64,000 nucleotides of DNA from Bacteroidia bacterium. Lineage in GTDB: Bacteria; Bacteroidota; Bacteroidia; Flavobacteriales; Flavobacteriaceae. Under the pieces are notes generated by a model. It had not been told where the DNA came from, searched no databases, and was given only the letters and a program-made list of their open reading frames with translations. The DNA is taken from positions 62,001-126,000 of the forward strand of contig JAUIAY010000002.1 of the NCBI GenBank assembly GCA_030425285.1, written 5' to 3'. The position numbers and the translations under genes are program-made. Positions 1 to 64,000 of this stretch are shown one piece after another. Position 1 is the first letter of the stretch, and every line of letters starts with the position of its first letter.

Positions 1-554
1 TGAATCCGCATTTTTTGTTCAATTCATTAAACTCCATTAAGTCCTTAATAGAGGAGAACCCTAGTAAGGCCAGACGGGCAATCGATTTGTTATCGGATTT
101 ATTACGTTCGTCACTTTATGAAACCAATGCCGAATTAATAACGATTAAGGACGAGCTGGCCTTGGTAAGCGATTATATAGAATTGGAGAAACTGCGATTT
201 GAAGAACGCTTATCTTTAGACATTACATTAGGCCCTGGTCTGGAGCTTGTTAAAATACCGACTTTAAGTATTCAACTATTGGTAGAGAATGCCATTAAAC
301 ACGGTATTGATAAATCGGTTAAAGGTGGTATTGTGCGCTTGGTGATTAGTCAGCGTGATGACAAACTACTAATCAGTGTACAAAACCCTGGAACGCTGAC
401 AACAACAAACACGAAAGGGGTAGGGCTAAAGAATTTAAAAGAACGCCTGGCCTTGCAATACAAAACCGCAGCAGCCTGCACCTTAACGGCTTTGGATGAC
501 CATACCGTAGAGGCGCAGCTCATTTTACCTTTAAATACCCATGAAGACATTTAA
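1..554 (+). CDS. LytS-family sensor histidine kinase, C-terminal part (5' end outside window)
   Basis: The reading frame is open from the first base, so only about 183 C-terminal residues are visible. It opens with NPHFLFNSLNSIKSL, the phospho-acceptor His region of the His_kinase (PF06580) family, so the in-frame TTG at 15 is an internal Leu and not a start. An HATPase domain follows, with an N-box (QLLVENAIKHG) and a G-box (KGVGLKNLKERL). The family is membrane-bound upstream and passes phosphate to LytTR regulators. The stop overlaps the start of the next gene by 14 bases, which fits a translationally coupled kinase/regulator pair. The signal sensed is unknown because the sensor domain is not in view. 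Confidence 0.93.
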   Translation, partial: NPHFLFNSLNSIKSLIEENPSKARRAIDLLSDLLRSSLYETNAELITIKDELALVSDYIELEKLRFEERLSLDITLGPGLELVKIPTLSIQLLVENAIKHGIDKSVKGGIVRLVISQRDDKLLISVQNPGTLTTTNTKGVGLKNLKERLALQYKTAAACTLTALDDHTVEAQLILPLNTHEDI

Positions 555-1263
555 AACCCTAATTATAGACGATGAGCGTTTGGCCCGAGAAGAGGTGAAG
601 CGTGCTTTAAAGCCACACCAGGAATTTCATGTAGTAGGGGAGGCTTCGCATGTAGATGAGGCTATAAAACTAATAGAAACTGAAGCGCCCGATATTATTT
701 TTCTGGACATTCACATGCCTGAAAAGTCTGGTTTTGATTTATTGGAGGAGCTGGGTACGGTGCCAGAAGTGGTCTTTACCACGGCCTATGACCAGTATGC
801 CGTTAAAGCCTTTGAGTTGAACGCATTGGATTATTTAGTTAAACCGTTGCGTGAAGAGCGTTTTGCCAAAACCATTGCGAAGGTAAAACAGGAACTACTC
901 AAGAAACGTCAGGCGACACCTGATGTATTGCCCATGCACCGGAAGATATTTATTAAGGATGGTGAGGCGTGTTATTTTATTCCGCTGTCGGAGATTCGGT
1001 ATATAGAATCGTTGGAGAATTATGCGCGCTTGTATTTTGGCGAGCAGAAGGCCATGATTAAGCGCTCGTTAAATCTTCTGGAGGAAAAATTGGATCCTAC
1101 GGTGTTTTTTAGAGCAAATAGAAGTCAGATAATCAATACCCATTACATACAAGCGATTCATCCGCATTTTAATAATAGGTTGCAAATTAAACTGACATCG
1201 GGCGAAACGATAGATGTGTCTAGTCGTCAGTCGGTTAAGTTTCGGAATTGGAATAGTCTGTAA
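541..1263 (+). CDS. LytTR-family DNA-binding response regulator
   Basis: 240 aa. The receiver domain covers residues 1-120, with the acidic pair D10-D11, phospho-acceptor D56 in IIFLDIHMPEKSG and the conserved K101 in YLVKP. A LytTR DNA-binding domain fills about 133-240 (IRYIESLENYARLYF, then FFRANRSQIINTHYI). Family members bind direct repeats upstream of target genes after phosphorylation. It overlaps the kinase gene by 14 bases, so the two form one two-component system. Targets are not evident; the lipoprotein and hydrolase downstream have their own promoter-like sequence, so a regulatory link to them would be a guess. Confidence 0.95.
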   Translation: MKTFKTLIIDDERLAREEVKRALKPHQEFHVVGEASHVDEAIKLIETEAPDIIFLDIHMPEKSGFDLLEELGTVPEVVFTTAYDQYAVKAFELNALDYLVKPLREERFAKTIAKVKQELLKKRQATPDVLPMHRKIFIKDGEACYFIPLSEIRYIESLENYARLYFGEQKAMIKRSLNLLEEKLDPTVFFRANRSQIINTHYIQAIHPHFNNRLQIKLTSGETIDVSSRQSVKFRNWNSL

Positions 1264-1327
1264 TGGTAAAATACCCCAATTATTGACGTTTAATGCCGTT
1301 ATGTTACGCTCCTGTACTTTTTGTTTT

Positions 1328-1354
1328 TTGCCACGTTTAATGACCTTTACTTTG
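1328..1354 (+). promoter_or_regulatory. Bacteroidota-type promoter for the lipoprotein/hydrolase pair
   Basis: TTG at 1328-1330, a 17-base gap and TACTTTG at 1348-1354 resemble the flavobacterial -33/-7 pattern (TTG, about 17-23 bases, TAnnTTTG), with the -7 box one base short. The start codon of the lipoprotein lies 28 bases downstream. Confidence 0.45.
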
Positions 1355-1381
1355 TGTCATTAATCATTAAAAACTAGAATT

Positions 1382-1993
1382 ATGAAACCTTTTTTTATTC
1401 AGAATTACATTGTAACATTCATAGTGGCTTTAACACTATTGGTTTTGGCATCGTGTAAAAGTCATCAGGCAGCAAGCGTGACAAAACAACCCGTATTGTC
1501 TGATTATTCGCTAGGCGAGAAGTGGGTATGGAAATACAAAGGCGTTACTGATGAAGGCGAAGTACGATCGGATGGAACCGACACCAGAAGGATTGTTGAT
1601 TTAAATGGCGCATTAGGCATGACCGTTGGGACGGATACCGTATTGGTATCTGACATTGTAAAGCCCGAAACGAGTGCCACACCACGCTATAAATGGCCTT
1701 TGGAAGTTGGTAAAACATGGACCTATGAAAAGGACTGGACCAGTCAAGATGGTACTACCGGAAAGCAAAGTCAGGACGTAGTCGTGCTATCTTATAAAGA
1801 AGAAACCGTGGGAGCCGGTACGTTTATGGCTTATACCATAGAGTATAAGGGAACCGTTTCCAATTCCAGAGGGTATAGTGCCCAAACAGATGAAGTATGG
1901 GTATATGCTCCAGAAGTCAAGAACTTTATAAGAATGACCCAAGTGCAAGATGGTTTTTCTTATACCGAGGAGTTAATTGAATATTCCAAATAA
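1382..1993 (+). CDS. Lipoprotein of unknown function
   Basis: 203 aa. A signal peptide ends in a lipobox (LTLLVLASC, Cys about residue 25), so the protein is predicted to be lipid-anchored. The mature part is a beta-rich domain with repeated W and Y residues (LGEKWVWKYKG, VGKTWTYEKDW, DEVWVYAPEVKNFIRM), a pattern seen in secreted proteins annotated only as hypothetical. It lies 15 bases upstream of the CocE-like hydrolase gene and is probably cotranscribed with it. I do not recognise a named family. Confidence 0.75.
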   Translation: MKPFFIQNYIVTFIVALTLLVLASCKSHQAASVTKQPVLSDYSLGEKWVWKYKGVTDEGEVRSDGTDTRRIVDLNGALGMTVGTDTVLVSDIVKPETSATPRYKWPLEVGKTWTYEKDWTSQDGTTGKQSQDVVVLSYKEETVGAGTFMAYTIEYKGTVSNSRGYSAQTDEVWVYAPEVKNFIRMTQVQDGFSYTEELIEYSK

Positions 1994-2008
1994 AAGCAAT
2001 CCATAACC

Positions 2009-3823
2009 ATGACAGCATTTAAATTATTAAAGGTCGCATTTGTTCTACTGTTAGTCGGGTTGGTTTCCTGTAACTCGATACCAGAAGAACAGCAAGAGCC
2101 CAGAACTGTGAGTAGAGATGGTAAAGCGTATTTGGTGCAGGATTCTGTGTTAATCACCACCAGGGATGGTGCGAAAGTATCTGCTATAATAGTTAGGCGC
2201 AAAGCGGGAACAAAACCACAGCCAGCCATACTATTTCATACCATATATACGCGAGCAGAGGACATTAACAGAGCTTATGAAGCAGCCGATAAAGGCTATG
2301 TAGGTGTGGTGTCGTACACCAGAGGGAAACATTTAAGTCCGAACGACATAACGCCCTATGAGTATGAAGGTCAAGATGTGTATGATGTTATCGATTGGAT
2401 ATCAGAGCAGGCGTGGAGCAATGCTGAAGTGGGGATGTATGGTGGTAGTTACGCTGGTTTTGTTCAGTGGGCTTCGATGAAGGAAGCTGTACATCCGGCC
2501 TTGAAAACGATTGTGCCATCGGTTGCTGCGGCTCCAGGTATTGCAGAACCTATGGAAAATGGTGTTTATTTTAACTTTCATTATCCGTGGTGGCATTATG
2601 TGACGAATAACAAAACGCTAGATACCGTGTCGTATTATAATGGCAAACGCTGGAATGATTTGTATGTTGATTGGTATCAAAACGGTGTGGCTTATAAACA
2701 ATTGGATCGTTTGGATGGTGTGCCCAATCCGGGATTTAATAAGACACTGGAGCATCCAACATTTGATAGTTATTGGAAACGCATGACGCTCTATAACCAG
2801 GCGGATTTTTCTAAAATTGATATACCTATCTTAAGTACTACAGGGTATTATGATGGTGGGCAGTTTGGGACCATGCACTATTTAAAATCCCATTATCAAT
2901 TTAATGCCCATGCCGAGCATTACCTTTTGATAGGGCCTTATTCTCATTTTGGGGCACAAGAACGTCCTGAAAATCACATCCTAGGCTATGATATTGATCC
3001 CGTAGCGCAGATAGATATTAAGAATTTAATCTTTGAATGGTTTGATTACATATTCAAAGATGCCCAGAAACCCGCATTGTTACAGGATAAAATAAATTAT
3101 CAAGTAATGGGTGCCAATTCTTGGAAACATGCACCATCACTGGATAAAATGACTACAGACTCGTTGCAAGTATATTTTAGTAAGCAACGTTCTAGTGTGG
3201 CGTTTAAATCGACCTATGATACTGGCAATCTAGGTGTAAACGAACACTTTAGTTTAGCTAAAAGTGCTGATGCAACAAGTTATATAGAACAAACCATTGA
3301 TATGTCTGACCGGAGTCAATTCTCATGGAATTTAAGTGGTGATCGTAGTATTGTATCAGAAACCTTAACGGTTGGTCAAGGTTTCTCGTTTACTACAGAA
3401 CCCTTTGATGAAGATACGGAGCTAACTGGAGCAGTACGTGGTGTTCTAAACGTGGCTATCAATAAAAAGGATTTTGATTGTCATGTGTTACTCTATGAAC
3501 AAACCGCAGATGGCAAGTTCTTTAGTTTGACTTTACCATTTACAACACGAGCCAGTATGTCTCAAGATATGGAACACAGAAACTTGCTGACTCCAAATGA
3601 AAAGACTGCTATACCCATTAGTAATTTTAGAATGACCAGTAAGAAAATTAAAAAAGGAAGTCGCATAGTTGTTATTATTAATGGCATTAAACATCCGTTT
3701 TCTCAAATAAACTACGGAACCGGAAAAGATGTAAGTGATGAAACTATTCAAGATGCTGGAGAACCTTTAGAGATTAAATGGTATACTGATAGCTATATTA
3801 ATATTCCGATTTCGAGGCATTAA
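2009..3823 (+). CDS. CocE/NonD-family hydrolase (X-Pro dipeptidyl-peptidase-like), lipoprotein
   Basis: 604 aa. The signal peptide has a lipobox (LLVGLVSC, Cys21), so the enzyme is envelope-anchored. The alpha/beta-hydrolase domain (peptidase S15 / CocE type) has the nucleophile elbow GMYGGSYAG with Ser147. The C-terminal part from about residue 400 looks like the jelly-roll PepX_C domain, consistent with the family length of 550-650 aa. Members cleave X-Pro dipeptides, cephalosporin-type esters or glutaryl amides; the true substrate cannot be read from sequence. It sits behind a lipoprotein gene in a likely two-gene unit. Confidence 0.9.
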   Translation: MTAFKLLKVAFVLLLVGLVSCNSIPEEQQEPRTVSRDGKAYLVQDSVLITTRDGAKVSAIIVRRKAGTKPQPAILFHTIYTRAEDINRAYEAADKGYVGVVSYTRGKHLSPNDITPYEYEGQDVYDVIDWISEQAWSNAEVGMYGGSYAGFVQWASMKEAVHPALKTIVPSVAAAPGIAEPMENGVYFNFHYPWWHYVTNNKTLDTVSYYNGKRWNDLYVDWYQNGVAYKQLDRLDGVPNPGFNKTLEHPTFDSYWKRMTLYNQADFSKIDIPILSTTGYYDGGQFGTMHYLKSHYQFNAHAEHYLLIGPYSHFGAQERPENHILGYDIDPVAQIDIKNLIFEWFDYIFKDAQKPALLQDKINYQVMGANSWKHAPSLDKMTTDSLQVYFSKQRSSVAFKSTYDTGNLGVNEHFSLAKSADATSYIEQTIDMSDRSQFSWNLSGDRSIVSETLTVGQGFSFTTEPFDEDTELTGAVRGVLNVAINKKDFDCHVLLYEQTADGKFFSLTLPFTTRASMSQDMEHRNLLTPNEKTAIPISNFRMTSKKIKKGSRIVVIINGIKHPFSQINYGTGKDVSDETIQDAGEPLEIKWYTDSYINIPISRH

Positions 3824-4025
3824 TGTTTTTATTTTTGTTGTGACGACATGCTGATGCGTGAGAATTGCGTAAAAGCAATCTTTGTGGATATTTTATGGAA
3901 TACGCGATTTTTGGAATAACAGAATAAGGATGATTATTTTGAATTGATGATGACAGAATTATTTTGATATATACAGATTAAATAGCCAAGCATTAGATGG
4001 ACAGAGATAACTGAATTACTTTTAC

Positions 4026-4071
4026 ATAACATCTGCCGATATAGAACTAAAGTTCCTATATCTGATGTTAT
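4026..4071. repeat. 46-bp imperfect palindrome
   Basis: Outer arms ATAACATC (4026-4033) and GATGTTAT (4064-4071) are perfect complements. Inner arms GATATAGAACT (4038-4048) and AGTTCCTATATC (4051-4062) pair with one bulged C. It would form a long hairpin but has no T-run typical of a terminator. Confidence 0.8.
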
Positions 4072-4180
4072 ATAAAATAGCAGAGCTATACGTAATTCTT
4101 GTATAATAAATTAGAACAAAATGGCTGTGACATAATATTCGCCATTTCCACTTAATATACAAATGTACTATAATTTATAT

Positions 4181-4289
4181 TATGTAAAATAGAACTTTTC
4201 TGTAGCCGTATTACTTCCCCTTTTTGTATCTAGTTATCAAACATCCACTGGATGTTCGCCTCTAGATAGTATGTAAAATAGAGTTTTTC
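4181..4289. repeat. Palindrome flanked by 20-bp direct repeats
   Basis: TATGTAAAATAGAACTTTTC (4181-4200) recurs with two changes at 4270-4289. Between them is a nested palindrome: TATCTAG (4227-4233) / CTAGATA (4262-4268) outside, and AACATCC (4240-4246) / GGATGTT (4250-4256) inside with a 3-base loop. A related fragment, TATAAAATAG, follows the first palindrome at 4071. Confidence 0.75.
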
Positions 4290-4338
4290 AAAAGGACCTA
4301 TTCTATGGGTAACTAACATTCGTGAGAATCATCTAGAA

Positions 4339-5187
4339 ATGGTATCTTTAATCCATTCTATGGATACGCTCACCTCACAGCAACAACAATTGCAATTACA
4401 ATATCAGGGTTTTATACAAACGCAACCATTATGGTTTGGCCAGTTAGAAACTAACTTGCAGCAATTTGGTTTGATGGCTTTACAGGATTCGTTGCCATTG
4501 CATCCTCAAGATGCGCCCAAACGTTTGGGCAACCGTGTGGAATATTTTGTGTTCCAGAGTCTGGCACAGCAATCACATATACACATTCTGGAAACTAATT
4601 TGCAGATTCAACAAAATAAGCAAACCTTGGGTGAACTGGATGCCTTGCTAATGGTTAATAACCAACCCGTTCATTTGGAGATTATCTATAAGTTCTATTT
4701 GTACGATCCGCTAATTGGTACCACCGAACTGGATCATTGGATTGGTCCTAACCGCATAGATAGTCTGGTCTATAAGCTGGATAAAATAACAAACAAGCAA
4801 CTACCCTTGCTACACGCTCCAAAAACACAACCGTATTTAGAACGCCACGAATTGGATTCGGCATTCATTCAACAACAGGTTTTGTTTTTGGCGCAATTGT
4901 TTGTGCCCAAAGCTTCGGCAACTGCTGTACCATTCAAGCAGTTGAACCCGAAAGCTGTTATGGGAACTTATCTACGTTTACCTGATTTGGAAGCCTATAC
5001 AGATTGTCATTTTTATATGCCACCTAAACAGGATTGGCTGGTAATGGCGCACAATACGGTGAGTTGGCTACCCTATGCCCTGTTTCAAATGGAATTACTG
5101 GACTTACTAGATGCACAACGATCACCATTAATATGGATGCGCCATCCTGATGGACAATTGGAACGCCTGTTTGTGGTTTGGTGGTAG
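4339..5187 (+). CDS. DUF1853 family protein
   Basis: 282 aa, close to the family's usual length. Matches DUF1853 (PF08907) by the block RLGNRVEYFVFQSL (about residues 58-71), then GELDALL and HLEIIYKFYLYD, a Glu/Asp/Lys-bearing core that looks nuclease-like, although no activity is established. The first 30 residues are Gln-rich. A second in-frame ATG at 4360 gives MDTLTSQQ and may be the true start; I kept the longer form. It stands alone behind the repeat-rich gap, with an unrelated small gene downstream. Confidence 0.8.
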   Translation: MVSLIHSMDTLTSQQQQLQLQYQGFIQTQPLWFGQLETNLQQFGLMALQDSLPLHPQDAPKRLGNRVEYFVFQSLAQQSHIHILETNLQIQQNKQTLGELDALLMVNNQPVHLEIIYKFYLYDPLIGTTELDHWIGPNRIDSLVYKLDKITNKQLPLLHAPKTQPYLERHELDSAFIQQQVLFLAQLFVPKASATAVPFKQLNPKAVMGTYLRLPDLEAYTDCHFYMPPKQDWLVMAHNTVSWLPYALFQMELLDLLDAQRSPLIWMRHPDGQLERLFVVWW

Positions 5188-5328
5188 CCAAAAAACAATC
5201 GACGAACGGTAAGTTGCTGTGATTCAACGAAAATATAAACCGTATAACATTGTTTTTTGATTGAGCTGCTACCAGTGCAGTATCTTTAATTTATAATTAG
5301 GTCCCCAAACCTATTAAATAACAGACTT

Positions 5329-5604
5329 ATGGAAACGAATCTTTCGCTATTCAATCAGATAAACAGTTTGTCTTATTGGTTCTTATTAGAGAGCAACTAC
5401 AAAAGCTCTATAGTCCTAGACGCTGAAAAAGACACTTATTTTGTGACCATAAAAAAGGGCAATAAACCGTTGTACACACACTGCATCAGTCATTTTAGTA
5501 AAAAGAATAAAAACTTCTTAAAGTTTGAGTTGATTGCTGTGGTAAACAGTTTGTTACATATTAAGGAATCGGTTACCCACAGGCAGTTATCACAGGCTTC
5601 GTAA
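5329..5604 (+). CDS. Small hypothetical protein
   Basis: 91 aa, soluble, no signal peptide or membrane segment. It resembles no family I can name. The N-terminal half (FNQINSLSYWFLLESN) is hydrophobic and helical, followed by a beta-like stretch (KDTYFVTIKKGNKPLYTH) and a basic region. It is separated from the DUF1853 gene by about 140 bases and converges on the SRPBCC gene with a 7-base gap. It is supported by length and codon use only. Confidence 0.55.
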   Translation: METNLSLFNQINSLSYWFLLESNYKSSIVLDAEKDTYFVTIKKGNKPLYTHCISHFSKKNKNFLKFELIAVVNSLLHIKESVTHRQLSQAS

Positions 5605-5611
5605 CCGCCTA

Positions 5612-6049
5612 CTACTGCCCTTCTAAATACGCTTTTAAGGTTTTGAGCACTTCTGGCCAAGCTTGTTTTACGGCTTCGTAGTACCAATCCCAATCGGGAC
5701 CTTGCTGGTAGCCTTCCTGACAGAGATAAGTAACTGTATGGTTTTCATTGTGTTTGGCAATAACCGTAAGCGTCATACCGCCTAGTATGGGTTTTTCGGG
5801 ATTCATATAGGTGAAGTTGTCAATGACCAATTGCATATTGGGATTATAGGTTTTTATAGTACCCACGGAGACATACCCAAAGCCTTTGTCCGTTACCTGC
5901 CAAGTAAGCGCATACATACCATCTACCTCTCGATCAATATAGGCGCGTTCTACCTGCCACCACCCTTTTAGCATATCGGGATTGGTGAATGCCTTGATAA
6001 CCATTTCAGGCTTGCAAGCAATACTAATGGTTGCTTCGACTTTTCTCAT
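5612..6049 (-). CDS. SRPBCC (AHSA1/START-like) domain protein
   Basis: 145 aa. The order of elements fits the AHSA1-like SRPBCC fold: an N-terminal strand (KVEATISIACKPEMVIKAFTNPDMLKGWW), the typical central Trp-Trp, later strands (GGMTLTVIAKHNENHTVTYLCQEG) and a C-terminal helix (WYYEAVKQAWPEVLKTLKAYLEG). Such proteins bind hydrophobic ligands or assist folding; the ligand here is unknown. Single gene with no obvious partner, converging on the small gene above. Confidence 0.85.
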   Translation of the reverse strand: MRKVEATISIACKPEMVIKAFTNPDMLKGWWQVERAYIDREVDGMYALTWQVTDKGFGYVSVGTIKTYNPNMQLVIDNFTYMNPEKPILGGMTLTVIAKHNENHTVTYLCQEGYQQGPDWDWYYEAVKQAWPEVLKTLKAYLEGQ

Positions 6050-6200
6050 TTAGCATTTACTGGTTGGATAATATAAATATAACTAAAGTTGTCATGCGGT
6101 AGTATAATTGTTAAAAAAAATATAAAAGAAGTAATTCAACGTCTAAAAGATGTTTTTCAGCGTAGATACACATATAACCATTAAAAACTAATAAACAATT

Positions 6201-7037
6201 ATGAAGAAAATTTCAATCCTTGTACTAACCGGAGTATTTATAATGTCGTGTGTGTCTAAAAAGAAGTATGTAGCTTTACAACAAGAAAATGGTGAAATTA
6301 AAAGCGAGCTGACCAAGACCAAAGTTGAGAAAGAAGATCTAGAGGCTAAATTTGCTGAAATTCAAGCACGCATTGATACTTACAATGCCAAAATCAATTC
6401 CCTTACCGAAGAAAACGATGCGCAGTTAGTAACTGTTGGTGATGACTTGGTAATCTCCAATGATGTGCGAGACAAAATGAATGAAACTTTAAAGCATGTG
6501 GATCCAGCTGCATTAGCTGAAGCTAAAACTCTTAAGGATTCCATGAATTTAGCAGTAGGCTACAACTTACGTAAATCTATGGACACGAGTGATATGAACG
6601 AAGATGAAGATATTGCCATCAATATTGACGAGACTGTGGTGATGATTTCTATCTCTGATAAAATGTTGTTCAACTCTGGTAGTTACCGCGTGAGCAATAA
6701 AGCTGATGGTATCTTACAGAAATTGGCAGACGTTATTAACTCCGAAGAGAGTTTGGAAGTGATGGTTGAAGGTCACACCGATAATAAAACCATGGTTCCT
6801 GGTGCTGCTGTAAAAGATAACTGGGATTTGAGTGTATTACGTGCCACTTCAGTTGTAAAGAAATTACAAGAAGATTTTAACGTAGCACCAGAAAAGTTAA
6901 TAGCAGCTGGTAGAAGTTTTTATCAACCACTGGTTGATAACGATACTAAAGAAAACCGTTCTAAAAACAGACGTACCCGTATTGTAATCTTGCCAAACAT
7001 CAACAAGTTTTTTGCGATGATGGAAAGCAATCAATAA
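6201..7037 (+). CDS. OmpA-family peptidoglycan-binding lipoprotein
   Basis: 278 aa. A lipobox (GVFIMSC, Cys17) ends the signal peptide. Residues about 25-75 form a coiled coil (heptads of Leu/Ile with Lys/Glu). The C-terminal OmpA domain has the hallmark VEGHTDNK and the later NRSKNRRTRIVI, which bind diaminopimelate in peptidoglycan. The protein likely tethers the outer membrane to the wall. A strong terminator follows directly, so it is probably monocistronic. Confidence 0.92.
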   Translation: MKKISILVLTGVFIMSCVSKKKYVALQQENGEIKSELTKTKVEKEDLEAKFAEIQARIDTYNAKINSLTEENDAQLVTVGDDLVISNDVRDKMNETLKHVDPAALAEAKTLKDSMNLAVGYNLRKSMDTSDMNEDEDIAINIDETVVMISISDKMLFNSGSYRVSNKADGILQKLADVINSEESLEVMVEGHTDNKTMVPGAAVKDNWDLSVLRATSVVKKLQEDFNVAPEKLIAAGRSFYQPLVDNDTKENRSKNRRTRIVILPNINKFFAMMESNQ

Positions 7038-7071
7038 GACAGTATTATATATTATTAATTAATCCCTCAAT

Positions 7072-7107
7072 AAAAAAACGCTCCAACAACAATTGGAGCG
7101 TTTTTTT
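7072..7107. terminator. Bidirectional rho-independent terminator
   Basis: CGCTCCAA and TTGGAGCG form an 8-bp stem around a short loop, with seven A before and seven T after. It can serve the OmpA gene on plus and the Usp gene on minus. Confidence 0.93.
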
Positions 7108-7127
7108 ATGTTTTATGTTGATTATCC

Positions 7128-7979
7128 CTAAAAGGCTCTTTGGTCAAAGACTATTAATGGTACATCTAAATTATGGCTGATGGCCTTACTATGGCTTCTT
7201 GTTGTGAGCTTTTGAAAAAAGGTTCGTTTTTTAGTTATTAAAGCCAACATACCTAGCTTTCTACTCTCGCTAAAGACATGAATTCCCATTTCAACAGGTA
7301 CATCAGTAAGTGTAAAATAATCTAAAGACAATGGTTTAAGAGCGTTTTCCAATAATCGCTTTTTAATATCTAAATCAGACACATCGCCTGAACTTTTATT
7401 GACCACGTTTACAACCGATATAGTGGCATCATTGGTTTGAGCAATTTCTTTTAAAAGATTCATTCCATCACCATATTTGTCTATGGTGAAATCTGTTGCA
7501 AAACCTATTTCTTTAAGATTACTAGCATCAGCTGTTTCTGGTACAGCAATAATAGGGCAAGATATCTTTAAGATAAGTTGTGCAGCATTACTACCAAATG
7601 TGGCCTTTTGAATAGCACTAGCTCCTTTATTACCTATGACTACCAAATCAACTTTTAAATCCTCGGTAATAGCCTGAACAGATTCCAATAATGATCCGTT
7701 AACTAATTTCGTTTTAAACGTATGTTCGGGGTTACTGGCTAATTCCTGTGATTGTTTTAAGGCATTAGCCAAATCACTATCGGTTGATTTTGTTCTGGAA
7801 TCATGAATGGCCTGATATGCACGCTTGGAGGTAACTGCTGTTGAGGGAGCCGATGCCTGTAGTTCCAATGCATGCATGATGTAGAATTTGCAAGCTTCAT
7901 TTTTAAAAAGATCTATAGCATAATGAGCTGCTTTTAGGGCGTTATTGGAAAAATCGGTTGGTAATAATATGGTCTTCAT
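7128..7979 (-). CDS. Universal stress protein with tandem Usp domains
   Basis: 283 aa, twice the length of a single Usp domain. Domain 1 (about 1-145) starts MKTILLPTDFSNNALKAA and ends with the ATP-binding signature G-2x-G-9x-G-S (GNKGASAIQKATFGS). Domain 2 (about 150-283) is degenerate: it keeps IGFATDFT but lacks a clear second ATP motif. Tandem Usp proteins act in the cytoplasm under starvation and stress; the exact role is unknown. No operon partner: the oxidoreductase upstream on this strand ends 38 bases before its start and may be cotranscribed. Confidence 0.92.
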   Translation of the reverse strand: MKTILLPTDFSNNALKAAHYAIDLFKNEACKFYIMHALELQASAPSTAVTSKRAYQAIHDSRTKSTDSDLANALKQSQELASNPEHTFKTKLVNGSLLESVQAITEDLKVDLVVIGNKGASAIQKATFGSNAAQLILKISCPIIAVPETADASNLKEIGFATDFTIDKYGDGMNLLKEIAQTNDATISVVNVVNKSSGDVSDLDIKKRLLENALKPLSLDYFTLTDVPVEMGIHVFSESRKLGMLALITKKRTFFQKLTTRSHSKAISHNLDVPLIVFDQRAF

Positions 7980-8017
7980 GAAAGATTTTTGTTTAAAATT
8001 ACTAATAATAATTTATA

Positions 8018-9016
8018 CTAATCAAGAACTTTTAATAATAGTTTACCCAATTTTTCTCCTGTAAACAGCCGCTTAAAGGTTTCCTGAAAGTTTTCAATGC
8101 CTTCATAAACACTTTCGTTGCTTTGGAGCTTGCCTTCCAGCATCCAACCAGCCATTTGTTGCATAGCCATTGGGAATTGGTCTGCATAATCCATAACCAC
8201 CATACCCTGCATGGTAGCACGGTTTACCAATAAGGACATATAGTTACGAGGGCCTTTCATGTTATCAATATTATTGTATTGTGATATGGCACCACAAAGC
8301 ACAACACGCGCATGCTTTCGCAACCGGGATAAAGCAGCTTCGAGTATCTCCCCTCCTACATTATCAAAATAGACGTTGATACCTTTAGGGCAGGTTTCCT
8401 TAATGGCATCGAAGACATTTTGGGACTTGTAATCTATGGCTGCATCAAACCCTAGTTCGTCGACTATATAATCACATTTTTTCTTTCCGCCTGCGATACC
8501 TACCACTTGGCAACCCCTTATTTTGGCTATTTGGCCAACCACACTACCTACTGCTCCTGCAGCACCCGATACCACAACGACATCGCCTTCGGTTATTTTA
8601 CCAACATCCAATATGCCGAAATAGGCCGTCATGCCAGGCATTCCCAAGACACCTAAAAACTTGGTCATGGGAACCTGACTATCATCAACAGGATATACAT
8701 TCTCCCCGTTTGAAACAGCATATTGTTGCACGTCATTCCATCCAGTTACGGTTTGCCCTACCTGAAAGTTTTGGTTTTTGGATTGTATAACCTTGCCAAT
8801 GGAACCGGCACGCATTACAGCACCTATCTGAACAGGCTCAATGTAGGATTTAGAATCGTTTATCCAACCACGCATGGCTGGATCCAATGAAATGTAATGA
8901 TTTTGGATTAGGAATTCCCCTTCCTGAATTTCGGGTATGGGAGACTCTTTAAGCACCCAAGTATTGCCATCGGGCATGCCTTTGGGTCGTTCGTTTAGGA
9001 TAAGCTGTTTGTTCAT
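8018..9016 (-). CDS. NADP-dependent oxidoreductase, CurA/PTGR-like medium-chain reductase
   Basis: 332 aa, the usual length for zinc-independent MDR enzymes. Residues 1-120 are the GroES-like domain (ISLDPAMRGWIND, typical of the leukotriene B4 12-hydroxydehydrogenase/CurA branch). The Rossmann motif is VVVSGAAGAVGSVVGQIAK. No zinc ligands are visible. Family members reduce alpha,beta-unsaturated ketones with NADPH, for example in detoxification. It lies between the Usp and helicase genes, all on the minus strand with short gaps, so a loose operon is possible. Confidence 0.92.
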   Translation of the reverse strand: MNKQLILNERPKGMPDGNTWVLKESPIPEIQEGEFLIQNHYISLDPAMRGWINDSKSYIEPVQIGAVMRAGSIGKVIQSKNQNFQVGQTVTGWNDVQQYAVSNGENVYPVDDSQVPMTKFLGVLGMPGMTAYFGILDVGKITEGDVVVVSGAAGAVGSVVGQIAKIRGCQVVGIAGGKKKCDYIVDELGFDAAIDYKSQNVFDAIKETCPKGINVYFDNVGGEILEAALSRLRKHARVVLCGAISQYNNIDNMKGPRNYMSLLVNRATMQGMVVMDYADQFPMAMQQMAGWMLEGKLQSNESVYEGIENFQETFKRLFTGEKLGKLLLKVLD

Positions 9017-9045
9017 ACCCTAAATTTACAATAAATAATGAAAAT

Positions 9046-10611
9046 TTATTCAGCAGGGCGACCGTGTACTTCCAAAAAGACATCGTCAAAATTACTGCGA
9101 AGGTATGCACGAAGCTTTTTACGGTAATCGTCCTTTAGCCATTCCACAAAATTAAAGGTACTTTTACTGATGCATTTGGTATAACGCTGAATACGATAAT
9201 CAATGTCATCACCCAATTGTTTGGCCAAATCAAGTGCATCATAAACATCCTCACTGTTTTCTACGCATATTTTGGCATGATGTGCTATGGAGCGTTCCAA
9301 GACTACTTTTGAAGATTCACCTGCCCGAACCGCATCGATATACGTTTTCTTGATATCGAAATAGACATCTTCGGAATTGGCGAATGAGAGTCTTAAATCT
9401 TCAGGCATTTCATAGCGGAAGTTTTCTTCAATTTCCTCATCACCCAAAATACCATCTAGATAGAAATTAGGCGTTCTAAAAATACGATGCCAGTCTAAAT
9501 CGGCTCCCCAAGGACCAAAACGGTGCAGGTTGTTTCCTAAATCGATAACCGTAAAGGCATTCTTATCTTTCAGGATTCGGGAACCACGACCAATCATTTG
9601 ATAATAAAGCGTCAATGATTTAGTTGCACGGTTCAGGATAATAGACTCAACGGTTGGTTCATCGAAACCAGTGGTTAAGATACTAACCGACGTTAAAATA
9701 GCATCTGGTGTTTCCTTGAACCATTTCAATATTTTTCTACGTTCTTTCTTGGAGTTGGTATTATCTAAATGGGCAATGGGATAACCAGCTCGTCTAAAGG
9801 TGTCATAAACATGCAAAGAGGTGTTGATACCATTATTGAAAATAAGGGTCTTTTTGCCTTTGGAACGTTCCTCATACGCTGTGATAAGCTTTGAAAGCAT
9901 ATCGTTATTGGTATATAAATCTTCAGAAGACTTTACCGTGTAATCGCCATTGGCTCCAACTACTAATGAGGTTAAGCCCACATTGTAAGAGTAAATTTCG
10001 GCACGAGCCAAAAACTCATTATTGATTAATGACTCTATGCTTTCTCCCACAATCAGTTCATCATAATTATCCTTCATGGGTAATTTGATATTGGAACTTA
10101 ATGGTGTGGCCGTTACGCCTAAAATAAATGACTTTTCAAAAAACTTAAACAGTTTTGTGAATGAGTTGTAATGGGCTTCATCTATAATCACCAAGCCAAT
10201 ATCAGAGATATCCAGTTTGTCTTCATTCAAACGGTTATTCAAGGTTTCCACCATAGCCACAAAGCAACTATACTGCGCTTGATCGTCTAGATTGGCCTTA
10301 CTGTTAACCACCTTGTTTTCTACTCCAAACTCGGTGAGCATGGCAGATGTTTGTCGGCATAACTCAATACGATGGGTCATGACCAAGACCTTTTTTTGGT
10401 GATGTTTAAGGTATTGACGTACTATTTCGGAGAAAATAACCGTTTTACCACCTCCTGTTGGCAATTGATATAATAAATGATAATCTTCAGGGGCTTCCTC
10501 AAAGCTCTTGAATATCTTATTGATGGCTCCTTTTTGATAACTATAGAGGTCCTTCCCTACTTTTCTATCTTCTAACTCTAATGTTGAAATCTGACTCATA
10601 AAATTTTCCAA
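9046..10611 (-). CDS. DEAD/DEAH-box helicase, SSL2/RAD25-like superfamily 2
   Basis: 521 aa. Walker A is PTGGGKT (51-57), Walker B is DEAH (144-147), followed by GVTATPLSS (motif III region) and QMIGRGSR with its arginine finger (motif VI). A C-terminal extension of about 150 residues follows the helicase core and looks like no domain I know. The protein is an ATP-driven nucleic-acid translocase. A second ATG at 10599 (MSQISTLE) is an equally good start. Its promoter region is shared with the divergent pseudouridine synthase. Confidence 0.9.
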   Translation of the reverse strand: MENFMSQISTLELEDRKVGKDLYSYQKGAINKIFKSFEEAPEDYHLLYQLPTGGGKTVIFSEIVRQYLKHHQKKVLVMTHRIELCRQTSAMLTEFGVENKVVNSKANLDDQAQYSCFVAMVETLNNRLNEDKLDISDIGLVIIDEAHYNSFTKLFKFFEKSFILGVTATPLSSNIKLPMKDNYDELIVGESIESLINNEFLARAEIYSYNVGLTSLVVGANGDYTVKSSEDLYTNNDMLSKLITAYEERSKGKKTLIFNNGINTSLHVYDTFRRAGYPIAHLDNTNSKKERRKILKWFKETPDAILTSVSILTTGFDEPTVESIILNRATKSLTLYYQMIGRGSRILKDKNAFTVIDLGNNLHRFGPWGADLDWHRIFRTPNFYLDGILGDEEIEENFRYEMPEDLRLSFANSEDVYFDIKKTYIDAVRAGESSKVVLERSIAHHAKICVENSEDVYDALDLAKQLGDDIDYRIQRYTKCISKSTFNFVEWLKDDYRKKLRAYLRSNFDDVFLEVHGRPAE

Positions 10612-10731
10612 TGTGCAAAAATAAGTTCTTTTGTAGGTTTTTCCCGAATATTTTAAAATTAAAATTCAGACTTTTTCAACAGTTCATAGTTTAAAACTTA
10701 ATTTTGTAAAATAGCAGACATTTCATATTTT

Positions 10732-11322
10732 ATGGAAAGCACCAAAACAACTTCCCACCGACATTTTAAACTCTACAAACCCTATGGTTACATCAGTCAG
10801 TTTGTTATAAATGGTCGCCAAAAACGTCAAAAGAAGTTGTTGGGGGAATTATATGATTTCCCTGAAGGTACTATGGCTATTGGTCGTTTGGATGAAAAAT
10901 CGGAAGGGTTGTTGTTATTAACCACTGATGGTAAGACCAGTACCCTTATCACCAGTGGTGGGATTGAAAAGGAATATTATGTTCAGGTAGATGGCCAAAT
11001 TTCGGAAGCCTCTATTACTGCTATGGCTCAAGGAATTACCATTGGCTTTGATGGTAAGAAATATGTAACCAAACCATGTATAGTAGAATTATTGCCAGAA
11101 GCACCCAACTTGCCTGAACGCTCTAAAAAAATACGAGACTCCAGACATGGCCCTACGTCTTGGATACGAATAGTTATTACTGAAGGAAAATTTAGACAGG
11201 TACGAAAAATGACTTCGGCAGTTGGACACCCTACCCTACGCTTGGTTCGCGTTCGGGTTGGAAATATTCATTTGAATGATTTAGCTGTTGGCGCTGTTTC
11301 GGAATTGGAATCTATTCCTTAA
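10732..11322 (+). CDS. RluE-like pseudouridine synthase (RsuA/RluB/E/F family)
   Basis: 196 aa with no S4 RNA-binding domain, the architecture of RluE. The catalytic loop GRLDEKSEGLLLLT contains Asp54. The later FRQVRKMTSAVGHPTLRLVRVRVG is the conserved family C-terminus. RluE modifies a uridine of 23S rRNA; I infer the same here from architecture. It overlaps the end of the convergent secreted-protein gene by 11 bases. Confidence 0.9.
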   Translation: MESTKTTSHRHFKLYKPYGYISQFVINGRQKRQKKLLGELYDFPEGTMAIGRLDEKSEGLLLLTTDGKTSTLITSGGIEKEYYVQVDGQISEASITAMAQGITIGFDGKKYVTKPCIVELLPEAPNLPERSKKIRDSRHGPTSWIRIVITEGKFRQVRKMTSAVGHPTLRLVRVRVGNIHLNDLAVGAVSELESIP

Positions 11323-12004
11323 CTACAATGATCGTAGCTTTTACGCCTGTACGTAAAGCCCAATATTCTTGAGCAATGACATTACCTCCTTCATCCAGAA
11401 CCAATAGCTCGGCAGTGTTAGGGACACTTTCTCCCATATTTAAGGCTTGAAAATCCAGTTTATTGAATCCTTCTTTTAATTCAACGTCAAAACCACTAAA
11501 TCGTGAACCAAGAGACACTTGCCCACGTAACACCACATCGTCAGCATAAATTCTGATAAGGTCACCATCTACTGCGCCATAATCCCGATAGGCTATGGTT
11601 ACTTTATTCCCTTTTGTTTTAAAGTCTCCTAAATATTGATCTTCAGTTTCACCAATAACCTCTCCTTCAATTACCTTTTTGAATTTGTTTTCTTCCCGTT
11701 CAAAGCGATCTTTATATTGTTCTGCTGGATTTCCAAACTTTTCCTTTGGAAACATAGAGAATTCACTGTTATTGTTTGAATTACGAGAATTAGGGACAGA
11801 CATCCCATTAATTTTATTGTTATTTGGATTACTCAGGCCCTTGTTGTCCAAAGGTTTTATATCCAAAGATCCGGAATTACTATTATTATTTGTTTCGGCA
11901 GGTATGGCAGTTGATGAGCCTGAATTACTGTCTATTTGGGCCAATACTGTGTTGCCCAATAAACCTAAAATACAGATGATACCATAGACTCTTTTCATGT
12001 TCAT
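11312..12004 (-). CDS. Secreted hypothetical protein with Asn/Ser-rich linker
   Basis: 230 aa. A Sec signal peptide (YGIICILGLLGNTVLAQ) is followed by a low-complexity Asn/Ser/Gly/Pro stretch (about 25-85), probably an extended linker, then a beta-rich domain (VTIAYRDYGAVDGDLIRIYAD, GFDVELKEGFNKLDFQALNMG). There is no Cys at the cleavage site, so it is secreted or periplasmic rather than lipidated. Similar proteins are common in marine Flavobacteriaceae, but I know no function. MKR three residues in is an alternative start. Confidence 0.75.
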   Translation of the reverse strand: MNMKRVYGIICILGLLGNTVLAQIDSNSGSSTAIPAETNNNSNSGSLDIKPLDNKGLSNPNNNKINGMSVPNSRNSNNNSEFSMFPKEKFGNPAEQYKDRFEREENKFKKVIEGEVIGETEDQYLGDFKTKGNKVTIAYRDYGAVDGDLIRIYADDVVLRGQVSLGSRFSGFDVELKEGFNKLDFQALNMGESVPNTAELLVLDEGGNVIAQEYWALRTGVKATIIVVKE

Positions 12005-12126
12005 AAAAGTAGGTTCGTGTTGTTATAACGAAGATTATACAAAAACCGTACCTATTGCATTTTGTTTCAAATATAAATGAATTGCCTGCATTATAGTGCC
12101 TCTACCCTATAATGTTTAATTAATAT

Positions 12127-12155
12127 TTGTTAAAAAGTGTTAAATCATTACTTTG
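12127..12155 (+). promoter_or_regulatory. Bacteroidota-type promoter upstream of two tiny ORFs
   Basis: TTG at 12127-12129, a 19-base gap and TACTTTG at 12149-12155. The transcript would start near 12160 and have a 5' leader of about 70 bases before the first small ATG. Confidence 0.55.
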
Positions 12156-12230
12156 TATTGCATAGTACTGTAACAATTTAATTTTAACGTCGTCTATATA
12201 GTACATCAATCAATTAAAAGAAATAAAATC

Positions 12231-12317
12231 ATGAGAACTTTAAACAACAATCAATTAACAGGAACATTAAGTAATACGAAAAGTAATACTTGGAACAGCA
12301 AAAGACGCTACAGATAA
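12231..12317 (+). CDS. Tiny ORF, 28-residue basic peptide
   Basis: ATG to TAA, 28 codons. It begins MRTLNNNQLTGTL and ends in the basic tail WNSKRRYR. It is rich in Asn, Thr and Ser with no hydrophobic segment. It lies about 75 bases after a good promoter, 40 bases before a second small ORF, and both are closed by a strong terminator, so the region is certainly transcribable. Whether the peptide is made or the RNA itself is the product cannot be decided from sequence. Confidence 0.45.
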   Translation: MRTLNNNQLTGTLSNTKSNTWNSKRRYR

Positions 12318-12357
12318 TTTTATCTGAGGAACATCAAATCAATCAAAAAAACGAATT

Positions 12358-12492
12358 ATGGAGGCAGTTAACAAAATATCGAGGGACCATAGCGAATTCC
12401 TAAAGAAGCCCTTTAAAAGGAGTTGTGAATCCGTATCATTCTCTAACTGCCATAATACACTATGGAAAGGTATTAAACGGTATTTACATTAG
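12358..12492 (+). CDS. Tiny ORF, 44-residue basic peptide with two Cys
   Basis: ATG to TAG, 44 codons, starting MEAVNKISRDHSEFLKKPF and ending LWKGIKRYLH. Basic, with two Cys (SC and NC) about eight residues apart. The end is 20 bases before a terminator. It shares a transcript with the 28-codon ORF. It has no recognised family; a translated peptide is plausible but unproven. Confidence 0.45.
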   Translation: MEAVNKISRDHSEFLKKPFKRSCESVSFSNCHNTLWKGIKRYLH

Positions 12493-12511
12493 TTTGAATT
12501 AGTTAAAAAAA

Positions 12512-12546
12512 AGGAAAGCCAGCGATTCATCTTGCTGGCTTTTTTT
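12512..12546 (+). terminator. Rho-independent terminator after the tiny ORFs
   Basis: AAAGCCAGC and GCTGGCTTT form a perfect 9-bp stem, followed by a run of seven or more T. Confidence 0.92.
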
Positions 12547-12619
12547 ATGGTTTTTGCCAATTGGTATTGTTTTTGAGTCTGTCTTTTTAAGCTATTATAT
12601 TAATTTAAAACGACTTCTC

Positions 12620-13177
12620 ATGAAAAACTATCGCACTTCCGAAAAAGTGAATGCCGGTTCCATGGCCGATATTGCATTCCTATTGCTAATTTTCTTTTTG
12701 GTAACTACGACTATTGCCACCGATAAAGGTATAAACCGACAACTTACTGAAAAATGTCCTGATCTTATGGATTGTACCAAAAATATTGCAGAACGCAATA
12801 TTTTAAGAGTTTTACTGAATAGCAATCAGGATATTCTGGTCGAGGATGAATTGGTTAGCATAGACCAATTAAAAAATAAGGTCATGGTGCATATTGATAA
12901 CAATGCCGATGAAAGCTGCTCCTATTGCAAAGGCAGTTCACTTGGCGATTTTTCAGACAATCCTAAAAAGGCATTTATAAATATCCAACACAGCCGGGAA
13001 ACCTCTTATGAATTGTTTGTTTCCGTTCAAGATGAGATTTCCAAAGCTTACAAATTGTTACGGGAAGTATACGCCCAAAACACCTATCAAAAGACATTAT
13101 CAGATTTATCGGTAATGGAGCTAAAAAAAGTTCAGGATGTATACCCTATTCAGATTTCAGAAACCACAAACGATTAA
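12620..13177 (+). CDS. ExbD/TolR-family biopolymer transport protein (orphan)
   Basis: 185 aa from the ATG at 12620 (MKNYRTSEKVNAGSMADIAF). Upstream in-frame residues look non-coding, so I reject a longer start. One membrane segment (about 16-36) carries the conserved Asp of the ExbD proton channel (MADIAFLLLIFFLVTTT). The rest is periplasmic and much longer and more divergent than classical ExbD (about 140 aa), with Cys pairs (CPDLMDC, CSYC). No ExbB/MotA-type partner or TonB gene is adjacent. The stop overlaps the stop of the convergent peptidase gene. Confidence 0.85.
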   Translation: MKNYRTSEKVNAGSMADIAFLLLIFFLVTTTIATDKGINRQLTEKCPDLMDCTKNIAERNILRVLLNSNQDILVEDELVSIDQLKNKVMVHIDNNADESCSYCKGSSLGDFSDNPKKAFINIQHSRETSYELFVSVQDEISKAYKLLREVYAQNTYQKTLSDLSVMELKKVQDVYPIQISETTND

Positions 13178-15327
13178 TCTTCAATACCTTCTAAATGGAA
13201 TAAAAAGGCATAATAAAGTGCCGTGCGCTTGTGTCGTTCAAAACGTCCAGAAGCTCCACCATGGCCTGTTTCCATATTACAATCCATAATCAAAAGGTTA
13301 TCGTCTGTTTTAAGTTCACGTAGTTTAGCAACCCATTTGGCAGGTTCCCAATATTGCACTTGGCTATCCCAATAACCTGTTGTGACTAGCATATTGGGGT
13401 AATCTTGTGCCGTGACATTATCATAAGGCGAATAGGACAACATGTAATCATAATAGACTTTATCGTTAGGATTTCCCCATTCATCATACTCAAAAGTTGT
13501 TAGTGGGATACTGTCGTCCAGCATAGTTGAAACAATATCTACAAACGGTACGGCCGCAATAACACCATTCCATAAATTGGGTTCCATGTTCACAACAGCT
13601 CCCATAAGCAATCCACCGGCACTTCCACCCATAGCATATAAGTGATCTGAACTGGAATAGCCTTTGCCCAACAAATATTTACCAGCATCAATAAAATCAG
13701 TAAAAGTATTTTTCTTTTTAAGAAGTTTCCCGTCTTCATACCACTGTCTGCCCATTTCCTGACCACCTCGAATATGTGCAATAGCATATACAAACCCACG
13801 GTCCAGTAAACTCAATCTATCAGATCTGAAAGTTGGCTCACTACTATTTCCATAAGAACCATATCCGTACAAAAGTAATGGTGTATCTGACCCAATTGCA
13901 ATACCCTTTTTGTATACCATGGAAATAGGAATTTTAGTACCATCGGTTGCTGTGGCCTCTAATCGTTCTGACACATAATCATCGGAATTAAATCCACCTA
14001 GAACTGCTTCTTGCTTCAAAAGTACCTGCTCTTTGGTGTCCATGTTGTATTCATAAGTACTGAAAGGGGTAGTTAAAGAAGAATAATTATATCTTAAAAT
14101 ACTCGTGTCAAAATCCATATTAGATGTTGGAATTGCTGTATAGGCTGGGTCTTTGAATTCCATATAGAAATCCTCCCCTTCCCAAGGCATGATACGAATG
14201 GTTCGCAATCCGTTTAAGCGCTCATTGACTACCAAGTGGTTTTTAAACAAATCGAAACTCTCCAATAAAACCGTTTCTCGATGTGGAATAATATCAACCC
14301 AATTTTCTTTGGTAGTAGCTGTTACAGGCGTCTTTACCAATTTAAAATTGATGGCGTTGTCATTGTTTTGTATATAAAAATAATCGCCAAAATGATCAGG
14401 TTGATAAATTAAATCCTTTTCACGTGGTTGTAAAACCTGCCACTCGCCATTAGAGTCATTAGCATCCAAAAAGCGATACTCGGTTGAAAGCGTCTGAAAG
14501 CTTCCAATAAAGATATAATCTTTAGATTTACTCTTAAAAACAGCGCATCGATAGGTGTCGTCTTTTTCTTCAAACACCAACACATCTTCAGATTGATCTG
14601 TTCCCAAAACGTGTTTGTATATTTTATCCTGACGTAGTGTTTGAGGGTCTTTAGTTGCATAAAAAACAGTTTTATTATCATTGGCCCAAGTTGTGCTACC
14701 GCTCGTGTTGCTCAACTTGTCCTGCAATAGCTCTCCCGTTTCTAAATCTTTAAAGTAAATGGTGTACTGTCTTCTTGAAACCGTATCAATTCCAAAAGCC
14801 ATGAGCTTGTTGTCAGGGCTAACATCCCTACTACCTATACCATAATATGAAAAACCTTTGGCCATTTTTGGACCATCCAAAACAATTTCTTCCGCATCAT
14901 TGTCCTCCAGTTTCTTTCTGCAGTACAAAGGGTACTCATCGCCTTCTTTATAACGTGTGTAATAAGAATAGCCATTGTCGTTAATAGGAACCGATTGGTC
15001 GTCTTTTTTAATTCTGCCAACTATCTCATTGTACAACCTGTCTTGGAAGGCATCTGTATGCTGCATGACCTCGTGTAAATAATCATTTTCAGCATTCAGG
15101 TAATCCAAAACATCCTGGGTTTGCTTATCTGGAGTTTCTGCATTTTTTTGGTTATCGCTTAAGCGCATCCAAAAATAGTTGTCTATTCGAGTATCATCAT
15201 GAATAGTGTGTTCAACACGAAATTTTTCGGCAATAGGTGCTTCTATAGTTTCCTTGATTTCTTCTTTTTTATTGGATTGACAACCCATAATAAGAAGAAG
15301 CAAAACAGAAAATCGGAGTAGTTTCAT
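13174..15327 (-). CDS. S9 family peptidase, prolyl oligopeptidase / oligopeptidase B type, lipoprotein
   Basis: 717 aa from the ATG at 15327 (MKLLRFSVLLLLIMGC, lipobox Cys16). The longer frame adds 29 unlikely residues. An N-terminal beta-propeller (about 40-430) precedes an alpha/beta-hydrolase domain. The nucleophile Ser lies in GGSAGG, and the His in METGHGGASGRFERHKR, typical of oligopeptidase B. Oligopeptidase B cleaves after basic residues in peptides; that specificity is inferred. The lipid anchor puts it in the envelope, unlike the cytosolic E. coli enzyme. Confidence 0.93.
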   Translation of the reverse strand: MKLLRFSVLLLLIMGCQSNKKEEIKETIEAPIAEKFRVEHTIHDDTRIDNYFWMRLSDNQKNAETPDKQTQDVLDYLNAENDYLHEVMQHTDAFQDRLYNEIVGRIKKDDQSVPINDNGYSYYTRYKEGDEYPLYCRKKLEDNDAEEIVLDGPKMAKGFSYYGIGSRDVSPDNKLMAFGIDTVSRRQYTIYFKDLETGELLQDKLSNTSGSTTWANDNKTVFYATKDPQTLRQDKIYKHVLGTDQSEDVLVFEEKDDTYRCAVFKSKSKDYIFIGSFQTLSTEYRFLDANDSNGEWQVLQPREKDLIYQPDHFGDYFYIQNNDNAINFKLVKTPVTATTKENWVDIIPHRETVLLESFDLFKNHLVVNERLNGLRTIRIMPWEGEDFYMEFKDPAYTAIPTSNMDFDTSILRYNYSSLTTPFSTYEYNMDTKEQVLLKQEAVLGGFNSDDYVSERLEATATDGTKIPISMVYKKGIAIGSDTPLLLYGYGSYGNSSEPTFRSDRLSLLDRGFVYAIAHIRGGQEMGRQWYEDGKLLKKKNTFTDFIDAGKYLLGKGYSSSDHLYAMGGSAGGLLMGAVVNMEPNLWNGVIAAVPFVDIVSTMLDDSIPLTTFEYDEWGNPNDKVYYDYMLSYSPYDNVTAQDYPNMLVTTGYWDSQVQYWEPAKWVAKLRELKTDDNLLIMDCNMETGHGGASGRFERHKRTALYYAFLFHLEGIED

Positions 15328-15385
15328 TGTTTTGGTTGTTTTAATATTATTTTTTAAAAATAATGAAAAAAAAGAAACGTTGTTT

Positions 15386-15787
15386 CTATTTCTTTGAAGT
15401 GTTTTCAATACCATAGGCTATTTGGACTTTCTTTCGTCCCCATTCTTTAGCTGCCTTTACATCGGTACCCATATAAATATCAATGCGTTTTTTCCACCGA
15501 GAATGCATTTTGTCCTTTACGAGATATAAGCCAGTCATACCTTCAATAGCAACAGGCGTATTGTGCTTGAGTCCTAAAGCCAAAAGGTCACGGGATACAG
15601 CAATGTACTTCATGCCCGGTTTTAGGCTATCGCCAAAGGCCGTTATATGTGGATTGCTATTGGTTTGGTAGGCCAAAGAATTGTAAGCTGTAGCAGTGAC
15701 TTCCAATTTTTTCCATGTATAAGTTGCTTCAGAATCGTTTTTACATCCTAAAATCAATACGAAAACAAAACATAAGAAACGATACAT
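15386..15787 (-). CDS. 3D-domain lipoprotein
   Basis: 133 aa. Short signal peptide with lipobox (VFVLILGC). The mature part is a 3D domain: VTATAYNS, then three conserved Asp in VSRDLL, VKDKMHSRW and RIDIYMGTD, the double-psi beta-barrel also found in MltA-type lytic transglycosylases. A cell-wall role is likely. No other domain is present. It is 58 bases upstream of the peptidase start, same strand. Confidence 0.88.
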   Translation of the reverse strand: MYRFLCFVFVLILGCKNDSEATYTWKKLEVTATAYNSLAYQTNSNPHITAFGDSLKPGMKYIAVSRDLLALGLKHNTPVAIEGMTGLYLVKDKMHSRWKKRIDIYMGTDVKAAKEWGRKKVQIAYGIENTSKK

Positions 15788-15844
15788 GTCCTAAACATTA
15801 GTAACATAAAGATACATTTCTTTTTTTACGAAAGACCGTATAGA

Positions 15845-16261
15845 TTAATTTACTGTTAGATTAACAGTAATAAAATCTGAAGGTGAAGATTTAAATTTTA
15901 GCTCGTAATCGCCAGGAGTATCAGCTGAAAATTCATAATTAACAATTCTTATTGGGGCATCTTGAGTACAAATACAACCAACATATTTTGCCACAACTTC
16001 TATAGTTGCATTATTTCCATTGACTGTTTCGATGTATTTGTCAAATCCACCACAACCATTGCTAACCCCAAAACTTACCTCAATATCAATAGCTTCATCT
16101 ACCATAGCTGAACTGGGCGCATTAATAGATGTTACATATCCAGCCCCATACTCAACACAATTACTATCTTCATCAATATTATCATCATCATTCTTATTAC
16201 AAGAAACTGTCACAAAAAATGCAATTAATAAAATTATACGATTAAGATATTTTGATTTCAT
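15845..16261 (-). CDS. Small lipoprotein of unknown function
   Basis: 138 aa. Signal peptide with lipobox (LIAFFVTVSC), then an acidic Asn/Asp-rich spacer (NKNDDDNIDED), the common flavobacterial anchor. The rest looks like one immunoglobulin-like beta domain (INAPSSAMVDEAIDIEVSFGV to GDYELKFKSS) with four Cys that may form disulfides. No family recognised. Located between the E1 dehydrogenase and 3D-domain genes. Confidence 0.7.
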   Translation of the reverse strand: MKSKYLNRIILLIAFFVTVSCNKNDDDNIDEDSNCVEYGAGYVTSINAPSSAMVDEAIDIEVSFGVSNGCGGFDKYIETVNGNNATIEVVAKYVGCICTQDAPIRIVNYEFSADTPGDYELKFKSSPSDFITVNLTVN

Positions 16262-16303
16262 CTTCTTGATTTATAATAAAAAATGTGATTTAAATAATTG
16301 CAA

Positions 16304-18310
16304 TCAATATGCTAAAACTTCCTTAAGTGCTGCTTCAAATTTGCCTTTAGCCAAATACTGCTGTTCCAATTGGTCAATGAATGGTATTGGTGTTTCCATA
16401 CTGGCGACACGTTTTACTGGAGCATCTAAATATTCGAAGCAATTTTCCATAATGATAGCGGCAATATCTGAAGCAATACCTCCAAACAATGAGTCTTCTT
16501 GAAGAATAATAGCACGTCCTGTTTTCTTTACGGATTCCAAAATAGTTTCAACATCCAATGGTTGGAGAGTACGCAAATCAATCAAATCAGCTGAAATATC
16601 ATTATTGCTATCTAATGTTTCTATAGCCCAGTGTACAGCAGCGCCATAGGAAATAACCGTAACGTCCATGCCTTCTCTTAACATAGCGGCCTTACCCATT
16701 GGCAAGGTGTAGTAGTTGGTAGGTACTTCCTGTCTGATACTTCTATATAATGCTTTATGTTCAAAAAATAGCACGGGATTTGGGTCGTTAATTGCTGTTG
16801 CTAATAAACCTTTAGCATCATAAGGAAATGCTGGATATACCACTTTTAATCCAGGAGTTTTAGTGAACCAGGCTTCATTAGTTTGAGAATGAAACGGACC
16901 AGCTGCAACACCAGCACCACATGGCATTCTAACAACCACATCGGCCTGTTGTTCCCATCGATAATGGGATTTTGCCAAATAATTAACTATGGGATTAAAA
17001 CCTGACGAAACGAAATCGGCAAACTGCATTTCAACAACAGCTTTCATGCCTGCAATAGACAGTCCCATACCAGCCTCTACAATAGCGGATTCACAAATAG
17101 GTGTATTGCGAACACGTTCGCGACCAAATTGTTCCACAAACCCATCGGTTATTTTGAATACACCACCATATTCAGCAATATCCTGCCCCATAATAACCAA
17201 ATCGTTATGCTGTTCCATAGATTGTTTTAATCCTTCGGAAATGGCATCAATCAATCGTAATTCAGTTGTTTCTGAATCAGGTTCAAAACTTTGATAATTA
17301 AAAGGTTTGTACACATCATTTAATTCGTCACTTTCATTAGGCGTAATAGGCTCTTCATCAAATGCCATTTGAAGATGCTCATTAATTTCATGAACAATAT
17401 CTTCTTTCAAGGCAACTTCAACTTCTTCAGTCAACAAACCAGACTCACGTAAAAATGCTTGAAAATTTTCAATAGGATCTTTTTTAGCCCAAGCATCCAT
17501 CAAGTCTTGTGGCACATATTTAGTACCACTAGCCTCTTCATGACCACGCATTCTGAATGTTTTAAACTCCAAAAGGACAGGTCTTGGATTGTTGCGAATA
17601 CTTTCAGCGATGTCGCTTACTTTGGTAAAGACTTCAATAATATTATTACCATCTATGATATGGGACTCCATACCATAGCCCAAACCTCTGTCGGCAATAT
17701 GCTCGCAATTATATTGTTCAGAAGTTGGTGTAGATAATCCATATCCATTATTTTCAACACAGAACATAACGGGTAGTTGCCAAACCGAAGCCACGTTTAA
17801 TGCCTCATGAAAATCCCCTTCACTGGTTCCTCCCTCTCCTGTAAAAACTGCGGTGACTTGTTTTTTGTTTTTTAGCTTACTGGCCAAGGCAATGCCATCG
17901 GCCACACCCAATTGAGGGCCCAAATGGGAAATCATACCCACAATTTTATAATCTTGAGTGCCAAAATGAAATGAACGGTCACGACCTTTAGTAAACCCAT
18001 TGGCTTTACCTTGCCATTGACTAAACAAGCGATATAATGGAATTTCACGTGTTGTAAATACACCCAGGTTACGGTGCATAGGTAATATATACTCATCAGC
18101 TTGCATAGCCATAGTAACTCCTACAGATATGGCTTCTTGGCCAATTCCAGAAAACCATTTTGAGATTTTACCCTGACGAAGCAGAATTAACATTTTCTCC
18201 TCTATCAACCTAGGCTTAAGCATATTCTTGTATAATGCCAACAATTGGTCCTGATCGAGATCGGAAGTTTTATATTCTATATTGTTTAATGAAGACACGT
18301 TTGAGCTCAT
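16304..18310 (-). CDS. Fused alpha/beta E1 component of a 2-oxoacid dehydrogenase
   Basis: 668 aa. Residues about 20-330 are the E1-alpha (TPP-binding) subunit, with GEGGTSEGDFHEALN and VENNGYG forming the TPP/Mg site. Residues about 347-668 are the E1-beta subunit (VIMGQDIAEYGGVFKIT, then AVVEMQFADF). Fusion of both subunits is common in Bacteroidota. The substrate is probably branched-chain 2-oxoacids from Val/Leu/Ile breakdown, though pyruvate or acetoin is possible. No E2 or E3 gene is adjacent, so the complex is assembled from distant loci. Confidence 0.93.
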   Translation of the reverse strand: MSSNVSSLNNIEYKTSDLDQDQLLALYKNMLKPRLIEEKMLILLRQGKISKWFSGIGQEAISVGVTMAMQADEYILPMHRNLGVFTTREIPLYRLFSQWQGKANGFTKGRDRSFHFGTQDYKIVGMISHLGPQLGVADGIALASKLKNKKQVTAVFTGEGGTSEGDFHEALNVASVWQLPVMFCVENNGYGLSTPTSEQYNCEHIADRGLGYGMESHIIDGNNIIEVFTKVSDIAESIRNNPRPVLLEFKTFRMRGHEEASGTKYVPQDLMDAWAKKDPIENFQAFLRESGLLTEEVEVALKEDIVHEINEHLQMAFDEEPITPNESDELNDVYKPFNYQSFEPDSETTELRLIDAISEGLKQSMEQHNDLVIMGQDIAEYGGVFKITDGFVEQFGRERVRNTPICESAIVEAGMGLSIAGMKAVVEMQFADFVSSGFNPIVNYLAKSHYRWEQQADVVVRMPCGAGVAAGPFHSQTNEAWFTKTPGLKVVYPAFPYDAKGLLATAINDPNPVLFFEHKALYRSIRQEVPTNYYTLPMGKAAMLREGMDVTVISYGAAVHWAIETLDSNNDISADLIDLRTLQPLDVETILESVKKTGRAIILQEDSLFGGIASDIAAIIMENCFEYLDAPVKRVASMETPIPFIDQLEQQYLAKGKFEAALKEVLAY

Positions 18311-18398
18311 AAAATTTGTTTGTCAAATATAGTATAATTTGATATTTGGCATTACAAATGAATAAATAATTAGTGTTCTAAACTTTGTAATGTTTTCG

Positions 18399-18406
18399 TA
18401 CATTTG
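18399..18406 (+). promoter_or_regulatory. -7 promoter box TACATTTG
   Basis: Exact match to TAnnTTTG, 29 bases before the oxygenase start. A TTG lies only 11 bases upstream, so the -33 element is unclear. Confidence 0.5.
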
Positions 18407-18435
18407 TAATACATTCTTATTAAATATTTTAAACA

Positions 18436-19386
18436 ATGAATAGCATACCTAGTGTAAATTTAAGCGATTTCATATCGGGTGATCCTGTTAGAAAGCAAAA
18501 GTTTGTTGATGAAATTGGAAAGGCTTACGAGGAAATTGGATTTGTTGCCCTTAAGGGTCATTTTTTGGATGATACTTTGGTAGACAATTTATACAATGAA
18601 GTCAAGGAGTTTTTTGCATTGCCGCTTGAAACCAAGCAGAAATATGAAATTCCAGGTATTGGTGGCCAACGTGGTTATATATCATTTGGAAAAGAAAGTG
18701 CTAAAGGTAAAAAGGAAGGTGATCTTAAAGAGTTCTGGCATTTTGGGCAGTATGTGGAAGACAATCCAAAACTTGAAACTGAATATCCTAAAAATGTTGA
18801 GGTTAACGAATTGCCTGAATTCAACAAAGTAGGTAAGGAAACCTATCGCATGTTAGAGAAGACGGCTAAATATGTTTTAAGAGCATTGGCGTTGCATTTA
18901 GGATTGGAAGAAACGTATTTTGACAAATACATCCATAATGGTAACAGTATCTTAAGACCTATTCATTATCCACCAATATTAGAAGAACCAAAGAATGCTG
19001 TTCGCGCGGCTGCACATGGTGATATTAATCTCATTACATTATTGATGGGAGCCCAAGGTCGTGGCCTTCAGGTTCAAAACCATAAAGGTGAATGGCTGGA
19101 TGCTATTGCCGAACCTGATGAGTTAATGATTAATGTTGGCGATATGTTATCAAGACATACCAACAATAAATTAAAGTCAACCATTCACCGTGTAATTAAC
19201 CCACCACGTGAATTATGGGGAACTTCACGTTATTCCATACCGTTCTTTATGCATCCAATAAGTGATATGAAACTAGATGTTTTGGAAAGCTGTATAGATG
19301 AAGACAACCCGAAACTTTACGAAGATATTACAGCAGGTGAATTCTTAAATGAGCGCCTTATAGAGCTTGGTCTTATCAAGAAGTAG
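18436..19386 (+). CDS. Isopenicillin N synthase-like 2-oxoglutarate/Fe(II) oxygenase
   Basis: 316 aa, standard length. An N-terminal DIOX_N domain (IPSVNLSDF) precedes the jelly-roll core. The iron triad is His194-x-Asp196 (AAAHGDINL) and His251 (STIHRVIN); Arg265 and Ser267 in RYSIPF bind the 2-oxoacid. The substrate is unknown; bacterial relatives act on amino acids, nucleosides or plant-hormone-like compounds. First gene of a tight operon with SUI1, DUF1835, nucleoside phosphorylase and a binding protein. Confidence 0.93.
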   Translation: MNSIPSVNLSDFISGDPVRKQKFVDEIGKAYEEIGFVALKGHFLDDTLVDNLYNEVKEFFALPLETKQKYEIPGIGGQRGYISFGKESAKGKKEGDLKEFWHFGQYVEDNPKLETEYPKNVEVNELPEFNKVGKETYRMLEKTAKYVLRALALHLGLEETYFDKYIHNGNSILRPIHYPPILEEPKNAVRAAAHGDINLITLLMGAQGRGLQVQNHKGEWLDAIAEPDELMINVGDMLSRHTNNKLKSTIHRVINPPRELWGTSRYSIPFFMHPISDMKLDVLESCIDEDNPKLYEDITAGEFLNERLIELGLIKK

Positions 19387-19390
19387 TTTT

Positions 19391-19720
19391 ATGGATTTAC
19401 AAGACCAGTTAAAGAACCTCTTTCCTGACCATGTACCCGAGAATGATGATTCCAATGACCAGAAAGAGTCAGGTATTTGGTTACAGGACGACCCCATTAT
19501 ATGTAAGTACGAAAAAAGGAAAGGCAAGCCCATTACTATTTTAGAAGGTTATACTGGAGCTACTGAAGATTTCAAGCAATTGGCCAAGGAACTAAAAACG
19601 GCATTGAGTGTTGGTGGTAGTTTTAAAGATGATAAAATCATTATTCAGGGGGATTACAGGGATAAAATCATGCAAATACTAAAGGACAAGGGCTTTCAAG
19701 TAAAGCGTGTTGGTGGTTAA
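19391..19720 (+). CDS. SUI1/eIF1-like translation factor (YciH family)
   Basis: 109 aa from the ATG at 19391 (MDLQDQLKNLFP), four bases after the previous stop. The SUI1 fold is seen in KRKGKPITILEGYTG, KELKTALSVGGSFKDDKIIIQGDYRDKI and KGFQVKRVGG. Family members bind the small ribosomal subunit and check initiation. A longer frame starting inside the oxygenase gene is rejected. Confidence 0.93.
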   Translation: MDLQDQLKNLFPDHVPENDDSNDQKESGIWLQDDPIICKYEKRKGKPITILEGYTGATEDFKQLAKELKTALSVGGSFKDDKIIIQGDYRDKIMQILKDKGFQVKRVGG

Positions 19721-20683
19721 ATGGGTAAAAAAATATTACATATCACCAATGGCGGAAGCCTAACAGACTATCTCAAAGAGTTAGATGTCAAAGGCGAAAT
19801 CTTAACCTGGCATGAAATGCTTTGTGAAGGCAGTACCTCTTCTGAAATTGACACAACAGCTTTTCTTAATCTTCGAAAGGCTTTTTTAAGCACCTATTAT
19901 GATATTGAAATCGATGAATATAGGTTACGTGAAGAACTTTCTCTTTTAGATCACGCCAATAATTATTCCGAAATTGTCCTTTGGTTTGAATATGATTTGT
20001 TCTGCCATATCAACCTTTTAGCTGTTATTAGTTTGTTAAAAGAAAAAAACATTAAGCTTCCCCTTTACTTGGTGTGTAGCGGACATATTGAAGGCGAACG
20101 GAATTTAAAAGGCTTGGGCGAATTAAATCAGGAGCAGTTACTGAACCATTACCATGATAAAATAAAGCTAACGGATGACGATATTGATTTGGCCATAACC
20201 ATTTGGAGGATTTATTGCGGTAAAGACCATAATCTATTAAAGCCGTATGTCACTAAAAACTCATCTTTCAAATATTTAAACAATTGTATAAAGGCCCATT
20301 TTGGTAGGTTTCCAAATATCAAAAATGGGTTATCAATACTTGAAAAAAATATTCTGACCATTATAAAAGACAATGAAGTTAATTCCAGACACCATTTATT
20401 GGGGTATGTTTTGAATTATCAAGGCTACTATGGATATGGTGACACCCAGATCAATAGAATAATTGACAACTTATCTATCTTTTTTGATGAATCCGAAACG
20501 AGTATTACCTTAAACAGAAAAGGCCATGAAGTTTTGCTGAACGCCCATAACTTTGCTATGGAGATTAACAACAATATTCCTTATGGTGGAATCAATCGAT
20601 TGGATTATTTCTACAGTGAAGAAAAAAAGATATTGATTAAAAACCCTGCATTATGCCCATTAAAGAATCTGAACTTATACTAA
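19721..20683 (+). CDS. DUF1835 domain protein
   Basis: 320 aa. The N-terminal block (HITNGGSLTDYLKELDVKG, then ILTWHEMLCEG) is typical of DUF1835 (PF08874). The Rossmann-like part ends near residue 130 (LYLVCSG), and a helical second half may be the associated DUF3658-type region. No catalytic residues can be assigned. The start codon directly follows the SUI1 stop (TAAATG) and its end overlaps the phosphorylase gene by 31 bases, so the products are coupled. Confidence 0.85.
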   Translation: MGKKILHITNGGSLTDYLKELDVKGEILTWHEMLCEGSTSSEIDTTAFLNLRKAFLSTYYDIEIDEYRLREELSLLDHANNYSEIVLWFEYDLFCHINLLAVISLLKEKNIKLPLYLVCSGHIEGERNLKGLGELNQEQLLNHYHDKIKLTDDDIDLAITIWRIYCGKDHNLLKPYVTKNSSFKYLNNCIKAHFGRFPNIKNGLSILEKNILTIIKDNEVNSRHHLLGYVLNYQGYYGYGDTQINRIIDNLSIFFDESETSITLNRKGHEVLLNAHNFAMEINNNIPYGGINRLDYFYSEEKKILIKNPALCPLKNLNLY

Positions 20684-21522
20684 ATCCTGATGGTAGTGTC
20701 TATCACTTAAACCTGAAACCAGAACATCTTTCGGATCAGATTATATTTGTGGGTGATCAGGATCGTGTAGCTCGTGTTACGAAACATTTTGATTCTATAG
20801 AATTCACTATTCAAAAACGGGAATTTAAAACACAAACCGGCCGTTATAAGGGAAAACGCATTACGGTTTTATCAACTGGTATTGGGCCAGACAATATTGA
20901 TATTGTTCTTAATGAATTGGACGCATTGGTCAACATTGATTTACAAACACGAAAGCCCAAAGAAAATCTAAAATCGTTACAGATAGTTCGTATAGGAACT
21001 TCAGGGTCTCTTCAGAAAGATATTCCTGTAGATTCGTTTCTTTGTAGTTCCCATGCTTTAGACTTAAATGGTATGCTGCATGCATATAATATTGAGAAGA
21101 TTAGTAATCCTGAAATTGAAGATGCTTTTATAGCGCACACCAATTGGAATCCAAACAAATCCAGACCTGTGGTTATAGAGAACAGTAAACTTTTGGAAAG
21201 TAAATTCCTCGATTCAAAGATGTTTTTGGGTATGACCGCAACTGCAGGAGGATTTTATGGGCCTCAAGGCCGTGTTCTAAGATTACCGCTTCAGGATAGT
21301 CAGCTTAATCAAAAAATAGATTCTTTTGATTTTGAAGGTATTCGTGTAACCAATCTTGAAATGGAAACTTCGGCTATATATGGCCTATCCAAATTATTGG
21401 GGCATGAAGCCTTATCCTTAAATGCCATTATTGCTAATAGAGCAACTGGAGAATTTAGTAAAGACCCTAAAGGAGTTGTGAATGAATTAATAATTTATGC
21501 TTTAGATAAACTTGTGAATTAA
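20653..21522 (+). CDS. Nucleoside phosphorylase (uridine-phosphorylase-like)
   Basis: 289 aa. Fits the PNP/UDP family: FVGDQDRVARVTKHFD (phosphate and N-terminal block), STGIGPDNIDIVLNELDAL, RIGTSGSLQKDIPV and, near the C-terminus, NLEMETSAIYGLSKLLGH, the purine/uridine-binding Glu-Met-Glu motif. It splits a nucleoside with phosphate; the base is not certain. It starts inside the DUF1835 gene and shares one base with the next start, so translational coupling is likely. Confidence 0.9.
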   Translation: MPIKESELILNPDGSVYHLNLKPEHLSDQIIFVGDQDRVARVTKHFDSIEFTIQKREFKTQTGRYKGKRITVLSTGIGPDNIDIVLNELDALVNIDLQTRKPKENLKSLQIVRIGTSGSLQKDIPVDSFLCSSHALDLNGMLHAYNIEKISNPEIEDAFIAHTNWNPNKSRPVVIENSKLLESKFLDSKMFLGMTATAGGFYGPQGRVLRLPLQDSQLNQKIDSFDFEGIRVTNLEMETSAIYGLSKLLGHEALSLNAIIANRATGEFSKDPKGVVNELIIYALDKLVN

Positions 21523-22379
21523 TGAAGACAGTAAAAATTGGCGGTGTTCCAGAGCACTTTAATTTGCCTTGGTATTTAACCCTAAAGAATGGCGAATACA
21601 AAGCCGAAGGCATTAATCTGCGTTGGCATGATTATCATGGCGGCACAGGAGCTATGTGCAAGGGGTTGCGTGATGGTGATATAGACATTGCCGTTATACT
21701 GACAGAAGGCATTATAAAGGACATTATTGATGGTAACCCAGCAAGAATTGTCCAGACATTTGTACAATCGCCACTTATATGGGGCATACACGTGGCTAAT
21801 CACTCAAAATACACACATATTGATGAATTAAAAGGAACAAAAGCTGCTATTAGTCGTTATGGTTCAGGCTCACACCTTATGGCATATATTAATGCCGAAA
21901 ATAACAATTGGGATTTGGAAAAGGACCTTAATTTTGAAGTCATCAAAAATTTAAGTGGTGCTGTTGAAGGTTTAACAAATGGTGTTGCAGATTATTTTAT
22001 GTGGGAAAAATTCATGACAAAACCCATTGTAGACGAAGGTGTTTTTAGACGTATTGGTGAATGTCCTTCTCCTTGGCCTTGTTTTGTTATTGCCGCAAGC
22101 AATGATTATATTGAAAACAATGAAACCGATTTGAAAACTATTTTAGATATAATCAATAATACAACTGAAGATTTTAAGGGTATTCCGAGTATTGACAAGA
22201 CTATTTCAAATAGGTACGAACAGAAATTGGAAGATGTTCGGGAGTGGCTATCCTTAACCGAGTGGTCCCAAGATGTCTTGACACAGCCAACCGTCAATAG
22301 AATCCAAAAAGAACTACATGCATTACAAATTATACCAGAAGTAGCAAACTATGATGCTTTGATACATAAGGTGTTTTAA
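21522..22379 (+). CDS. NMT1/THI5-like substrate-binding protein without signal peptide
   Basis: 285 aa. The periplasmic-binding fold of the NMT1 / nitrate-taurine type is seen in KIGGVPEHFNLPWYLTLKNG, then GGTGAMCKGLRDGDIDIAVILTEGI and GVADYFMWEKFMT. Such proteins normally carry a Sec signal and feed an ABC permease. Here the N-terminus begins directly with the first strand (MKTVKIGGVPE), and no permease or ATPase gene is near, so it is predicted to be cytosolic. Last gene of the operon, overlapping the phosphorylase stop by one base (TAATG). Confidence 0.85.
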   Translation: MKTVKIGGVPEHFNLPWYLTLKNGEYKAEGINLRWHDYHGGTGAMCKGLRDGDIDIAVILTEGIIKDIIDGNPARIVQTFVQSPLIWGIHVANHSKYTHIDELKGTKAAISRYGSGSHLMAYINAENNNWDLEKDLNFEVIKNLSGAVEGLTNGVADYFMWEKFMTKPIVDEGVFRRIGECPSPWPCFVIAASNDYIENNETDLKTILDIINNTTEDFKGIPSIDKTISNRYEQKLEDVREWLSLTEWSQDVLTQPTVNRIQKELHALQIIPEVANYDALIHKVF

Positions 22380-22488
22380 TATGATTATTTAATATTTAAA
22401 AAGTAGAAAACACTAGAAATCATAATGTTAAAAAAGGCTTATTGTTTTAGAAATGTTAAAATTTATTTAATTTTTAAAGCAAAAAGTT

Positions 22489-22496
22489 TATATTTG
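22489..22496 (+). promoter_or_regulatory. -7 promoter box TATATTTG
   Basis: Exact TAnnTTTG match 35 bases before the small membrane protein gene. No clear TTG at the right distance. Confidence 0.45.
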
Positions 22497-22530
22497 TTTT
22501 TATAGAGAGACAAAAAACCCAAAATTACTT

Positions 22531-22713
22531 ATGCTATTAACAGTAATTCTAGTACTATCAGTTTTAATTGCCATCAATTTTTTATTACTTATTTTTAGTT
22601 GTAACAAAACAACAAAACGGGTTAAATCTATTGACCAGAAACCTACATTTGTTGTTACAAAAAACACTACCAAGCAACAGACTTCAACCCAGCTTGCTCC
22701 AACAGGGAGTTAG
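22531..22713 (+). CDS. Small membrane protein, hypothetical
   Basis: 60 aa. One N-terminal membrane segment (about 2-23, VILVLSVLIAINFLLLIFSC) with a Cys at its end, then a basic/polar tail rich in Lys, Thr and Gln. An upstream -7 box supports expression. The 3' end overlaps the 3' end of ung by 47 bases in convergent orientation, which is long for a real gene pair and lowers confidence. Confidence 0.5.
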   Translation: MLLTVILVLSVLIAINFLLLIFSCNKTTKRVKSIDQKPTFVVTKNTTKQQTSTQLAPTGS

Positions 22714-23332
22714 TTTTACTGAAGTGTTTGTTTCCAAACCAATATCCTCTATTGGCACTTAATGGTGATGGATGTCCCGATTGAAGCACATGATGTTTCT
22801 TGTCATTTATCAATTTAGATTTTCTTTTAGCATAGCCTCCCCAAAGTAAAAAAACTACATCCTTTTTATTATCACTGATTATTTTAATCACGGAATCTGT
22901 AAAGGTTTCCCAGCCCTTGTTTTGATGGCTTCCAGCCTGATGAGCTCTTACTGTTAACGTGGCGTTCAATAATAGGACACCTTGATCTGCCCAGCGTTCT
23001 AAATTACCACTCGTAGGATAAGGAACCTGTAAATCCTGTTCAATTTCCTTGAAGATATTTATTAGGGATGGTGGATGTGCAATACCGTCAGCGACACTAA
23101 AGCACAAACCGTTAGCCTGATTAGGACCATGGTAAGGGTCTTGACCAATAATCACAACCTTAAGATCGTCAAAATGGCAATGTTCAAAAGCATTAAAAAT
23201 TTGCTTTCCTGGTGGATAGCATATGTGATTGCGATATTCATTTTTGACAAAACTTACTAAATCAGAAAAGTAAGGCTTCGCAAATTCTGCTTTTAAAAAA
23301 GGTTTCCAACTCTCGTGTATATTGACCTGCAT
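22667..23332 (-). CDS. ung: Uracil-DNA glycosylase, family 1
   Basis: 221 aa, the normal length. The water-activating motif GQDPYHG has Asp65 and His68, the uracil pocket is GLCFSV, the DNA-intercalation loop is HPSPLSA with His187, and LLLNATLTV is the family's central block. It removes uracil from DNA in base excision repair. Monocistronic, with its start 68 bases from the preferred start of the divergent YfcC-type carrier. Confidence 0.98.
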   Translation of the reverse strand: MQVNIHESWKPFLKAEFAKPYFSDLVSFVKNEYRNHICYPPGKQIFNAFEHCHFDDLKVVIIGQDPYHGPNQANGLCFSVADGIAHPPSLINIFKEIEQDLQVPYPTSGNLERWADQGVLLLNATLTVRAHQAGSHQNKGWETFTDSVIKIISDNKKDVVFLLWGGYAKRKSKLINDKKHHVLQSGHPSPLSANRGYWFGNKHFSKTNSLLEQAGLKSVAW

Positions 23333-23399
23333 TTTTTTAAGTGAATTTTTAGAGACTTCTAAATTAATACTATCTTTAGTTTTATTAAAACTAACTCCT

Positions 23400-24893
23400 T
23401 TGAAAAAACTAAAATTCCCTTCGGCTCAGACCATTTTATTGATTATTGCTGGCTTGGTGGCTATCTTAACGTTTTTTGTCCCTGCCGGCAAATATGATAC
23501 GCTACTCTATGATAGTGCTTCAAATACCTTTATTAGAACTAGTGAAGATTCTACAGAAAACTTACCAGCTACTCAAGCTACGCTAGAAAACCTAGAAGTT
23601 ATTATTCCTTTGGAAAAATTCACAAATGGAGATATTTACAAAGCCATTAATATTCCGAATACTTACACAACTTTAAAGGCACAACCTCAAGGGTTAGTCG
23701 CTTTTTTAAAATCTCCAATCAAAGGGATTATTGATGCAGCAGATATCATTTTTCTGGTACTTATTATTGGCGGTTTAATTGGTATTATGAATCATTCTGG
23801 AGCCTTTGATGCTGGTATTGCTTGGTTGGCTAAAACTCTTCATGGGCGTGAATTTATACTCATTATATTGGTTACTCTTTTAGTAGCTGCAGGCGGAACT
23901 ACTTTTGGTTTTGCAGAAGAAACCATAGCTTTCTTCCCTATTTTAATTCCAGTATTTTTAGCTGCTAAATACGATGCTTTAGTTGCTATTGCCTGTATTT
24001 TTATAGGATCATCTATAGGAACCATGTGTTCAACTATCAATCCGTTTAGTACCATTATTGCTTCTGATGCCGCTGGAATCAATTGGACAACTGGGTTAAC
24101 AGGTCGAGCTATTATGCTGGGCATGACCTTACTCATTAGTATTATTTATCTTATACGCTATGCCAATAAAGTAAAAAAAGACCCTTCAAAATCTATTGTT
24201 TTTAGTCAGAAAACAGAAATAGAAAGCTTATTCCATCAAGAAAATGTTAAGGTAACCGCATTTAATTGGCGTTTACGATTAGCCTTATTGGTGTTTTCCG
24301 CTTGTTTTATTGTGATGATTATTGGTGTTTCGGTTTTAGGCTGGTGGTTTTTAGAAATGACGACTACATTTTTAGTGGGAGCGATTATCATTGGTTTTAT
24401 CACTAAAATTCATGAAGGTAAGTTTATTGAAGTATTTGTAAAAGGCGCTGGCGATTTATTGGGAGTCGCTTTAATTATTGGTATTGCACGTGGTGTAACC
24501 GTAATTATGTCTGACGGATTGATTAGTGACACCATGCTTTATTATGCAAGTGATATCACATCAGGTATGAATAAAGGACTGTTTGCTAGTGTTATGACAG
24601 TTACCTATGCTGGTCTCTCCTTCTTTATTCCAAGTTCATCTGGTATGGCTGTGTTAACCATGCCAATTATGGCACCTTTAGCCGATACGGTTGGTGTTGG
24701 TAGGGAAATTGTTGTAAATGCCTATCAGTATGGTATGGGCTTATTGTATTTTATTAGCCCAACAGGACTCATTTTACCATCCTTGGCCATCGCTAAAATT
24801 GGCTATGACAAATGGTTGAAGTTTGTCATGCCTCTGTTCATCATTTTAGTTATTTTCACACTCGCAGTTATGACCATTTCGGTTTATCTGTAA
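23400..24893 (+). CDS. YfcC-type membrane carrier (TTG start preferred)
   Basis: About 498 aa with 11-13 membrane segments. The start of the conserved part, KKLKFPSAQTILLIIAG followed by FFVPAGKYD, matches the YfcC/C4-dicarboxylate-carrier-like family. The only upstream in-frame ATG (23322) would overlap the ung start and add 26 atypical residues; a TTG at 23400 gives M-KKLKFPSAQT, which matches the family start much better. Relatives are putative amino-acid, peptide or dicarboxylate carriers; the substrate is unknown. Confidence 0.85.
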   Translation: MKKLKFPSAQTILLIIAGLVAILTFFVPAGKYDTLLYDSASNTFIRTSEDSTENLPATQATLENLEVIIPLEKFTNGDIYKAINIPNTYTTLKAQPQGLVAFLKSPIKGIIDAADIIFLVLIIGGLIGIMNHSGAFDAGIAWLAKTLHGREFILIILVTLLVAAGGTTFGFAEETIAFFPILIPVFLAAKYDALVAIACIFIGSSIGTMCSTINPFSTIIASDAAGINWTTGLTGRAIMLGMTLLISIIYLIRYANKVKKDPSKSIVFSQKTEIESLFHQENVKVTAFNWRLRLALLVFSACFIVMIIGVSVLGWWFLEMTTTFLVGAIIIGFITKIHEGKFIEVFVKGAGDLLGVALIIGIARGVTVIMSDGLISDTMLYYASDITSGMNKGLFASVMTVTYAGLSFFIPSSSGMAVLTMPIMAPLADTVGVGREIVVNAYQYGMGLLYFISPTGLILPSLAIAKIGYDKWLKFVMPLFIILVIFTLAVMTISVYL

Positions 24894-24905
24894 GCAGAAA
24901 GAGAA

Positions 24906-27575
24906 TTAAAACAAAGACGTTTGTCCTTTATCATCTAATGAAGCAGGTGGCTCTTCGTTTTCGTCTGATTCAGATTTTGTTGTCGGTTCTGGTTTAGATT
25001 CCTCTGTAGTTTCTTCTGAAACATCTGTTTCATCAACAACTTCAATTTCTTCGGCAGGCACTTCTTCAGGAGCATCATAAGGCAATGATTCCAACAGACT
25101 TACTTGGTTTATTTTTTCCTTGGTCAACTGATTACCAAGTGCACCAATACCTTTTATAGCAATAAATTCTTCTAAATTCACTTCCATGTTGTCCTTCCGG
25201 TCTTTGCCACGCTCTTTGGTAAACTCAACTTCTGCCATAGGACGCCAATCGGTTGAAACGATTTCTAGTTGTGAATTGGGGTGGTCAGAAATGAAATTCT
25301 CTTCCTTGCCTTCGTTTTCCACCAAGAAACGCTTTACAAAATAACGCTCTTTTTCTCCATCGTAGTAAATGGCTGAAATAGGTTTTTTAGGAATCCATTT
25401 TTCCATGACAATCATATCTTCATCAAAATGAGTGGTCACCTCTGGTATAATGGTTTTTACAATACCAGACTGTCTGATAATTAAAATGCGGTCTTCACCT
25501 CTAAATTCACCTACCAATTCCCCTCTACCATCTACATTCAAACGTTGAACGGTATCATCAAACCAAATCTTTCTAGGCTTTAGAGTAGAAACACCCTTTT
25601 CCTTTAGTTCAATTTTCTTAACGGCATATTTAGTAACTAAATTACCTTTGGAAGCACGGCCTTTTATCAGGATTTCAGCAAAGTCAATATCCCATTTCAG
25701 TTTTTTGATACTACCTACCTGTCTTAAGAAAATAGTCACCACTTCAGCCTCTCCATTTGGATTAGCAGAAAAATACCATACTACTGAATTCTTATTACCA
25801 TTGGTCAAGTCGTACTCACGATCTCTGGTAATGGAGGTCACGGCAAAACGCTTCACATAGGTTGGACCACCTTTACCATCACGATACATCATATTGTAAA
25901 TGGTACGCTTGTCTTTTTTCTTGAAGACTGCTACATGAATAATATCCTTACCAATGAATGTTTTGCTATCCACTTTGGTCACCATCATGATACCTTCTCT
26001 CGTAAATACAATGATATCATCAATATCACTACAATCACAGACATATTCATCTTTACGAAGCGAAGTACCCACAAAGCCCTCTTCCCTATTGACATAGAGT
26101 TTGGTGTTCCTAATAACCACTTTGGTAGCATCTACATCATCAAAAGTGCGGATTTCGGTCTTACGCTCTTTACCTTCACCATATTCTTTTTTAAGACGCT
26201 CAAAATAAGCAATAGCATATTCAATCAAATTAGCCAAATGATGCTTCACCTCCGCTATTTGATCTTCCAGAGCATCAATCTTTTGTTGGGCTTTATCAAT
26301 ATCAAACTTTGAAATACGCTTGATTCGGATTTCGGTTAAACGCACAATGTCTTCTTCGGTTATGGCACGCTTTAAATGCTTGATATGTGGTTGCAAACCT
26401 TTATCGATAGCTTGAATAACGCCTTCCCAGGTTTCTTCTTCTTCAATATCGCGGTAAATTCTGTTTTCAATGAAAATACGCTCCAATGATGCAAAATGCC
26501 ATTGTTCTTCAAACTCACCTAATTTAATCTCCAACTCACTCTTTAAAAGCTGAACGGTATTATCGGTAGAGCGACGTAACATTTCAGAAACACCAATAAA
26601 CAATGGTTTGTTGTCTTCAATTACACAACCTAAAGGCGAAATGGATGTTTCACAATTGGTAAAAGCATACAAAGCATCAATGGTTTTGTCAGGTGAAATA
26701 CCTGAAGGTAAATGCACCAAAATCTCTACATCGGCAGCCGTGTTATCTTCAATTTTTTTGATTTTAATTTTGCCTTTGTCATTGGCTTTAAGAATGGAAT
26801 CAATTAAAGACGATGTATTAGTTGCAAACGGAATTTCGGTAATGACCAATGTATTCTTATCAAGCTGCGAAATCTTGGCACGAATACGCACACGTCCACC
26901 TCGCATACCATCTTTATAATCCGTGAAATCAGCAATACCAGCGGTTGGGAAATCGGGAACCAGTTTAAAACGCTTACCTTGTAAGTGTTTAATTGAAGCA
27001 TCAATCAACTCAATAAAGTTGTGAGGTAAGATTTTAGTTGAAAGACCTACTGCAATACCTTCACCTCCTTGTGCAAGGAGTAATGGAAACATGACAGGTA
27101 AATTTACCGGTTCTTTACGTCTACCATCATAGGATGCTTGCCATTCAGTTATTTTAGGATTGTAAACAACGTCTAACGCAAACTTGGATAGTCTGGCTTC
27201 AATGTAACGTGAAGCAGCTGCACTATCGCCAGTCAATATATTTCCCCAGTTACCTTGAGTATCAATTAATAAATCTTTTTGGCCAATCTGAACCATAGCG
27301 TCGGCAATACTGGCATCACCATGTGGATGGTACTGCATGGTATGACCAACGATATTCGCTACCTTGTTGTAACGTCCATCATCCAAGTCTTTCATAGAAT
27401 GCATAATCCTACGTTGTACGGGTTTGAATCCGTCTTCAATAGCAGGGACAGCTCGTTCTAAAATTACATATGATGCATAATCCAGAAACCAATCTTTGTA
27501 CATACCAGTAACCCTGGTAATGGTTTCGTTATTTTCTTCCTGTTCATTTAACAAATCGTCGTTCTCTTCGCTCAT
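24906..27575 (-). CDS. parC: DNA topoisomerase IV subunit A
   Basis: 889 aa. The GyrA/ParC breakage-reunion domain has the QRRIMHSM region and active-site Tyr124 in AAASRYIEARL. The C-terminal beta-propeller lacks the GyrA box, supporting ParC over GyrA. It ends in a tail of about 50 residues rich in Glu/Asp/Ser/Thr. With ParE it decatenates daughter chromosomes. It forms an operon parE-X-parC; its start shares one base with the stop of the small membrane protein gene. Confidence 0.95.
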   Translation of the reverse strand: MSEENDDLLNEQEENNETITRVTGMYKDWFLDYASYVILERAVPAIEDGFKPVQRRIMHSMKDLDDGRYNKVANIVGHTMQYHPHGDASIADAMVQIGQKDLLIDTQGNWGNILTGDSAAASRYIEARLSKFALDVVYNPKITEWQASYDGRRKEPVNLPVMFPLLLAQGGEGIAVGLSTKILPHNFIELIDASIKHLQGKRFKLVPDFPTAGIADFTDYKDGMRGGRVRIRAKISQLDKNTLVITEIPFATNTSSLIDSILKANDKGKIKIKKIEDNTAADVEILVHLPSGISPDKTIDALYAFTNCETSISPLGCVIEDNKPLFIGVSEMLRRSTDNTVQLLKSELEIKLGEFEEQWHFASLERIFIENRIYRDIEEEETWEGVIQAIDKGLQPHIKHLKRAITEEDIVRLTEIRIKRISKFDIDKAQQKIDALEDQIAEVKHHLANLIEYAIAYFERLKKEYGEGKERKTEIRTFDDVDATKVVIRNTKLYVNREEGFVGTSLRKDEYVCDCSDIDDIIVFTREGIMMVTKVDSKTFIGKDIIHVAVFKKKDKRTIYNMMYRDGKGGPTYVKRFAVTSITRDREYDLTNGNKNSVVWYFSANPNGEAEVVTIFLRQVGSIKKLKWDIDFAEILIKGRASKGNLVTKYAVKKIELKEKGVSTLKPRKIWFDDTVQRLNVDGRGELVGEFRGEDRILIIRQSGIVKTIIPEVTTHFDEDMIVMEKWIPKKPISAIYYDGEKERYFVKRFLVENEGKEENFISDHPNSQLEIVSTDWRPMAEVEFTKERGKDRKDNMEVNLEEFIAIKGIGALGNQLTKEKINQVSLLESLPYDAPEEVPAEEIEVVDETDVSEETTEESKPEPTTKSESDENEEPPASLDDKGQTSLF

Positions 27576-28060
27576 TAACTATTTGCTCTTTTATTTAATT
27601 TAACCATTTTGCTCAATGACTGCTTCATGTATTTGCGCTTTTTCTTGGCCACCAAAGTGATGTTAAAGCGATATCTCTTTATAGTCTCATGACCGTCCCA
27701 TTTAATCAATAGTACCAATTCCCTGTAGATGAAAAAGTTGTACATTTTAAAGCCAACCAATTCAGACTTATCACATTCCAACTTTTGCTGGCGGTAGTTG
27801 AATCGTTCAGACAACAATAAGCCTTTGTTGATGACTATCAATTTGGCACCGTCACTATCATATTCAAAGTATTTGGCAACCCTGTGTACCAAGAAAAACA
27901 ACAAGCCGAAAATACCAACAACCACCAAAAATAGAATTAACGGATTAACCTCCATTCCCGTAACGGCATTGAATACAAAGATGGACGTGATAGCCAAGAC
28001 TATCATGATGAAATACACGCCAATAATAACGCCTTTTACTTTTTCGTTATTGGTTCTCAT
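27575..28060 (-). CDS. Membrane protein of unknown function within the topoisomerase IV operon
   Basis: 161 aa. Two membrane segments (about 9-30 and 39-60) are followed by a cytoplasmic beta-rich region ([22 protein letters not shown]) and a basic Lys/Arg tail ([15 protein letters not shown]). The second half resembles PH-like bacterial domains, but I cannot confirm that. It overlaps parE by 4 bases (ATGA) and parC by 1, so the three are translated together. Why a membrane protein sits here is unknown. Confidence 0.8.
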
Positions 28061-29916
28061 GAAGCTTCGTCTACTAAATCCAGTTCAACTTTTAGATTAT
28101 TGATAATGAACTCCTGTCTGTCTGGTGTGTTTTTACCCATGTAGAATGACAACAACTCTTCAATGGACATCTCTTCATCTAACATCACAGGGTCAAGACG
28201 GATATCTTCGCCTATAAAATGCTTAAACTCATCTGGAGATATTTCACCCAATCCTTTAAATCGGGTGATTTCTGGTTTAGGCTTTAACTCATCTATGGCA
28301 TTAACACGTTCTTCGTCGGTGTAACAATAAATAGTTTTCTTTTTGTTACGGACTCTAAACAAAGGCGTTTGTAAAATGTATAAATGCCCTTCTTTTATTA
28401 ACTCTGGGAAGAACTGCAAGAAGAAGGTAATCAACAGGAGTCGAATGTGCATACCATCCACATCGGCATCGGTAGCGATAACAACGTTGTTGTAACGCAA
28501 ATCTTCCAAAGATTCTTCAATGTTTAATGCGGCTTGCAATAAATTGAACTCTTCATTTTCATACACAATTTTCTTGCTCAACCCGTAACAGTTTAAAGGC
28601 TTTCCTTTTAAACTAAATACCGCTTGCGTGTTCACATCGCGAGACTTGGTGATACTACCAGAAGCCGAATCACCCTCGGTGATGAACAAGGTAGTTTCGA
28701 GATTGCGTTCGTTTTTGGTATCGCCAAAATGCACACGGCAATCTCTTAATTTTTTATTGTGAAGGCTGGCTTTTTTAGCTCTGTCTTTTGCTAACTTTCT
28801 AATACCTGATAATTCCTTACGCTCACGTTCAGCTTGTAAAATTTTACGCTGAATCTTTTCTGCGGTATCTGGGTTTTTGTGTAGATAGTTATCTAGGTAT
28901 GTTTTTACAAAATCGTTTATGTAGGTACGCACCGTTGGTAAATCGCCACCCATATCGGTGGAACCTAACTTGGTTTTGGTCTGACTTTCAAAAACGGGTT
29001 CCATCACTTTAATGGAAACAGCTGCAACTACCGATTTACGAACATCAGACGCATCGTAATTCTTTCCGTAGAATTCACGAATGGTTTTTACCAAAGCTTC
29101 ACGAAAGGCTGCTAAATGCGTACCTCCTTGTGTGGTGTTCTGACCATTTACAAAGGAATGATACTCTTCAGAATACTGTGTTTTACTGTGTGTTAGAGCT
29201 ACTTCAATATCGTCACCCTTTAAATGCACAATAGGATACAGCAAATCGGTTTCCTTGATGTTTTCACTCAATAAATCCTTCAGACCGTTTTCACTGTAAT
29301 ACTTTTCACCATTGAACACAATAGTCAAACCTGGGTTCAAATACACATAGTTCTTGAGCATTTTTACGACATACTCACTACGGTATTTGTAGTTTTTAAA
29401 GATGCTATCATCTGGAACAAAAGATACCTTGGTTCCTTTTCTTCTGGATGTATCTTCCAACAGTTCTTCGTTAGTCAGATTCCCTTGTTCAAATTCCGCA
29501 GAAGCTGATTTGTTGTCTCTTGTTGATTCTACTCTAAAATAACTGGAAAGGGCATTCACCGCTTTGGTACCAACACCGTTAAGCCCAACTGACTTTTTAA
29601 AAGCCTTACTGTCGTACTTACCACCCGTGTTCATTTTAGACACCACATCTACAACCTTCCCTAAAGGAATACCACGACCATAATCACGAACGGTGACTTT
29701 GTTGCCATGTACTGAAATCTCAATGGTCTTCCCTGCTCCCATCACGTATTCGTCAATGGAGTTGTCCAGAACCTCTTTTAGAAGAATGTAAATACCATCA
29801 TCAGCCGAAGAGCCATCACCCAGTTTCCCGATATACATACCGGGACGCATACGGATGTGTTCCTTCCAGTCGAGTGAGCGTATATTTTCTTCAGTATATT
29901 TGGTTTCTTGGGCCAT
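28057..29916 (-). CDS. parE: DNA topoisomerase IV subunit B
   Basis: 619 aa, the ParE length (no GyrB insertion). The GHKL ATPase has [20 protein letters not shown] and [13 protein letters not shown]. The TOPRIM domain has TEGDSASGS and DADVDGMHI, the Mg-binding Asp residues. It supplies ATP-driven strand passage to ParC. First gene of the parE-X-parC operon. Confidence 0.97.
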
Positions 29917-30068
29917 TGTGATGCAGATTTTTTTGAGACGTTGCTAATATACATTTTCACTTTAAAAAATGAAACCGCAAAACCGTAAAGTAATTAACAA
30001 TGAAAGCTAGAGTTTTGTTGACAAAATCACTTTTCAATTAAAAATATTGAAGCAATAATTCTTTTTCA

Positions 30069-30374
30069 TTAAAAAAGTGAAAAACCATCAATAGAGCGAA
30101 CCATATTAATGATGAAATGAAAAAAAAACTTTACAGTAATGTCAAAAACAATTTTTAAGAATAGATGAATAAAAAATGTATTCAAAAAAAAGACAAACGA
30201 TAAATCAAATAAAGGGTCATCTCCGAAAATTAATTCGACGAAATACTGCAAAATAAGTGTTGGAAACATAAAAATACAAGCCAAAAACAAAGACCCAATA
30301 ACTGGAGCTTTGTTGGCTTCATTTAAATTTTTAATCCATGAAATCTTACTTGATTTAACGGTAGTAATTAGCAT
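30069..30374 (-). CDS. Small membrane protein, hypothetical
   Basis: 101 aa with two or three hydrophobic segments (about 26-45, 58-75 and 80-95), rich in Phe and Ile. It begins 6 bases after the ychF stop on the same strand, so it could be read from the ychF transcript. No family recognised, and the AT-rich composition makes a chance frame possible. Confidence 0.45.
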   Translation of the reverse strand: MLITTVKSSKISWIKNLNEANKAPVIGSLFLACIFMFPTLILQYFVELIFGDDPLFDLSFVFFLNTFFIHLFLKIVFDITVKFFFHFIINMVRSIDGFSLF

Positions 30375-30380
30375 ATTTTG

Positions 30381-31475
30381 CTACACGTTAAACAGAAAAT
30401 GCATCACATCGCCATCTTTTGTGATGTAATTTTTTCCTTCTACGCGCATTTTACCCGCTTCTTTTACTTTGCTCTCGCTACCGTATTGTACGTAATCATT
30501 ATAGGCAATCACTTCGGCACGAATAAAGCCTTTTTCAAAATCGGTGTGGATAACGCCTGCTGCCTGTGGTGCTGTGGCTCCCACATCAACCGTCCAGGCG
30601 CGGACTTCCTTCACACCTGCCGTGAAATAGGTTTGCTGATTCAATAGTTTATAGGCACCACGTATCAATTTGGCTGAACCAGGTTCATCTAATCCAATAT
30701 CGGCTAAAAACATTTGGCGCTCTTCGTAATCGTCCAATTCATTAATATCGGCTTCAGTACCAACGGCCAACACCAATACTTCAGCTTGCTCGTCCTTAAC
30801 GGCTTCGCGAACGGTTTCTACATAGCTGTTGCCAGACACGGCCGAACCTTCGTCTACATTACACACGTACATAACGGGCTTATCGGTGATGAACTGTGCT
30901 GGTTTTACAAAGTCTCTATCATCATCTTCTGAAAACTCTAATGAACGAACCGATTTCCCTGCTTCTAAACCTGCTTTAATTTGTAACAACACCGCTTCTT
31001 CCTTTTGGGCATCTTTATTGCCTGTTTTGGCAGCACGTTTTACCTTGTCTAATTTCTTATCTACGGTTTCCAAGTCCTTTAACTGCAATTCCATATCAAT
31101 GGTTTCTTTGTCGCGTATCGGGTTTACGCTACCATCTACATGCACAATATTGTCGTTATCAAAGCAACGCAACACGTGTAGAATGGCATCGGTTTCGCGG
31201 ATGTTTGCCAAGAACTGGTTGCCCAGCCCCTCGCCTTTGCTGGCACCTTTTACCAAACCGGCAATATCAACAATCTCTACGGTTGCAGGAATTACACGCT
31301 CTGGTTTTACCAGTTCTTCAAGTTTTTGAAGTCTGGGGTCTGGTACGTTTACCACACCAATATTAGGCTCAATGGTACAAAACGGAAAGTTGGCACTTTG
31401 CGCTTTGGCATTGCTTAAACAATTGAACAATGTGGACTTTCCCACGTTTGGTAACCCGACAATACCTGCTTTCAT
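30381..31475 (-). CDS. ychF: Redox-regulated ATPase YchF
   Basis: 364 aa, standard length. P-loop [12 protein letters not shown] near residue 7, switch region [21 protein letters not shown], and a C-terminal TGS domain ([30 protein letters not shown]). YchF binds the ribosome and prefers ATP over GTP. The start lies 6 bases from a GNRA-type hairpin in the leader. Confidence 0.97.
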
Positions 31476-31481
31476 ATCTAT

Positions 31482-31499
31482 TTCCCGTGAAAACGGGAA
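31482..31499. repeat. Hairpin in the ychF leader
   Basis: TTCCCGT and ACGGGAA pair perfectly around GAAA, 6 bases before the ychF start codon as read on minus. On plus it is followed by a T-run. A second, weaker CCCG/CGGG hairpin lies at 31522-31539. Confidence 0.75.
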
Positions 31500-31550
31500 T
31501 CTTTTTTAATTAAACATCATATCCCGATAAATAACGGGAATTTTTAGAGA

Positions 31551-31575
31551 CCTTTCGACTACGCTCAAGGTGACA
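31551..31575. repeat. Dispersed repeat, TCGACT-type copy
   Basis: CGACTACGCTCAAGGTGACA resembles the units beside the GIY-YIG gene (shared skeleton CGACT-CG-TC-A--TGACA). Two more degenerate copies lie at 31800-31823 and 31824-31845. Confidence 0.65.
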
Positions 31576-31841
31576 AGTAAACGACTACATCATGCGTTTA
31601 ACAGGGTGCAAATATAATTATAGTTAACGTTAGTGGAAACAAAAAGTTTAGTTTTCTGTGGGGTGGTGAAGACCGAAGACGGGAGACGGGAGTGTGTTGA
31701 TTTGTTTATTGGTTTATGACGGGAGACTGATGATGAAGACGGAAGTAATATGTTTGTTTGCTTGTTGACTGTGAGATGCTGAATCACGTTTCGAGAGCAT
31801 TTCGACAGGCTCAATGTGACACCTCAACGTCCGTTCAGCAT

Positions 31842-31876
31842 GACAAGTTTGTGGTTATCGGGATAGTTGATTGTGT
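31842..31876. repeat. 34-bp diverged direct repeat, downstream copy
   Basis: The core GTGGTTATCGGGATAG recurs at 32491-32524 as GTGGTTATCAGGATAG, about 80% identical over 34 bases. The two copies bracket the NTF2-like gene in the same orientation. Confidence 0.6.
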
Positions 31877-31889
31877 GTTCTTGCTAGTT

Positions 31890-32372
31890 TTAGTGTTTAT
31901 TAGTTTCAATACTGCGTGCATCAGAAATTAAGTGCCCAACAATTTCCCAATTATCTTTTTTATAAAATAGCCTATGATGTGTAGTTTGGCGTGCCCCTAG
32001 TTCTTCCCCATCACTTAATTTTTGTCCTTTTCTTTCTATTGTAGAAATAACGAGTATGGTGTTTTGCGTGATAAACTTTAGTTTCATTGAAGTTTGTTCT
32101 GACTTACCTGCCATTACAAAATTCATTTTAAATACTCTTGACAAGTAGGATTCAATATTTTTTTTTCCAACCATACTAAATCCAAAAGCATTTGTGAAAT
32201 CGGCATCATTAGAATACCATTTTGCTGCTAAACTTGCATCTTTAATTTTCCAAGCTTGATTCCAGTCATCAATCTTTTTTGTGATTTCTAAACTGTCTTG
32301 TTGAGAAATGTTCTGCGAATTGATTGTGTTAAACCCTCCTAGCACAATTAATAAGATTACGATTTTTTTCAT
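31890..32372 (-). CDS. SnoaL/NTF2-like secreted protein
   Basis: 160 aa. Sec signal peptide (IVILLIVLGGFNTINS). The mature part is one NTF2-like alpha+beta barrel (KIDDWNQAWKIKDASLAAKWYSNDADFTNAFGF), as in SgcJ/SnoaL-type proteins, ending LFYKKDNWEIVGHLISDAR. These may be small-molecule enzymes or binding proteins; the function is unknown. It is flanked by a diverged direct repeat and is the first gene unit of the accessory region. Confidence 0.8.
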   Translation of the reverse strand: MKKIVILLIVLGGFNTINSQNISQQDSLEITKKIDDWNQAWKIKDASLAAKWYSNDADFTNAFGFSMVGKKNIESYLSRVFKMNFVMAGKSEQTSMKLKFITQNTILVISTIERKGQKLSDGEELGARQTTHHRLFYKKDNWEIVGHLISDARSIETNKH

Positions 32373-32524
32373 AAGAGTTACTTTTAAATTGCTTACAACG
32401 TTTAGATAAACACCATTGTGTTTACTCCACTAAAGTTAGTTAAATAATTGGAAACCAGTATTGTTTAGCAGTTTAAAACAAATTAAGCACGACAAATGGG
32501 TGGTTATCAGGATAGGTGATTTGG

Positions 32525-33301
32525 TTATTTTTTGTTTACATTCAGCTCCTCGTCTATTCTTTTTATGACTGCGTCTATTTTTTGGATGGTGTTTACTTCT
32601 TCATTGACTTTTAAGCTTCGGGTAAATAGAATGACCTGTAGGGTTTTTAGGAGGTCGTTATCATTTAAAAACTGCTCATAGTTTTTTACTTTTAATTTGT
32701 AGACCATGATAGTATCGGTGTGTTTAAAGCTTAAGTGCATGGTGTCGGCAGTATCGGCAAATAGATATTTGTCCTGAAACGGATATAGGCTATTTCTAAA
32801 ATCGAAATTGGTGTTTTTCATTTCCAGTTCATTTTCCAAGCGTTTGAGGTCCAGTTGAAATAGATTGGTGATGGCAATGCGCAGGCTGTCATTAGACAAG
32901 GTGTTCAAGCCCATGTTCTTTAGGTTTTCAAAGGCACTTGTTTTGGGGATTATCTGAAAGTCGTCACTGGCATCTGTAAATAATTTATAAACGGTATCGG
33001 AGTATGGCTTTTTATCATGAATATGAAATATTAATTTTTGATTTGATTTTAGTACTTCTTTATGCTTTGCAATGGTTTCTTCAATATCAGTTTTGGTTTG
33101 TAGTAAGTCGTTTTTTAGTTCGTTGTAAATTTGTGCTTCTCTGATTTTTACTTTTCGGTTTTCGTTCCAGTTGTTGATTTGTAGGGCAATTAGAATACCG
33201 ATAACTACTAGAATGATTTCGCCAATGGCATATTTTAGGTACTTGCCTGTTTTGTTTTCACTCATAAGGTTGTAACGTATGTGTCTGAAAAACTTAATCA
33301 T
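32525..33301 (-). CDS. DUF6090 family protein, array copy 1
   Basis: 258 aa. It carries the array's common N-terminal module, MIKFFRHIRYNLMSENK followed by a conserved KYLKYAIGEI and a membrane segment (about 28-45, ending QINNWNENR). The basic N-terminus predicts N-in topology, with about 210 mostly helical residues outside the membrane. The C-terminal part is not visibly similar to the other copies. Its start is one base after the GIY-YIG stop, so it may be read from that transcript. Function unknown. Confidence 0.85.
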   Translation of the reverse strand: MIKFFRHIRYNLMSENKTGKYLKYAIGEIILVVIGILIALQINNWNENRKVKIREAQIYNELKNDLLQTKTDIEETIAKHKEVLKSNQKLIFHIHDKKPYSDTVYKLFTDASDDFQIIPKTSAFENLKNMGLNTLSNDSLRIAITNLFQLDLKRLENELEMKNTNFDFRNSLYPFQDKYLFADTADTMHLSFKHTDTIMVYKLKVKNYEQFLNDNDLLKTLQVILFTRSLKVNEEVNTIQKIDAVIKRIDEELNVNKK

Positions 33302-33302
33302 A

Positions 33303-33656
33303 TTAACAGTGTTTGTCAGGTCGAGCGGAGTCGAGACCTATTTTGCTATTTAAGTATTTAGAATGTGTTTCATTTCGGCATTGTGCTAATAATTGTAATA
33401 AATCGTACTCTTTATTTGCTAAAGCCAATTTCTTTTTTGCGCTCCATTTTTTAATTTTCTTTTCAAAAAAGATAGCTTGCTCAACATCATTGAACTCTTG
33501 ATTAAAAATGAGCTTTAAAGGCCTCCTTTTATATGTAAAGCATGTTTTGTTTAAGCCCTTATTGTGTTCTTCCATTCGTCTTGATAAATTATTGGTGATT
33601 CCAGTGTATGTTAATCCATCAGAACAAAGCAGTATATAAACATAGTATAATTTCAT
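33303..33656 (-). CDS. GIY-YIG nuclease-domain protein bracketed by inverted repeats
   Basis: 117 aa. A single GIY-YIG domain: YVYIL and YTGITNNLSRRMEEHN (residues about 5-32), then the catalytic-type Glu in DVEQAIFFEKKIKKWSAKKK. This matches the small UPF0213-like GIY-YIG family. The last 11 residues (GLDSARPDKHC) are encoded by a 26-bp repeat, whose perfect inverted copy lies just upstream of the start. The gene splits the DUF6090 array. Nuclease activity is inferred from motifs; a role in moving the repeats is a hypothesis. Confidence 0.88.
   Translation of the reverse strand: MKLYYVYILLCSDGLTYTGITNNLSRRMEEHNKGLNKTCFTYKRRPLKLIFNQEFNDVEQAIFFEKKIKKWSAKKKLALANKEYDLLQLLAQCRNETHSKYLNSKIGLDSARPDKHC
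33314..33339. repeat. 26-bp inverted repeat, left arm (inside the GIY-YIG 3' end)
   Basis: The core GGTCGAGCGGAGTCGAGACC is the exact reverse complement of 33675-33700 over all 26 bases, with no extension. It encodes the final residues of the GIY-YIG frame. Confidence 0.95.
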
Positions 33657-33778
33657 TGTGTAGTTTTATTATTGAGGTCTCGACTCCGCTCGACCTGACA
33701 TTCCCCGACTGCGTTCGACCTGACATTCCTCGACTCCGCTCGACATGACCGTTTTGTATTTCTAAAGAATTTTATCAT
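33653..33778 (-). pseudogene. Truncated DUF6090 start fused to repeat DNA (41-codon frame)
   Basis: It starts ATG and encodes MIKFFRN, the first seven residues of the DUF6090 family, then runs without interruption through the repeat units. It stops at a TGA that overlaps the GIY-YIG start (ATGA). It is either a remnant of a gene broken by the repeat element or a leader coupled to the nuclease gene. The overlap itself is partly automatic, because ATGA offers a stop in that frame. Confidence 0.6.
33675..33749. repeat. Right arm of the 26-bp inverted repeat plus two more tandem units
   Basis: Three head-to-tail units with a period of about 25 bases: 33675-33700 (exact partner of the left arm), 33701-33725 and 33726-33749. 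Each contains CGACT-CG-TCGAC-TGAC; units 2 and 3 differ from unit 1 by a few bases. Confidence 0.9.
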
Positions 33779-33785
33779 GGGTTGG

Positions 33786-34511
33786 TTAGTTTATTATTTC
33801 CGATTCTATTAGAACAGCGATGTTATTAAGAAATTTCAACAATTCATTCTCTTCATCTAAACCTTCTTGCCTTACTACTGTAATGAAATTCACCCACCAA
33901 ATAAATTCAGGATTTTGAAATGATTCTTTATTAGCTGAAGAGACTTTTTTGTTATAAATAATGGCTCTTTTTGAAGCTATCATTGGCCAATAATATTCGG
34001 ATCTAATTTTTTCTATAACCTGTGTAGATTCTTTTGCATCAATAATAGATTCGTTAATTGAAGATAACATATACCTTATTTCCTTATTCTGAATGAGATT
34101 GATTCTTCCTGAATTTATTACGGAATTCAAAATGCCCAGTTTGGGGTCATAGGTATAGTTATAGTTCATGCTTATTAAAATGGAATTCAAACTATCGTTT
34201 GATATGCTTTTTAGTTTACTGGAATCAATTATCATAGACATTATTTCATTGCCTGCAGCCAACGATTTTTTATGCTCGTCTATTATCATTTCTAATTCCT
34301 TGATGTTAGATTTTATCTCGTTGTTTAAATCAAATAAGACCTCTTGTTCAGAAAGGGTATCAACCCGCTGTTTGTTCCAGTTACTAACTTGTAAAGCAAT
34401 TAAAATCCCTATAACAACAAGAAAAATTTCGCCAATGGCATATTTTAGGTACTTGCCTGTTTTGTTTTCACTCATAAGGTTGTAACGTATGTGTCTGAAG
34501 AATTTAATCAT
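33786..34511 (-). CDS. DUF6090 family protein, array copy 2
   Basis: 241 aa. The N-terminal module (MIKFFRHIRYNLMSENK) is identical to copy 1 for 29 residues, and a 74-base stretch (34426-34499) is identical in DNA to copy 1 (33216-33289). The membrane segment is about 28-45, then an alpha-helical exterior domain with no visible similarity to copy 1. It starts 2 bases after the end of copy 3, so it is likely cotranscribed. Function unknown. Confidence 0.85.
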   Translation of the reverse strand: MIKFFRHIRYNLMSENKTGKYLKYAIGEIFLVVIGILIALQVSNWNKQRVDTLSEQEVLFDLNNEIKSNIKELEMIIDEHKKSLAAGNEIMSMIIDSSKLKSISNDSLNSILISMNYNYTYDPKLGILNSVINSGRINLIQNKEIRYMLSSINESIIDAKESTQVIEKIRSEYYWPMIASKRAIIYNKKVSSANKESFQNPEFIWWVNFITVVRQEGLDEENELLKFLNNIAVLIESEIIN

Positions 34512-34513
34512 GC

Positions 34514-35257
34514 TTATGATTTTAGATTATTATCAATTAAATCTAGTAAATGTTTTATTTCTTCAGTAGTAGTATCTAAAAGTTCATTTTGACCATCCAT
34601 ATTTGCAATCATAATTAGAAGATGAGAATAAACTTGCGAATCACCATGTATGTTAGTCTCTGAAATATCGGGTAAATGAGAATCGTGTTTCGTCAATTCT
34701 TTTACAAATTGTCTGCTGGTTATTTTAGGCATGATAAAATCTACAAATTTGCGCGTTTGCTCTTTAATACGCTCTTGGGTACTATTCTCAAAATCTCTTT
34801 TATAGTATAGTGAAAGGTTTTTTCTTAACTCCATATTAGTAATAAGGTCAATATTTTCTGAAGCTATCATATTTTCAAAAGCAATATTGTTAGGTTCAAA
34901 AACATTAAATTCAGCCATTACATACATATAATCAGTAATTACAGGTATATACTTTTCAGGGTTAGAAGACTGTTCTAATACTATATAGGTTGTGTCTATG
35001 TAAAAAGCTTTTTCAGCATTAAATTCTTTTACTTCTTTTATGCTTTCTAAATCATTGTTTAAGCTAATTCTAATTTGTTTTAAATAGACCTGCTCTTTGG
35101 ACTTTAATAATCGCTTGGTATTCCAGTCATTTACCTGAAGTGCTAAAAGAATGCCAATCATTACTAGGATGATTTCGCCAATGGCGTATTTAAGGTATTT
35201 ACCCATTTTGTTTTGGTTGATTAGTGAGTGACGTAGATGACGGAAGAATTTAATCAT
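34514..35257 (-). CDS. DUF6090 family protein, array copy 3
   Basis: 247 aa. N-terminal variant MIKFFRHLRHSLINQNK, then the conserved KYLKYAIGEIILVMIGILL membrane region and VNDWNTKRLL. The exterior domain is long-helical (EQVYLKQIRISLNNDLESIKEVKEFNAEK). It is the most diverged N-terminus of the six. It lies 18 bases downstream of copy 4 and 2 bases upstream of copy 2, in one transcription unit. Confidence 0.85.
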   Translation of the reverse strand: MIKFFRHLRHSLINQNKMGKYLKYAIGEIILVMIGILLALQVNDWNTKRLLKSKEQVYLKQIRISLNNDLESIKEVKEFNAEKAFYIDTTYIVLEQSSNPEKYIPVITDYMYVMAEFNVFEPNNIAFENMIASENIDLITNMELRKNLSLYYKRDFENSTQERIKEQTRKFVDFIMPKITSRQFVKELTKHDSHLPDISETNIHGDSQVYSHLLIMIANMDGQNELLDTTTEEIKHLLDLIDNNLKS

Positions 35258-35275
35258 GGATTGGTTTTACTTTTG

Positions 35276-36040
35276 CTATTGACACTTTTTGGCTTTTAAT
35301 AGTTTTAAAGGTTCTTGCATTTCGGTTTTTAAATTAGACAAATGGTGTTTCTGTCTAATCAGCATACCTATAAACAAAACAAGATTGTCCTGAAACTTTA
35401 TAAATATGGGATTATTAGGATCATTTGTCCAATTATTTTTTGGTAAAAGGGCAATATGTTTTTCATCAAGCTCTCGCTTTAGATAATCAAGATCTTGAAA
35501 TCCAAATTCAGTCTTCAACTCAAAATCACTCATACCGTTAATAATGACATTCCTATTTTCTTGAAGTAGATTTAAAATGTTGTTCAAAAATGTACTATGC
35601 TGAATCAGTCTATTTTTTAGTTCTAAATCTGTTAATAGCTTTAATTGTCCAGAGGACGTGATCTCTTCAAAGGCAATATTGCTGGGTACAAAAACGTCCT
35701 GCCTTAAGGCCAATACAAATTTATCAAGTATGTCACTTCTGTTATTGGGTATGGTGTTTAAATCTAATAGCAACTCTTTAGCAAGCTTTATTTTGTTGCT
35801 TATCTGTTCAGAAGTTTCATCAATTAATTTTTCATTAAGTTCAAAATCATCTAAAATTCTACAGTAGTAGTCTGCTTCTGTTATCCTGTTTTTTCGGTTT
35901 TCATTCCAGTTGTTTATTTGTAAGGCAATTAGAATACCTATAACCACTAGAATGATTTCGCCAATGGCGTATTTTAGATATTTACCAGTTTTACCTTCTG
36001 ATAGTAAATTTTGTCTAATCTTTCTGAAGAATTTTATCAT
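35276..36040 (-). CDS. DUF6090 family protein, array copy 4
   Basis: 254 aa. The first 47 residues (starting MIKFFRKIRQNLLSEGK, membrane segment to QINNWNE) are identical to those of copy 5. The exterior helical domain (YYCRILDDFELNEKLIDETSE) differs from copy 5. It has no catalytic motif. It is 20 bases downstream of copy 5. Function unknown. Confidence 0.85.
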   Translation of the reverse strand: MIKFFRKIRQNLLSEGKTGKYLKYAIGEIILVVIGILIALQINNWNENRKNRITEADYYCRILDDFELNEKLIDETSEQISNKIKLAKELLLDLNTIPNNRSDILDKFVLALRQDVFVPSNIAFEEITSSGQLKLLTDLELKNRLIQHSTFLNNILNLLQENRNVIINGMSDFELKTEFGFQDLDYLKRELDEKHIALLPKNNWTNDPNNPIFIKFQDNLVLFIGMLIRQKHHLSNLKTEMQEPLKLLKAKKCQ

Positions 36041-36060
36041 GGAATAGTTGGTTATGCTTA

Positions 36061-36825
36061 TTAATATTGACTTTCATTTAGTTCAGTCTTTATCAACTGA
36101 ATAATAGATACTATTTCATTGTGAAGATTTTTTCTATATCCTAATGCTTCATTCGTCAGAACAGCTTTAATTCCCATTAAGTTGCGCACTTTTGGTTGTG
36201 CCATAATTTCGATATAGTCGTTTTGGGCACCTAATGAAATATTATAATCAGGCATTTTAAATTTTAAAAGTTGAAGAAAATTAACATTTTCCACGCATAT
36301 TTCATCAATCCTGATTTGATGAACATTCATCCTATCTTGTATTAACTTATCTAAATTATAAATATTAGCCTCTAAAATGCTTAATCGGTCTCGAATAGAA
36401 TCGTTTTGAACAATGGCAATTTTTCCTGCATTTTTTAAATCGGAGTACGTATTAATTACAGGGATTTTTATTTCGAAGTCCCAAAACGCTTTGTTAAAAT
36501 ATTCTATCGTTCTATCATTATTATTTAAGATTGTTTTTATGGAATCATTATGTAATACCGTTTGAATAACATCAAGATAACTTTGCTCACTTTTAATGTA
36601 TTGCGCTGAAAACGCTTTTGCAGAGTTTAAATCTTCCAGTAATACATTCAGAATTTCTTTTTCAACTTTTCTAGTTTGTCTAGTCTCATTCCAATTATTA
36701 ATCTGAAGGGCAATTAGAATACCAATAACCACCAGAATGATTTCGCCAATGGCATATTTTAGGTATTTACCTGTTTTACCTTCTGATAGTAAATTTTGTC
36801 TAATCTTTCTAAAGAATTTTATCAT
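36061..36825 (-). CDS. DUF6090 family protein, array copy 5
   Basis: 254 aa. The N-terminal module is identical to copy 4 for 47 residues, after which the sequences separate sharply (EKEILNVLLEDLNSAKAFSAQ). It overlaps copy 6 by 4 bases (ATGA), so the two are translationally coupled. One membrane segment near 28-45; the remainder is predicted outside the cytoplasm. Confidence 0.85.
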   Translation of the reverse strand: MIKFFRKIRQNLLSEGKTGKYLKYAIGEIILVVIGILIALQINNWNETRQTRKVEKEILNVLLEDLNSAKAFSAQYIKSEQSYLDVIQTVLHNDSIKTILNNNDRTIEYFNKAFWDFEIKIPVINTYSDLKNAGKIAIVQNDSIRDRLSILEANIYNLDKLIQDRMNVHQIRIDEICVENVNFLQLLKFKMPDYNISLGAQNDYIEIMAQPKVRNLMGIKAVLTNEALGYRKNLHNEIVSIIQLIKTELNESQY

Positions 36826-37574
36826 GGGTTAACTCTTTTTTTAATGAGGTTTATGATTTTTTGTCCTTTTAATTTTAGGCTATCATAGACAAAAAAGTAT
36901 TTTTCAGAAGCTACTCGTTGCATTATACCATGCATTTTAGAGTTTTTATAAATTTGGTGTAATGCTTTTTGCTGATCTTCTATAGAAAACGCATTTGGTG
37001 GTTTTGAGTTAGAAAATACTTTGTAAACAATAGCTACATCCTCATACTTTTCGTTGTAAAGTCCTGCTTCCATATTTTCTATAAAATTGTTTAAGCTTAT
37101 CTCGCTTTCGTGTATTTCGTCGTAGTATGAGTAATAATCATAAATAGCATCTTCTAGTTCTGTGCCTTGAAGATTTGCGATGTATCCAGAATTTTTAAGG
37201 GCCTCAAAACCTGTTTGATTTACATTTAAGTATTGCTCACCTAGTATGCGACCAATTTCAGGAACTAATTGCATTGGCATCGTATCTGTGTAAGTGTATT
37301 TTACATAATCTATTGCAGCACTATTGTGGCGTTTTCTTAAACTTTTAATTTGATTAATTTCAATAGTATCCTTTTGTATATTTTTACTGATACTATTTAA
37401 ATAACCTTGCAATTGGTTTGTTGTTTTTCTTCTTTCATTCCAATTGTTGATTTGTAGCGCAATGAGAATACCGATAACCACCAGAATGATTTCGCCAATG
37501 GCGTATTTTAGATATTTACTAGTTTTACCTTCACCAAGGAGTGTTCTACGGATGTTTCTAAAGAATTTAATCAT
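36822..37574 (-). CDS. DUF6090 family protein, array copy 6 (first in the operon)
   Basis: 250 aa. N-terminal variant MIKFFRNIRRTLLGEGK, then KYLKYAIGEIILVVIGILI and NNWNERRK. The exterior domain is helical (NQLQGYLNSISKNIQKDTIEINQ). Its start overlaps the stop of a 39-codon frame that begins with a truncated DUF6090 start. It is the most upstream complete copy, so the operon promoter probably lies beyond 37574. Confidence 0.85.
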   Translation of the reverse strand: MIKFFRNIRRTLLGEGKTSKYLKYAIGEIILVVIGILIALQINNWNERRKTTNQLQGYLNSISKNIQKDTIEINQIKSLRKRHNSAAIDYVKYTYTDTMPMQLVPEIGRILGEQYLNVNQTGFEALKNSGYIANLQGTELEDAIYDYYSYYDEIHESEISLNNFIENMEAGLYNEKYEDVAIVYKVFSNSKPPNAFSIEDQQKALHQIYKNSKMHGIMQRVASEKYFFVYDSLKLKGQKIINLIKKRVNP

Positions 37575-37690
37575 ATTTCACACATTTTAATTTTGAACTT
37601 TCCGCAAGCGGCTATCTCCACCAAAGGTCTGCTAGACCTTTGATTTTGCAAATGCAAAATTGCGTTTCGATAATGAAAGAACTTAATCAT
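37571..37690 (-). pseudogene. Truncated DUF6090 start fused to palindromic DNA (39-codon frame)
   Basis: It begins ATG and encodes MIKFF followed by HYRNAILHLQNQ, which comes from the palindromes rather than a DUF6090 protein. It ends in a TGA overlapping the start of array copy 6 (ATGA). It has the same arrangement as the 33653-33778 frame but with unrelated palindromes. Confidence 0.55.
37602..37660. repeat. Cluster of three perfect palindromes
   Basis: CCGC-AA-GCGG (37602-37611), CAAAGGTCT-GCT-AGACCTTTG (37622-37642) and ATTTTGCA-AA-TGCAAAAT (37643-37660), back to back. No T-run follows, so it is not a plain terminator. Confidence 0.85.
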
Positions 37691-37716
37691 GGGTTGGTTG
37701 GTTTTCTGTTGATGGT

Positions 37717-37776
37717 GTGGATTTGTTTATTTGTTCATAATGAGTTTGTTGTCTAATTTAGGAAAAAGATTTTATT
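37717..37776. repeat. Diverged 60-bp intergenic repeat, copy A
   Basis: It contains TTTGTTTATTTGTTCATAAT and AATTTAGGAAAAAGATTTTA. Related copies lie at 38927-38983 (B) and 40287-40347 (C). A and C align along their full length at roughly three-quarters identity. Confidence 0.65.
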
Positions 37777-37912
37777 GTTTTTTTATCAGCTTTGGAATGT
37801 TGCTATACTTAATGAATAGTAAACCGTCAAACCTGTCTTTTGCAATGAACTCGGCGGTGCTTCCACCATTTTCCATACCTAATAGCAATTGATTGGTGAA
37901 ATCGTTTTTAAT
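37772..37912 (-). pseudogene. Detached 3' end of an erythromycin-esterase-like gene
   Basis: About 45 codons from KNDFTNQLLLGMENGG to PKLIKKQ and stop, identical in protein sequence to the C-terminus of the complete gene at 38978-40198. There is no start codon, and an in-frame stop lies just upstream. At DNA level 37748-37909 matches 38955-39115 at about 95%. Confidence 0.9.
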
Positions 37913-37930
37913 TTTTAAATAAGAGTCGTT

Positions 37931-38018
37931 AGCCTACAATAAAATAGGCTTTCTTAAGTAGATGTAATTATAATTCTACCTAAAAAAGCCTACTAAAGAA
38001 AGATTGTAAAACAATCTT
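37931..38018 (-). terminator. Hairpin cluster downstream of the FN3 lipoprotein gene
   Basis: AAGATTGT/ACAATCTT (38000-38018) lies just after the stop. An 18-bp stem (arms 37945-37962 and 37975-37992, 16 pairs matching) follows. A competing hairpin AGCCTA/TAGGCT (37931-37950) uses part of the same arm. It probably ends transcription; the alternative pairings are notable. Confidence 0.6.
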
Positions 38019-38028
38019 TAATTTAATC

Positions 38029-38742
38029 TTATTCGCCTACAATTATGGTCACTCTGGCTGTAGCAGTAACGGCTTCACAATTGCCTATGGCCTCATCAAG
38101 GTAAATTAAGGAACCGCTTCCAGTACTGGTATTGGCATGGTAAACGCCTGGTGTGTATTCTGTAAGATGGCTGGCGCCTGATCCAACATTATTGCCTGTA
38201 GGTAAAGTTGAATCTGGTGTCCAAGAATATGTTCTTCCAACATTAGAAGGTATAGGGTCTGGACTGTATTCCAATATTTCTACATGATAGCTAACGGCGT
38301 CCTCTACAGCATTAATTTCAAAATAATTAACAATACCATAACCACCTGCACCTTCCCACCATCTACATTCTATATTTACCTCAAAAATGATTACTTCTGG
38401 TTGCGTAGTAAAAAAATATGGCGCTTGTGAAGTACCACCATTACCATCTCTTGCTTCTACATAGCCCTCATAAAGTGTTTCTGGTTCTAAACCTGAAAAA
38501 CTGTAGCTTAAGGAAGTACCTCCTGAAGCTATTTCTTGTCCGTCTAATATAATGGCATAAGTTACTTCATCTCCATCAGGATCGTTAGATTCTGTCCATT
38601 CAATAGTTGCGCCGTCAAATCTTATTTCTACAGTGTTAGCGGAGAAAATACCTGGTGCAGTATTGTTTGGATTATCGTCATTGTTTGAACAGGCGGTAAA
38701 AAGTAATAATAAGATGATTAATAAAGGGGTGTGATTTTTCAT
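38029..38742 (-). CDS. Lipoprotein with a fibronectin type III domain
   Basis: 237 aa. Lipobox (ILLLLFTAC) and an Asn/Asp-rich spacer (SNNDDNPNN). Residues about 30-118 form one FN3/cadherin-like domain (ATIEWTESNDPDGDEVTYAI, then YSFSGLEPETLYEGYVEARDGNGG). The remainder is beta-rich with two Cys and no named family. Likely surface-exposed. It lies between the complete and the detached copies of the esterase 3' end, so it may be part of an inserted segment. Confidence 0.8.
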   Translation of the reverse strand: MKNHTPLLIILLLLFTACSNNDDNPNNTAPGIFSANTVEIRFDGATIEWTESNDPDGDEVTYAIILDGQEIASGGTSLSYSFSGLEPETLYEGYVEARDGNGGTSQAPYFFTTQPEVIIFEVNIECRWWEGAGGYGIVNYFEINAVEDAVSYHVEILEYSPDPIPSNVGRTYSWTPDSTLPTGNNVGSGASHLTEYTPGVYHANTSTGSGSLIYLDEAIGNCEAVTATARVTIIVGE

Positions 38743-38926
38743 AATAGTGGTTTTTATTTAACATTTTCTCTATTACATCGATTGATTTTTAAAATGTCAT
38801 CACCTTTATTATTATTTTTAATACGAAGAGTTTTTTTAGGATAAATTTATTTTGTTTAGAAAAATGAAATAATAATGTTGCTGAATGATGGCTGTCGGGA
38901 TTGAACAGGACAGGTGTTGATTTGCT

Positions 38927-38983
38927 GGTTTGTTTATTTTATATTAAGAAGGATGTTGTTTAATTTAGGAAAAATATTTATTG
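38927..38983. repeat. Diverged intergenic repeat, copy B
   Basis: It contains GGTTTGTTTATTTTAT and TTTAATTTAGGAAAAATATT. It lies directly after the esterase stop and is also the outer part of the duplicated segment. Confidence 0.55.
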
Positions 38984-40198
38984 TTTTTTAATCAGCTTTG
39001 GAATGTTGCTATACTTAATGAATAGTAAACCGTCAAACCTGTCTTTTGCAATAAACTCGGCGGTACTTCCACCATTTTCCATACCTAGTAGCAATTGATT
39101 GGTGAAATCGTTTTTTGTATGGTTTTTTAAGTCCAGTACGTATTTTTCTTTTTGAAATTGGTTAAGGTGGTATGCCAGATAATTGGGGTCTTTATGTTCA
39201 AAATCAAACGAGTTATTGTAGTTCTGGTTTTTACCACTATAAACAACAGCTCCCATTGAATAGTATTTGTTGCCGAACGTATTTTTAAGATAATGCCCCA
39301 TCCAGTTTACATTGTAATTGGGCTTTGACTTGTTTTCAATGTGACTGTTTTGTGCCCAAATGATGATTTTAGATTCGGGATTATTTTCTTTGAACCATTT
39401 TACGGTTTCAAAAAGTGATTTGTCCCTAATGTTAGCGGTTACTGGCCAGCTCATTAATTCGCCCATATTGATTTTTGAATAGGTATCTATAAAAATCTCA
39501 TTCGATTTTTTTAAGGCACTGATTTCATTTTTTGTTGTGCCAGATTTTAATAAGTTGGTTAAATTGTTATCCAAAAAGGCATTGTAGTTATTTAAAAAAT
39601 CAACAAACCTATCTCGTTGCTTGTTGAATGCTATAGTGTCCTTGTCGTTTTCATATTGATATAAGTTGTTGAAACTTCTCATTTCCAACGGAACTGATTT
39701 AGCAAATAGGGAATCCAGCTGTTGAACTATATCACTCATGCGTTTTACAAGGTAGTTTTGCTGTGGTTGGCAATCTAACCCTTGGATTTTTAATGCTCCG
39801 TTATGTGATTTTGAATAGCTTACAAGGTCTTCAATTTCTTGCGAATTATAATAAAAATTTGAGCTAAACACACTTGTAAATTCTCTAGACGAAAGGGAAT
39901 CTATTTGCTCCCAAGCCAATGCCGCATCTCCATATCCAGATTCAAAAAGCACTAAATCGAAACCGAGTTCTTGATGTAAGAATTTAACCAATTCTGTTTT
40001 GGCTGCAAATACTTCCCCAAGTCCGTGGGTGTTTTCACCAAGCGCTATTATTTCTACATCTTTTAAGACTTCTTTAAATGCTGAAAGGTTTTCAAATTTT
40101 TCTAAATCTGAAGTAAACGCTATTGTAGCAGTGGAATTATTTTGGGCTTTACCAAAGTAAACGTTTAAAACCAATAGTAGTGTTAGAACTTTGTTCAT
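38978..40198 (-). CDS. Erythromycin esterase-like protein, secreted
   Basis: 406 aa. Signal peptide (LTLLLVLNVYFGKAQ). The family block LGENTHGLGEVFAAKTELVK (about 53-72) carries the conserved Glu and His of erythromycin esterases (PF05139); FDLVLFESGYGDAALAW and WAQNSHIEN follow. Relatives include macrolide esterases and others of unknown substrate, so resistance cannot be claimed. The C-terminal 45 residues also exist as a detached copy 1.2 kb downstream. Confidence 0.9.
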   Translation of the reverse strand: MNKVLTLLLVLNVYFGKAQNNSTATIAFTSDLEKFENLSAFKEVLKDVEIIALGENTHGLGEVFAAKTELVKFLHQELGFDLVLFESGYGDAALAWEQIDSLSSREFTSVFSSNFYYNSQEIEDLVSYSKSHNGALKIQGLDCQPQQNYLVKRMSDIVQQLDSLFAKSVPLEMRSFNNLYQYENDKDTIAFNKQRDRFVDFLNNYNAFLDNNLTNLLKSGTTKNEISALKKSNEIFIDTYSKINMGELMSWPVTANIRDKSLFETVKWFKENNPESKIIIWAQNSHIENKSKPNYNVNWMGHYLKNTFGNKYYSMGAVVYSGKNQNYNNSFDFEHKDPNYLAYHLNQFQKEKYVLDLKNHTKNDFTNQLLLGMENGGSTAEFIAKDRFDGLLFIKYSNIPKLIKKQ

Positions 40199-40286
40199 TC
40201 AATATTTTGTAAATGGTTGCAACCAACAAGATACATGATATTTTTATACTGAAACACATTTACTATTACAGGTGTTGTTTTTGTAG

Positions 40287-40347
40287 GTGGGTTTGTTTAT
40301 TCGTTTATAATGAGGTTGTTGCTGGATTTTATGGGAAATATTTTATT
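40287..40347. repeat. Diverged intergenic repeat, copy C
   Basis: It contains TTTGTTTATTCGTTTATAAT and TGGGAAATATTTTATT, aligned with copy A. It lies between the esterase start and the next lipoprotein gene. Confidence 0.65.
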
Positions 40348-40373
40348 AAAGCCTTTATATAAAAACCTCAAGC

Positions 40374-40400
40374 AAATACTTGAGGTTATTTTTCCGATGC
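40374..40400 (-). terminator. Rho-independent terminator
   Basis: AACCTCAAG and CTTGAGGTT form a 9-bp stem with loop CAAATA, flanked by A/T runs. It ends the lipoprotein gene upstream on the minus strand. Confidence 0.85.
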
Positions 40401-40437
40401 TTAAGGTCGGGGCAAGTTATTGGTTATTATTGTATAA

Positions 40438-40977
40438 TTAGTATCTCATGTCGAATTGTCCATGTCTTATTTCTACAATTACATCGTTTTCATCTATGGC
40501 ATCATATTCAAAAAATCCGCCTAAAATTCTATTCTCTATGTCGTGATAGAGGATTTCTAATTGCCCTGTATGTTGGTCGTTGGTTGCGTAATTGTAATCT
40601 ATATTATAAATACTGTATTTTCCACTGTTTGAATCGAGTTCGCTTTCTAAAGGGAAAATATCTCCAACATGCACATCTTGAGGTGTGACATTAGTAATTT
40701 TGATTCTAATGGATTGAGAAATGTAATCGGGTGATTGACCACCATCTCTAAAATAGATACTCAAATAATCTTCATTATCCCAAGAGACAAATTGTATATC
40801 GGCTGCTGCACCAGTTCCACTAAAACTTACTTTGGGCTTTAATAATTCACCATTTGCTCTACATTTTATCCCGCCTCTTCCATCATATACATAATATGGG
40901 TCGTAGGTATCTACAGGAGCTACATCGCAACTTGACAGTGTTATCAAGCAGATTATTATCATTAATTTTAATTTCAT
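40438..40977 (-). CDS. Small lipoprotein of unknown function
   Basis: 179 aa from the ATG at 40977 (MKLKLMIIICLITLSSC, clear lipobox). The longer frame adds 55 residues with no signal-peptide logic. The mature part is a beta domain (IRIKITNVTPQDVHVGDIFPL, EILYHDIENRILGGFFEYDAI), reminiscent of the DUF6252-type lipoproteins of this group, but I am not certain. A terminator follows. Last unit of the accessory region. Confidence 0.75.
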   Translation of the reverse strand: MKLKLMIIICLITLSSCDVAPVDTYDPYYVYDGRGGIKCRANGELLKPKVSFSGTGAAADIQFVSWDNEDYLSIYFRDGGQSPDYISQSIRIKITNVTPQDVHVGDIFPLESELDSNSGKYSIYNIDYNYATNDQHTGQLEILYHDIENRILGGFFEYDAIDENDVIVEIRHGQFDMRY

Positions 40978-41130
40978 TGTGTTGGTATTTTTAATGTAGA
41001 TACGTTTTATTAAAAAAGGTTGCGTCAAAAGTTTAATTATTTTTATAACAGTAGATTTTATACTGAAATGAATTGTGCTCCTATTGATAAAAATAGTTTT
41101 AATACCTATTAATTTCAAATTTTGAGCAAC

Positions 41131-41163
41131 AAAAAACCCCAAGCTTGCACTTGAGGTTTTCTT
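41131..41163 (-). terminator. Terminator after the ferredoxin gene
   Basis: AACCCCAAG and CTTGAGGTT pair with one mismatch around CTTGCA, with A-run and T-rich flanks. Closely similar in sequence to the terminator at 40374-40400. Confidence 0.75.
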
Positions 41164-41182
41164 TATTCTATTCTAAAACGCA

Positions 41183-41536
41183 TTAATCTTCTGGATGCAT
41201 AAAGCGTTGTTTTCCTAAAAGCACTTCATCGGTTTCTACATGGTCGTCGTCCGGTACACAGCAGTCCACTGGGCATACAGCCGCACATTGTGGCTCTTCA
41301 TGGAAACCTTTACACTCGGTACACTTATCTGGGACAATGTAGTATATCTCGTCACTAATGGGCTCCTGGGCTTCTTCAGCGTTTACGGCTTTTCCGTCGG
41401 GCAGTACAATATCTCCAGACAGACTGGTACCATCGTTATAACGCCAATCGTCTGCACCTTCATAAATAGCCGTATTTGGGCATTCCGGCTCGCATGCGCC
41501 ACAATTAATACATTCGTCTGTTATTATAATTGCCAT
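41183..41536 (-). CDS. 4Fe-4S dicluster ferredoxin
   Basis: 117 aa from the ATG at 41536 ([13 protein letters not shown]); the -7 promoter box at 41575-41582 lies inside the longer frame, which excludes the upstream start. Two clusters: [19 protein letters not shown] and [25 protein letters not shown]. It matches the 2[4Fe-4S] ferredoxins with an 8-9-residue insert in the second motif. A soluble electron carrier. Divergent from the acyl-CoA reductase-like gene, with overlapping promoters. Confidence 0.93.
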
Positions 41537-41574
41537 AGTAATTTTTCGTTTAAGTTTGCGTACTTTTGCGACTG

Positions 41575-41605
41575 CAAAAATAAAGCCAAAACCATTCATA
41601 ACCAA
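41575..41605 (-). promoter_or_regulatory. Promoter of the ferredoxin gene
   Basis: On minus: TTG (41605-41603), a 20-base gap, TATTTTTG (41582-41575), an exact TAnnTTTG match. The leader would be about 30 bases. A plus-strand box TACTTTTG lies at 41561-41568 for the divergent gene, so the two promoters overlap. Confidence 0.65.
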
Positions 41606-41612
41606 ATGAACT

Positions 41613-42671
41613 ATGGATTTACAAAAAAGAATTGATGCATTTGCGAAATTAGGTGATTTTTTAAGGCAATTTAGTCAACCTAATTTTACTAAAAATGAGC
41701 ATGTGTTGTACAACGATCTCTTTTTTGATGGTTTTAAGCACCAAATAAAACTCGCCGAAGAACACAACGGTTGGTTTAATACAGACAATATCGTATTCGC
41801 GTTTAATAGCTGGGCTAATGCACTGACTGAAAGCAACCTAAATCAATGGCTTTCAAAATATAACTTTAACAGCGTAGAACCTAAAACGATTGCCATTATT
41901 ATGGCTGGGAATATTCCTTTGGTGGGCTTTCATGATTTTTTGGCCGTGTTGATTTCGGGCCATCAGGTTTTGGTAAAGCAATCGTCTAACGATAGTCAGC
42001 TTCTACCCTTTTTGACCAAGTATCTGGAATATGTAGAACCCGAATTTAAAGGCTGTATTCAATTCACTAAAGACAAATTGGAAAACTTTGATGCCGTGAT
42101 TGCCACAGGTAGTGACAACACCGCACGTTATTTTGAATACTATTTTAGAGGGAAGCCGTCCATTATTAGAAAGAACCGAAATTCGGTAGCCATTCTAACG
42201 GGTAATGAAACTCCTGAAGATTTTGAAAAGCTTTCAGAAGATATTTTTAGATACTACGGTTTGGGCTGTAGAAACGTATCGAAACTATTCGTTCCCAAAG
42301 ATTACAATTTTGATGGTTTCTTTCAAGGCATGTATCATTGGCATCCCATCATCGAGCAGACCAAATATTCCAACAATTACGACTACAACAAAGCCGTGTA
42401 TTTAATGAGCGAGTTTGACATGCTTGAAAATGGCTTTTTGATGATTAAGGAAGATGCCAGCTACGCCTCGCCTATTGCTACCGTATTCTACGAATACTAT
42501 GACAATCTAGAACAACTGCAACAAAAACTGCAAACCGATGCGGACCAGATACAATGTGTGGTTTCCAAGGATATTTTGCCAAACGAAGTGCCTTTTGGCG
42601 AAACCCAAAATCCGCAGCTTTGGGACTATGCCGATGGTGTGGATACCATTGCATTTTTGTTAAAAATATAG
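41613..42671 (+). CDS. LuxC-like acyl-CoA reductase
   Basis: 352 aa. It resembles the LuxC/acyl-CoA reductase family (PF05893): [39 protein letters not shown] (dinucleotide-binding region) and [19 protein letters not shown], with the likely catalytic Cys in GLGCRNVSK. Flavobacterial members are not linked to luminescence; the acyl substrate is unknown. It precedes serC-serA with a 73-base gap and its own promoter-like sequence. Confidence 0.88.
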
Positions 42672-42686
42672 TTGATAAATTATCAA
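42672..42686. promoter_or_regulatory. Palindrome upstream of serC (possible operator)
   Basis: TTGATAA-A-TTATCAA, a perfect 7-1-7 inverted repeat directly after the reductase stop and about 60 bases before serC. A -7-like CACCTTTG follows at 42717-42724, so the palindrome would sit at about -45. Confidence 0.45.
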
Positions 42687-42744
42687 TTTATTAACGCCTA
42701 TTTTATAAGAATTTAGCACCTTTGTGCATATTAAAAAACTCACC

Positions 42745-43806
42745 ATGAAAAGACATAATTTTAGTGCAGGACCTTGCATTTTACCTAAAGAAGTGATGCT
42801 AAAAGCTTCGGAAGCCATATTGGATTTTGACAACGGACTATCCTTGATAGAAATCTCACACAGAAGTAAACCTTTTGTGGATGTTATGGAAAATGCACGA
42901 GCCTTGGCCCTGGAATTATTGGGATTGGAAGGAAAAGGTTATAAAGCCTTGTTTTTACAAGGTGGTGCCAGCACTCAATTTTTAATGGTAGCCCTAAACA
43001 TGTTGGAAAAACGAGCAGGCTATCTAAATACAGGAACCTGGAGTGATAAGGCCATTAAGGAAGCACGTATTTATGATGATATTTATGAGGTAGCGTCTTC
43101 TAAAGAAGCTAACTACAATTATATCCCGAAAGGATACGACATACCAACAGACTACGATTATTTTCACTGCACCTCAAACAATACCATTTTTGGAACTCAA
43201 ATGAAGAGTTTTCCAGATTGTGAGATTCCAATGGTTTGTGACATGAGTAGTGATATTTTCTCACGTCAATTGGATTTTAGCAAATTTGATATTATTTATG
43301 CTGGAGCCCAAAAGAATATGGGTCCTGCCGGAACAACCTTGGTGGTGGTTCGTGAAGATGTACTAGGAAAGGTTTCGCGTAAGATTCCATCGATGATGGA
43401 TTATAAAGTACACATTAGCAAAAGTAGTATGTTCAACACGCCTCCTGTGTTTGCCGTTTATGTATCGATGTTGACTATGGAATGGCTTAAGAATTTAGGT
43501 GGTATTGCAGCTATTGAAAAAGAGAATGATAAAAAAGCTCAATTGATTTATTCTGAAATCGATTTAAACCCATTATTTAAAGGCTTTGCAACCAAGGAAG
43601 ACCGATCAACCATGAACGCGACCTTTACCTTGGCAAACGAGGATTTAAAGGAAACCTTTGAAACCATGGTAAAAGAAGCTGGAATAAACGGTTTAAATGG
43701 TCACCGTAGCGTGGGTGGTTACCGAGCATCTATGTACAATGCTCTGCCTCTTGAAAGTGTAGGTGTATTGGTAGATGTCATGAGTGAGTTGGAGCGTAAA
43801 GCATAA
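42745..43806 (+). CDS. serC: Phosphoserine aminotransferase
   Basis: 353 aa from the ATG at 42745 (MKRHNFSAGPCILP), the usual SerC start. PLP lysine is Lys190 in YAGAQKNMGPAG; FLQGGASTQF binds the cofactor phosphate, and SVGGYRASMYNA forms the C-terminal substrate site. It makes 3-phosphoserine from 3-phosphohydroxypyruvate. Paired with serA 31 bases downstream. Confidence 0.97.
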   Translation: MKRHNFSAGPCILPKEVMLKASEAILDFDNGLSLIEISHRSKPFVDVMENARALALELLGLEGKGYKALFLQGGASTQFLMVALNMLEKRAGYLNTGTWSDKAIKEARIYDDIYEVASSKEANYNYIPKGYDIPTDYDYFHCTSNNTIFGTQMKSFPDCEIPMVCDMSSDIFSRQLDFSKFDIIYAGAQKNMGPAGTTLVVVREDVLGKVSRKIPSMMDYKVHISKSSMFNTPPVFAVYVSMLTMEWLKNLGGIAAIEKENDKKAQLIYSEIDLNPLFKGFATKEDRSTMNATFTLANEDLKETFETMVKEAGINGLNGHRSVGGYRASMYNALPLESVGVLVDVMSELERKA

Positions 43807-43837
43807 CAAAACGATAATATATAAAAATCTAGTTTTA

Positions 43838-44800
43838 ATGAAAGTATTAGCAAACGACGGTATTTCAAATAGTGGTATTGAAGCATTGGAAGCAGGCGGA
43901 TTTGAGGTATTAACCACTACCGTTGCCCAAGAGCAATTAGAAAACTTTATTAATGAGAATGCCATTTCGGTACTGTTGGTACGTAGTGCTACCAAAGTGC
44001 GCAAAGACATTATAGATAACTGCGAGTCTTTAAAAATCATTGGTCGTGGTGGTGTTGGCATGGATAATATTGATGTGGAATATGCACGTAGCAAAGGAAT
44101 TCACGTCATTAATACACCTGCGGCTTCTTCACAATCTGTTGCGGAATTGGTTTTTGCTCACTTATTTGGTGGTGTTCGTTTTTTACACGATTCCAACCGA
44201 AATATGCCATTGGATGGTGATACCCAGTTTAAATCCTTAAAGAAGAACTATGCTAAAGGTGTGGAACTACGCGGAAAAACTTTGGGGATTATTGGTTTTG
44301 GGCGTATTGGTCGTGAAGTGGCTAAAATAGCTTTAGGTATTGGTATGAAGGTTGTTGCTACAGATAAGTTTGTTGGTAAGGCAGATATTAAGGTTGAATT
44401 CTATAATGGTCAGTTTATCAATGTAGAAATTGAAACCGAACCTATGAAAGATGTTATAAAACATTCCGATTTTATCACTTTACATGTTCCAGCACAGGAA
44501 GATTATGTAATTGGTGAAAAACAGTTTGAACAAATGAAAGATGGTGTGGGCATCATTAATGCTGCACGTGGTGGTGTAATTGATGAAGTAGCCTTGATAA
44601 AAGCTTTGGAATCAGGCAAAGTATCCTTTGCTGGTTTGGACACTTTTGAAGAAGAACCAAAACCTGCTATTCAAGTATTGATGAATGGTCGTATTTCCTT
44701 AACGCCACATATTGGAGCTGCCACCAACGAAGCTCAAGATCGTATTGGAACGGAATTGGCTTCTCAAATTATCAGTTTGTTAAAAGTTCAGGAGGCTTAA
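43838..44800 (+). CDS. serA: D-3-phosphoglycerate dehydrogenase, short form without ACT domain
   Basis: 320 aa from the ATG at 43838 (MKVLANDGIS). The NAD-binding motif is GIIGFGRIGREV; the catalytic Arg is in NAARGGVID, Glu in FEEEP and His in LTPHIGAATNEA. There is no regulatory ACT or ASB domain, so it is not expected to be inhibited by serine through that route. It provides the substrate for SerC upstream. The gene order serC-serA is typical of this group. Confidence 0.95.
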   Translation: MKVLANDGISNSGIEALEAGGFEVLTTTVAQEQLENFINENAISVLLVRSATKVRKDIIDNCESLKIIGRGGVGMDNIDVEYARSKGIHVINTPAASSQSVAELVFAHLFGGVRFLHDSNRNMPLDGDTQFKSLKKNYAKGVELRGKTLGIIGFGRIGREVAKIALGIGMKVVATDKFVGKADIKVEFYNGQFINVEIETEPMKDVIKHSDFITLHVPAQEDYVIGEKQFEQMKDGVGIINAARGGVIDEVALIKALESGKVSFAGLDTFEEEPKPAIQVLMNGRISLTPHIGAATNEAQDRIGTELASQIISLLKVQEA

Positions 44801-44895
44801 CCTTAAAAAATTAGTAGTTAGTGACTTTTTTCAGTAACTTGTGTCTAATTGAATGGTTACTACAGCAGTAGCTTCTTAACTTAAAACAAATTAAC

Positions 44896-45531
44896 ATGTC
44901 AGGAATTTTAGATTTATTAAACAGTGATGTTGGAAGAGCAGTAATTAGCGGTGTTTCCAATCAAACCAATCAGCCAACCAATAAGACTGCTGATGTATTA
45001 ACAATGGCTTTGCCAGTACTTATGGCAGCTATGAAACGAAATGCCTCTACCCCTCAAGGTGCAGAAGGCTTAATGGGTGCTTTAAACGGTAAACATGATG
45101 GTAGTATTTTGGACAATCTTGGTGGTTTGTTCAGTGGTGGTGTTGATAGTTCCGTAATGACCGATGGCAGTAAAATTCTTGGTCACGTACTTGGTTCAAA
45201 ACAACAAGGCGTTGAACAAATAATTGGTCAGAAGTCTGGTATGGATACTGGATCTGTAGCTCAAATTCTTCAAGTAGCTGCTCCTATTTTAATGGGTGTT
45301 CTTGGTAAGCAAAGTAGACAAAACAACGTCAGTTCAGCAAATGATTTAAGCGGTATGCTTGGTGGTTTATTGGGTGGAAATGATGCACAAGAAGAGCAAA
45401 GCTTTTTAGAAAAGATATTAGATGCTGATGGCGATGGTAGTGTTGTGGACGATGTAGCCGGAATGGTTTTGGGTAATGCTAAAAGCAAAGGTGGATTAGG
45501 CGGCTTATTAGGTGGTCTTTTCGGGAAGTAA
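44896..45531 (+). CDS. DUF937 (YidB-like) protein
   Basis: 211 aa. It begins MSGILDLLNSDVGRAVISGV and shows the Gly/Leu-rich DUF937 repeats (ALPVLMAAMKRNASTPQGAEGL, DNLGGLFSGG), ending in the low-complexity GGLGGLLGGLFGK. An EF-hand-like DADGDGSVVDDV lies at about 176-187. The function is unknown. Followed by a terminator. Confidence 0.88.
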   Translation: MSGILDLLNSDVGRAVISGVSNQTNQPTNKTADVLTMALPVLMAAMKRNASTPQGAEGLMGALNGKHDGSILDNLGGLFSGGVDSSVMTDGSKILGHVLGSKQQGVEQIIGQKSGMDTGSVAQILQVAAPILMGVLGKQSRQNNVSSANDLSGMLGGLLGGNDAQEEQSFLEKILDADGDGSVVDDVAGMVLGNAKSKGGLGGLLGGLFGK

Positions 45532-45563
45532 ACACTGTTTCCAAATAAAATAATTTAAAAAGT

Positions 45564-45587
45564 CAAACCCTTGGGTTTGGCTTTTTT
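45564..45587 (+). terminator. Rho-independent terminator after DUF937
   Basis: CAAACCC and GGGTTTG form a 7-bp stem, followed by GCTTTTTTG. Confidence 0.85.
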
Positions 45588-45652
45588 GTTAAATAGACTT
45601 TGGGATTAAGCATAAGATTTTAATTTTTTGTAACTTTAGTAAAAGTTGCATT

Positions 45653-46087
45653 ATGAAAAATCTTATTTACATTTTACTCATAATCTTGGCAATAGCTAGT
45701 TGCAAAAGCAAAGATATTTCTACAAAATCAAATTCTGATACTACTGAAGCTTCTGAAAAACAAGATACTATTCGCATTGCTAATGACTCTTTGGAATATG
45801 AGGTCATTATTTTTGAAGTTGGTTTTGAGTCTTGGATGGCTCGTAGAGCCAGACCCAGAGGATTCTATACCCAAACTTTTTTGGAAACCAGAAATATCCA
45901 ATATGTTATGGAATGGAACAGGCGTGTAATAACTTCTACTTACAACCCTGACCTATACGAAATGCAAATAAACTACCAGCAAGGCATTGACTATGGGTTT
46001 GAGGTAAACTACATACTGTATCACTATTTTGTATTTTTTGAAGAAAAATATAGGCAAAAATTAACAGCCCATAATCCTAGATTTTAA
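45653..46087 (+). CDS. DUF6146-like lipoprotein
   Basis: 144 aa. Lipobox (ILAIASC), polar spacer (KSKDISTKSNSDTTE), then a conserved-looking domain: VIIFEVGFESWMARRARPRGFYTQTFLETRN and YVMEWNRRVI. I recall this pattern as the Bacteroidota DUF6146 family but cannot verify it. Envelope-anchored; role unknown. 26 bases upstream of the DUF6787-like gene, same strand. Confidence 0.78.
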   Translation: MKNLIYILLIILAIASCKSKDISTKSNSDTTEASEKQDTIRIANDSLEYEVIIFEVGFESWMARRARPRGFYTQTFLETRNIQYVMEWNRRVITSTYNPDLYEMQINYQQGIDYGFEVNYILYHYFVFFEEKYRQKLTAHNPRF

Positions 46088-46113
46088 ACTATCTTTGCAG
46101 TTAAAATTGACTG

Positions 46114-46608
46114 ATGGATAACTTCAAATCGCGATGGCAAATAACTAAAAACTGGCAGCTTTTGTTTCCTTTTTTGGGTATCGTTATTTTGGGCTATAGT
46201 GCTTTTAGAATAGCCATGGCGTTCACAGAAGATTTTCATCTAGTCATTACTTTGGCGCTTTCTATTCTTATATATTTTATACTTCTGAAGCTTACCTTAT
46301 TCATTTTCAAAAAATTGGAAAACAAATGGGTGGTTCTGCATCGTTGGGAAATGATTCGTATTTTTATCGTTTTTGCAGTTACTGGTACGTCTTCAATGTA
46401 CGTGAGCAGGCCTGTTTTTAAAATGTTGGGAATTACTAAAGAAAGCTTAAACCCTATTGTTTATTGGATTTTATTCATTATTATTGGCCTCATTTTCTAC
46501 CAAATATTATTGGTGTTTTTTGGCTGGTTATTTGGACAGTTTCAGTTTTTCTGGGAGTTTGAAAAGAAAATGTTACGTAGATTCGGATTTAAACGGTTTT
46601 TAGATTAA
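46114..46608 (+). CDS. Multi-pass membrane protein, probably DUF6787
   Basis: 164 aa. It starts MDNFKSRWQITKNWQL and has four hydrophobic segments (about 17-37, 42-63, 83-97, 118-142). The third contains FAVTGTSSMYVSRP, which I associate with DUF6787. The Trp/Phe-rich C-terminus (FFWEFEKKMLRRFGFKRF) is cytoplasmic. No function known. It overlaps the next gene by one base (TAATG). Confidence 0.75.
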   Translation: MDNFKSRWQITKNWQLLFPFLGIVILGYSAFRIAMAFTEDFHLVITLALSILIYFILLKLTLFIFKKLENKWVVLHRWEMIRIFIVFAVTGTSSMYVSRPVFKMLGITKESLNPIVYWILFIIIGLIFYQILLVFFGWLFGQFQFFWEFEKKMLRRFGFKRFLD

Positions 46609-46946
46609 TGCTCAAAGACAAACTACATAAAGTTCTTATGGTGCTATCATTTATTTTGGTAGTGAGTCTTTTAGTACCTTCAGCGGTGAAGCTTGCTCAT
46701 GTGTTTGAAGATCATAAGCATGAGGTTTGTTTGGATACTTCTACTACCCATCTACACACTTTAGATATAGATTGTGAATTTTATAAGTTCAATATCAGTA
46801 ATCCGTTGCTGATTCCAAATTTAGATTATGAAATTCCTAATCTATCAAGCGATTCCACTTTAAAAACCAGTGGGTTATATAACTTTAAATATAATCATCA
46901 GCAATTATACTTTTCTTTAAGGGCACCTCCTAGTTTAGTTATGTAA
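46608..46946 (+). CDS. His-rich small exported protein upstream of a TonB receptor
   Basis: 112 aa. One N-terminal hydrophobic segment (VLMVLSFILVVSLLVPSAVKLAH) acts as signal or anchor, followed by a His/Cys/Asp-rich stretch (HVFEDHKHEVCLD, THLHTLDIDC) well suited to bind a metal such as zinc. The rest is short and has no family I recognise. Its place directly before a TonB-dependent receptor suggests a role in metal handling; this is inference. Confidence 0.72.
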   Translation: MLKDKLHKVLMVLSFILVVSLLVPSAVKLAHVFEDHKHEVCLDTSTTHLHTLDIDCEFYKFNISNPLLIPNLDYEIPNLSSDSTLKTSGLYNFKYNHQQLYFSLRAPPSLVM

Positions 46947-46949
46947 AAC

Positions 46950-46985
46950 CATCTTAAGGAAGATGCAATGTAAGTTTAACATTGC
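46950..46985. promoter_or_regulatory. Two abutting hairpins or operator before the TonB receptor
   Basis: CATCTT-AAGG-AAGATG (46950-46965) and GCAATGT-N7-ACATTGC (46965-46985) share one base. The second is a 21-base interrupted palindrome that resembles Fur-superfamily sites. It has no T-run. Confidence 0.5.
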
Positions 46986-47028
46986 CTATTCATCATAACT
47001 AAAATATAAAAGAACTATTTATTAAAAC

Positions 47029-49431
47029 ATGAAACACTGCGTGTTTATCATTGCTGTGTTTTTATTAGGATTTACAGCGGTTGGTCAAGATTGTCAATTG
47101 ACTATTTCTGGTAAAATCCAGGATTTTCATAATGGTGAACCCATTGTGAACGCTACTATTTACAATAAGAACACAGAAACTTATACAACATCCGATTTAG
47201 AAGGTAACTTCGTTATTGAAAATCTTTGTAAAGGCAGCTATCAAATAACCATTTCTCATATTTCTTGTGAAACCAAGGTTATTGAAATAGACCTACAAAA
47301 GGACTATCGTAACACGATTTACCTTGAGCATCATGTTGAGGAACTTGATGCTGTACATGTTGAAGGATCGACTATAACCAAGCAAACGGTAACAGGTCAG
47401 GAAACATTGGTCAAAAAAGACATTATTGACAATAACAGCGCAGCCAACCTAGGTGACATTGTTAAACATGTAACGGGTGTAAACTCCATAAATACTGGTA
47501 ACGAAATTGTAAAACCCGTTATTAATGGATTGCACAGTAGTCGAGTTTTAATCATGAACAATGGTGTGAGGCTTGAAAATCAAGAATGGGGTATTGAACA
47601 TGCTCCTAATATTGATGTTAATGTGGCCAATTCTATTTCTGTAATAAAAGGATCTAGTGCTTTGGCCTATGGCAGTGATGCTATTGGAGGTGCTATTATT
47701 TTGGAGCCTAAAAGTGTTGCCGTTAAGGATACCCTTTTTGGAAAAACCATAGCTGGTTTCCAAACTAACGGTCGTGGTTTTAATATAAATAGTTCGCTCG
47801 CTAAAAACTATGCTTCAGGCTGGTTTTTAAATGGAAACTTGGGTTATAAGCAAAATGGTGATTTGAAAGCGCCTGATTATTATTTGAATAATACAGGCTC
47901 TAAAAGCTACTCTGGGAGTTTTCAAAGTGGTTATAAAAGCTTTGAAAAAGGATTTGAGGTCTATGCTAACTACATCGATAGTGAAATTGGTATTTTAAGT
48001 GCATCGCATATTGGTAACACAGCCGATTTAGTTGCTGCAATCAATAGTCCCGTACCACTTATTAGCGAACCGTTTAGTAACTCTATTGAATCACCAAAGC
48101 AGGATGTGAGCCATTTATTGGCCAAAGCTAGCGGATATATGCGTTTTAAATCATTTGGTAAAGTTTCTTTTCAATACGATTATCAAAGCAATCATAGATA
48201 TGAGTATGATAAGCGCGTTGGAGCCGATAGAGATAAGCCTGCTGTAGATTTAAAATTGCAAACCCATAGTGTTAAGGGCGATGTTCAAGTTGATAAATTA
48301 GGGAACTATTTAATTAATTTCGGAGTGTCGGGTCGTTATCAGGATAACTTTGCCAATGCCGATACTGGTGTTAGACGATTGATTCCTGATTACACAAAAT
48401 ACGATTTAGGGCTTTATGGAATCATTAAATCTAATTTTTCAGATAAACTAACTGGCGATTTAGGGTTTCGATATGACTTAAATCATATAGATGCCTATAA
48501 GTATTATAGAGAAAGTAGATGGATAGAGCGTGGATATGATGAAGATTTTAGTGACATTGTTATTGAAGACATTGGTACGCAAATCTTAACGAATCCTGTT
48601 TTTACCTATCATAACTTTGCCATATCTACAGGATTAATGTTTGAGTTAAATGATAACAATACATTCAAGTTAAACTATAGCTTATCGTCTAGACCTCCAA
48701 ACCCTTCGGAGTTATTTAGTGAAGGCTTGCACCACTCTGCTGCGCGTATTGAGTTGGGCGATTTAAGGCTTGGGAAGGAAACTTCAAATAGAGTTGGATT
48801 GAGTTATCTTTTTGATAATGATACATTCAGTTTAACCCTAGATTCTTATTTCAATAGAATTAATGATTTTATTTTTATTAAACCTATTGGAACAGAAGAT
48901 ACCAACAGAGGTGCTTTCCCAGTTTGGGAATACACTAAAACCGATGCTAACCTAATTGGGTTGGACACCAATTTAGATTACTATTTAAATAAAGCCTTTT
49001 CATTTAATGTTAAAGCATCCTATATATATGGACAAAATCTGGATGAAGATTTACCACTAATAGATATGCCGTCATTTAGACTGAATAGTTCTGTTTTTTA
49101 CAGTAATGATAATTGGAATGGTTTTAATGCCAGCTTGAATTATGTTTTTGTGGCAGAACAAAGTAGATATCCTGATTACAATTTTGAAGCTTTTATAGCT
49201 TCCACAGGCACGTATGAATTAGTTGATATAAGTACCCCTCCTCCTGCTTACAATTTGTTTAATTTTCAGGCAGATATGACGTTTGATGTATTCAAAAAAA
49301 GCAAACTGACAGTTTTAGCAAGGATAGATAATATCTTCAATACGTCCTATAGAGAGTACTTAAATAGATTAAGGTATTTTGCTGATGATACTGGAAGAAA
49401 TATAACAGTACAATTACAATTAAATTATTAA
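47029..49431 (+). CDS. TonB-dependent outer-membrane receptor with CarboxypepD_reg domain
   Basis: 800 aa. Signal peptide (IIAVFLLGFTAVGQ), then a carboxypeptidase-regulatory-like domain (about 24-105: GKIQDFHNGEPIVNATIYN), plug domain (about 120-225: VINGLHSSRVLIMNNGVRL) and a beta-barrel ending in an aromatic-type terminus (ITVQLQLNY). It lacks the SusC signature and has no SusD neighbour, so it is not a glycan pair. The His-rich gene before it and the lipoprotein after suggest metal or metallophore uptake; the substrate is not proven. Confidence 0.93.
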   Translation: MKHCVFIIAVFLLGFTAVGQDCQLTISGKIQDFHNGEPIVNATIYNKNTETYTTSDLEGNFVIENLCKGSYQITISHISCETKVIEIDLQKDYRNTIYLEHHVEELDAVHVEGSTITKQTVTGQETLVKKDIIDNNSAANLGDIVKHVTGVNSINTGNEIVKPVINGLHSSRVLIMNNGVRLENQEWGIEHAPNIDVNVANSISVIKGSSALAYGSDAIGGAIILEPKSVAVKDTLFGKTIAGFQTNGRGFNINSSLAKNYASGWFLNGNLGYKQNGDLKAPDYYLNNTGSKSYSGSFQSGYKSFEKGFEVYANYIDSEIGILSASHIGNTADLVAAINSPVPLISEPFSNSIESPKQDVSHLLAKASGYMRFKSFGKVSFQYDYQSNHRYEYDKRVGADRDKPAVDLKLQTHSVKGDVQVDKLGNYLINFGVSGRYQDNFANADTGVRRLIPDYTKYDLGLYGIIKSNFSDKLTGDLGFRYDLNHIDAYKYYRESRWIERGYDEDFSDIVIEDIGTQILTNPVFTYHNFAISTGLMFELNDNNTFKLNYSLSSRPPNPSELFSEGLHHSAARIELGDLRLGKETSNRVGLSYLFDNDTFSLTLDSYFNRINDFIFIKPIGTEDTNRGAFPVWEYTKTDANLIGLDTNLDYYLNKAFSFNVKASYIYGQNLDEDLPLIDMPSFRLNSSVFYSNDNWNGFNASLNYVFVAEQSRYPDYNFEAFIASTGTYELVDISTPPPAYNLFNFQADMTFDVFKKSKLTVLARIDNIFNTSYREYLNRLRYFADDTGRNITVQLQLNY

Positions 49432-49451
49432 AATAAAAAGATAACAAGATT

Positions 49452-50036
49452 ATGAAATCAATATTAAAATTATTCACATTATTACTAGTTTCTAACTTCA
49501 TCGTATCATGTTCTAATGATGATGATAATTCCATTCCACCACCGGTGAATGAAGAAGAGGTTATTACAACTATGACACTAACTTTTACCCCTGTTGGCGG
49601 TGGAACAGTTGTAGAATTGAAAACTCAAGATTTAGATGGTGACGGACCTGATGCGCCAGTTGTAACAATTTCAGGATCTTTCCAAAGTGACACTACCTAC
49701 AACGGTACTGTTGAATTTTTAAATGAATTGGAAGATCCTGCTGAAGATATTACTGAAGAAGTTGCAGAAGAATCACTTGAACACCAAGTATTCTTTACTG
49801 TTACTGGTGGTTTAGGTACTATGACTTACAATGATACAGATGCTGATGGTAACCCAATTGGATTGGATATTAGTTTCCAAACTGTAAGCACAGGAACGCC
49901 TATCAATGGTTCCATAATAGTAACATTGCGTCATGAGTCTAACAAAAATGCTTCTGGTGTTAGTGATGGTGATATTACCAATGCAGGTGGAGAAACAGAT
50001 ATAGAAGAAACTTTTGCACCAATTACCGTGGAGTAA
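49452..50036 (+). CDS. Lipoprotein partner of the TonB receptor
   Basis: 194 aa. Lipobox (VSNFIVSC) and acidic spacer (SNDDDNSIPPP). The mature part is a beta domain with Asp-rich turns (LDGDGPDAP, DTDADGNP) and a very acidic stretch (EDITEEVAEESLEH). Homologues are often labelled type 1 periplasmic binding fold superfamily protein. It lies 20 bases after the receptor and before a terminator, so it closes that operon. Confidence 0.8.
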   Translation: MKSILKLFTLLLVSNFIVSCSNDDDNSIPPPVNEEEVITTMTLTFTPVGGGTVVELKTQDLDGDGPDAPVVTISGSFQSDTTYNGTVEFLNELEDPAEDITEEVAEESLEHQVFFTVTGGLGTMTYNDTDADGNPIGLDISFQTVSTGTPINGSIIVTLRHESNKNASGVSDGDITNAGGETDIEETFAPITVE

Positions 50037-50057
50037 ACAAATTAAAGTATATAAAAA

Positions 50058-50089
50058 AAGACGACCTTATTTTGGTCGTCTTTTTTTTT
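50058..50089. terminator. Bidirectional rho-independent terminator
   Basis: AAGACGACC and GGTCGTCTT form a 9-bp stem with long A and T runs on either side. It serves the plus-strand operon and the minus-strand small membrane gene. Confidence 0.93.
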
Positions 50090-50369
50090 AATCGTTTATT
50101 TCAACTGGAATGACTTTCTTTTCTTTACTGAAAACATAGGTGTAAAGCCACATAATCGTAAATGTTGGAATAATATCCAATCCAGGAATAATCTCTTCAA
50201 TAAAAGATATGGTTCCTGCTACTTTACCTCTATTTCCTGAATACATTTTAGTCATGAGATAAGCCGATAAAGGTGCCCAAATAATATCTATAATGGTTAT
50301 AAAACCAATAGCATCAAATAAAATACTCAATGCCAGTTTTTTGTTTTTGCTTAAGTTATCTAAATTCAT
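50088..50369 (-). CDS. Small membrane protein, hypothetical
   Basis: 93 aa. Three hydrophobic segments (about 15-38, 55-70 and 66-80) around a basic loop (KMYSGNRGKVAG). The N-terminus NLDNLSKNKKLALSILFDAIGF is amphipathic. No named family. It is followed by folE on the same strand upstream, with a 49-base gap, and may share its transcript. Confidence 0.7.
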   Translation of the reverse strand: MNLDNLSKNKKLALSILFDAIGFITIIDIIWAPLSAYLMTKMYSGNRGKVAGTISFIEEIIPGLDIIPTFTIMWLYTYVFSKEKKVIPVEIND

Positions 50370-50418
50370 CGTTGTGTTTTTTTATTAAATAGCAGCAAGA
50401 AATATACCAAAGATAAAA

Positions 50419-51015
50419 TTACGAAAATTTGTCGCTAATCAATTTCAAGAATTCGTTACGAGTTTCAATTTTCTCAAACTGTCCTCTAAAACCCGATGTG
50501 GTTGTTACCGAGTTTTGCTTTTGTACGCCTCGCATCATCATGCACATATGTGAGGCCTCTATCACAACAGCTACACCTTGAGGTTTTAAAGTGTCGTTAA
50601 TACAATCTAATATTTGTTCAGTTAAGCGTTCCTGAACCTGTAGGCGTCTTGCAAAAACATCAACAATTCGTGGAATTTTACTTAATCCTACAATATGCCC
50701 GTTAGGTATATATGCAATATGGGCTTTCCCAAAAAACGGCAAAATATGATGCTCGCATAATGAATATAGCTCAATATCCTTAACAATCACCATTTCGTTA
50801 TAGGATTCTTTAAACATTGCACTTTTCAGTATAGCTGCAGCATCTTGATGATAACCTTGTGTAAGAAATTGCATAGCCTTTGAAGCACGTTCAGGCGTTT
50901 TTAGCAAACCATCGCGACCAGCATCTTCACCTAAATCTTCAATTATTTTTTTATAACGGTCCTTAACATCATCGGTTACTTGGATATTGTATTCTTCGAA
51001 TTTTCTATATGGCAT
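50419..51015 (-). CDS. folE: GTP cyclohydrolase I
   Basis: 198 aa. Zinc ligands Cys87 and His90 in [19 protein letters not shown], and Cys159 in [31 protein letters not shown] is the family signature. It converts GTP to dihydroneopterin triphosphate, the first step of folate and pterin synthesis. Divergent from the DUF5916 gene. Confidence 0.97.
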
Positions 51016-51112
51016 ATTTAGCTTTTTGATAAATGTAGTAAAAATTTGTTTGTCATGATATTTTACAAAACCTTAACAAAATTAACCTCTTTTTAACTTT
51101 TAGTTAGGAATT

Positions 51113-51138
51113 TTGGAAGTCAAAGCCCACTAGTTTTG
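51113..51138 (+). promoter_or_regulatory. Promoter of the DUF5916 gene
   Basis: TTG (51113-51115), a 15-base gap and TAGTTTTG (51131-51138), an exact TAnnTTTG match. The gap is shorter than usual. The leader is about 70 bases. Confidence 0.5.
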
Positions 51139-51212
51139 TTTTGTATACTGTAACAATGTGATTTTTCTATTGTCTTTATACCATCAATCAAAAACCAAGA
51201 CCAATCACTTTT

Positions 51213-53648
51213 ATGAAAAATTATGTATTCCTATGGGTGTTTTTGCTAGGGTTATCTCTGACTTTTTCCCAAGAAAAGAAAAGCTTAAACATCAAGCGTA
51301 TAAGCGATCCTCCCAAAATTGACGGTGTTTTAGATGATGCTGCATGGCAAGATGTTGAAGAGGCTAAAGACTTTGTACAATTTCGTCCTGAAATGGGAAT
51401 CAAAGAAACTCCTGAAACACGTACCGTTGTAAAAATAGCTTATGATGACGATGCCATTTATGTAGGAGCTTATTTGTATGATGACCCCTCAAAAATTATG
51501 AGGCAGTTTACCAGTCGTGATAATTTTGGACAGTCCGATTTCTTTGGTTTTATATTAAATCCGAATAATGATGGCCAAAACAACACAGAGTTCTTTGTCT
51601 TTAGTTCTGGTACGCAAGCTGATGCCTTGGAATCACCTAGTATTGGTGAAGATTTTGGTTGGAATGCTGTTTGGGATAGTGCTGTTGAAATAGTTGATGA
51701 TGGTTGGATTGTGGAAATGAAATTGCCCTACAGAACCTTACGATTCTCCAATCAGGAAGTACAAACTTGGGGTATGAATATCCACAGGCATTTTAGACGT
51801 GATCGCTCGCAATATACTTGGAGCCCTGTTGATGTTACAAAAGGTAATATTGGTATTTACAATGGCGAATTAAGAGGGATTGAAAACATTGACCCTCCTA
51901 CTCGATTGACATTTTATCCATTTGTTTCAGGAATTGTTAACTCATATGATGGAGAAACTGAAACGCAATTTAATGCTGGAATGGATGTTAAATACGGTAT
52001 AACCGAAAACTTCACCCTTGATGCTACTTTAATTCCTGATTTTAGTCAAGCGGGTTTTGACAATGTGGTGCTTAATTTAGGTCCATTTGAACAAACCTTT
52101 TCAGAACAGCGCCAATTCTTTACTGAAGGTGTCGATTTGTTTACCAAAGGAGGCTTATTCTTTTCAAGGCGTGTAGGTAGTGGCCCTACAGGTGATGGTG
52201 ATATAACCAGCGAAGAAGAATTTGTGGAATACCCAAAGTCCGTTAAAGTACTGAATGCCATTAAGGTTTCTGGAAGAACCAAAAATGGGTTTGGAGCTGG
52301 ATTATTTAACGCCATTACAGAAAAAACGAGTGCCGATATTCGGAATACGACAACTGGTGAGGTAAGAAAGGCTGTTGTTGAACCATTGACCAATTATAAT
52401 ATTTTGGTTGTGGACCAACAGTTTAATCAAAACTCTTCAGTTGGAATTATTAATACTAACGTTACCAGAAATGGTCATTTTAGAGATGCCAATGTTACGG
52501 GTGTTTTAGCTGATTTAACAACCAAAAAGAACACCTACAATCTAGGGATTGAAGCCAAAATGAGTAACGTCAATAAAGAAACTGGTACTGAAACGGGATA
52601 TAGTTATGAAATAGAATTCAGTAAGGTATATGGCAATTTACAGTATTGGATAGGTCATGAATATGCTGATGATGTTTACGATATCAACGATTTAGGGCTT
52701 CAATTCCGTAATAACTTCAGCAATTTTGCAGGTAATATCCAATACCGAACTTTTGAACCTACCGGAAAATTTAATAATTATACCGTTGAGGCATGGTATG
52801 AATATAGACGCTTGGCTTCTCCTAGCACTTATACAGGAAGTAATTTTGGAGTTGGTGCTTGGGGAAATCTAAAAACCCTGCATAGTTTTGGAGGCAACTT
52901 CAATTTTCAACCAGGAAAACAATACGATTATTTTGAGCCGCGAGTTGACGGACGTTATTTTATTTCTGAAAACAGAATAAATGGAAATGTTTGGATTTCA
53001 TCAAATTATAACAAAAAATTTGCGATTGATGCCAATATTGGAGGTGCCACATTTTTTGAGGATAACCGAGAAACAACAAATATCTGGTATAGTGTAAGCC
53101 CGAGATTCAGATTTAACGATAAAATGCTCATTGTGTATTCTTTTAGCGTTGACGATTACAAAAAAGACAGAGGTTATGCCAATATGATGGGCGATGATAT
53201 TGTGTTTGGGCAACGAGACCAGTATACTATGGTCAATACATTATCAGGTAGTTATAGTTTTAACCCGTTTCATACAGTTGGTTTAACATTTAGAAATTAT
53301 TGGAGTACTGTTGATTATGATGACAACATCTATTTACTTCAAGAAAATGGTCGTTTATTGGAAACTCAAACAAGTTTTGAAGATGCTGGCTTATCAGATC
53401 CCAATATAAATTTTAGTACTTGGAATTTAGACTTAAGTTATTCATGGCAGTTTGCTCCTGGAAGTTTTGTAACCGCACTTTACAGAAATCAGTTATTCAA
53501 CAGAGATAATGAATCACAAGCCAGTTATATAGATAGTTTAGATAGATTGTTTGAGCAGCCTATTTCTAACACGTTTTCATTAAAGGTTCAGTATTTTATT
53601 GACTATAACAATGTTAAAAAAATCTTCCGCAAGAAAACAGATTCCTAA
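51213..53648 (+). CDS. DUF5916 outer-membrane protein with CBM9-like domain
   Basis: 811 aa. Signal peptide (VFLLGLSLTFSQ). A carbohydrate-binding-like family 9 domain (about 28-210: RISDPPKIDGVLDDAAWQD, YVGAYLYDDPSKI) precedes a long C-terminal region rich in alternating aromatic strands, predicted as a beta-barrel (DUF5916). The natural ligand is unknown. It is transcribed alone or with the ATPase 48 bases downstream. Confidence 0.9.
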   Translation: MKNYVFLWVFLLGLSLTFSQEKKSLNIKRISDPPKIDGVLDDAAWQDVEEAKDFVQFRPEMGIKETPETRTVVKIAYDDDAIYVGAYLYDDPSKIMRQFTSRDNFGQSDFFGFILNPNNDGQNNTEFFVFSSGTQADALESPSIGEDFGWNAVWDSAVEIVDDGWIVEMKLPYRTLRFSNQEVQTWGMNIHRHFRRDRSQYTWSPVDVTKGNIGIYNGELRGIENIDPPTRLTFYPFVSGIVNSYDGETETQFNAGMDVKYGITENFTLDATLIPDFSQAGFDNVVLNLGPFEQTFSEQRQFFTEGVDLFTKGGLFFSRRVGSGPTGDGDITSEEEFVEYPKSVKVLNAIKVSGRTKNGFGAGLFNAITEKTSADIRNTTTGEVRKAVVEPLTNYNILVVDQQFNQNSSVGIINTNVTRNGHFRDANVTGVLADLTTKKNTYNLGIEAKMSNVNKETGTETGYSYEIEFSKVYGNLQYWIGHEYADDVYDINDLGLQFRNNFSNFAGNIQYRTFEPTGKFNNYTVEAWYEYRRLASPSTYTGSNFGVGAWGNLKTLHSFGGNFNFQPGKQYDYFEPRVDGRYFISENRINGNVWISSNYNKKFAIDANIGGATFFEDNRETTNIWYSVSPRFRFNDKMLIVYSFSVDDYKKDRGYANMMGDDIVFGQRDQYTMVNTLSGSYSFNPFHTVGLTFRNYWSTVDYDDNIYLLQENGRLLETQTSFEDAGLSDPNINFSTWNLDLSYSWQFAPGSFVTALYRNQLFNRDNESQASYIDSLDRLFEQPISNTFSLKVQYFIDYNNVKKIFRKKTDS

Positions 53649-53696
53649 TTGTAAGACCGCTTTTAATGTAGTACATTGCTAGTTCATTAATTAAAG

Positions 53697-54359
53697 ATGA
53701 TTATAGCTAAAAATATTCATAAACACTACGCCGATTTACACGTGCTAAAAGGTGTTTATTTAGAAATAAAAGAAGGTGAAATAGTATCCATAGTTGGAGC
53801 TTCTGGTGCTGGAAAAACCACATTATTACAAATCTTAGGAACACTGGATAAACCTGAATTTAATGGTGAAACGACCTTCTCCCTCAATAATACAGATATT
53901 AAGAGTCTAAATGAAAAGGGATTGGCGAAATTTAGAAATGAGCAAATTGGTTTTATTTTTCAGTTTCACCAATTATTACCCGAATTTACAGCATTGGAAA
54001 ATGTTTGTATTCCTGCCTTCATTAAAAAGACCAATAAACAAGATGCTGAAAAGCGTGCCAAAGAGTTGTTGGATTTTCTGGGATTAAAAGATCGTTATCA
54101 TCATAAACCTAACGAACTTTCTGGCGGTGAACAGCAACGTGTAGCTGTAGCCAGAGCATTAATCAACAATCCGAAAATTATTTTTGCCGATGAACCTTCT
54201 GGAAATTTAGACAGTGAATCGGCTGAAAATCTGCATAATCTTTTCTTTAAACTGCGTGACGAATTTGGTCAAACATTCGTAATTGTAACCCATAATGAAG
54301 ATTTAGCCAATATGGCTGATAGAAAATTGACCATGGTCGATGGTAAGATTCTAAATTAA
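53697..54359 (+). CDS. LolD-like ABC transporter ATPase
   Basis: 220 aa. Walker A GASGAGKT (34-41), signature [10 protein letters not shown] (141-150), Walker [14 protein letters not shown] and the H-loop VTHNED. It fits the LolD/MacB branch (lipoprotein export or FtsX-type permeases). No permease is adjacent, so its partner is elsewhere. lolD is a likely but unproven name. Confidence 0.9.
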
Positions 54360-54375
54360 ATAGTACATTTAGTAC

Positions 54376-56076
54376 ATGCTATTTATTTTACTTTCCTGGA
54401 TATACATTTTAGTAGTTTCCGCTATTATTGGTGTTAGCTTCCAGCGTGTTTTAAATATCACAAAAGGTCATTCCGTAATAATCATTATTTTAGGTTTCTT
54501 TGGTGTTACCTTGCTTACATCTATTTGGGCTATTGTTTGGTCTGTAAATTGGCAGTTTCATTTTTTTTTGTTTCTGATTTGTAGTTCGTTATTTTTTATA
54601 AACAAATCATTTACAGTTAATTATATTAAAAAATCTATAAATGAGTTTAAGTCGCTTAAGATATTTAGTAAGGTGCTTTTCGCAATTATTTTCTTGCTTA
54701 TTTTAGCACAATGTGCTTCTCCTCCTTTTATTATTGATAACGAATCATACTATATCCAAACCATCAAATGGCTTAACGAATATGGTTTTGTAAAAGGTTT
54801 GGTCAATCTGCATTTGTTTTTGGGGCAGACATCTGGTTGGCATGTACTTCAAAGTGCTTTTAATTTTAGTTTTTTATACGACAGGTTTAATGATTTAAGT
54901 GGATTGATATTGTTATTGGGGAATTACTATGCCATTACACATTTGAATGACTTTTCGTTTAAAAACAAACTAAACATAGCCGATAGCATCATCACTTTAT
55001 TTCCTGTCTTGAATGTGTTCTTTTTTCAATTTATAAGCACGCCTTCACCTGATATGGCTATATATGTTCTATCACTGATTATGGTCCATCAATTTTTGAC
55101 ATGTTACGAAGAATTCGATAAAAGCAACTTTATTTCGTTAACAGCTATAACGTTGTTTGCAATTTTAATCAAACCTTCTGTTATACTATTTGCCTTATTA
55201 CCAATAATACTATTTTGGCGTTATTTCATTTATACAAAAAGTCAGACCAAATCATTATTAGGTATGACGTTTTTGGTGATGGGAATAATCATGATTAAAA
55301 ATAGCATCATTACTGGAAATCCTTTTTTCCCGTTGACTATCACAAATCTATTTGATTTATCATGGCAATTACCGAGCGATATTGCATCATACTTTTCTGA
55401 CTATGGCAAGGCTTATGGTTATCATATGTCTCCTGAATCCTTTGAAGCCGCTTCTTGGGGTTTGCGATTTAAAACTTGGTTATTTGCTCCTGGATTACAT
55501 GGAATTTTTAATAAAATGATGATAGCTTTGATTATAATCATGCCTTTTGTTATTTATAAATTTTATAACAAAAAAGCTTATTGGATATTCTATGTCCTAG
55601 GAATATTGAGTATGATTTTACTGTTTACCATATCACCACAGTATCGTTTCTATTTTCCGTTTATGATGATTTTCGGATTAATGATTTGCAGATTATTGAT
55701 AGTCAACGGTAAAGTCTTAAAAGTCGTTATGGTTTTTACCACTGTAATTGTGGCAATACCGCTCTTTTTCACAATTAACAACCAACAGGTCACTAATAAT
55801 AAGTATCATGTTGCAAATAGTCAATTCTCAACTGATTATTTCGTTCAGTCTTTTGGGTTGAGTAAATATCCATCAAATTATGAGGTTGTTCAAGAAGGTA
55901 ACTTAAAATTCAACTCACCCACACAAATGGATTTCTTTTGGGGAACTGGCGATATTCCCTTACCTGCTATTAACAAAGAGCAACTTGAATATTTTAAAGC
56001 CAACTTTAACGTTATGCCACAGCAATTCTCTGAAAATTTGAAGGATGGGTTTTACTTCAAGCTTGTAAATGAATAA
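54376..56076 (+). CDS. Multi-pass membrane protein, LIC_10190 family-like
   Basis: 566 aa with about 12 membrane segments. An extracellular loop holds DNESYYIQTIKWLNEYGFVKGL, and a long C-terminal tail follows the last segment. This arrangement resembles GT-C glycosyltransferases and the LIC_10190 family, whose role in surface polysaccharide is only suspected. It starts 16 bases after the ATPase stop. No catalytic residues can be assigned with certainty. Confidence 0.78.
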   Translation: MLFILLSWIYILVVSAIIGVSFQRVLNITKGHSVIIIILGFFGVTLLTSIWAIVWSVNWQFHFFLFLICSSLFFINKSFTVNYIKKSINEFKSLKIFSKVLFAIIFLLILAQCASPPFIIDNESYYIQTIKWLNEYGFVKGLVNLHLFLGQTSGWHVLQSAFNFSFLYDRFNDLSGLILLLGNYYAITHLNDFSFKNKLNIADSIITLFPVLNVFFFQFISTPSPDMAIYVLSLIMVHQFLTCYEEFDKSNFISLTAITLFAILIKPSVILFALLPIILFWRYFIYTKSQTKSLLGMTFLVMGIIMIKNSIITGNPFFPLTITNLFDLSWQLPSDIASYFSDYGKAYGYHMSPESFEAASWGLRFKTWLFAPGLHGIFNKMMIALIIIMPFVIYKFYNKKAYWIFYVLGILSMILLFTISPQYRFYFPFMMIFGLMICRLLIVNGKVLKVVMVFTTVIVAIPLFFTINNQQVTNNKYHVANSQFSTDYFVQSFGLSKYPSNYEVVQEGNLKFNSPTQMDFFWGTGDIPLPAINKEQLEYFKANFNVMPQQFSENLKDGFYFKLVNE

Positions 56077-56083
56077 ATATTGC

Positions 56084-56704
56084 TTACTTCAACACTACAA
56101 AGAAATCCTTTAAGCCAGTTAAAATACTCTGAACAGCATAAGCTGCCAAAATAAGTCCCATCACTTTACTAATCACTGTAATGCCATATTCACCAACCCG
56201 TTCTTTAACTTTATTGGCCATTAGCAATAGTAAACAAGTAATTATTATAACAACAAGTACCAAAACAGTTGTTAGTGCCTGTTGTTGTATGGTATAAACA
56301 TTATTGTCCGTCATTAAAACAACAGCCATTATAGCTCCAGGAGAAGCAATTGAAGGTATTGCTACAGGAAAGATTGTTACATGCTTGTAGTCTTTAATCA
56401 AGTGTTTTTCGGACTCTGGTTTACCATCTCCAAATATCATGGTAAGAGCAAATAAAAACAGAATAACTCCTCCTGAAATTTGAAAGGCATCTAAAGAAAC
56501 TTTCATCCCTTCCAGTATAATTTGGCCAATAACAATAAAAGCCAGCAATATTACAAAGGCTACACCAGAGGCTCGAATAGCTATTCGTCTTCTATGTTTG
56601 ATGTCAAATTGCTTGGTTGCCTCCAAGTAGACAGGTACAGAGCCTAGCGGATCGATTACAGCAATTAAAAAAAGTAACGTTGTTAACAACTCGTTCATGT
56701 TCAT
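56084..56704 (-). CDS. MarC-family membrane protein
   Basis: 206 aa with six membrane segments. It begins MNMNELLTTLLFLIAVIDPLGSVPVYLE, the MarC/UPF0056 signature, and has SIASPGAIMAVVLM as the second conserved motif. The family was once thought to give antibiotic resistance, which was not confirmed; its transport function is unknown. Convergent with the LIC_10190-like gene, with a 7-base gap. Confidence 0.92.
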   Translation of the reverse strand: MNMNELLTTLLFLIAVIDPLGSVPVYLEATKQFDIKHRRRIAIRASGVAFVILLAFIVIGQIILEGMKVSLDAFQISGGVILFLFALTMIFGDGKPESEKHLIKDYKHVTIFPVAIPSIASPGAIMAVVLMTDNNVYTIQQQALTTVLVLVVIIITCLLLLMANKVKERVGEYGITVISKVMGLILAAYAVQSILTGLKDFFVVLK

Positions 56705-56800
56705 AGCTAATTATGGTTTTAAAATACATAAAAATACGGTTTAAACAAATGCTTAAACCGTATCATTAGACTCAAACTATTCCTTGATATAGTATTCTGA

Positions 56801-57292
56801 TTAACTTGCTTTAAGGTGGGTATTGATAATGTTTGACCACTTATTGCATAATAAAATCTCTGAACGTAATTGCACATCGTCTTTTTCGTTGTAAAGCTCT
56901 AATGTTTGAGATGAACTATTCTTCGAATTGCCCTCAAGGCACAACTCTACACGGTCAATCACATCATTTTTTCGTTTTCCATCTACAACAACTGAACGTA
57001 AGACTTTATTTGGATAACAGGTTGCTACCTCGTTAAGATTTATATATTGCTCAAAATCTTTGTCTTCTGTTTTCTTTATAAAAATTAACGCTTTTTTTTG
57101 CTTGTCCAAGCCTATGATAATCGAGTCATATATTTCATATTCGTCTATTTGACAGTCGTGTTTTTGACTCATAAGCTGTAATACTTGCTTGTTTTTCTTT
57201 TCTTTTTTTGTGTTTCCCAAATACATAAATATAAATGGAAGAATACACACAATGGTAATGAATATACCAATTGCTATACTTTCTGTACTCAT
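56801..57292 (-). CDS. Single-pass membrane protein, hypothetical
   Basis: 163 aa. N-terminal membrane segment (about 5-24, SIAIGIFITIVCILPFIFMYLG), then a strongly basic stretch (NTKKEKKNKQ) and a cytoplasmic beta-rich domain (IIGLDKQKKALIFIKKTED). It has no recognised family. Monocistronic. Confidence 0.72.
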   Translation of the reverse strand: MSTESIAIGIFITIVCILPFIFMYLGNTKKEKKNKQVLQLMSQKHDCQIDEYEIYDSIIIGLDKQKKALIFIKKTEDKDFEQYINLNEVATCYPNKVLRSVVVDGKRKNDVIDRVELCLEGNSKNSSSQTLELYNEKDDVQLRSEILLCNKWSNIINTHLKAS

Positions 57293-57387
57293 TTTTTAAT
57301 GTTTTTAATTACTGAAATGTTTAAACTATTTTCATAGTTTCTAATTACAGGCTACTGTAAACCTGTTTGGATAAAACACTAAAATGA

Positions 57388-57768
57388 TTACCAGTGATAA
57401 TGGAAGGGGAAAATAATATCGGTTTTTCTATAACATCGGAAAGTATCTTTATAACCTTCAACATATTGATTATAAAGCGCATCCAAAAGACCTTGAGGTT
57501 CATAGGCCTGAACGGTAGAAAAATGTTTAAGAAAGAAATCTACATTTGAGGATGAGAAGGATTCTGATTGCGAAACAGAAAAATGCTCAACTTCTGGTGT
57601 CAGTGAAAATAATTTAGAATTGGCTGTTTTAAAATATGAACTCTGACTATCGGATAAAGTACCTTCGTAAGACCTTAAATCACTGTAACCATGATTAGAG
57701 GCAAACACAGAAAAGCTATAGATTATAGCTAAAAAAACTGCATTAATATACTTCCAATTATTTTTCAC
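57388..57768 (-). CDS. Small secreted protein, hypothetical
   Basis: 126 aa. Signal peptide (INAVFLAIIYSFSVFAS) without a lipobox Cys. The mature part is rich in Ser, Tyr and Phe (SVSQSESFSSSNVDFFLKHFS), possibly a small periplasmic or surface protein. It resembles no family I know. The 95 bases to the gene downstream hold no clear signal. Confidence 0.6.
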   Translation of the reverse strand: MKNNWKYINAVFLAIIYSFSVFASNHGYSDLRSYEGTLSDSQSSYFKTANSKLFSLTPEVEHFSVSQSESFSSSNVDFFLKHFSTVQAYEPQGLLDALYNQYVEGYKDTFRCYRKTDIIFPFHYHW

Positions 57769-57903
57769 AAATCAAAGATAAACTATGAAAGGTTAGAAAC
57801 GTTTTTTTTCTTTTTATTTTTAACAAAACATTATTAAAGAGCTTAAAATAAGGGTTGGCAATAAACTTAAATAATCCTATAAATTTGTAGTGTTTTATAC
57901 AAT

Positions 57904-58686
57904 ATGTTGAAAAAAGAATTAAGTAATCCGCAAATATTCAAAGAATTTCTGGACTCCAAAGTCATTGAGTACAATAACCCCAAGTTTATTGAATCTGATC
58001 CTATTCAAGTACCTCATCAGTTTTCAAAAAAAGAGGATGTTGAAATTGCTGCCTTTCTAACAGCTACCATTGCTTGGGGCAATCGTAAAAGCATAATCAA
58101 CAATGCACATCGCATGATGGATTTACTGGACCAATCGCCTTATGACTATGTTATGAACCATCAAGAAGCCGACTTACAGAAATTAGAAGGTTTTGTACAT
58201 CGAACCTTTAATAGTATAGACCTAATAACATTTATTTCTGGTTTACAACATATTTACAAAAAGCACGATGGTTTGGAACGTGTATTCAAGAAGTATGCTG
58301 AAGAAGACAGTTTACAAAACTCTATTCATGAGTTTAAAAAGGTTTTCTTTGAAATAGAACATCTACCCAGAACCCAAAAGCATATTTCAGACCCTTTAAA
58401 GAATTCAGCTGCCAAACGTCTCAATATGTTTTTAAGATGGATGGTAAGACCCAATAGCACAGGTGTAGATTTTGGTATTTGGAAGAGCCTATCACCTGCC
58501 CAACTGTCGTGTCCATTGGATGTGCATTCCGGGAATATAGGTCGGAAATTAGGTCTTTTAACGCGTAAACAAAATGATGCCAAAGCCTTGCAAGAACTAG
58601 ACACAAGCTTACGTAGTTTAGACCCTAGCGACCCTGTAAAATATGATTTTGCCTTGTTTGGTTTGGGTGTTTTTGAGAAATTCTAA
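57904..58686 (+). CDS. TIGR02757 family protein (DUF2400)
   Basis: 260 aa. It matches the conserved Bacteroidota family TIGR02757 by FLTATIAWGNRKSIINNAHRMM, RLNMFLRWMVRPNSTGVDFGIW and LSCPLDVHSGNIGRKLGLL. It resembles a helix-hairpin-helix DNA glycosylase fold with a conserved Asp, so DNA repair has been suspected; no function is established. It is 39 bases upstream of the S10 peptidase gene. Confidence 0.92.
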   Translation: MLKKELSNPQIFKEFLDSKVIEYNNPKFIESDPIQVPHQFSKKEDVEIAAFLTATIAWGNRKSIINNAHRMMDLLDQSPYDYVMNHQEADLQKLEGFVHRTFNSIDLITFISGLQHIYKKHDGLERVFKKYAEEDSLQNSIHEFKKVFFEIEHLPRTQKHISDPLKNSAAKRLNMFLRWMVRPNSTGVDFGIWKSLSPAQLSCPLDVHSGNIGRKLGLLTRKQNDAKALQELDTSLRSLDPSDPVKYDFALFGLGVFEKF

Positions 58687-58725
58687 AAAAGTTCTGTAAC
58701 TTTAAAAACTAATCAATTAATACCT

Positions 58726-60213
58726 ATGAGACCATTTCTATTTATTTCAATTTGTTTTATATCTATTGCCGTTTTTGGGCAGAATATTCAGATACCATTA
58801 GATACCACAATCATTACAAAACATAACACCACCATAAAAGGTGTCAGTTTTTCATATACTGCTGAGACAGGAACACAACCTGTCTGGGATGTGGATGGTA
58901 ACCCTATGGCAACCTTGTTTTATACTTATTATACCAGAGATAACGTAAAGAAACAAGCCAACAGGCCTTTAATCTTTTCTTTCAATGGTGGACCTGGTTC
59001 TGCATCGGTTTGGATGCACATTGCGTATACAGGGCCACAGATATTGAATATTGATGATGAAGGCTATCCGGTACAACCTTATGGCGTTAAACAGAATAAC
59101 TACTCCATTATTGATGTTGCTGATATTGTTTTTATCAACCCAGTAAACACGGGTTATTCGAGAATGGTAAAAAATAAGGATGGTGAATATCCTGATAGAA
59201 AACAATTTTTTGGAATCAATGAAGACATTCGCTACTTGGCTGATTGGATGAATACCTTTGTTAGTCGACGCAATCGTTGGGAATCGCCTAAATATATTAT
59301 TGGTGAAAGCTACGGAGGTACACGTGTTATGGGACTTGCTAAAGCATTACAAAGCAATCAGTGGATGTACTTAAATGGCGTAATCATGGTCTCTCCTGCC
59401 GATTATAATATTTACAGTACGGGACAACCCATTTATTCGGCCTTAAACCTACCCTATTTTACAGCTGCAGCGTGGCATCACAACATGTTGGAAACGAGTC
59501 TGCAGGGCCAAGATTTAAATGACATTTTACCAGGCGCAGAAAACTTTGCAATCAATACGTTAATCCCAGCCATTGCAAAAGGAAGTACCATTTCGCAAAG
59601 TGAGCGTGAGCAGGTAGCCGAACAAATGTCGCGATTTTCTGGTTTAAGCAAAAAGGTTATTCTTCAGCATAACTTAAACGTGCCCACATCTTTTTTCTGG
59701 AAAGAGCTTTTACGCGATAAAACAGGTCAAACTATTGGTAGGTTGGATTCAAGATACTTGGGAATAGACAAAACCGAAGCGGGATCTAGTCCAGATTATA
59801 ATGCCGAATTAAGTTCTTGGCTACATTCGTTTACACCAGCTATAAACTATTACATTCGTGAGAATCTTAATTTTAAAACGGATATTAAATACAATATGTT
59901 TGGAGACGTTCATCCGTGGAACAGGCAAAACAATACGGTACGTGAGGATTTACGTCAAGCTATGGCCGAGAATCCTTATTTACATGTTTTGACCCAATCT
60001 GGCTATTATGATGGTGCCACAACATATTTTGCGGCTAAATACTCATTATCGCAGATAGACCCTAGTGGAAAAATGAAAGACCGTTTATCTTTTAAAGGTT
60101 ATAGAAGCGGACACATGATGTATTTACGGAAAGAGGATTTGATACAGGCCAATGAGGACTTACGGGAATTCATTAAGCAATCTTTACCCGACGGGAAATC
60201 TGCTAAATACTAA
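58726..60213 (+). CDS. S10 family serine carboxypeptidase
   Basis: 495 aa. Signal peptide (FISICFISIAVFGQ). The oxyanion region is NGGPGSASVW, nucleophile Ser195 in GESYGGTR, then Asp in SGYYDGATTYF and His in RSGHMMYLRK. Carboxypeptidases of this family remove C-terminal residues from peptides at acid pH, here in the periplasm. A bidirectional terminator separates it from the M61 gene. Confidence 0.94.
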   Translation: MRPFLFISICFISIAVFGQNIQIPLDTTIITKHNTTIKGVSFSYTAETGTQPVWDVDGNPMATLFYTYYTRDNVKKQANRPLIFSFNGGPGSASVWMHIAYTGPQILNIDDEGYPVQPYGVKQNNYSIIDVADIVFINPVNTGYSRMVKNKDGEYPDRKQFFGINEDIRYLADWMNTFVSRRNRWESPKYIIGESYGGTRVMGLAKALQSNQWMYLNGVIMVSPADYNIYSTGQPIYSALNLPYFTAAAWHHNMLETSLQGQDLNDILPGAENFAINTLIPAIAKGSTISQSEREQVAEQMSRFSGLSKKVILQHNLNVPTSFFWKELLRDKTGQTIGRLDSRYLGIDKTEAGSSPDYNAELSSWLHSFTPAINYYIRENLNFKTDIKYNMFGDVHPWNRQNNTVREDLRQAMAENPYLHVLTQSGYYDGATTYFAAKYSLSQIDPSGKMKDRLSFKGYRSGHMMYLRKEDLIQANEDLREFIKQSLPDGKSAKY

Positions 60214-60220
60214 TAATAAA

Positions 60221-60247
60221 AAAGCCTGACAGAATTGTCAGGCTTTT
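60221..60247. terminator. Bidirectional rho-independent terminator
   Basis: GCCTGAC and GTCAGGC form a 7-bp stem around AGAATT, with A-run before and TTTT after. It is shared by the S10 and M61 genes. Confidence 0.9.
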
Positions 60248-60267
60248 GACTTTAATATCTTAACTAT

Positions 60268-62163
60268 TTATCCTTTTAACCAAGCCTTACGTAAAGCAAT
60301 TTGCTCTGGTGTGGCATCAGCCTTTGGCATTAGGCCTTTACCTGTGGTATAAGATTGCGTCAGTTTAGTTTCAATAACGATTTCTTCACCATCTCTATCC
60401 AATACTACTTTTACATCGGTTCCTGGTTGCCATGCAAATACTTTTTGGAACACTTGGTTAGCCGTTTGCATAGTTACTTCTGTACCATCAATAGATTTAA
60501 CGACATCATTAGGCTTTACACCTTGCTCATTCCAGAAGCTATTTTCCGTAACAGTTTCATTAAAAAAGATAACACCTCTACCTTGATCTGGAGATACTAC
60601 TAAACCGTTTCCTGCTTGAATATAATTGGTAGGTACTTTTCCTTCAGAAATTTCAAGACCTACTTTGTTGAAGAACTCATTATAATCAATTGGAGTTTCT
60701 CCTATAACATGCGTATCAAAGAACCCTCTTAAAGATGGATACGTCATAGCAACTATTTCGTCAATGATTTTATCATCTTCAAATGGCTTGTTCTTTCCAT
60801 ATTTCATAGATAATTCCTTCATTAGAGATAAAATACCTCTGTTTCCATTACTACCCTCTCTGATTAAAATATCAACACACATACCAATTAAAGCACCTTT
60901 TTGATAGACATTGTAATACTGACTTGCATAAGGCTCATCTAATACGTTTTCACTCATTACAGTAAAACTCATGGAATCATTCATGCCACTTGCTGTACCT
61001 ATTTTACCCATAATGGTATTGTAAAACTCATCTTCTGTCACCAAACCTTGGTCTACTTGGAACAATGTTGCAAAATATTCGGTAACACCTTCATACATCC
61101 ATAAATGCTTTGAGAATGTAGGCGCATTATAATCAAAATAATGAACGTCTTCAGAATGTACACTCAATGGTGTTACAATATGGAAAAACTCGTGAGAAAC
61201 CACATCAACCATACTTTTGTCCAAAGCAGCTGCTGGCATAGCCTCTGGCATTACAACTACAGTAGATGTATGGTGCTCTAATGCTCCAAATCCTTTTGGT
61301 GATTCGGCTGTGCCTTCAGATAAATACACATAAATATCATAACGTGGTGTACTATTGACATCTCCTAAATAGGTTTTTTGAGCTTGCATCATAGTTTCCA
61401 TAGCATTTCGCATAGAAGTAGCAGAATGGGTTCCGTTTGGAGAATACACACTCAATACAATTTTAATATCACCAACCTGAAATTCTTCAACATCTAAATT
61501 TCCATACATCATAGGGTTATCGGTAATGTCAAAATAACGTGGTGCAAAATAACTAGTTGTCATTGACTTGCCGTCAGAACTAGTCGTAGAATTTACTGTT
61601 TCTAAAGCAGAAGTACGTTTGAAAGTAGCATCAGCAGTAACATCTAATTTATATTGACTGTTCTTTAATGAATCGAAATAACCAATAAATCCATGTAAAT
61701 TCAATACGTAATTATCAGGTTCGATATTGGTACCAGCAGGTGAAAAAGGTTGCTCACCTCCAATACCACCAACTGATTCAATATCAAAAGTATCATTAAC
61801 ATAGTAAGTAATATGAGATAGTTTAGTAGCATTACTGATTGTCCAAGTGTTGGTATCAACCTTTTCTACTGACAATTCATTACCATCATAATCAATGGCT
61901 TTAAAATCATCTACATATTTCCCAAAATCACTTACGGAATACGTTCCCTGAACCACTTTTGGTAATCTATAAGTTACTGTTTCAGTGGTAAATCTACCTG
62001 GATTGATGGTTACTGGCGCTTTATCATCAGTTACTTTTGTCAAGTCAATAGAGGTTTCTATTGGGTTACTGTCAGCTAAATCATTTTTTGATGCTGTTTT
62101 TGAAGAAGATCCACAAGCAACAAGCAGCGTGCTAAAGCCAAGAATGGCTACTAATTTTTTCAT
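60268..62163 (-). CDS. M61 family metallopeptidase (glycyl aminopeptidase-like), lipoprotein
   Basis: 631 aa. Lipobox (LLVAC, Cys17). The zinc motif HEFFH (His324, Glu325, His328) is followed by LWMYEGVTEYFATLF, which carries the third ligand Glu. A PDZ domain covers about 525-605 (GVIFFNETVTENSFWNEQGVKPND). The family includes glycyl aminopeptidases; the substrate here is unknown. It is envelope-anchored and faces the divergent glycosyltransferase. Confidence 0.93.
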   Translation of the reverse strand: MKKLVAILGFSTLLVACGSSSKTASKNDLADSNPIETSIDLTKVTDDKAPVTINPGRFTTETVTYRLPKVVQGTYSVSDFGKYVDDFKAIDYDGNELSVEKVDTNTWTISNATKLSHITYYVNDTFDIESVGGIGGEQPFSPAGTNIEPDNYVLNLHGFIGYFDSLKNSQYKLDVTADATFKRTSALETVNSTTSSDGKSMTTSYFAPRYFDITDNPMMYGNLDVEEFQVGDIKIVLSVYSPNGTHSATSMRNAMETMMQAQKTYLGDVNSTPRYDIYVYLSEGTAESPKGFGALEHHTSTVVVMPEAMPAAALDKSMVDVVSHEFFHIVTPLSVHSEDVHYFDYNAPTFSKHLWMYEGVTEYFATLFQVDQGLVTEDEFYNTIMGKIGTASGMNDSMSFTVMSENVLDEPYASQYYNVYQKGALIGMCVDILIREGSNGNRGILSLMKELSMKYGKNKPFEDDKIIDEIVAMTYPSLRGFFDTHVIGETPIDYNEFFNKVGLEISEGKVPTNYIQAGNGLVVSPDQGRGVIFFNETVTENSFWNEQGVKPNDVVKSIDGTEVTMQTANQVFQKVFAWQPGTDVKVVLDRDGEEIVIETKLTQSYTTGKGLMPKADATPEQIALRKAWLKG

Positions 62164-62234
62164 TATTTTAAGATATTAAGTTTTTAAGTTGACGCCCAAA
62201 ATTACAATGTGTTACAGATATAAACCTTAACTTT

Positions 62235-62262
62235 TTGTTAAAATGAGTTATTGTTATATTCG
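62235..62262 (+). promoter_or_regulatory. Promoter of the glycosyltransferase gene
   Basis: TTG (62235-62237), a 17-base gap and TATATTCG (62255-62262), one change from TAnnTTTG. It ends 4 bases before the preferred ATG at 62267, so the transcript would be leaderless or nearly so. Confidence 0.5.
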
Positions 62263-62266
62263 TGGC

Positions 62267-63274
62267 ATGCAAAACAAGCTGGTTAGTATATTAACACCTT
62301 TTAAAAACACGGCTGAATTCTTACCCGAATGTTTAGACTCTATTTTGGTGCAAACCTATGAAAATTGGGAATTGCTCATTGTTGATGACCATTCTATCGA
62401 TTCTAGTTTTCAAATAGTTTCGGATTATGCAAGTCGAGACTCCAGAATTAAACTTTTAAAAAATAAAGGAACTGGTATTATTGACGCACTACGACTAGCA
62501 TTTAAAAATAGCAACGGTACTTACATCACAAGAATGGATAGTGATGATATCATGACACCTAACAAACTGGAAGTACTTGTTAACAAACTGGAAGAGTATG
62601 GCAAAGGCTATGTAGCTGTTGGTCAAGTTAAGTATTTTAGTGATGTTGGTATTAGTGACGGCTATTCTAAATATGAACAATGGATTAACGGACTCACTCA
62701 AACTGGTTCCAATTATTTTGAAATTTACAAAGAATGTGTAATTCCTTCTCCTTGTTGGATGATACATCGTGAAGACTTGATTAAATGTGATGCTTTTAAC
62801 CCAAACTTATACCCTGAAGATTATGACTTAACCTTTCGGTTTTACAAGCATGATATAAGCTGTATTCCTTGTGATGACATTTTGCATCATTGGCGAGATT
62901 ATAGCACCAGAACATCAAGAACACATGAGCATTATGCTCAAAACTACTTTTTGGAAATCAAATTAAAATACTTTTTAGAACTGGATTTTGACACCAGAAG
63001 ACCATTGGTGATTTGGGGAGCTGGTTTTAAAGGAAAAACCATTGCTAAATCGTTGGTTGAAAATAACGTACCCTTCCATTGGATATGTGATAATCCCAAG
63101 AAAATAGGAAAACATATTTATAATCAGGAAATGCTTCCCTTTTCATTTTTAAAAACCATTCCGAATCCGCAAAGTATCGTTACTGTTGCCAATGAGCAAG
63201 CCCAAAAGGATATTAGTAAATACTTTACTTCTTTAAATTTGCATCCAGTAAAAGACTATTTCTTTTTCTGTTAA
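62267..63274 (+). CDS. Family 2 glycosyltransferase
   Basis: 335 aa from the ATG at 62267 (MQNKLVSILTPFKN), the typical GT2 start; an upstream ATG at 62243 lies inside the promoter. The nucleotide-sugar site is VDDHSIDSSFQIV and the metal motif is RMDSDD. The C-terminal 90 residues (PLVIWGAGFKGKTIAKSLVENN) form a Rossmann-like extension, seen in some GT2 proteins of this group. The acceptor is unknown. 74 bases upstream of the BatA-type gene. Confidence 0.92.
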   Translation: MQNKLVSILTPFKNTAEFLPECLDSILVQTYENWELLIVDDHSIDSSFQIVSDYASRDSRIKLLKNKGTGIIDALRLAFKNSNGTYITRMDSDDIMTPNKLEVLVNKLEEYGKGYVAVGQVKYFSDVGISDGYSKYEQWINGLTQTGSNYFEIYKECVIPSPCWMIHREDLIKCDAFNPNLYPEDYDLTFRFYKHDISCIPCDDILHHWRDYSTRTSRTHEHYAQNYFLEIKLKYFLELDFDTRRPLVIWGAGFKGKTIAKSLVENNVPFHWICDNPKKIGKHIYNQEMLPFSFLKTIPNPQSIVTVANEQAQKDISKYFTSLNLHPVKDYFFFC

Positions 63275-63319
63275 TTTTGTAATTTGTTGTTAAAAGGTTT
63301 CCTATTTCAGCTTAAACAT

Positions 63320-63327
63320 TATTTTTG
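63320..63327 (+). promoter_or_regulatory. -7 promoter box TATTTTTG
   Basis: Exact TAnnTTTG match, 21 bases before the BatA-type start. No TTG at normal distance. Confidence 0.4.
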
Positions 63328-63348
63328 TATCAAACAACTCAATAAGGA

Positions 63349-64000
63349 ATGCAGTTTAAACATCCCGAAATTCTTTACGCACTTTTTCTGCTTATCATTC
63401 CTATTATCGTTCACTTATTTCAGTTACGCCGTTTTCAAAAAGAAGCATTTACCAATGTGGCTTTTTTAAAGCAAGTGGTTATTCAAACCCGTAAAAGTTC
63501 ACAGTTAAAAAAATGGTTGACCCTGCTAACACGTATGCTCCTGCTAGCTTGTGTTATAATTGCTTTTGCACAACCCTTCACATCCAACAACAATGCTTTT
63601 AACGCGACACCCGAAACAGTTATTTATTTAGATAACTCCTTTAGTCTGCAAGCCAAAGGCGAACAGGGAGAATTATTAAAACGTGCTGTCCAAGATATCA
63701 TAGATGAAGTGAATCCTGATGAGAAAATCTCTATTTTGACCAATGATGCGGTTTTTAAAAGTACGACCATAAAGACGATTCAGAACGATTTGTTACAGAT
63801 GGGATATTCTGCAAACCAATTATCGTATGATGCAGCATTGCTGAAAAGTAAGAATCTATTTAATGAAGATTCCAGTTTAAAGAATTTAGTTTTTATTTCA
63901 GATTTTCAGCAAAAGTCAGAACCGTTGACAATTGAACAGGACTCTTCGTATCAAATCAATTTGGTGAAACTGGAGCCTGTAAACCTATCCAATATTAGTA
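63349..64000 (+). CDS. BatA-domain membrane protein, N-terminal part (cut by window end)
   Basis: 217 codons visible, open to the end of the window. It starts MQFKHPEILYALFLLIIPII, the BatA/TIGR02226 N-terminal double-membrane domain, with a second segment at about 60-76 (LLTRMLLLACVIIAFAQPF). A von Willebrand A-like region follows (VIYLDNSFSLQAKGEQGELLK, then NLVFISDFQQ). In Bacteroidota, proteins of this type are long membrane proteins with unknown envelope roles. Confidence 0.88.
   Translation, partial: MQFKHPEILYALFLLIIPIIVHLFQLRRFQKEAFTNVAFLKQVVIQTRKSSQLKKWLTLLTRMLLLACVIIAFAQPFTSNNNAFNATPETVIYLDNSFSLQAKGEQGELLKRAVQDIIDEVNPDEKISILTNDAVFKSTTIKTIQNDLLQMGYSANQLSYDAALLKSKNLFNEDSSLKNLVFISDFQQKSEPLTIEQDSSYQINLVKLEPVNLSNIS

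Follow-up and report, generated by a model that had tools for sequence, protein, structure and literature searches.

The analyzed stretch of DNA (hereafter the window, 64 kb of a 3.12-Mb genome) carries a small GIY-YIG nuclease gene that is bracketed by a perfect 26-bp inverted repeat, with further, diverged units of the repeat standing in tandem beside the right arm (Table 1). The two arms are separated by 335 nt, while the figure of 387 bases given as the enclosed stretch in an earlier note on this sequence is the outer span including the arms. The arms form the only 100% complementary pair among the 10 inverted pairs of at least 20 nt listed for the whole window, and the ORF reads through the left arm and ends 11 nt beyond it. 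The nearest named match was Hanstruepera neustonica (97% protein identity). A search with PF01541 gave 66.9 bits, and residues Y7, Y17, R27 and E65, which are likely to be catalytic in GIY-YIG enzymes, were invariant in 39 aligned relatives. The AlphaFold2 model was nearest to UPF0213 proteins (E 6e-5 and 2e-4) and then, more weakly, to Slx1 (E 0.004-0.07), a nuclease of branched DNA. No NCBIfam name (E<=0.001), PHROG phage family (E<=0.01) or, in 33000-34000, Rfam RNA element (E<=0.1) was matched. The flanking genes belong to a tandem run of related genes with a similar N-terminal DNA block, which was matched many times in all five congeners.

Table 1 Features at the GIY-YIG locus (positions in the window).
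Position	Strand	Feature	Support
33303-33656	-	GIY-YIG nuclease gene, 117 aa; tail GLDSARPDKHC encoded mostly by the left repeat	PF01541 E=2e-18; invariant catalytic-type residues; AlphaFold2 mean pLDDT 83
33314-33339	+	Left (3' of gene) TGTC-tagged hairpin repeat, tag 33314-33317	Exact reverse complement of 33675-33700; covarying stem
33675-33700	-	Right (5' of gene) TGTC-tagged hairpin repeat, 18 nt from the start codon	Exact reverse complement of 33314-33339
33706-33725 (approximate)	-	Second, diverged unit in tandem with the right arm	90% complementary to the left arm over 20 nt
33731-33749 (approximate)	-	Third unit of the tandem; absent from the sister copy in congener G003	Alignment with G003
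33757-33778	-	Apparent remnant of a MIKFFR.. gene start directly beside the repeat array (inferred)	In congener G001 a 364-aa gene with this start follows the ortholog of 33786-34511
32525-33301	-	Flanking gene of the tandem MIKFFR.. family (258 aa), not part of the element
33786-34511	-	Flanking gene of the same family (241 aa); its ortholog in G001 lies beside a site without the element	89% DNA identity
32525-37574	-	Tandem run of related MIKFFR..KYAIGEI genes

In a next step, the repeat was characterized across the genome. The core TCGAGCGNAGTCGAGA has 26 exact places and 1 place with one mismatch (7 more with two mismatches), whereas the reversed-pattern control gave 2 forward and 1 reverse at up to two mismatches. 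Three of these 27 places are at this gene and 24 are elsewhere, and five pairs of them stand head to head, 29-45 bp start to start, too close to hold a gene. Over 239 distinct contexts from the related loci described below, the unit reads TGTC-N-NN-TCGA-GCGNAG-TCGA-GA-N'N', with a TGTC tag in 228 contexts. The two variable stem positions were Watson-Crick in 227 and 238 of 239 contexts, where shuffling gave means of 123 and 98, while the next outer position does not pair (113 of 239, shuffle mean 122). Each unit is thus a tagged hairpin with a bulge, like a REP, and the doublets resemble REPINs.

To assess whether the gene and the repeat go together, we examined the best 80 of 238 related stretches in a collection of bacterial and archaeal genomes, by their titles Flavobacteriaceae or unplaced Flavobacteriales/Bacteroidetes. 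Sixty-eight of these loci (family A, the family of this repeat) have the repeat within 300 bp on both sides, and 186 exact-pattern units lie in the gene or within 300 bp of it, against 8 expected from the density beyond 600 bp. Of the 71 loci with an intact ORF (9 of 80 were set aside, 7 with truncated and 2 with fused ORFs), 56 have a '+' unit within 75 bp upstream, 61 have a '-' unit within 60 bp of the stop and 53 have both, while the wrong orientation was seen in 4 and 2. In 149 family genomes, one per genus, 27 carry the gene (E<=1e-30), 23 of them once, and all 27 have at least 6 copies of the repeat (median 29). The other 122 genomes have a median of 1 copy (U test p=3e-11, relatedness not corrected), although 33 of these 122 have 6 or more copies.

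Other GIY-YIG subfamilies carry their own tagged repeats. In five congeneric genomes we found 27 small GIY-YIG genes, and different subfamilies are bracketed by different tagged palindromes, for example TGTCATTCCTGCGNAGGCAGGAATCCA, TGTCATTCAGA.. and TGTCATGCTGAACTTGTTTCAG. An inverted repeat of 20 nt or more (at most 3 mismatches) joins the two 150-bp flanks in 12 of 27 of these genes, family A included. In a sample from 61 Bacteroidota genomes (80 regions, best-scoring matches first; 93 gene places, 90 scored), it does so in 12 of 28 long genes and 11 of 62 short genes, against 3 of 143 other ORFs of the same regions. Accordingly, 51 of 62 genes in the short group gave no bracketing signal, and 4 of its 11 positives come from one tandem array with another palindrome. 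At one locus (L259, G203:C34:4991-11748), eight short-class GIY-YIG genes stand in a head-to-tail array, separated by a different palindrome (TGTCCGCCTAAGGCGGATA). By eye, many of the remaining long genes also show TGTCA/CGTCA-tagged palindromes on one or both sides, with unlike arms that the measure misses. A tagged-hairpin detector proved too strict (both sides in 4 of 28 long genes, 0 of 62 short genes and 1 of 143 controls) and also fired on one side in the wrong orientation (3 and 7 of 28), so that only the inverted-repeat measure was used. Protein similarity and flank-repeat similarity correlate in the genus (Mantel 0.43, p=0.0005), although some between-genome pairs may be the same locus, and within single genomes (Spearman 0.41 over 64 non-independent pairs).

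The layout was also found beyond the phylum. A subfamily B protein found 33 plasmid records, and of 15 loci read, 11 have an inverted repeat of 20 nt or more, ten of them of 29-40 nt (Rhizobium, two Shinella, S. meliloti, Neorhizobium, Azospirillum lipoferum, N. gonorrhoeae, Novosphingobium, Sphingobium and Aeromonas caviae) and one of 21 nt (Planktothrix). Spirosoma has 19 nt, and Photobacterium GJ3, R. tumorigenes and Sinorhizobium K101 have none. In N. gonorrhoeae, the two paired arms point inwards, opposite to the usual orientation. On a Planktothrix agardhii plasmid, a GIY-YIG gene with repeat-like flanks sits between a type IIL restriction enzyme gene and a DISARM drmA gene. Four further loci from the search with the window's protein gave 26 nt (Methylobacterium), 24 nt (Sphingomonas) and none (a Xanthomonas plasmid and a plasmid-borne Bacillaceae YazA-type gene, which lies beside rsmI), i.e., 13 of 19 plasmid loci in all, compared to 0 of 67 control ORFs of Azospirillum.

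Several of these repeats (for example CGTCATCCTCGGGCTTGACCCGAGGATCCA) fit the CGTC-tagged REPs surveyed in PMC3733652, which include Neisseria dRS3 and Rickettsia RPE-4/6. Read by eye, the repeats around GIY-YIG genes in Rhizobium, Shinella, Sinorhizobium, Neorhizobium, Azospirillum, Neisseria, Aeromonas and subfamily B of this genus show the CGTC/TGTC tag, an 8-9 bp stem beginning AT, a 4-5 nt loop and mostly a CCA tail. Among the loci read this way (L287-L289, L291, L292, L295 and L300), the downstream unit of L288 breaks its outermost pair, the downstream unit of L289 has an extra A after the tag, and two L295 units have tails CCG and CTA. The repeats of Sphingobium and Novosphingobium keep the tag but do not begin AT. 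The window's own repeat shares the tag and hairpin stem but departs in its 6-nt GCGNAG loop, its 2-nt GA bulge, its variable first stem pairs and the lack of a CCA tail, and is a variant of the tagged REPs that does not fulfill every CGTC criterion.

We next asked whether the gene is conserved in place. At the window's own site, congener G003 shares the right-hand junction, while G001 lacks the element beside the ortholog of the right-hand neighbor. The copy in a further congener (G004) lies between two genes that stand together without it in all 4 other congeners. In A. lipoferum, two REP doublets and the gene sit between sufB and sufC, which are adjacent without it in A. oryzae, A. ramasamyi and Azospirillum sp. 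B510 at about 95% identity, and these four units are the only matches to the REP pattern used in that 50 kb. A Shinella strain likewise lacks another copy, at about 79% flank identity. The junctions in these comparisons were too diverged to fix the insertion ends to the base or to read target duplications. The 80 family A loci fall into 32 groups that share both neighbors (22 if one same-side neighbor suffices), although some of the singletons are due to short contigs. Some groups have up to 16 loci, so that inheritance in place is also common.

Overall, these data confirm the inverted repeat described in the earlier note and support and widen its reading as a minimal mobile element comparable with REP-associated transposases but with another enzyme class. 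We favor, with moderate confidence, a REPtron-like selfish unit in which a GIY-YIG nuclease takes the place of a RAYT, and in which the dispersed single units and short head-to-head doublets act as non-autonomous partners. As appears to be the case in REP/REPIN systems with RAYT (in part PMC3733652), the enzyme gene is bracketed by inverted tagged hairpins that are dispersed in the genome as singlets and head-to-head doublets, and there is mostly one gene per genome. It is not a RAYT system, because the enzyme is GIY-YIG instead of HUH/Y1, an unrelated fold, and the tag is TGTC/CGTC instead of GTAG. No Y1 transposase was detected in the window's genome with PF01797, a family that was matched in 5 of 14 control genomes, which makes a resident RAYT unlikely; other transposase classes were not searched. 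We infer that the nuclease recognizes the tagged hairpin or the cruciform formed by the doublet and nicks at its base or tag, much as the GIY-YIG enzyme Slx1 cuts branched DNA, and that the break lets repair or replication copy the doublet, with or without the gene between its arms, to a new place. The association is shown by our data, while nicking and mobilization remain inferences, as no cleavage, binding or movement was observed. GIY-YIG enzymes probably hydrolyze and do not rejoin DNA, so that a transposition step would need host repair. Against a strict link, the window's genome has 16 places of the subfamily B repeat although none of its four small GIY-YIG genes was seen to be bracketed by it, as expected if repeats outlive their enzyme but also if another agent serves them.

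The 2013 survey reported that the CGTC superfamily of REPs, found in five phyla, 'apparently lack a dedicated transposase', and suggested that the enzymes were lost early or that broad-spectrum transposases serve instead (PMC3733652). It lists A. lipoferum, S. meliloti, N. aromaticivorans and Neisseriae among the carriers. No paper linking GIY-YIG to REPs was found in our literature searches, some of which were inspected only in their top-ranked entries. A GIY-YIG gene bracketed by such repeats in several of the named carriers makes the question directly testable with a ~100-residue protein and a ~30-nt hairpin, and would give a role to a set of small genes annotated only as 'GIY-YIG nuclease family protein' or 'excinuclease ABC subunit C'. 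In its broadest form, which we consider about as likely as not, tagged REP palindromes across bacteria would be spread by a large, unrecognized class of mobile units encoded by single-domain GIY-YIG nucleases, each subfamily tuned to its own hairpin. These would be the missing enzymes of the CGTC REPs (including dRS3 and some Rickettsia palindromic elements), with a transposition route that uses hydrolytic nicking of hairpins and host repair, independent of HUH, DDE or tyrosine/serine recombinases.

An alternative explanation, which we consider unlikely, is homing only, in which the nuclease cuts repeat-bearing sites and its gene is copied in by break repair using the repeats as short homology arms, while the repeats themselves are spread by something else. 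GIY-YIG appears to be a homing-endonuclease class (I-TevI type), the gene sits where the spacer of a doublet would be, and the grouping of the 80 loci by their neighbors indicates that the gene changes place. However, homing does not by itself explain why genomes with the gene hold many repeats or why protein and repeat similarity correlate. Apparent differences from homing endonucleases of this class are that no intron or intein was seen, the 117-residue model has no separate DNA-binding domain, and the arms are hairpins. It is also doubtful that the protein is a domesticated structure-specific nuclease with a host function, trimming or resolving cruciforms at REP doublets, with the bracketing reflecting past insertion or regulation of its own gene by hairpins. 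The neighbors kept across up to 16 loci, the single copy in 23 of 27 carrying genomes and the weak match to Slx1 would be in line with such a role, but 7 of 80 loci have truncated ORFs (assembly errors not excluded), 122 of 149 genera lack the gene at the cut-off used, and empty sites exist.

That the gene is a passenger, caught between repeats moved by an unrelated transposase acting in trans, seems more unlikely still. Repeats do occur without the gene, in places in number, yet the pairing recurs with different repeats in several subfamilies and phyla (Bacteroidota, Pseudomonadota and one cyanobacterial locus), and the only transposase class searched for in the window's genome, Y1, was not found. 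Chance or ordinary bidirectional terminators can hardly account for the data: hairpins next to stop codons are probably common, but this possibility is disfavored by the control ORFs, the shared tag, the covariation and the multicopy nature of the repeats.

The repeat-encoded C-terminus, which the earlier note had highlighted, is incidental, as it was present in only 15 of 71 intact relatives. In two related loci (L109 and L110, from position 3001), the GIY-YIG ORF runs in frame through what look like repeat-encoded linkers into a second enzyme-like domain (ORFs of 459 and 451 aa), so that repeats may act as peptide linkers, as reported for rickettsial palindromic elements. Two further loci (L223 and L269) have predicted N-terminal extensions that look repeat-derived (CHSESLDEES; SLRAKRGNP), which is probably caused by start-site misreading.
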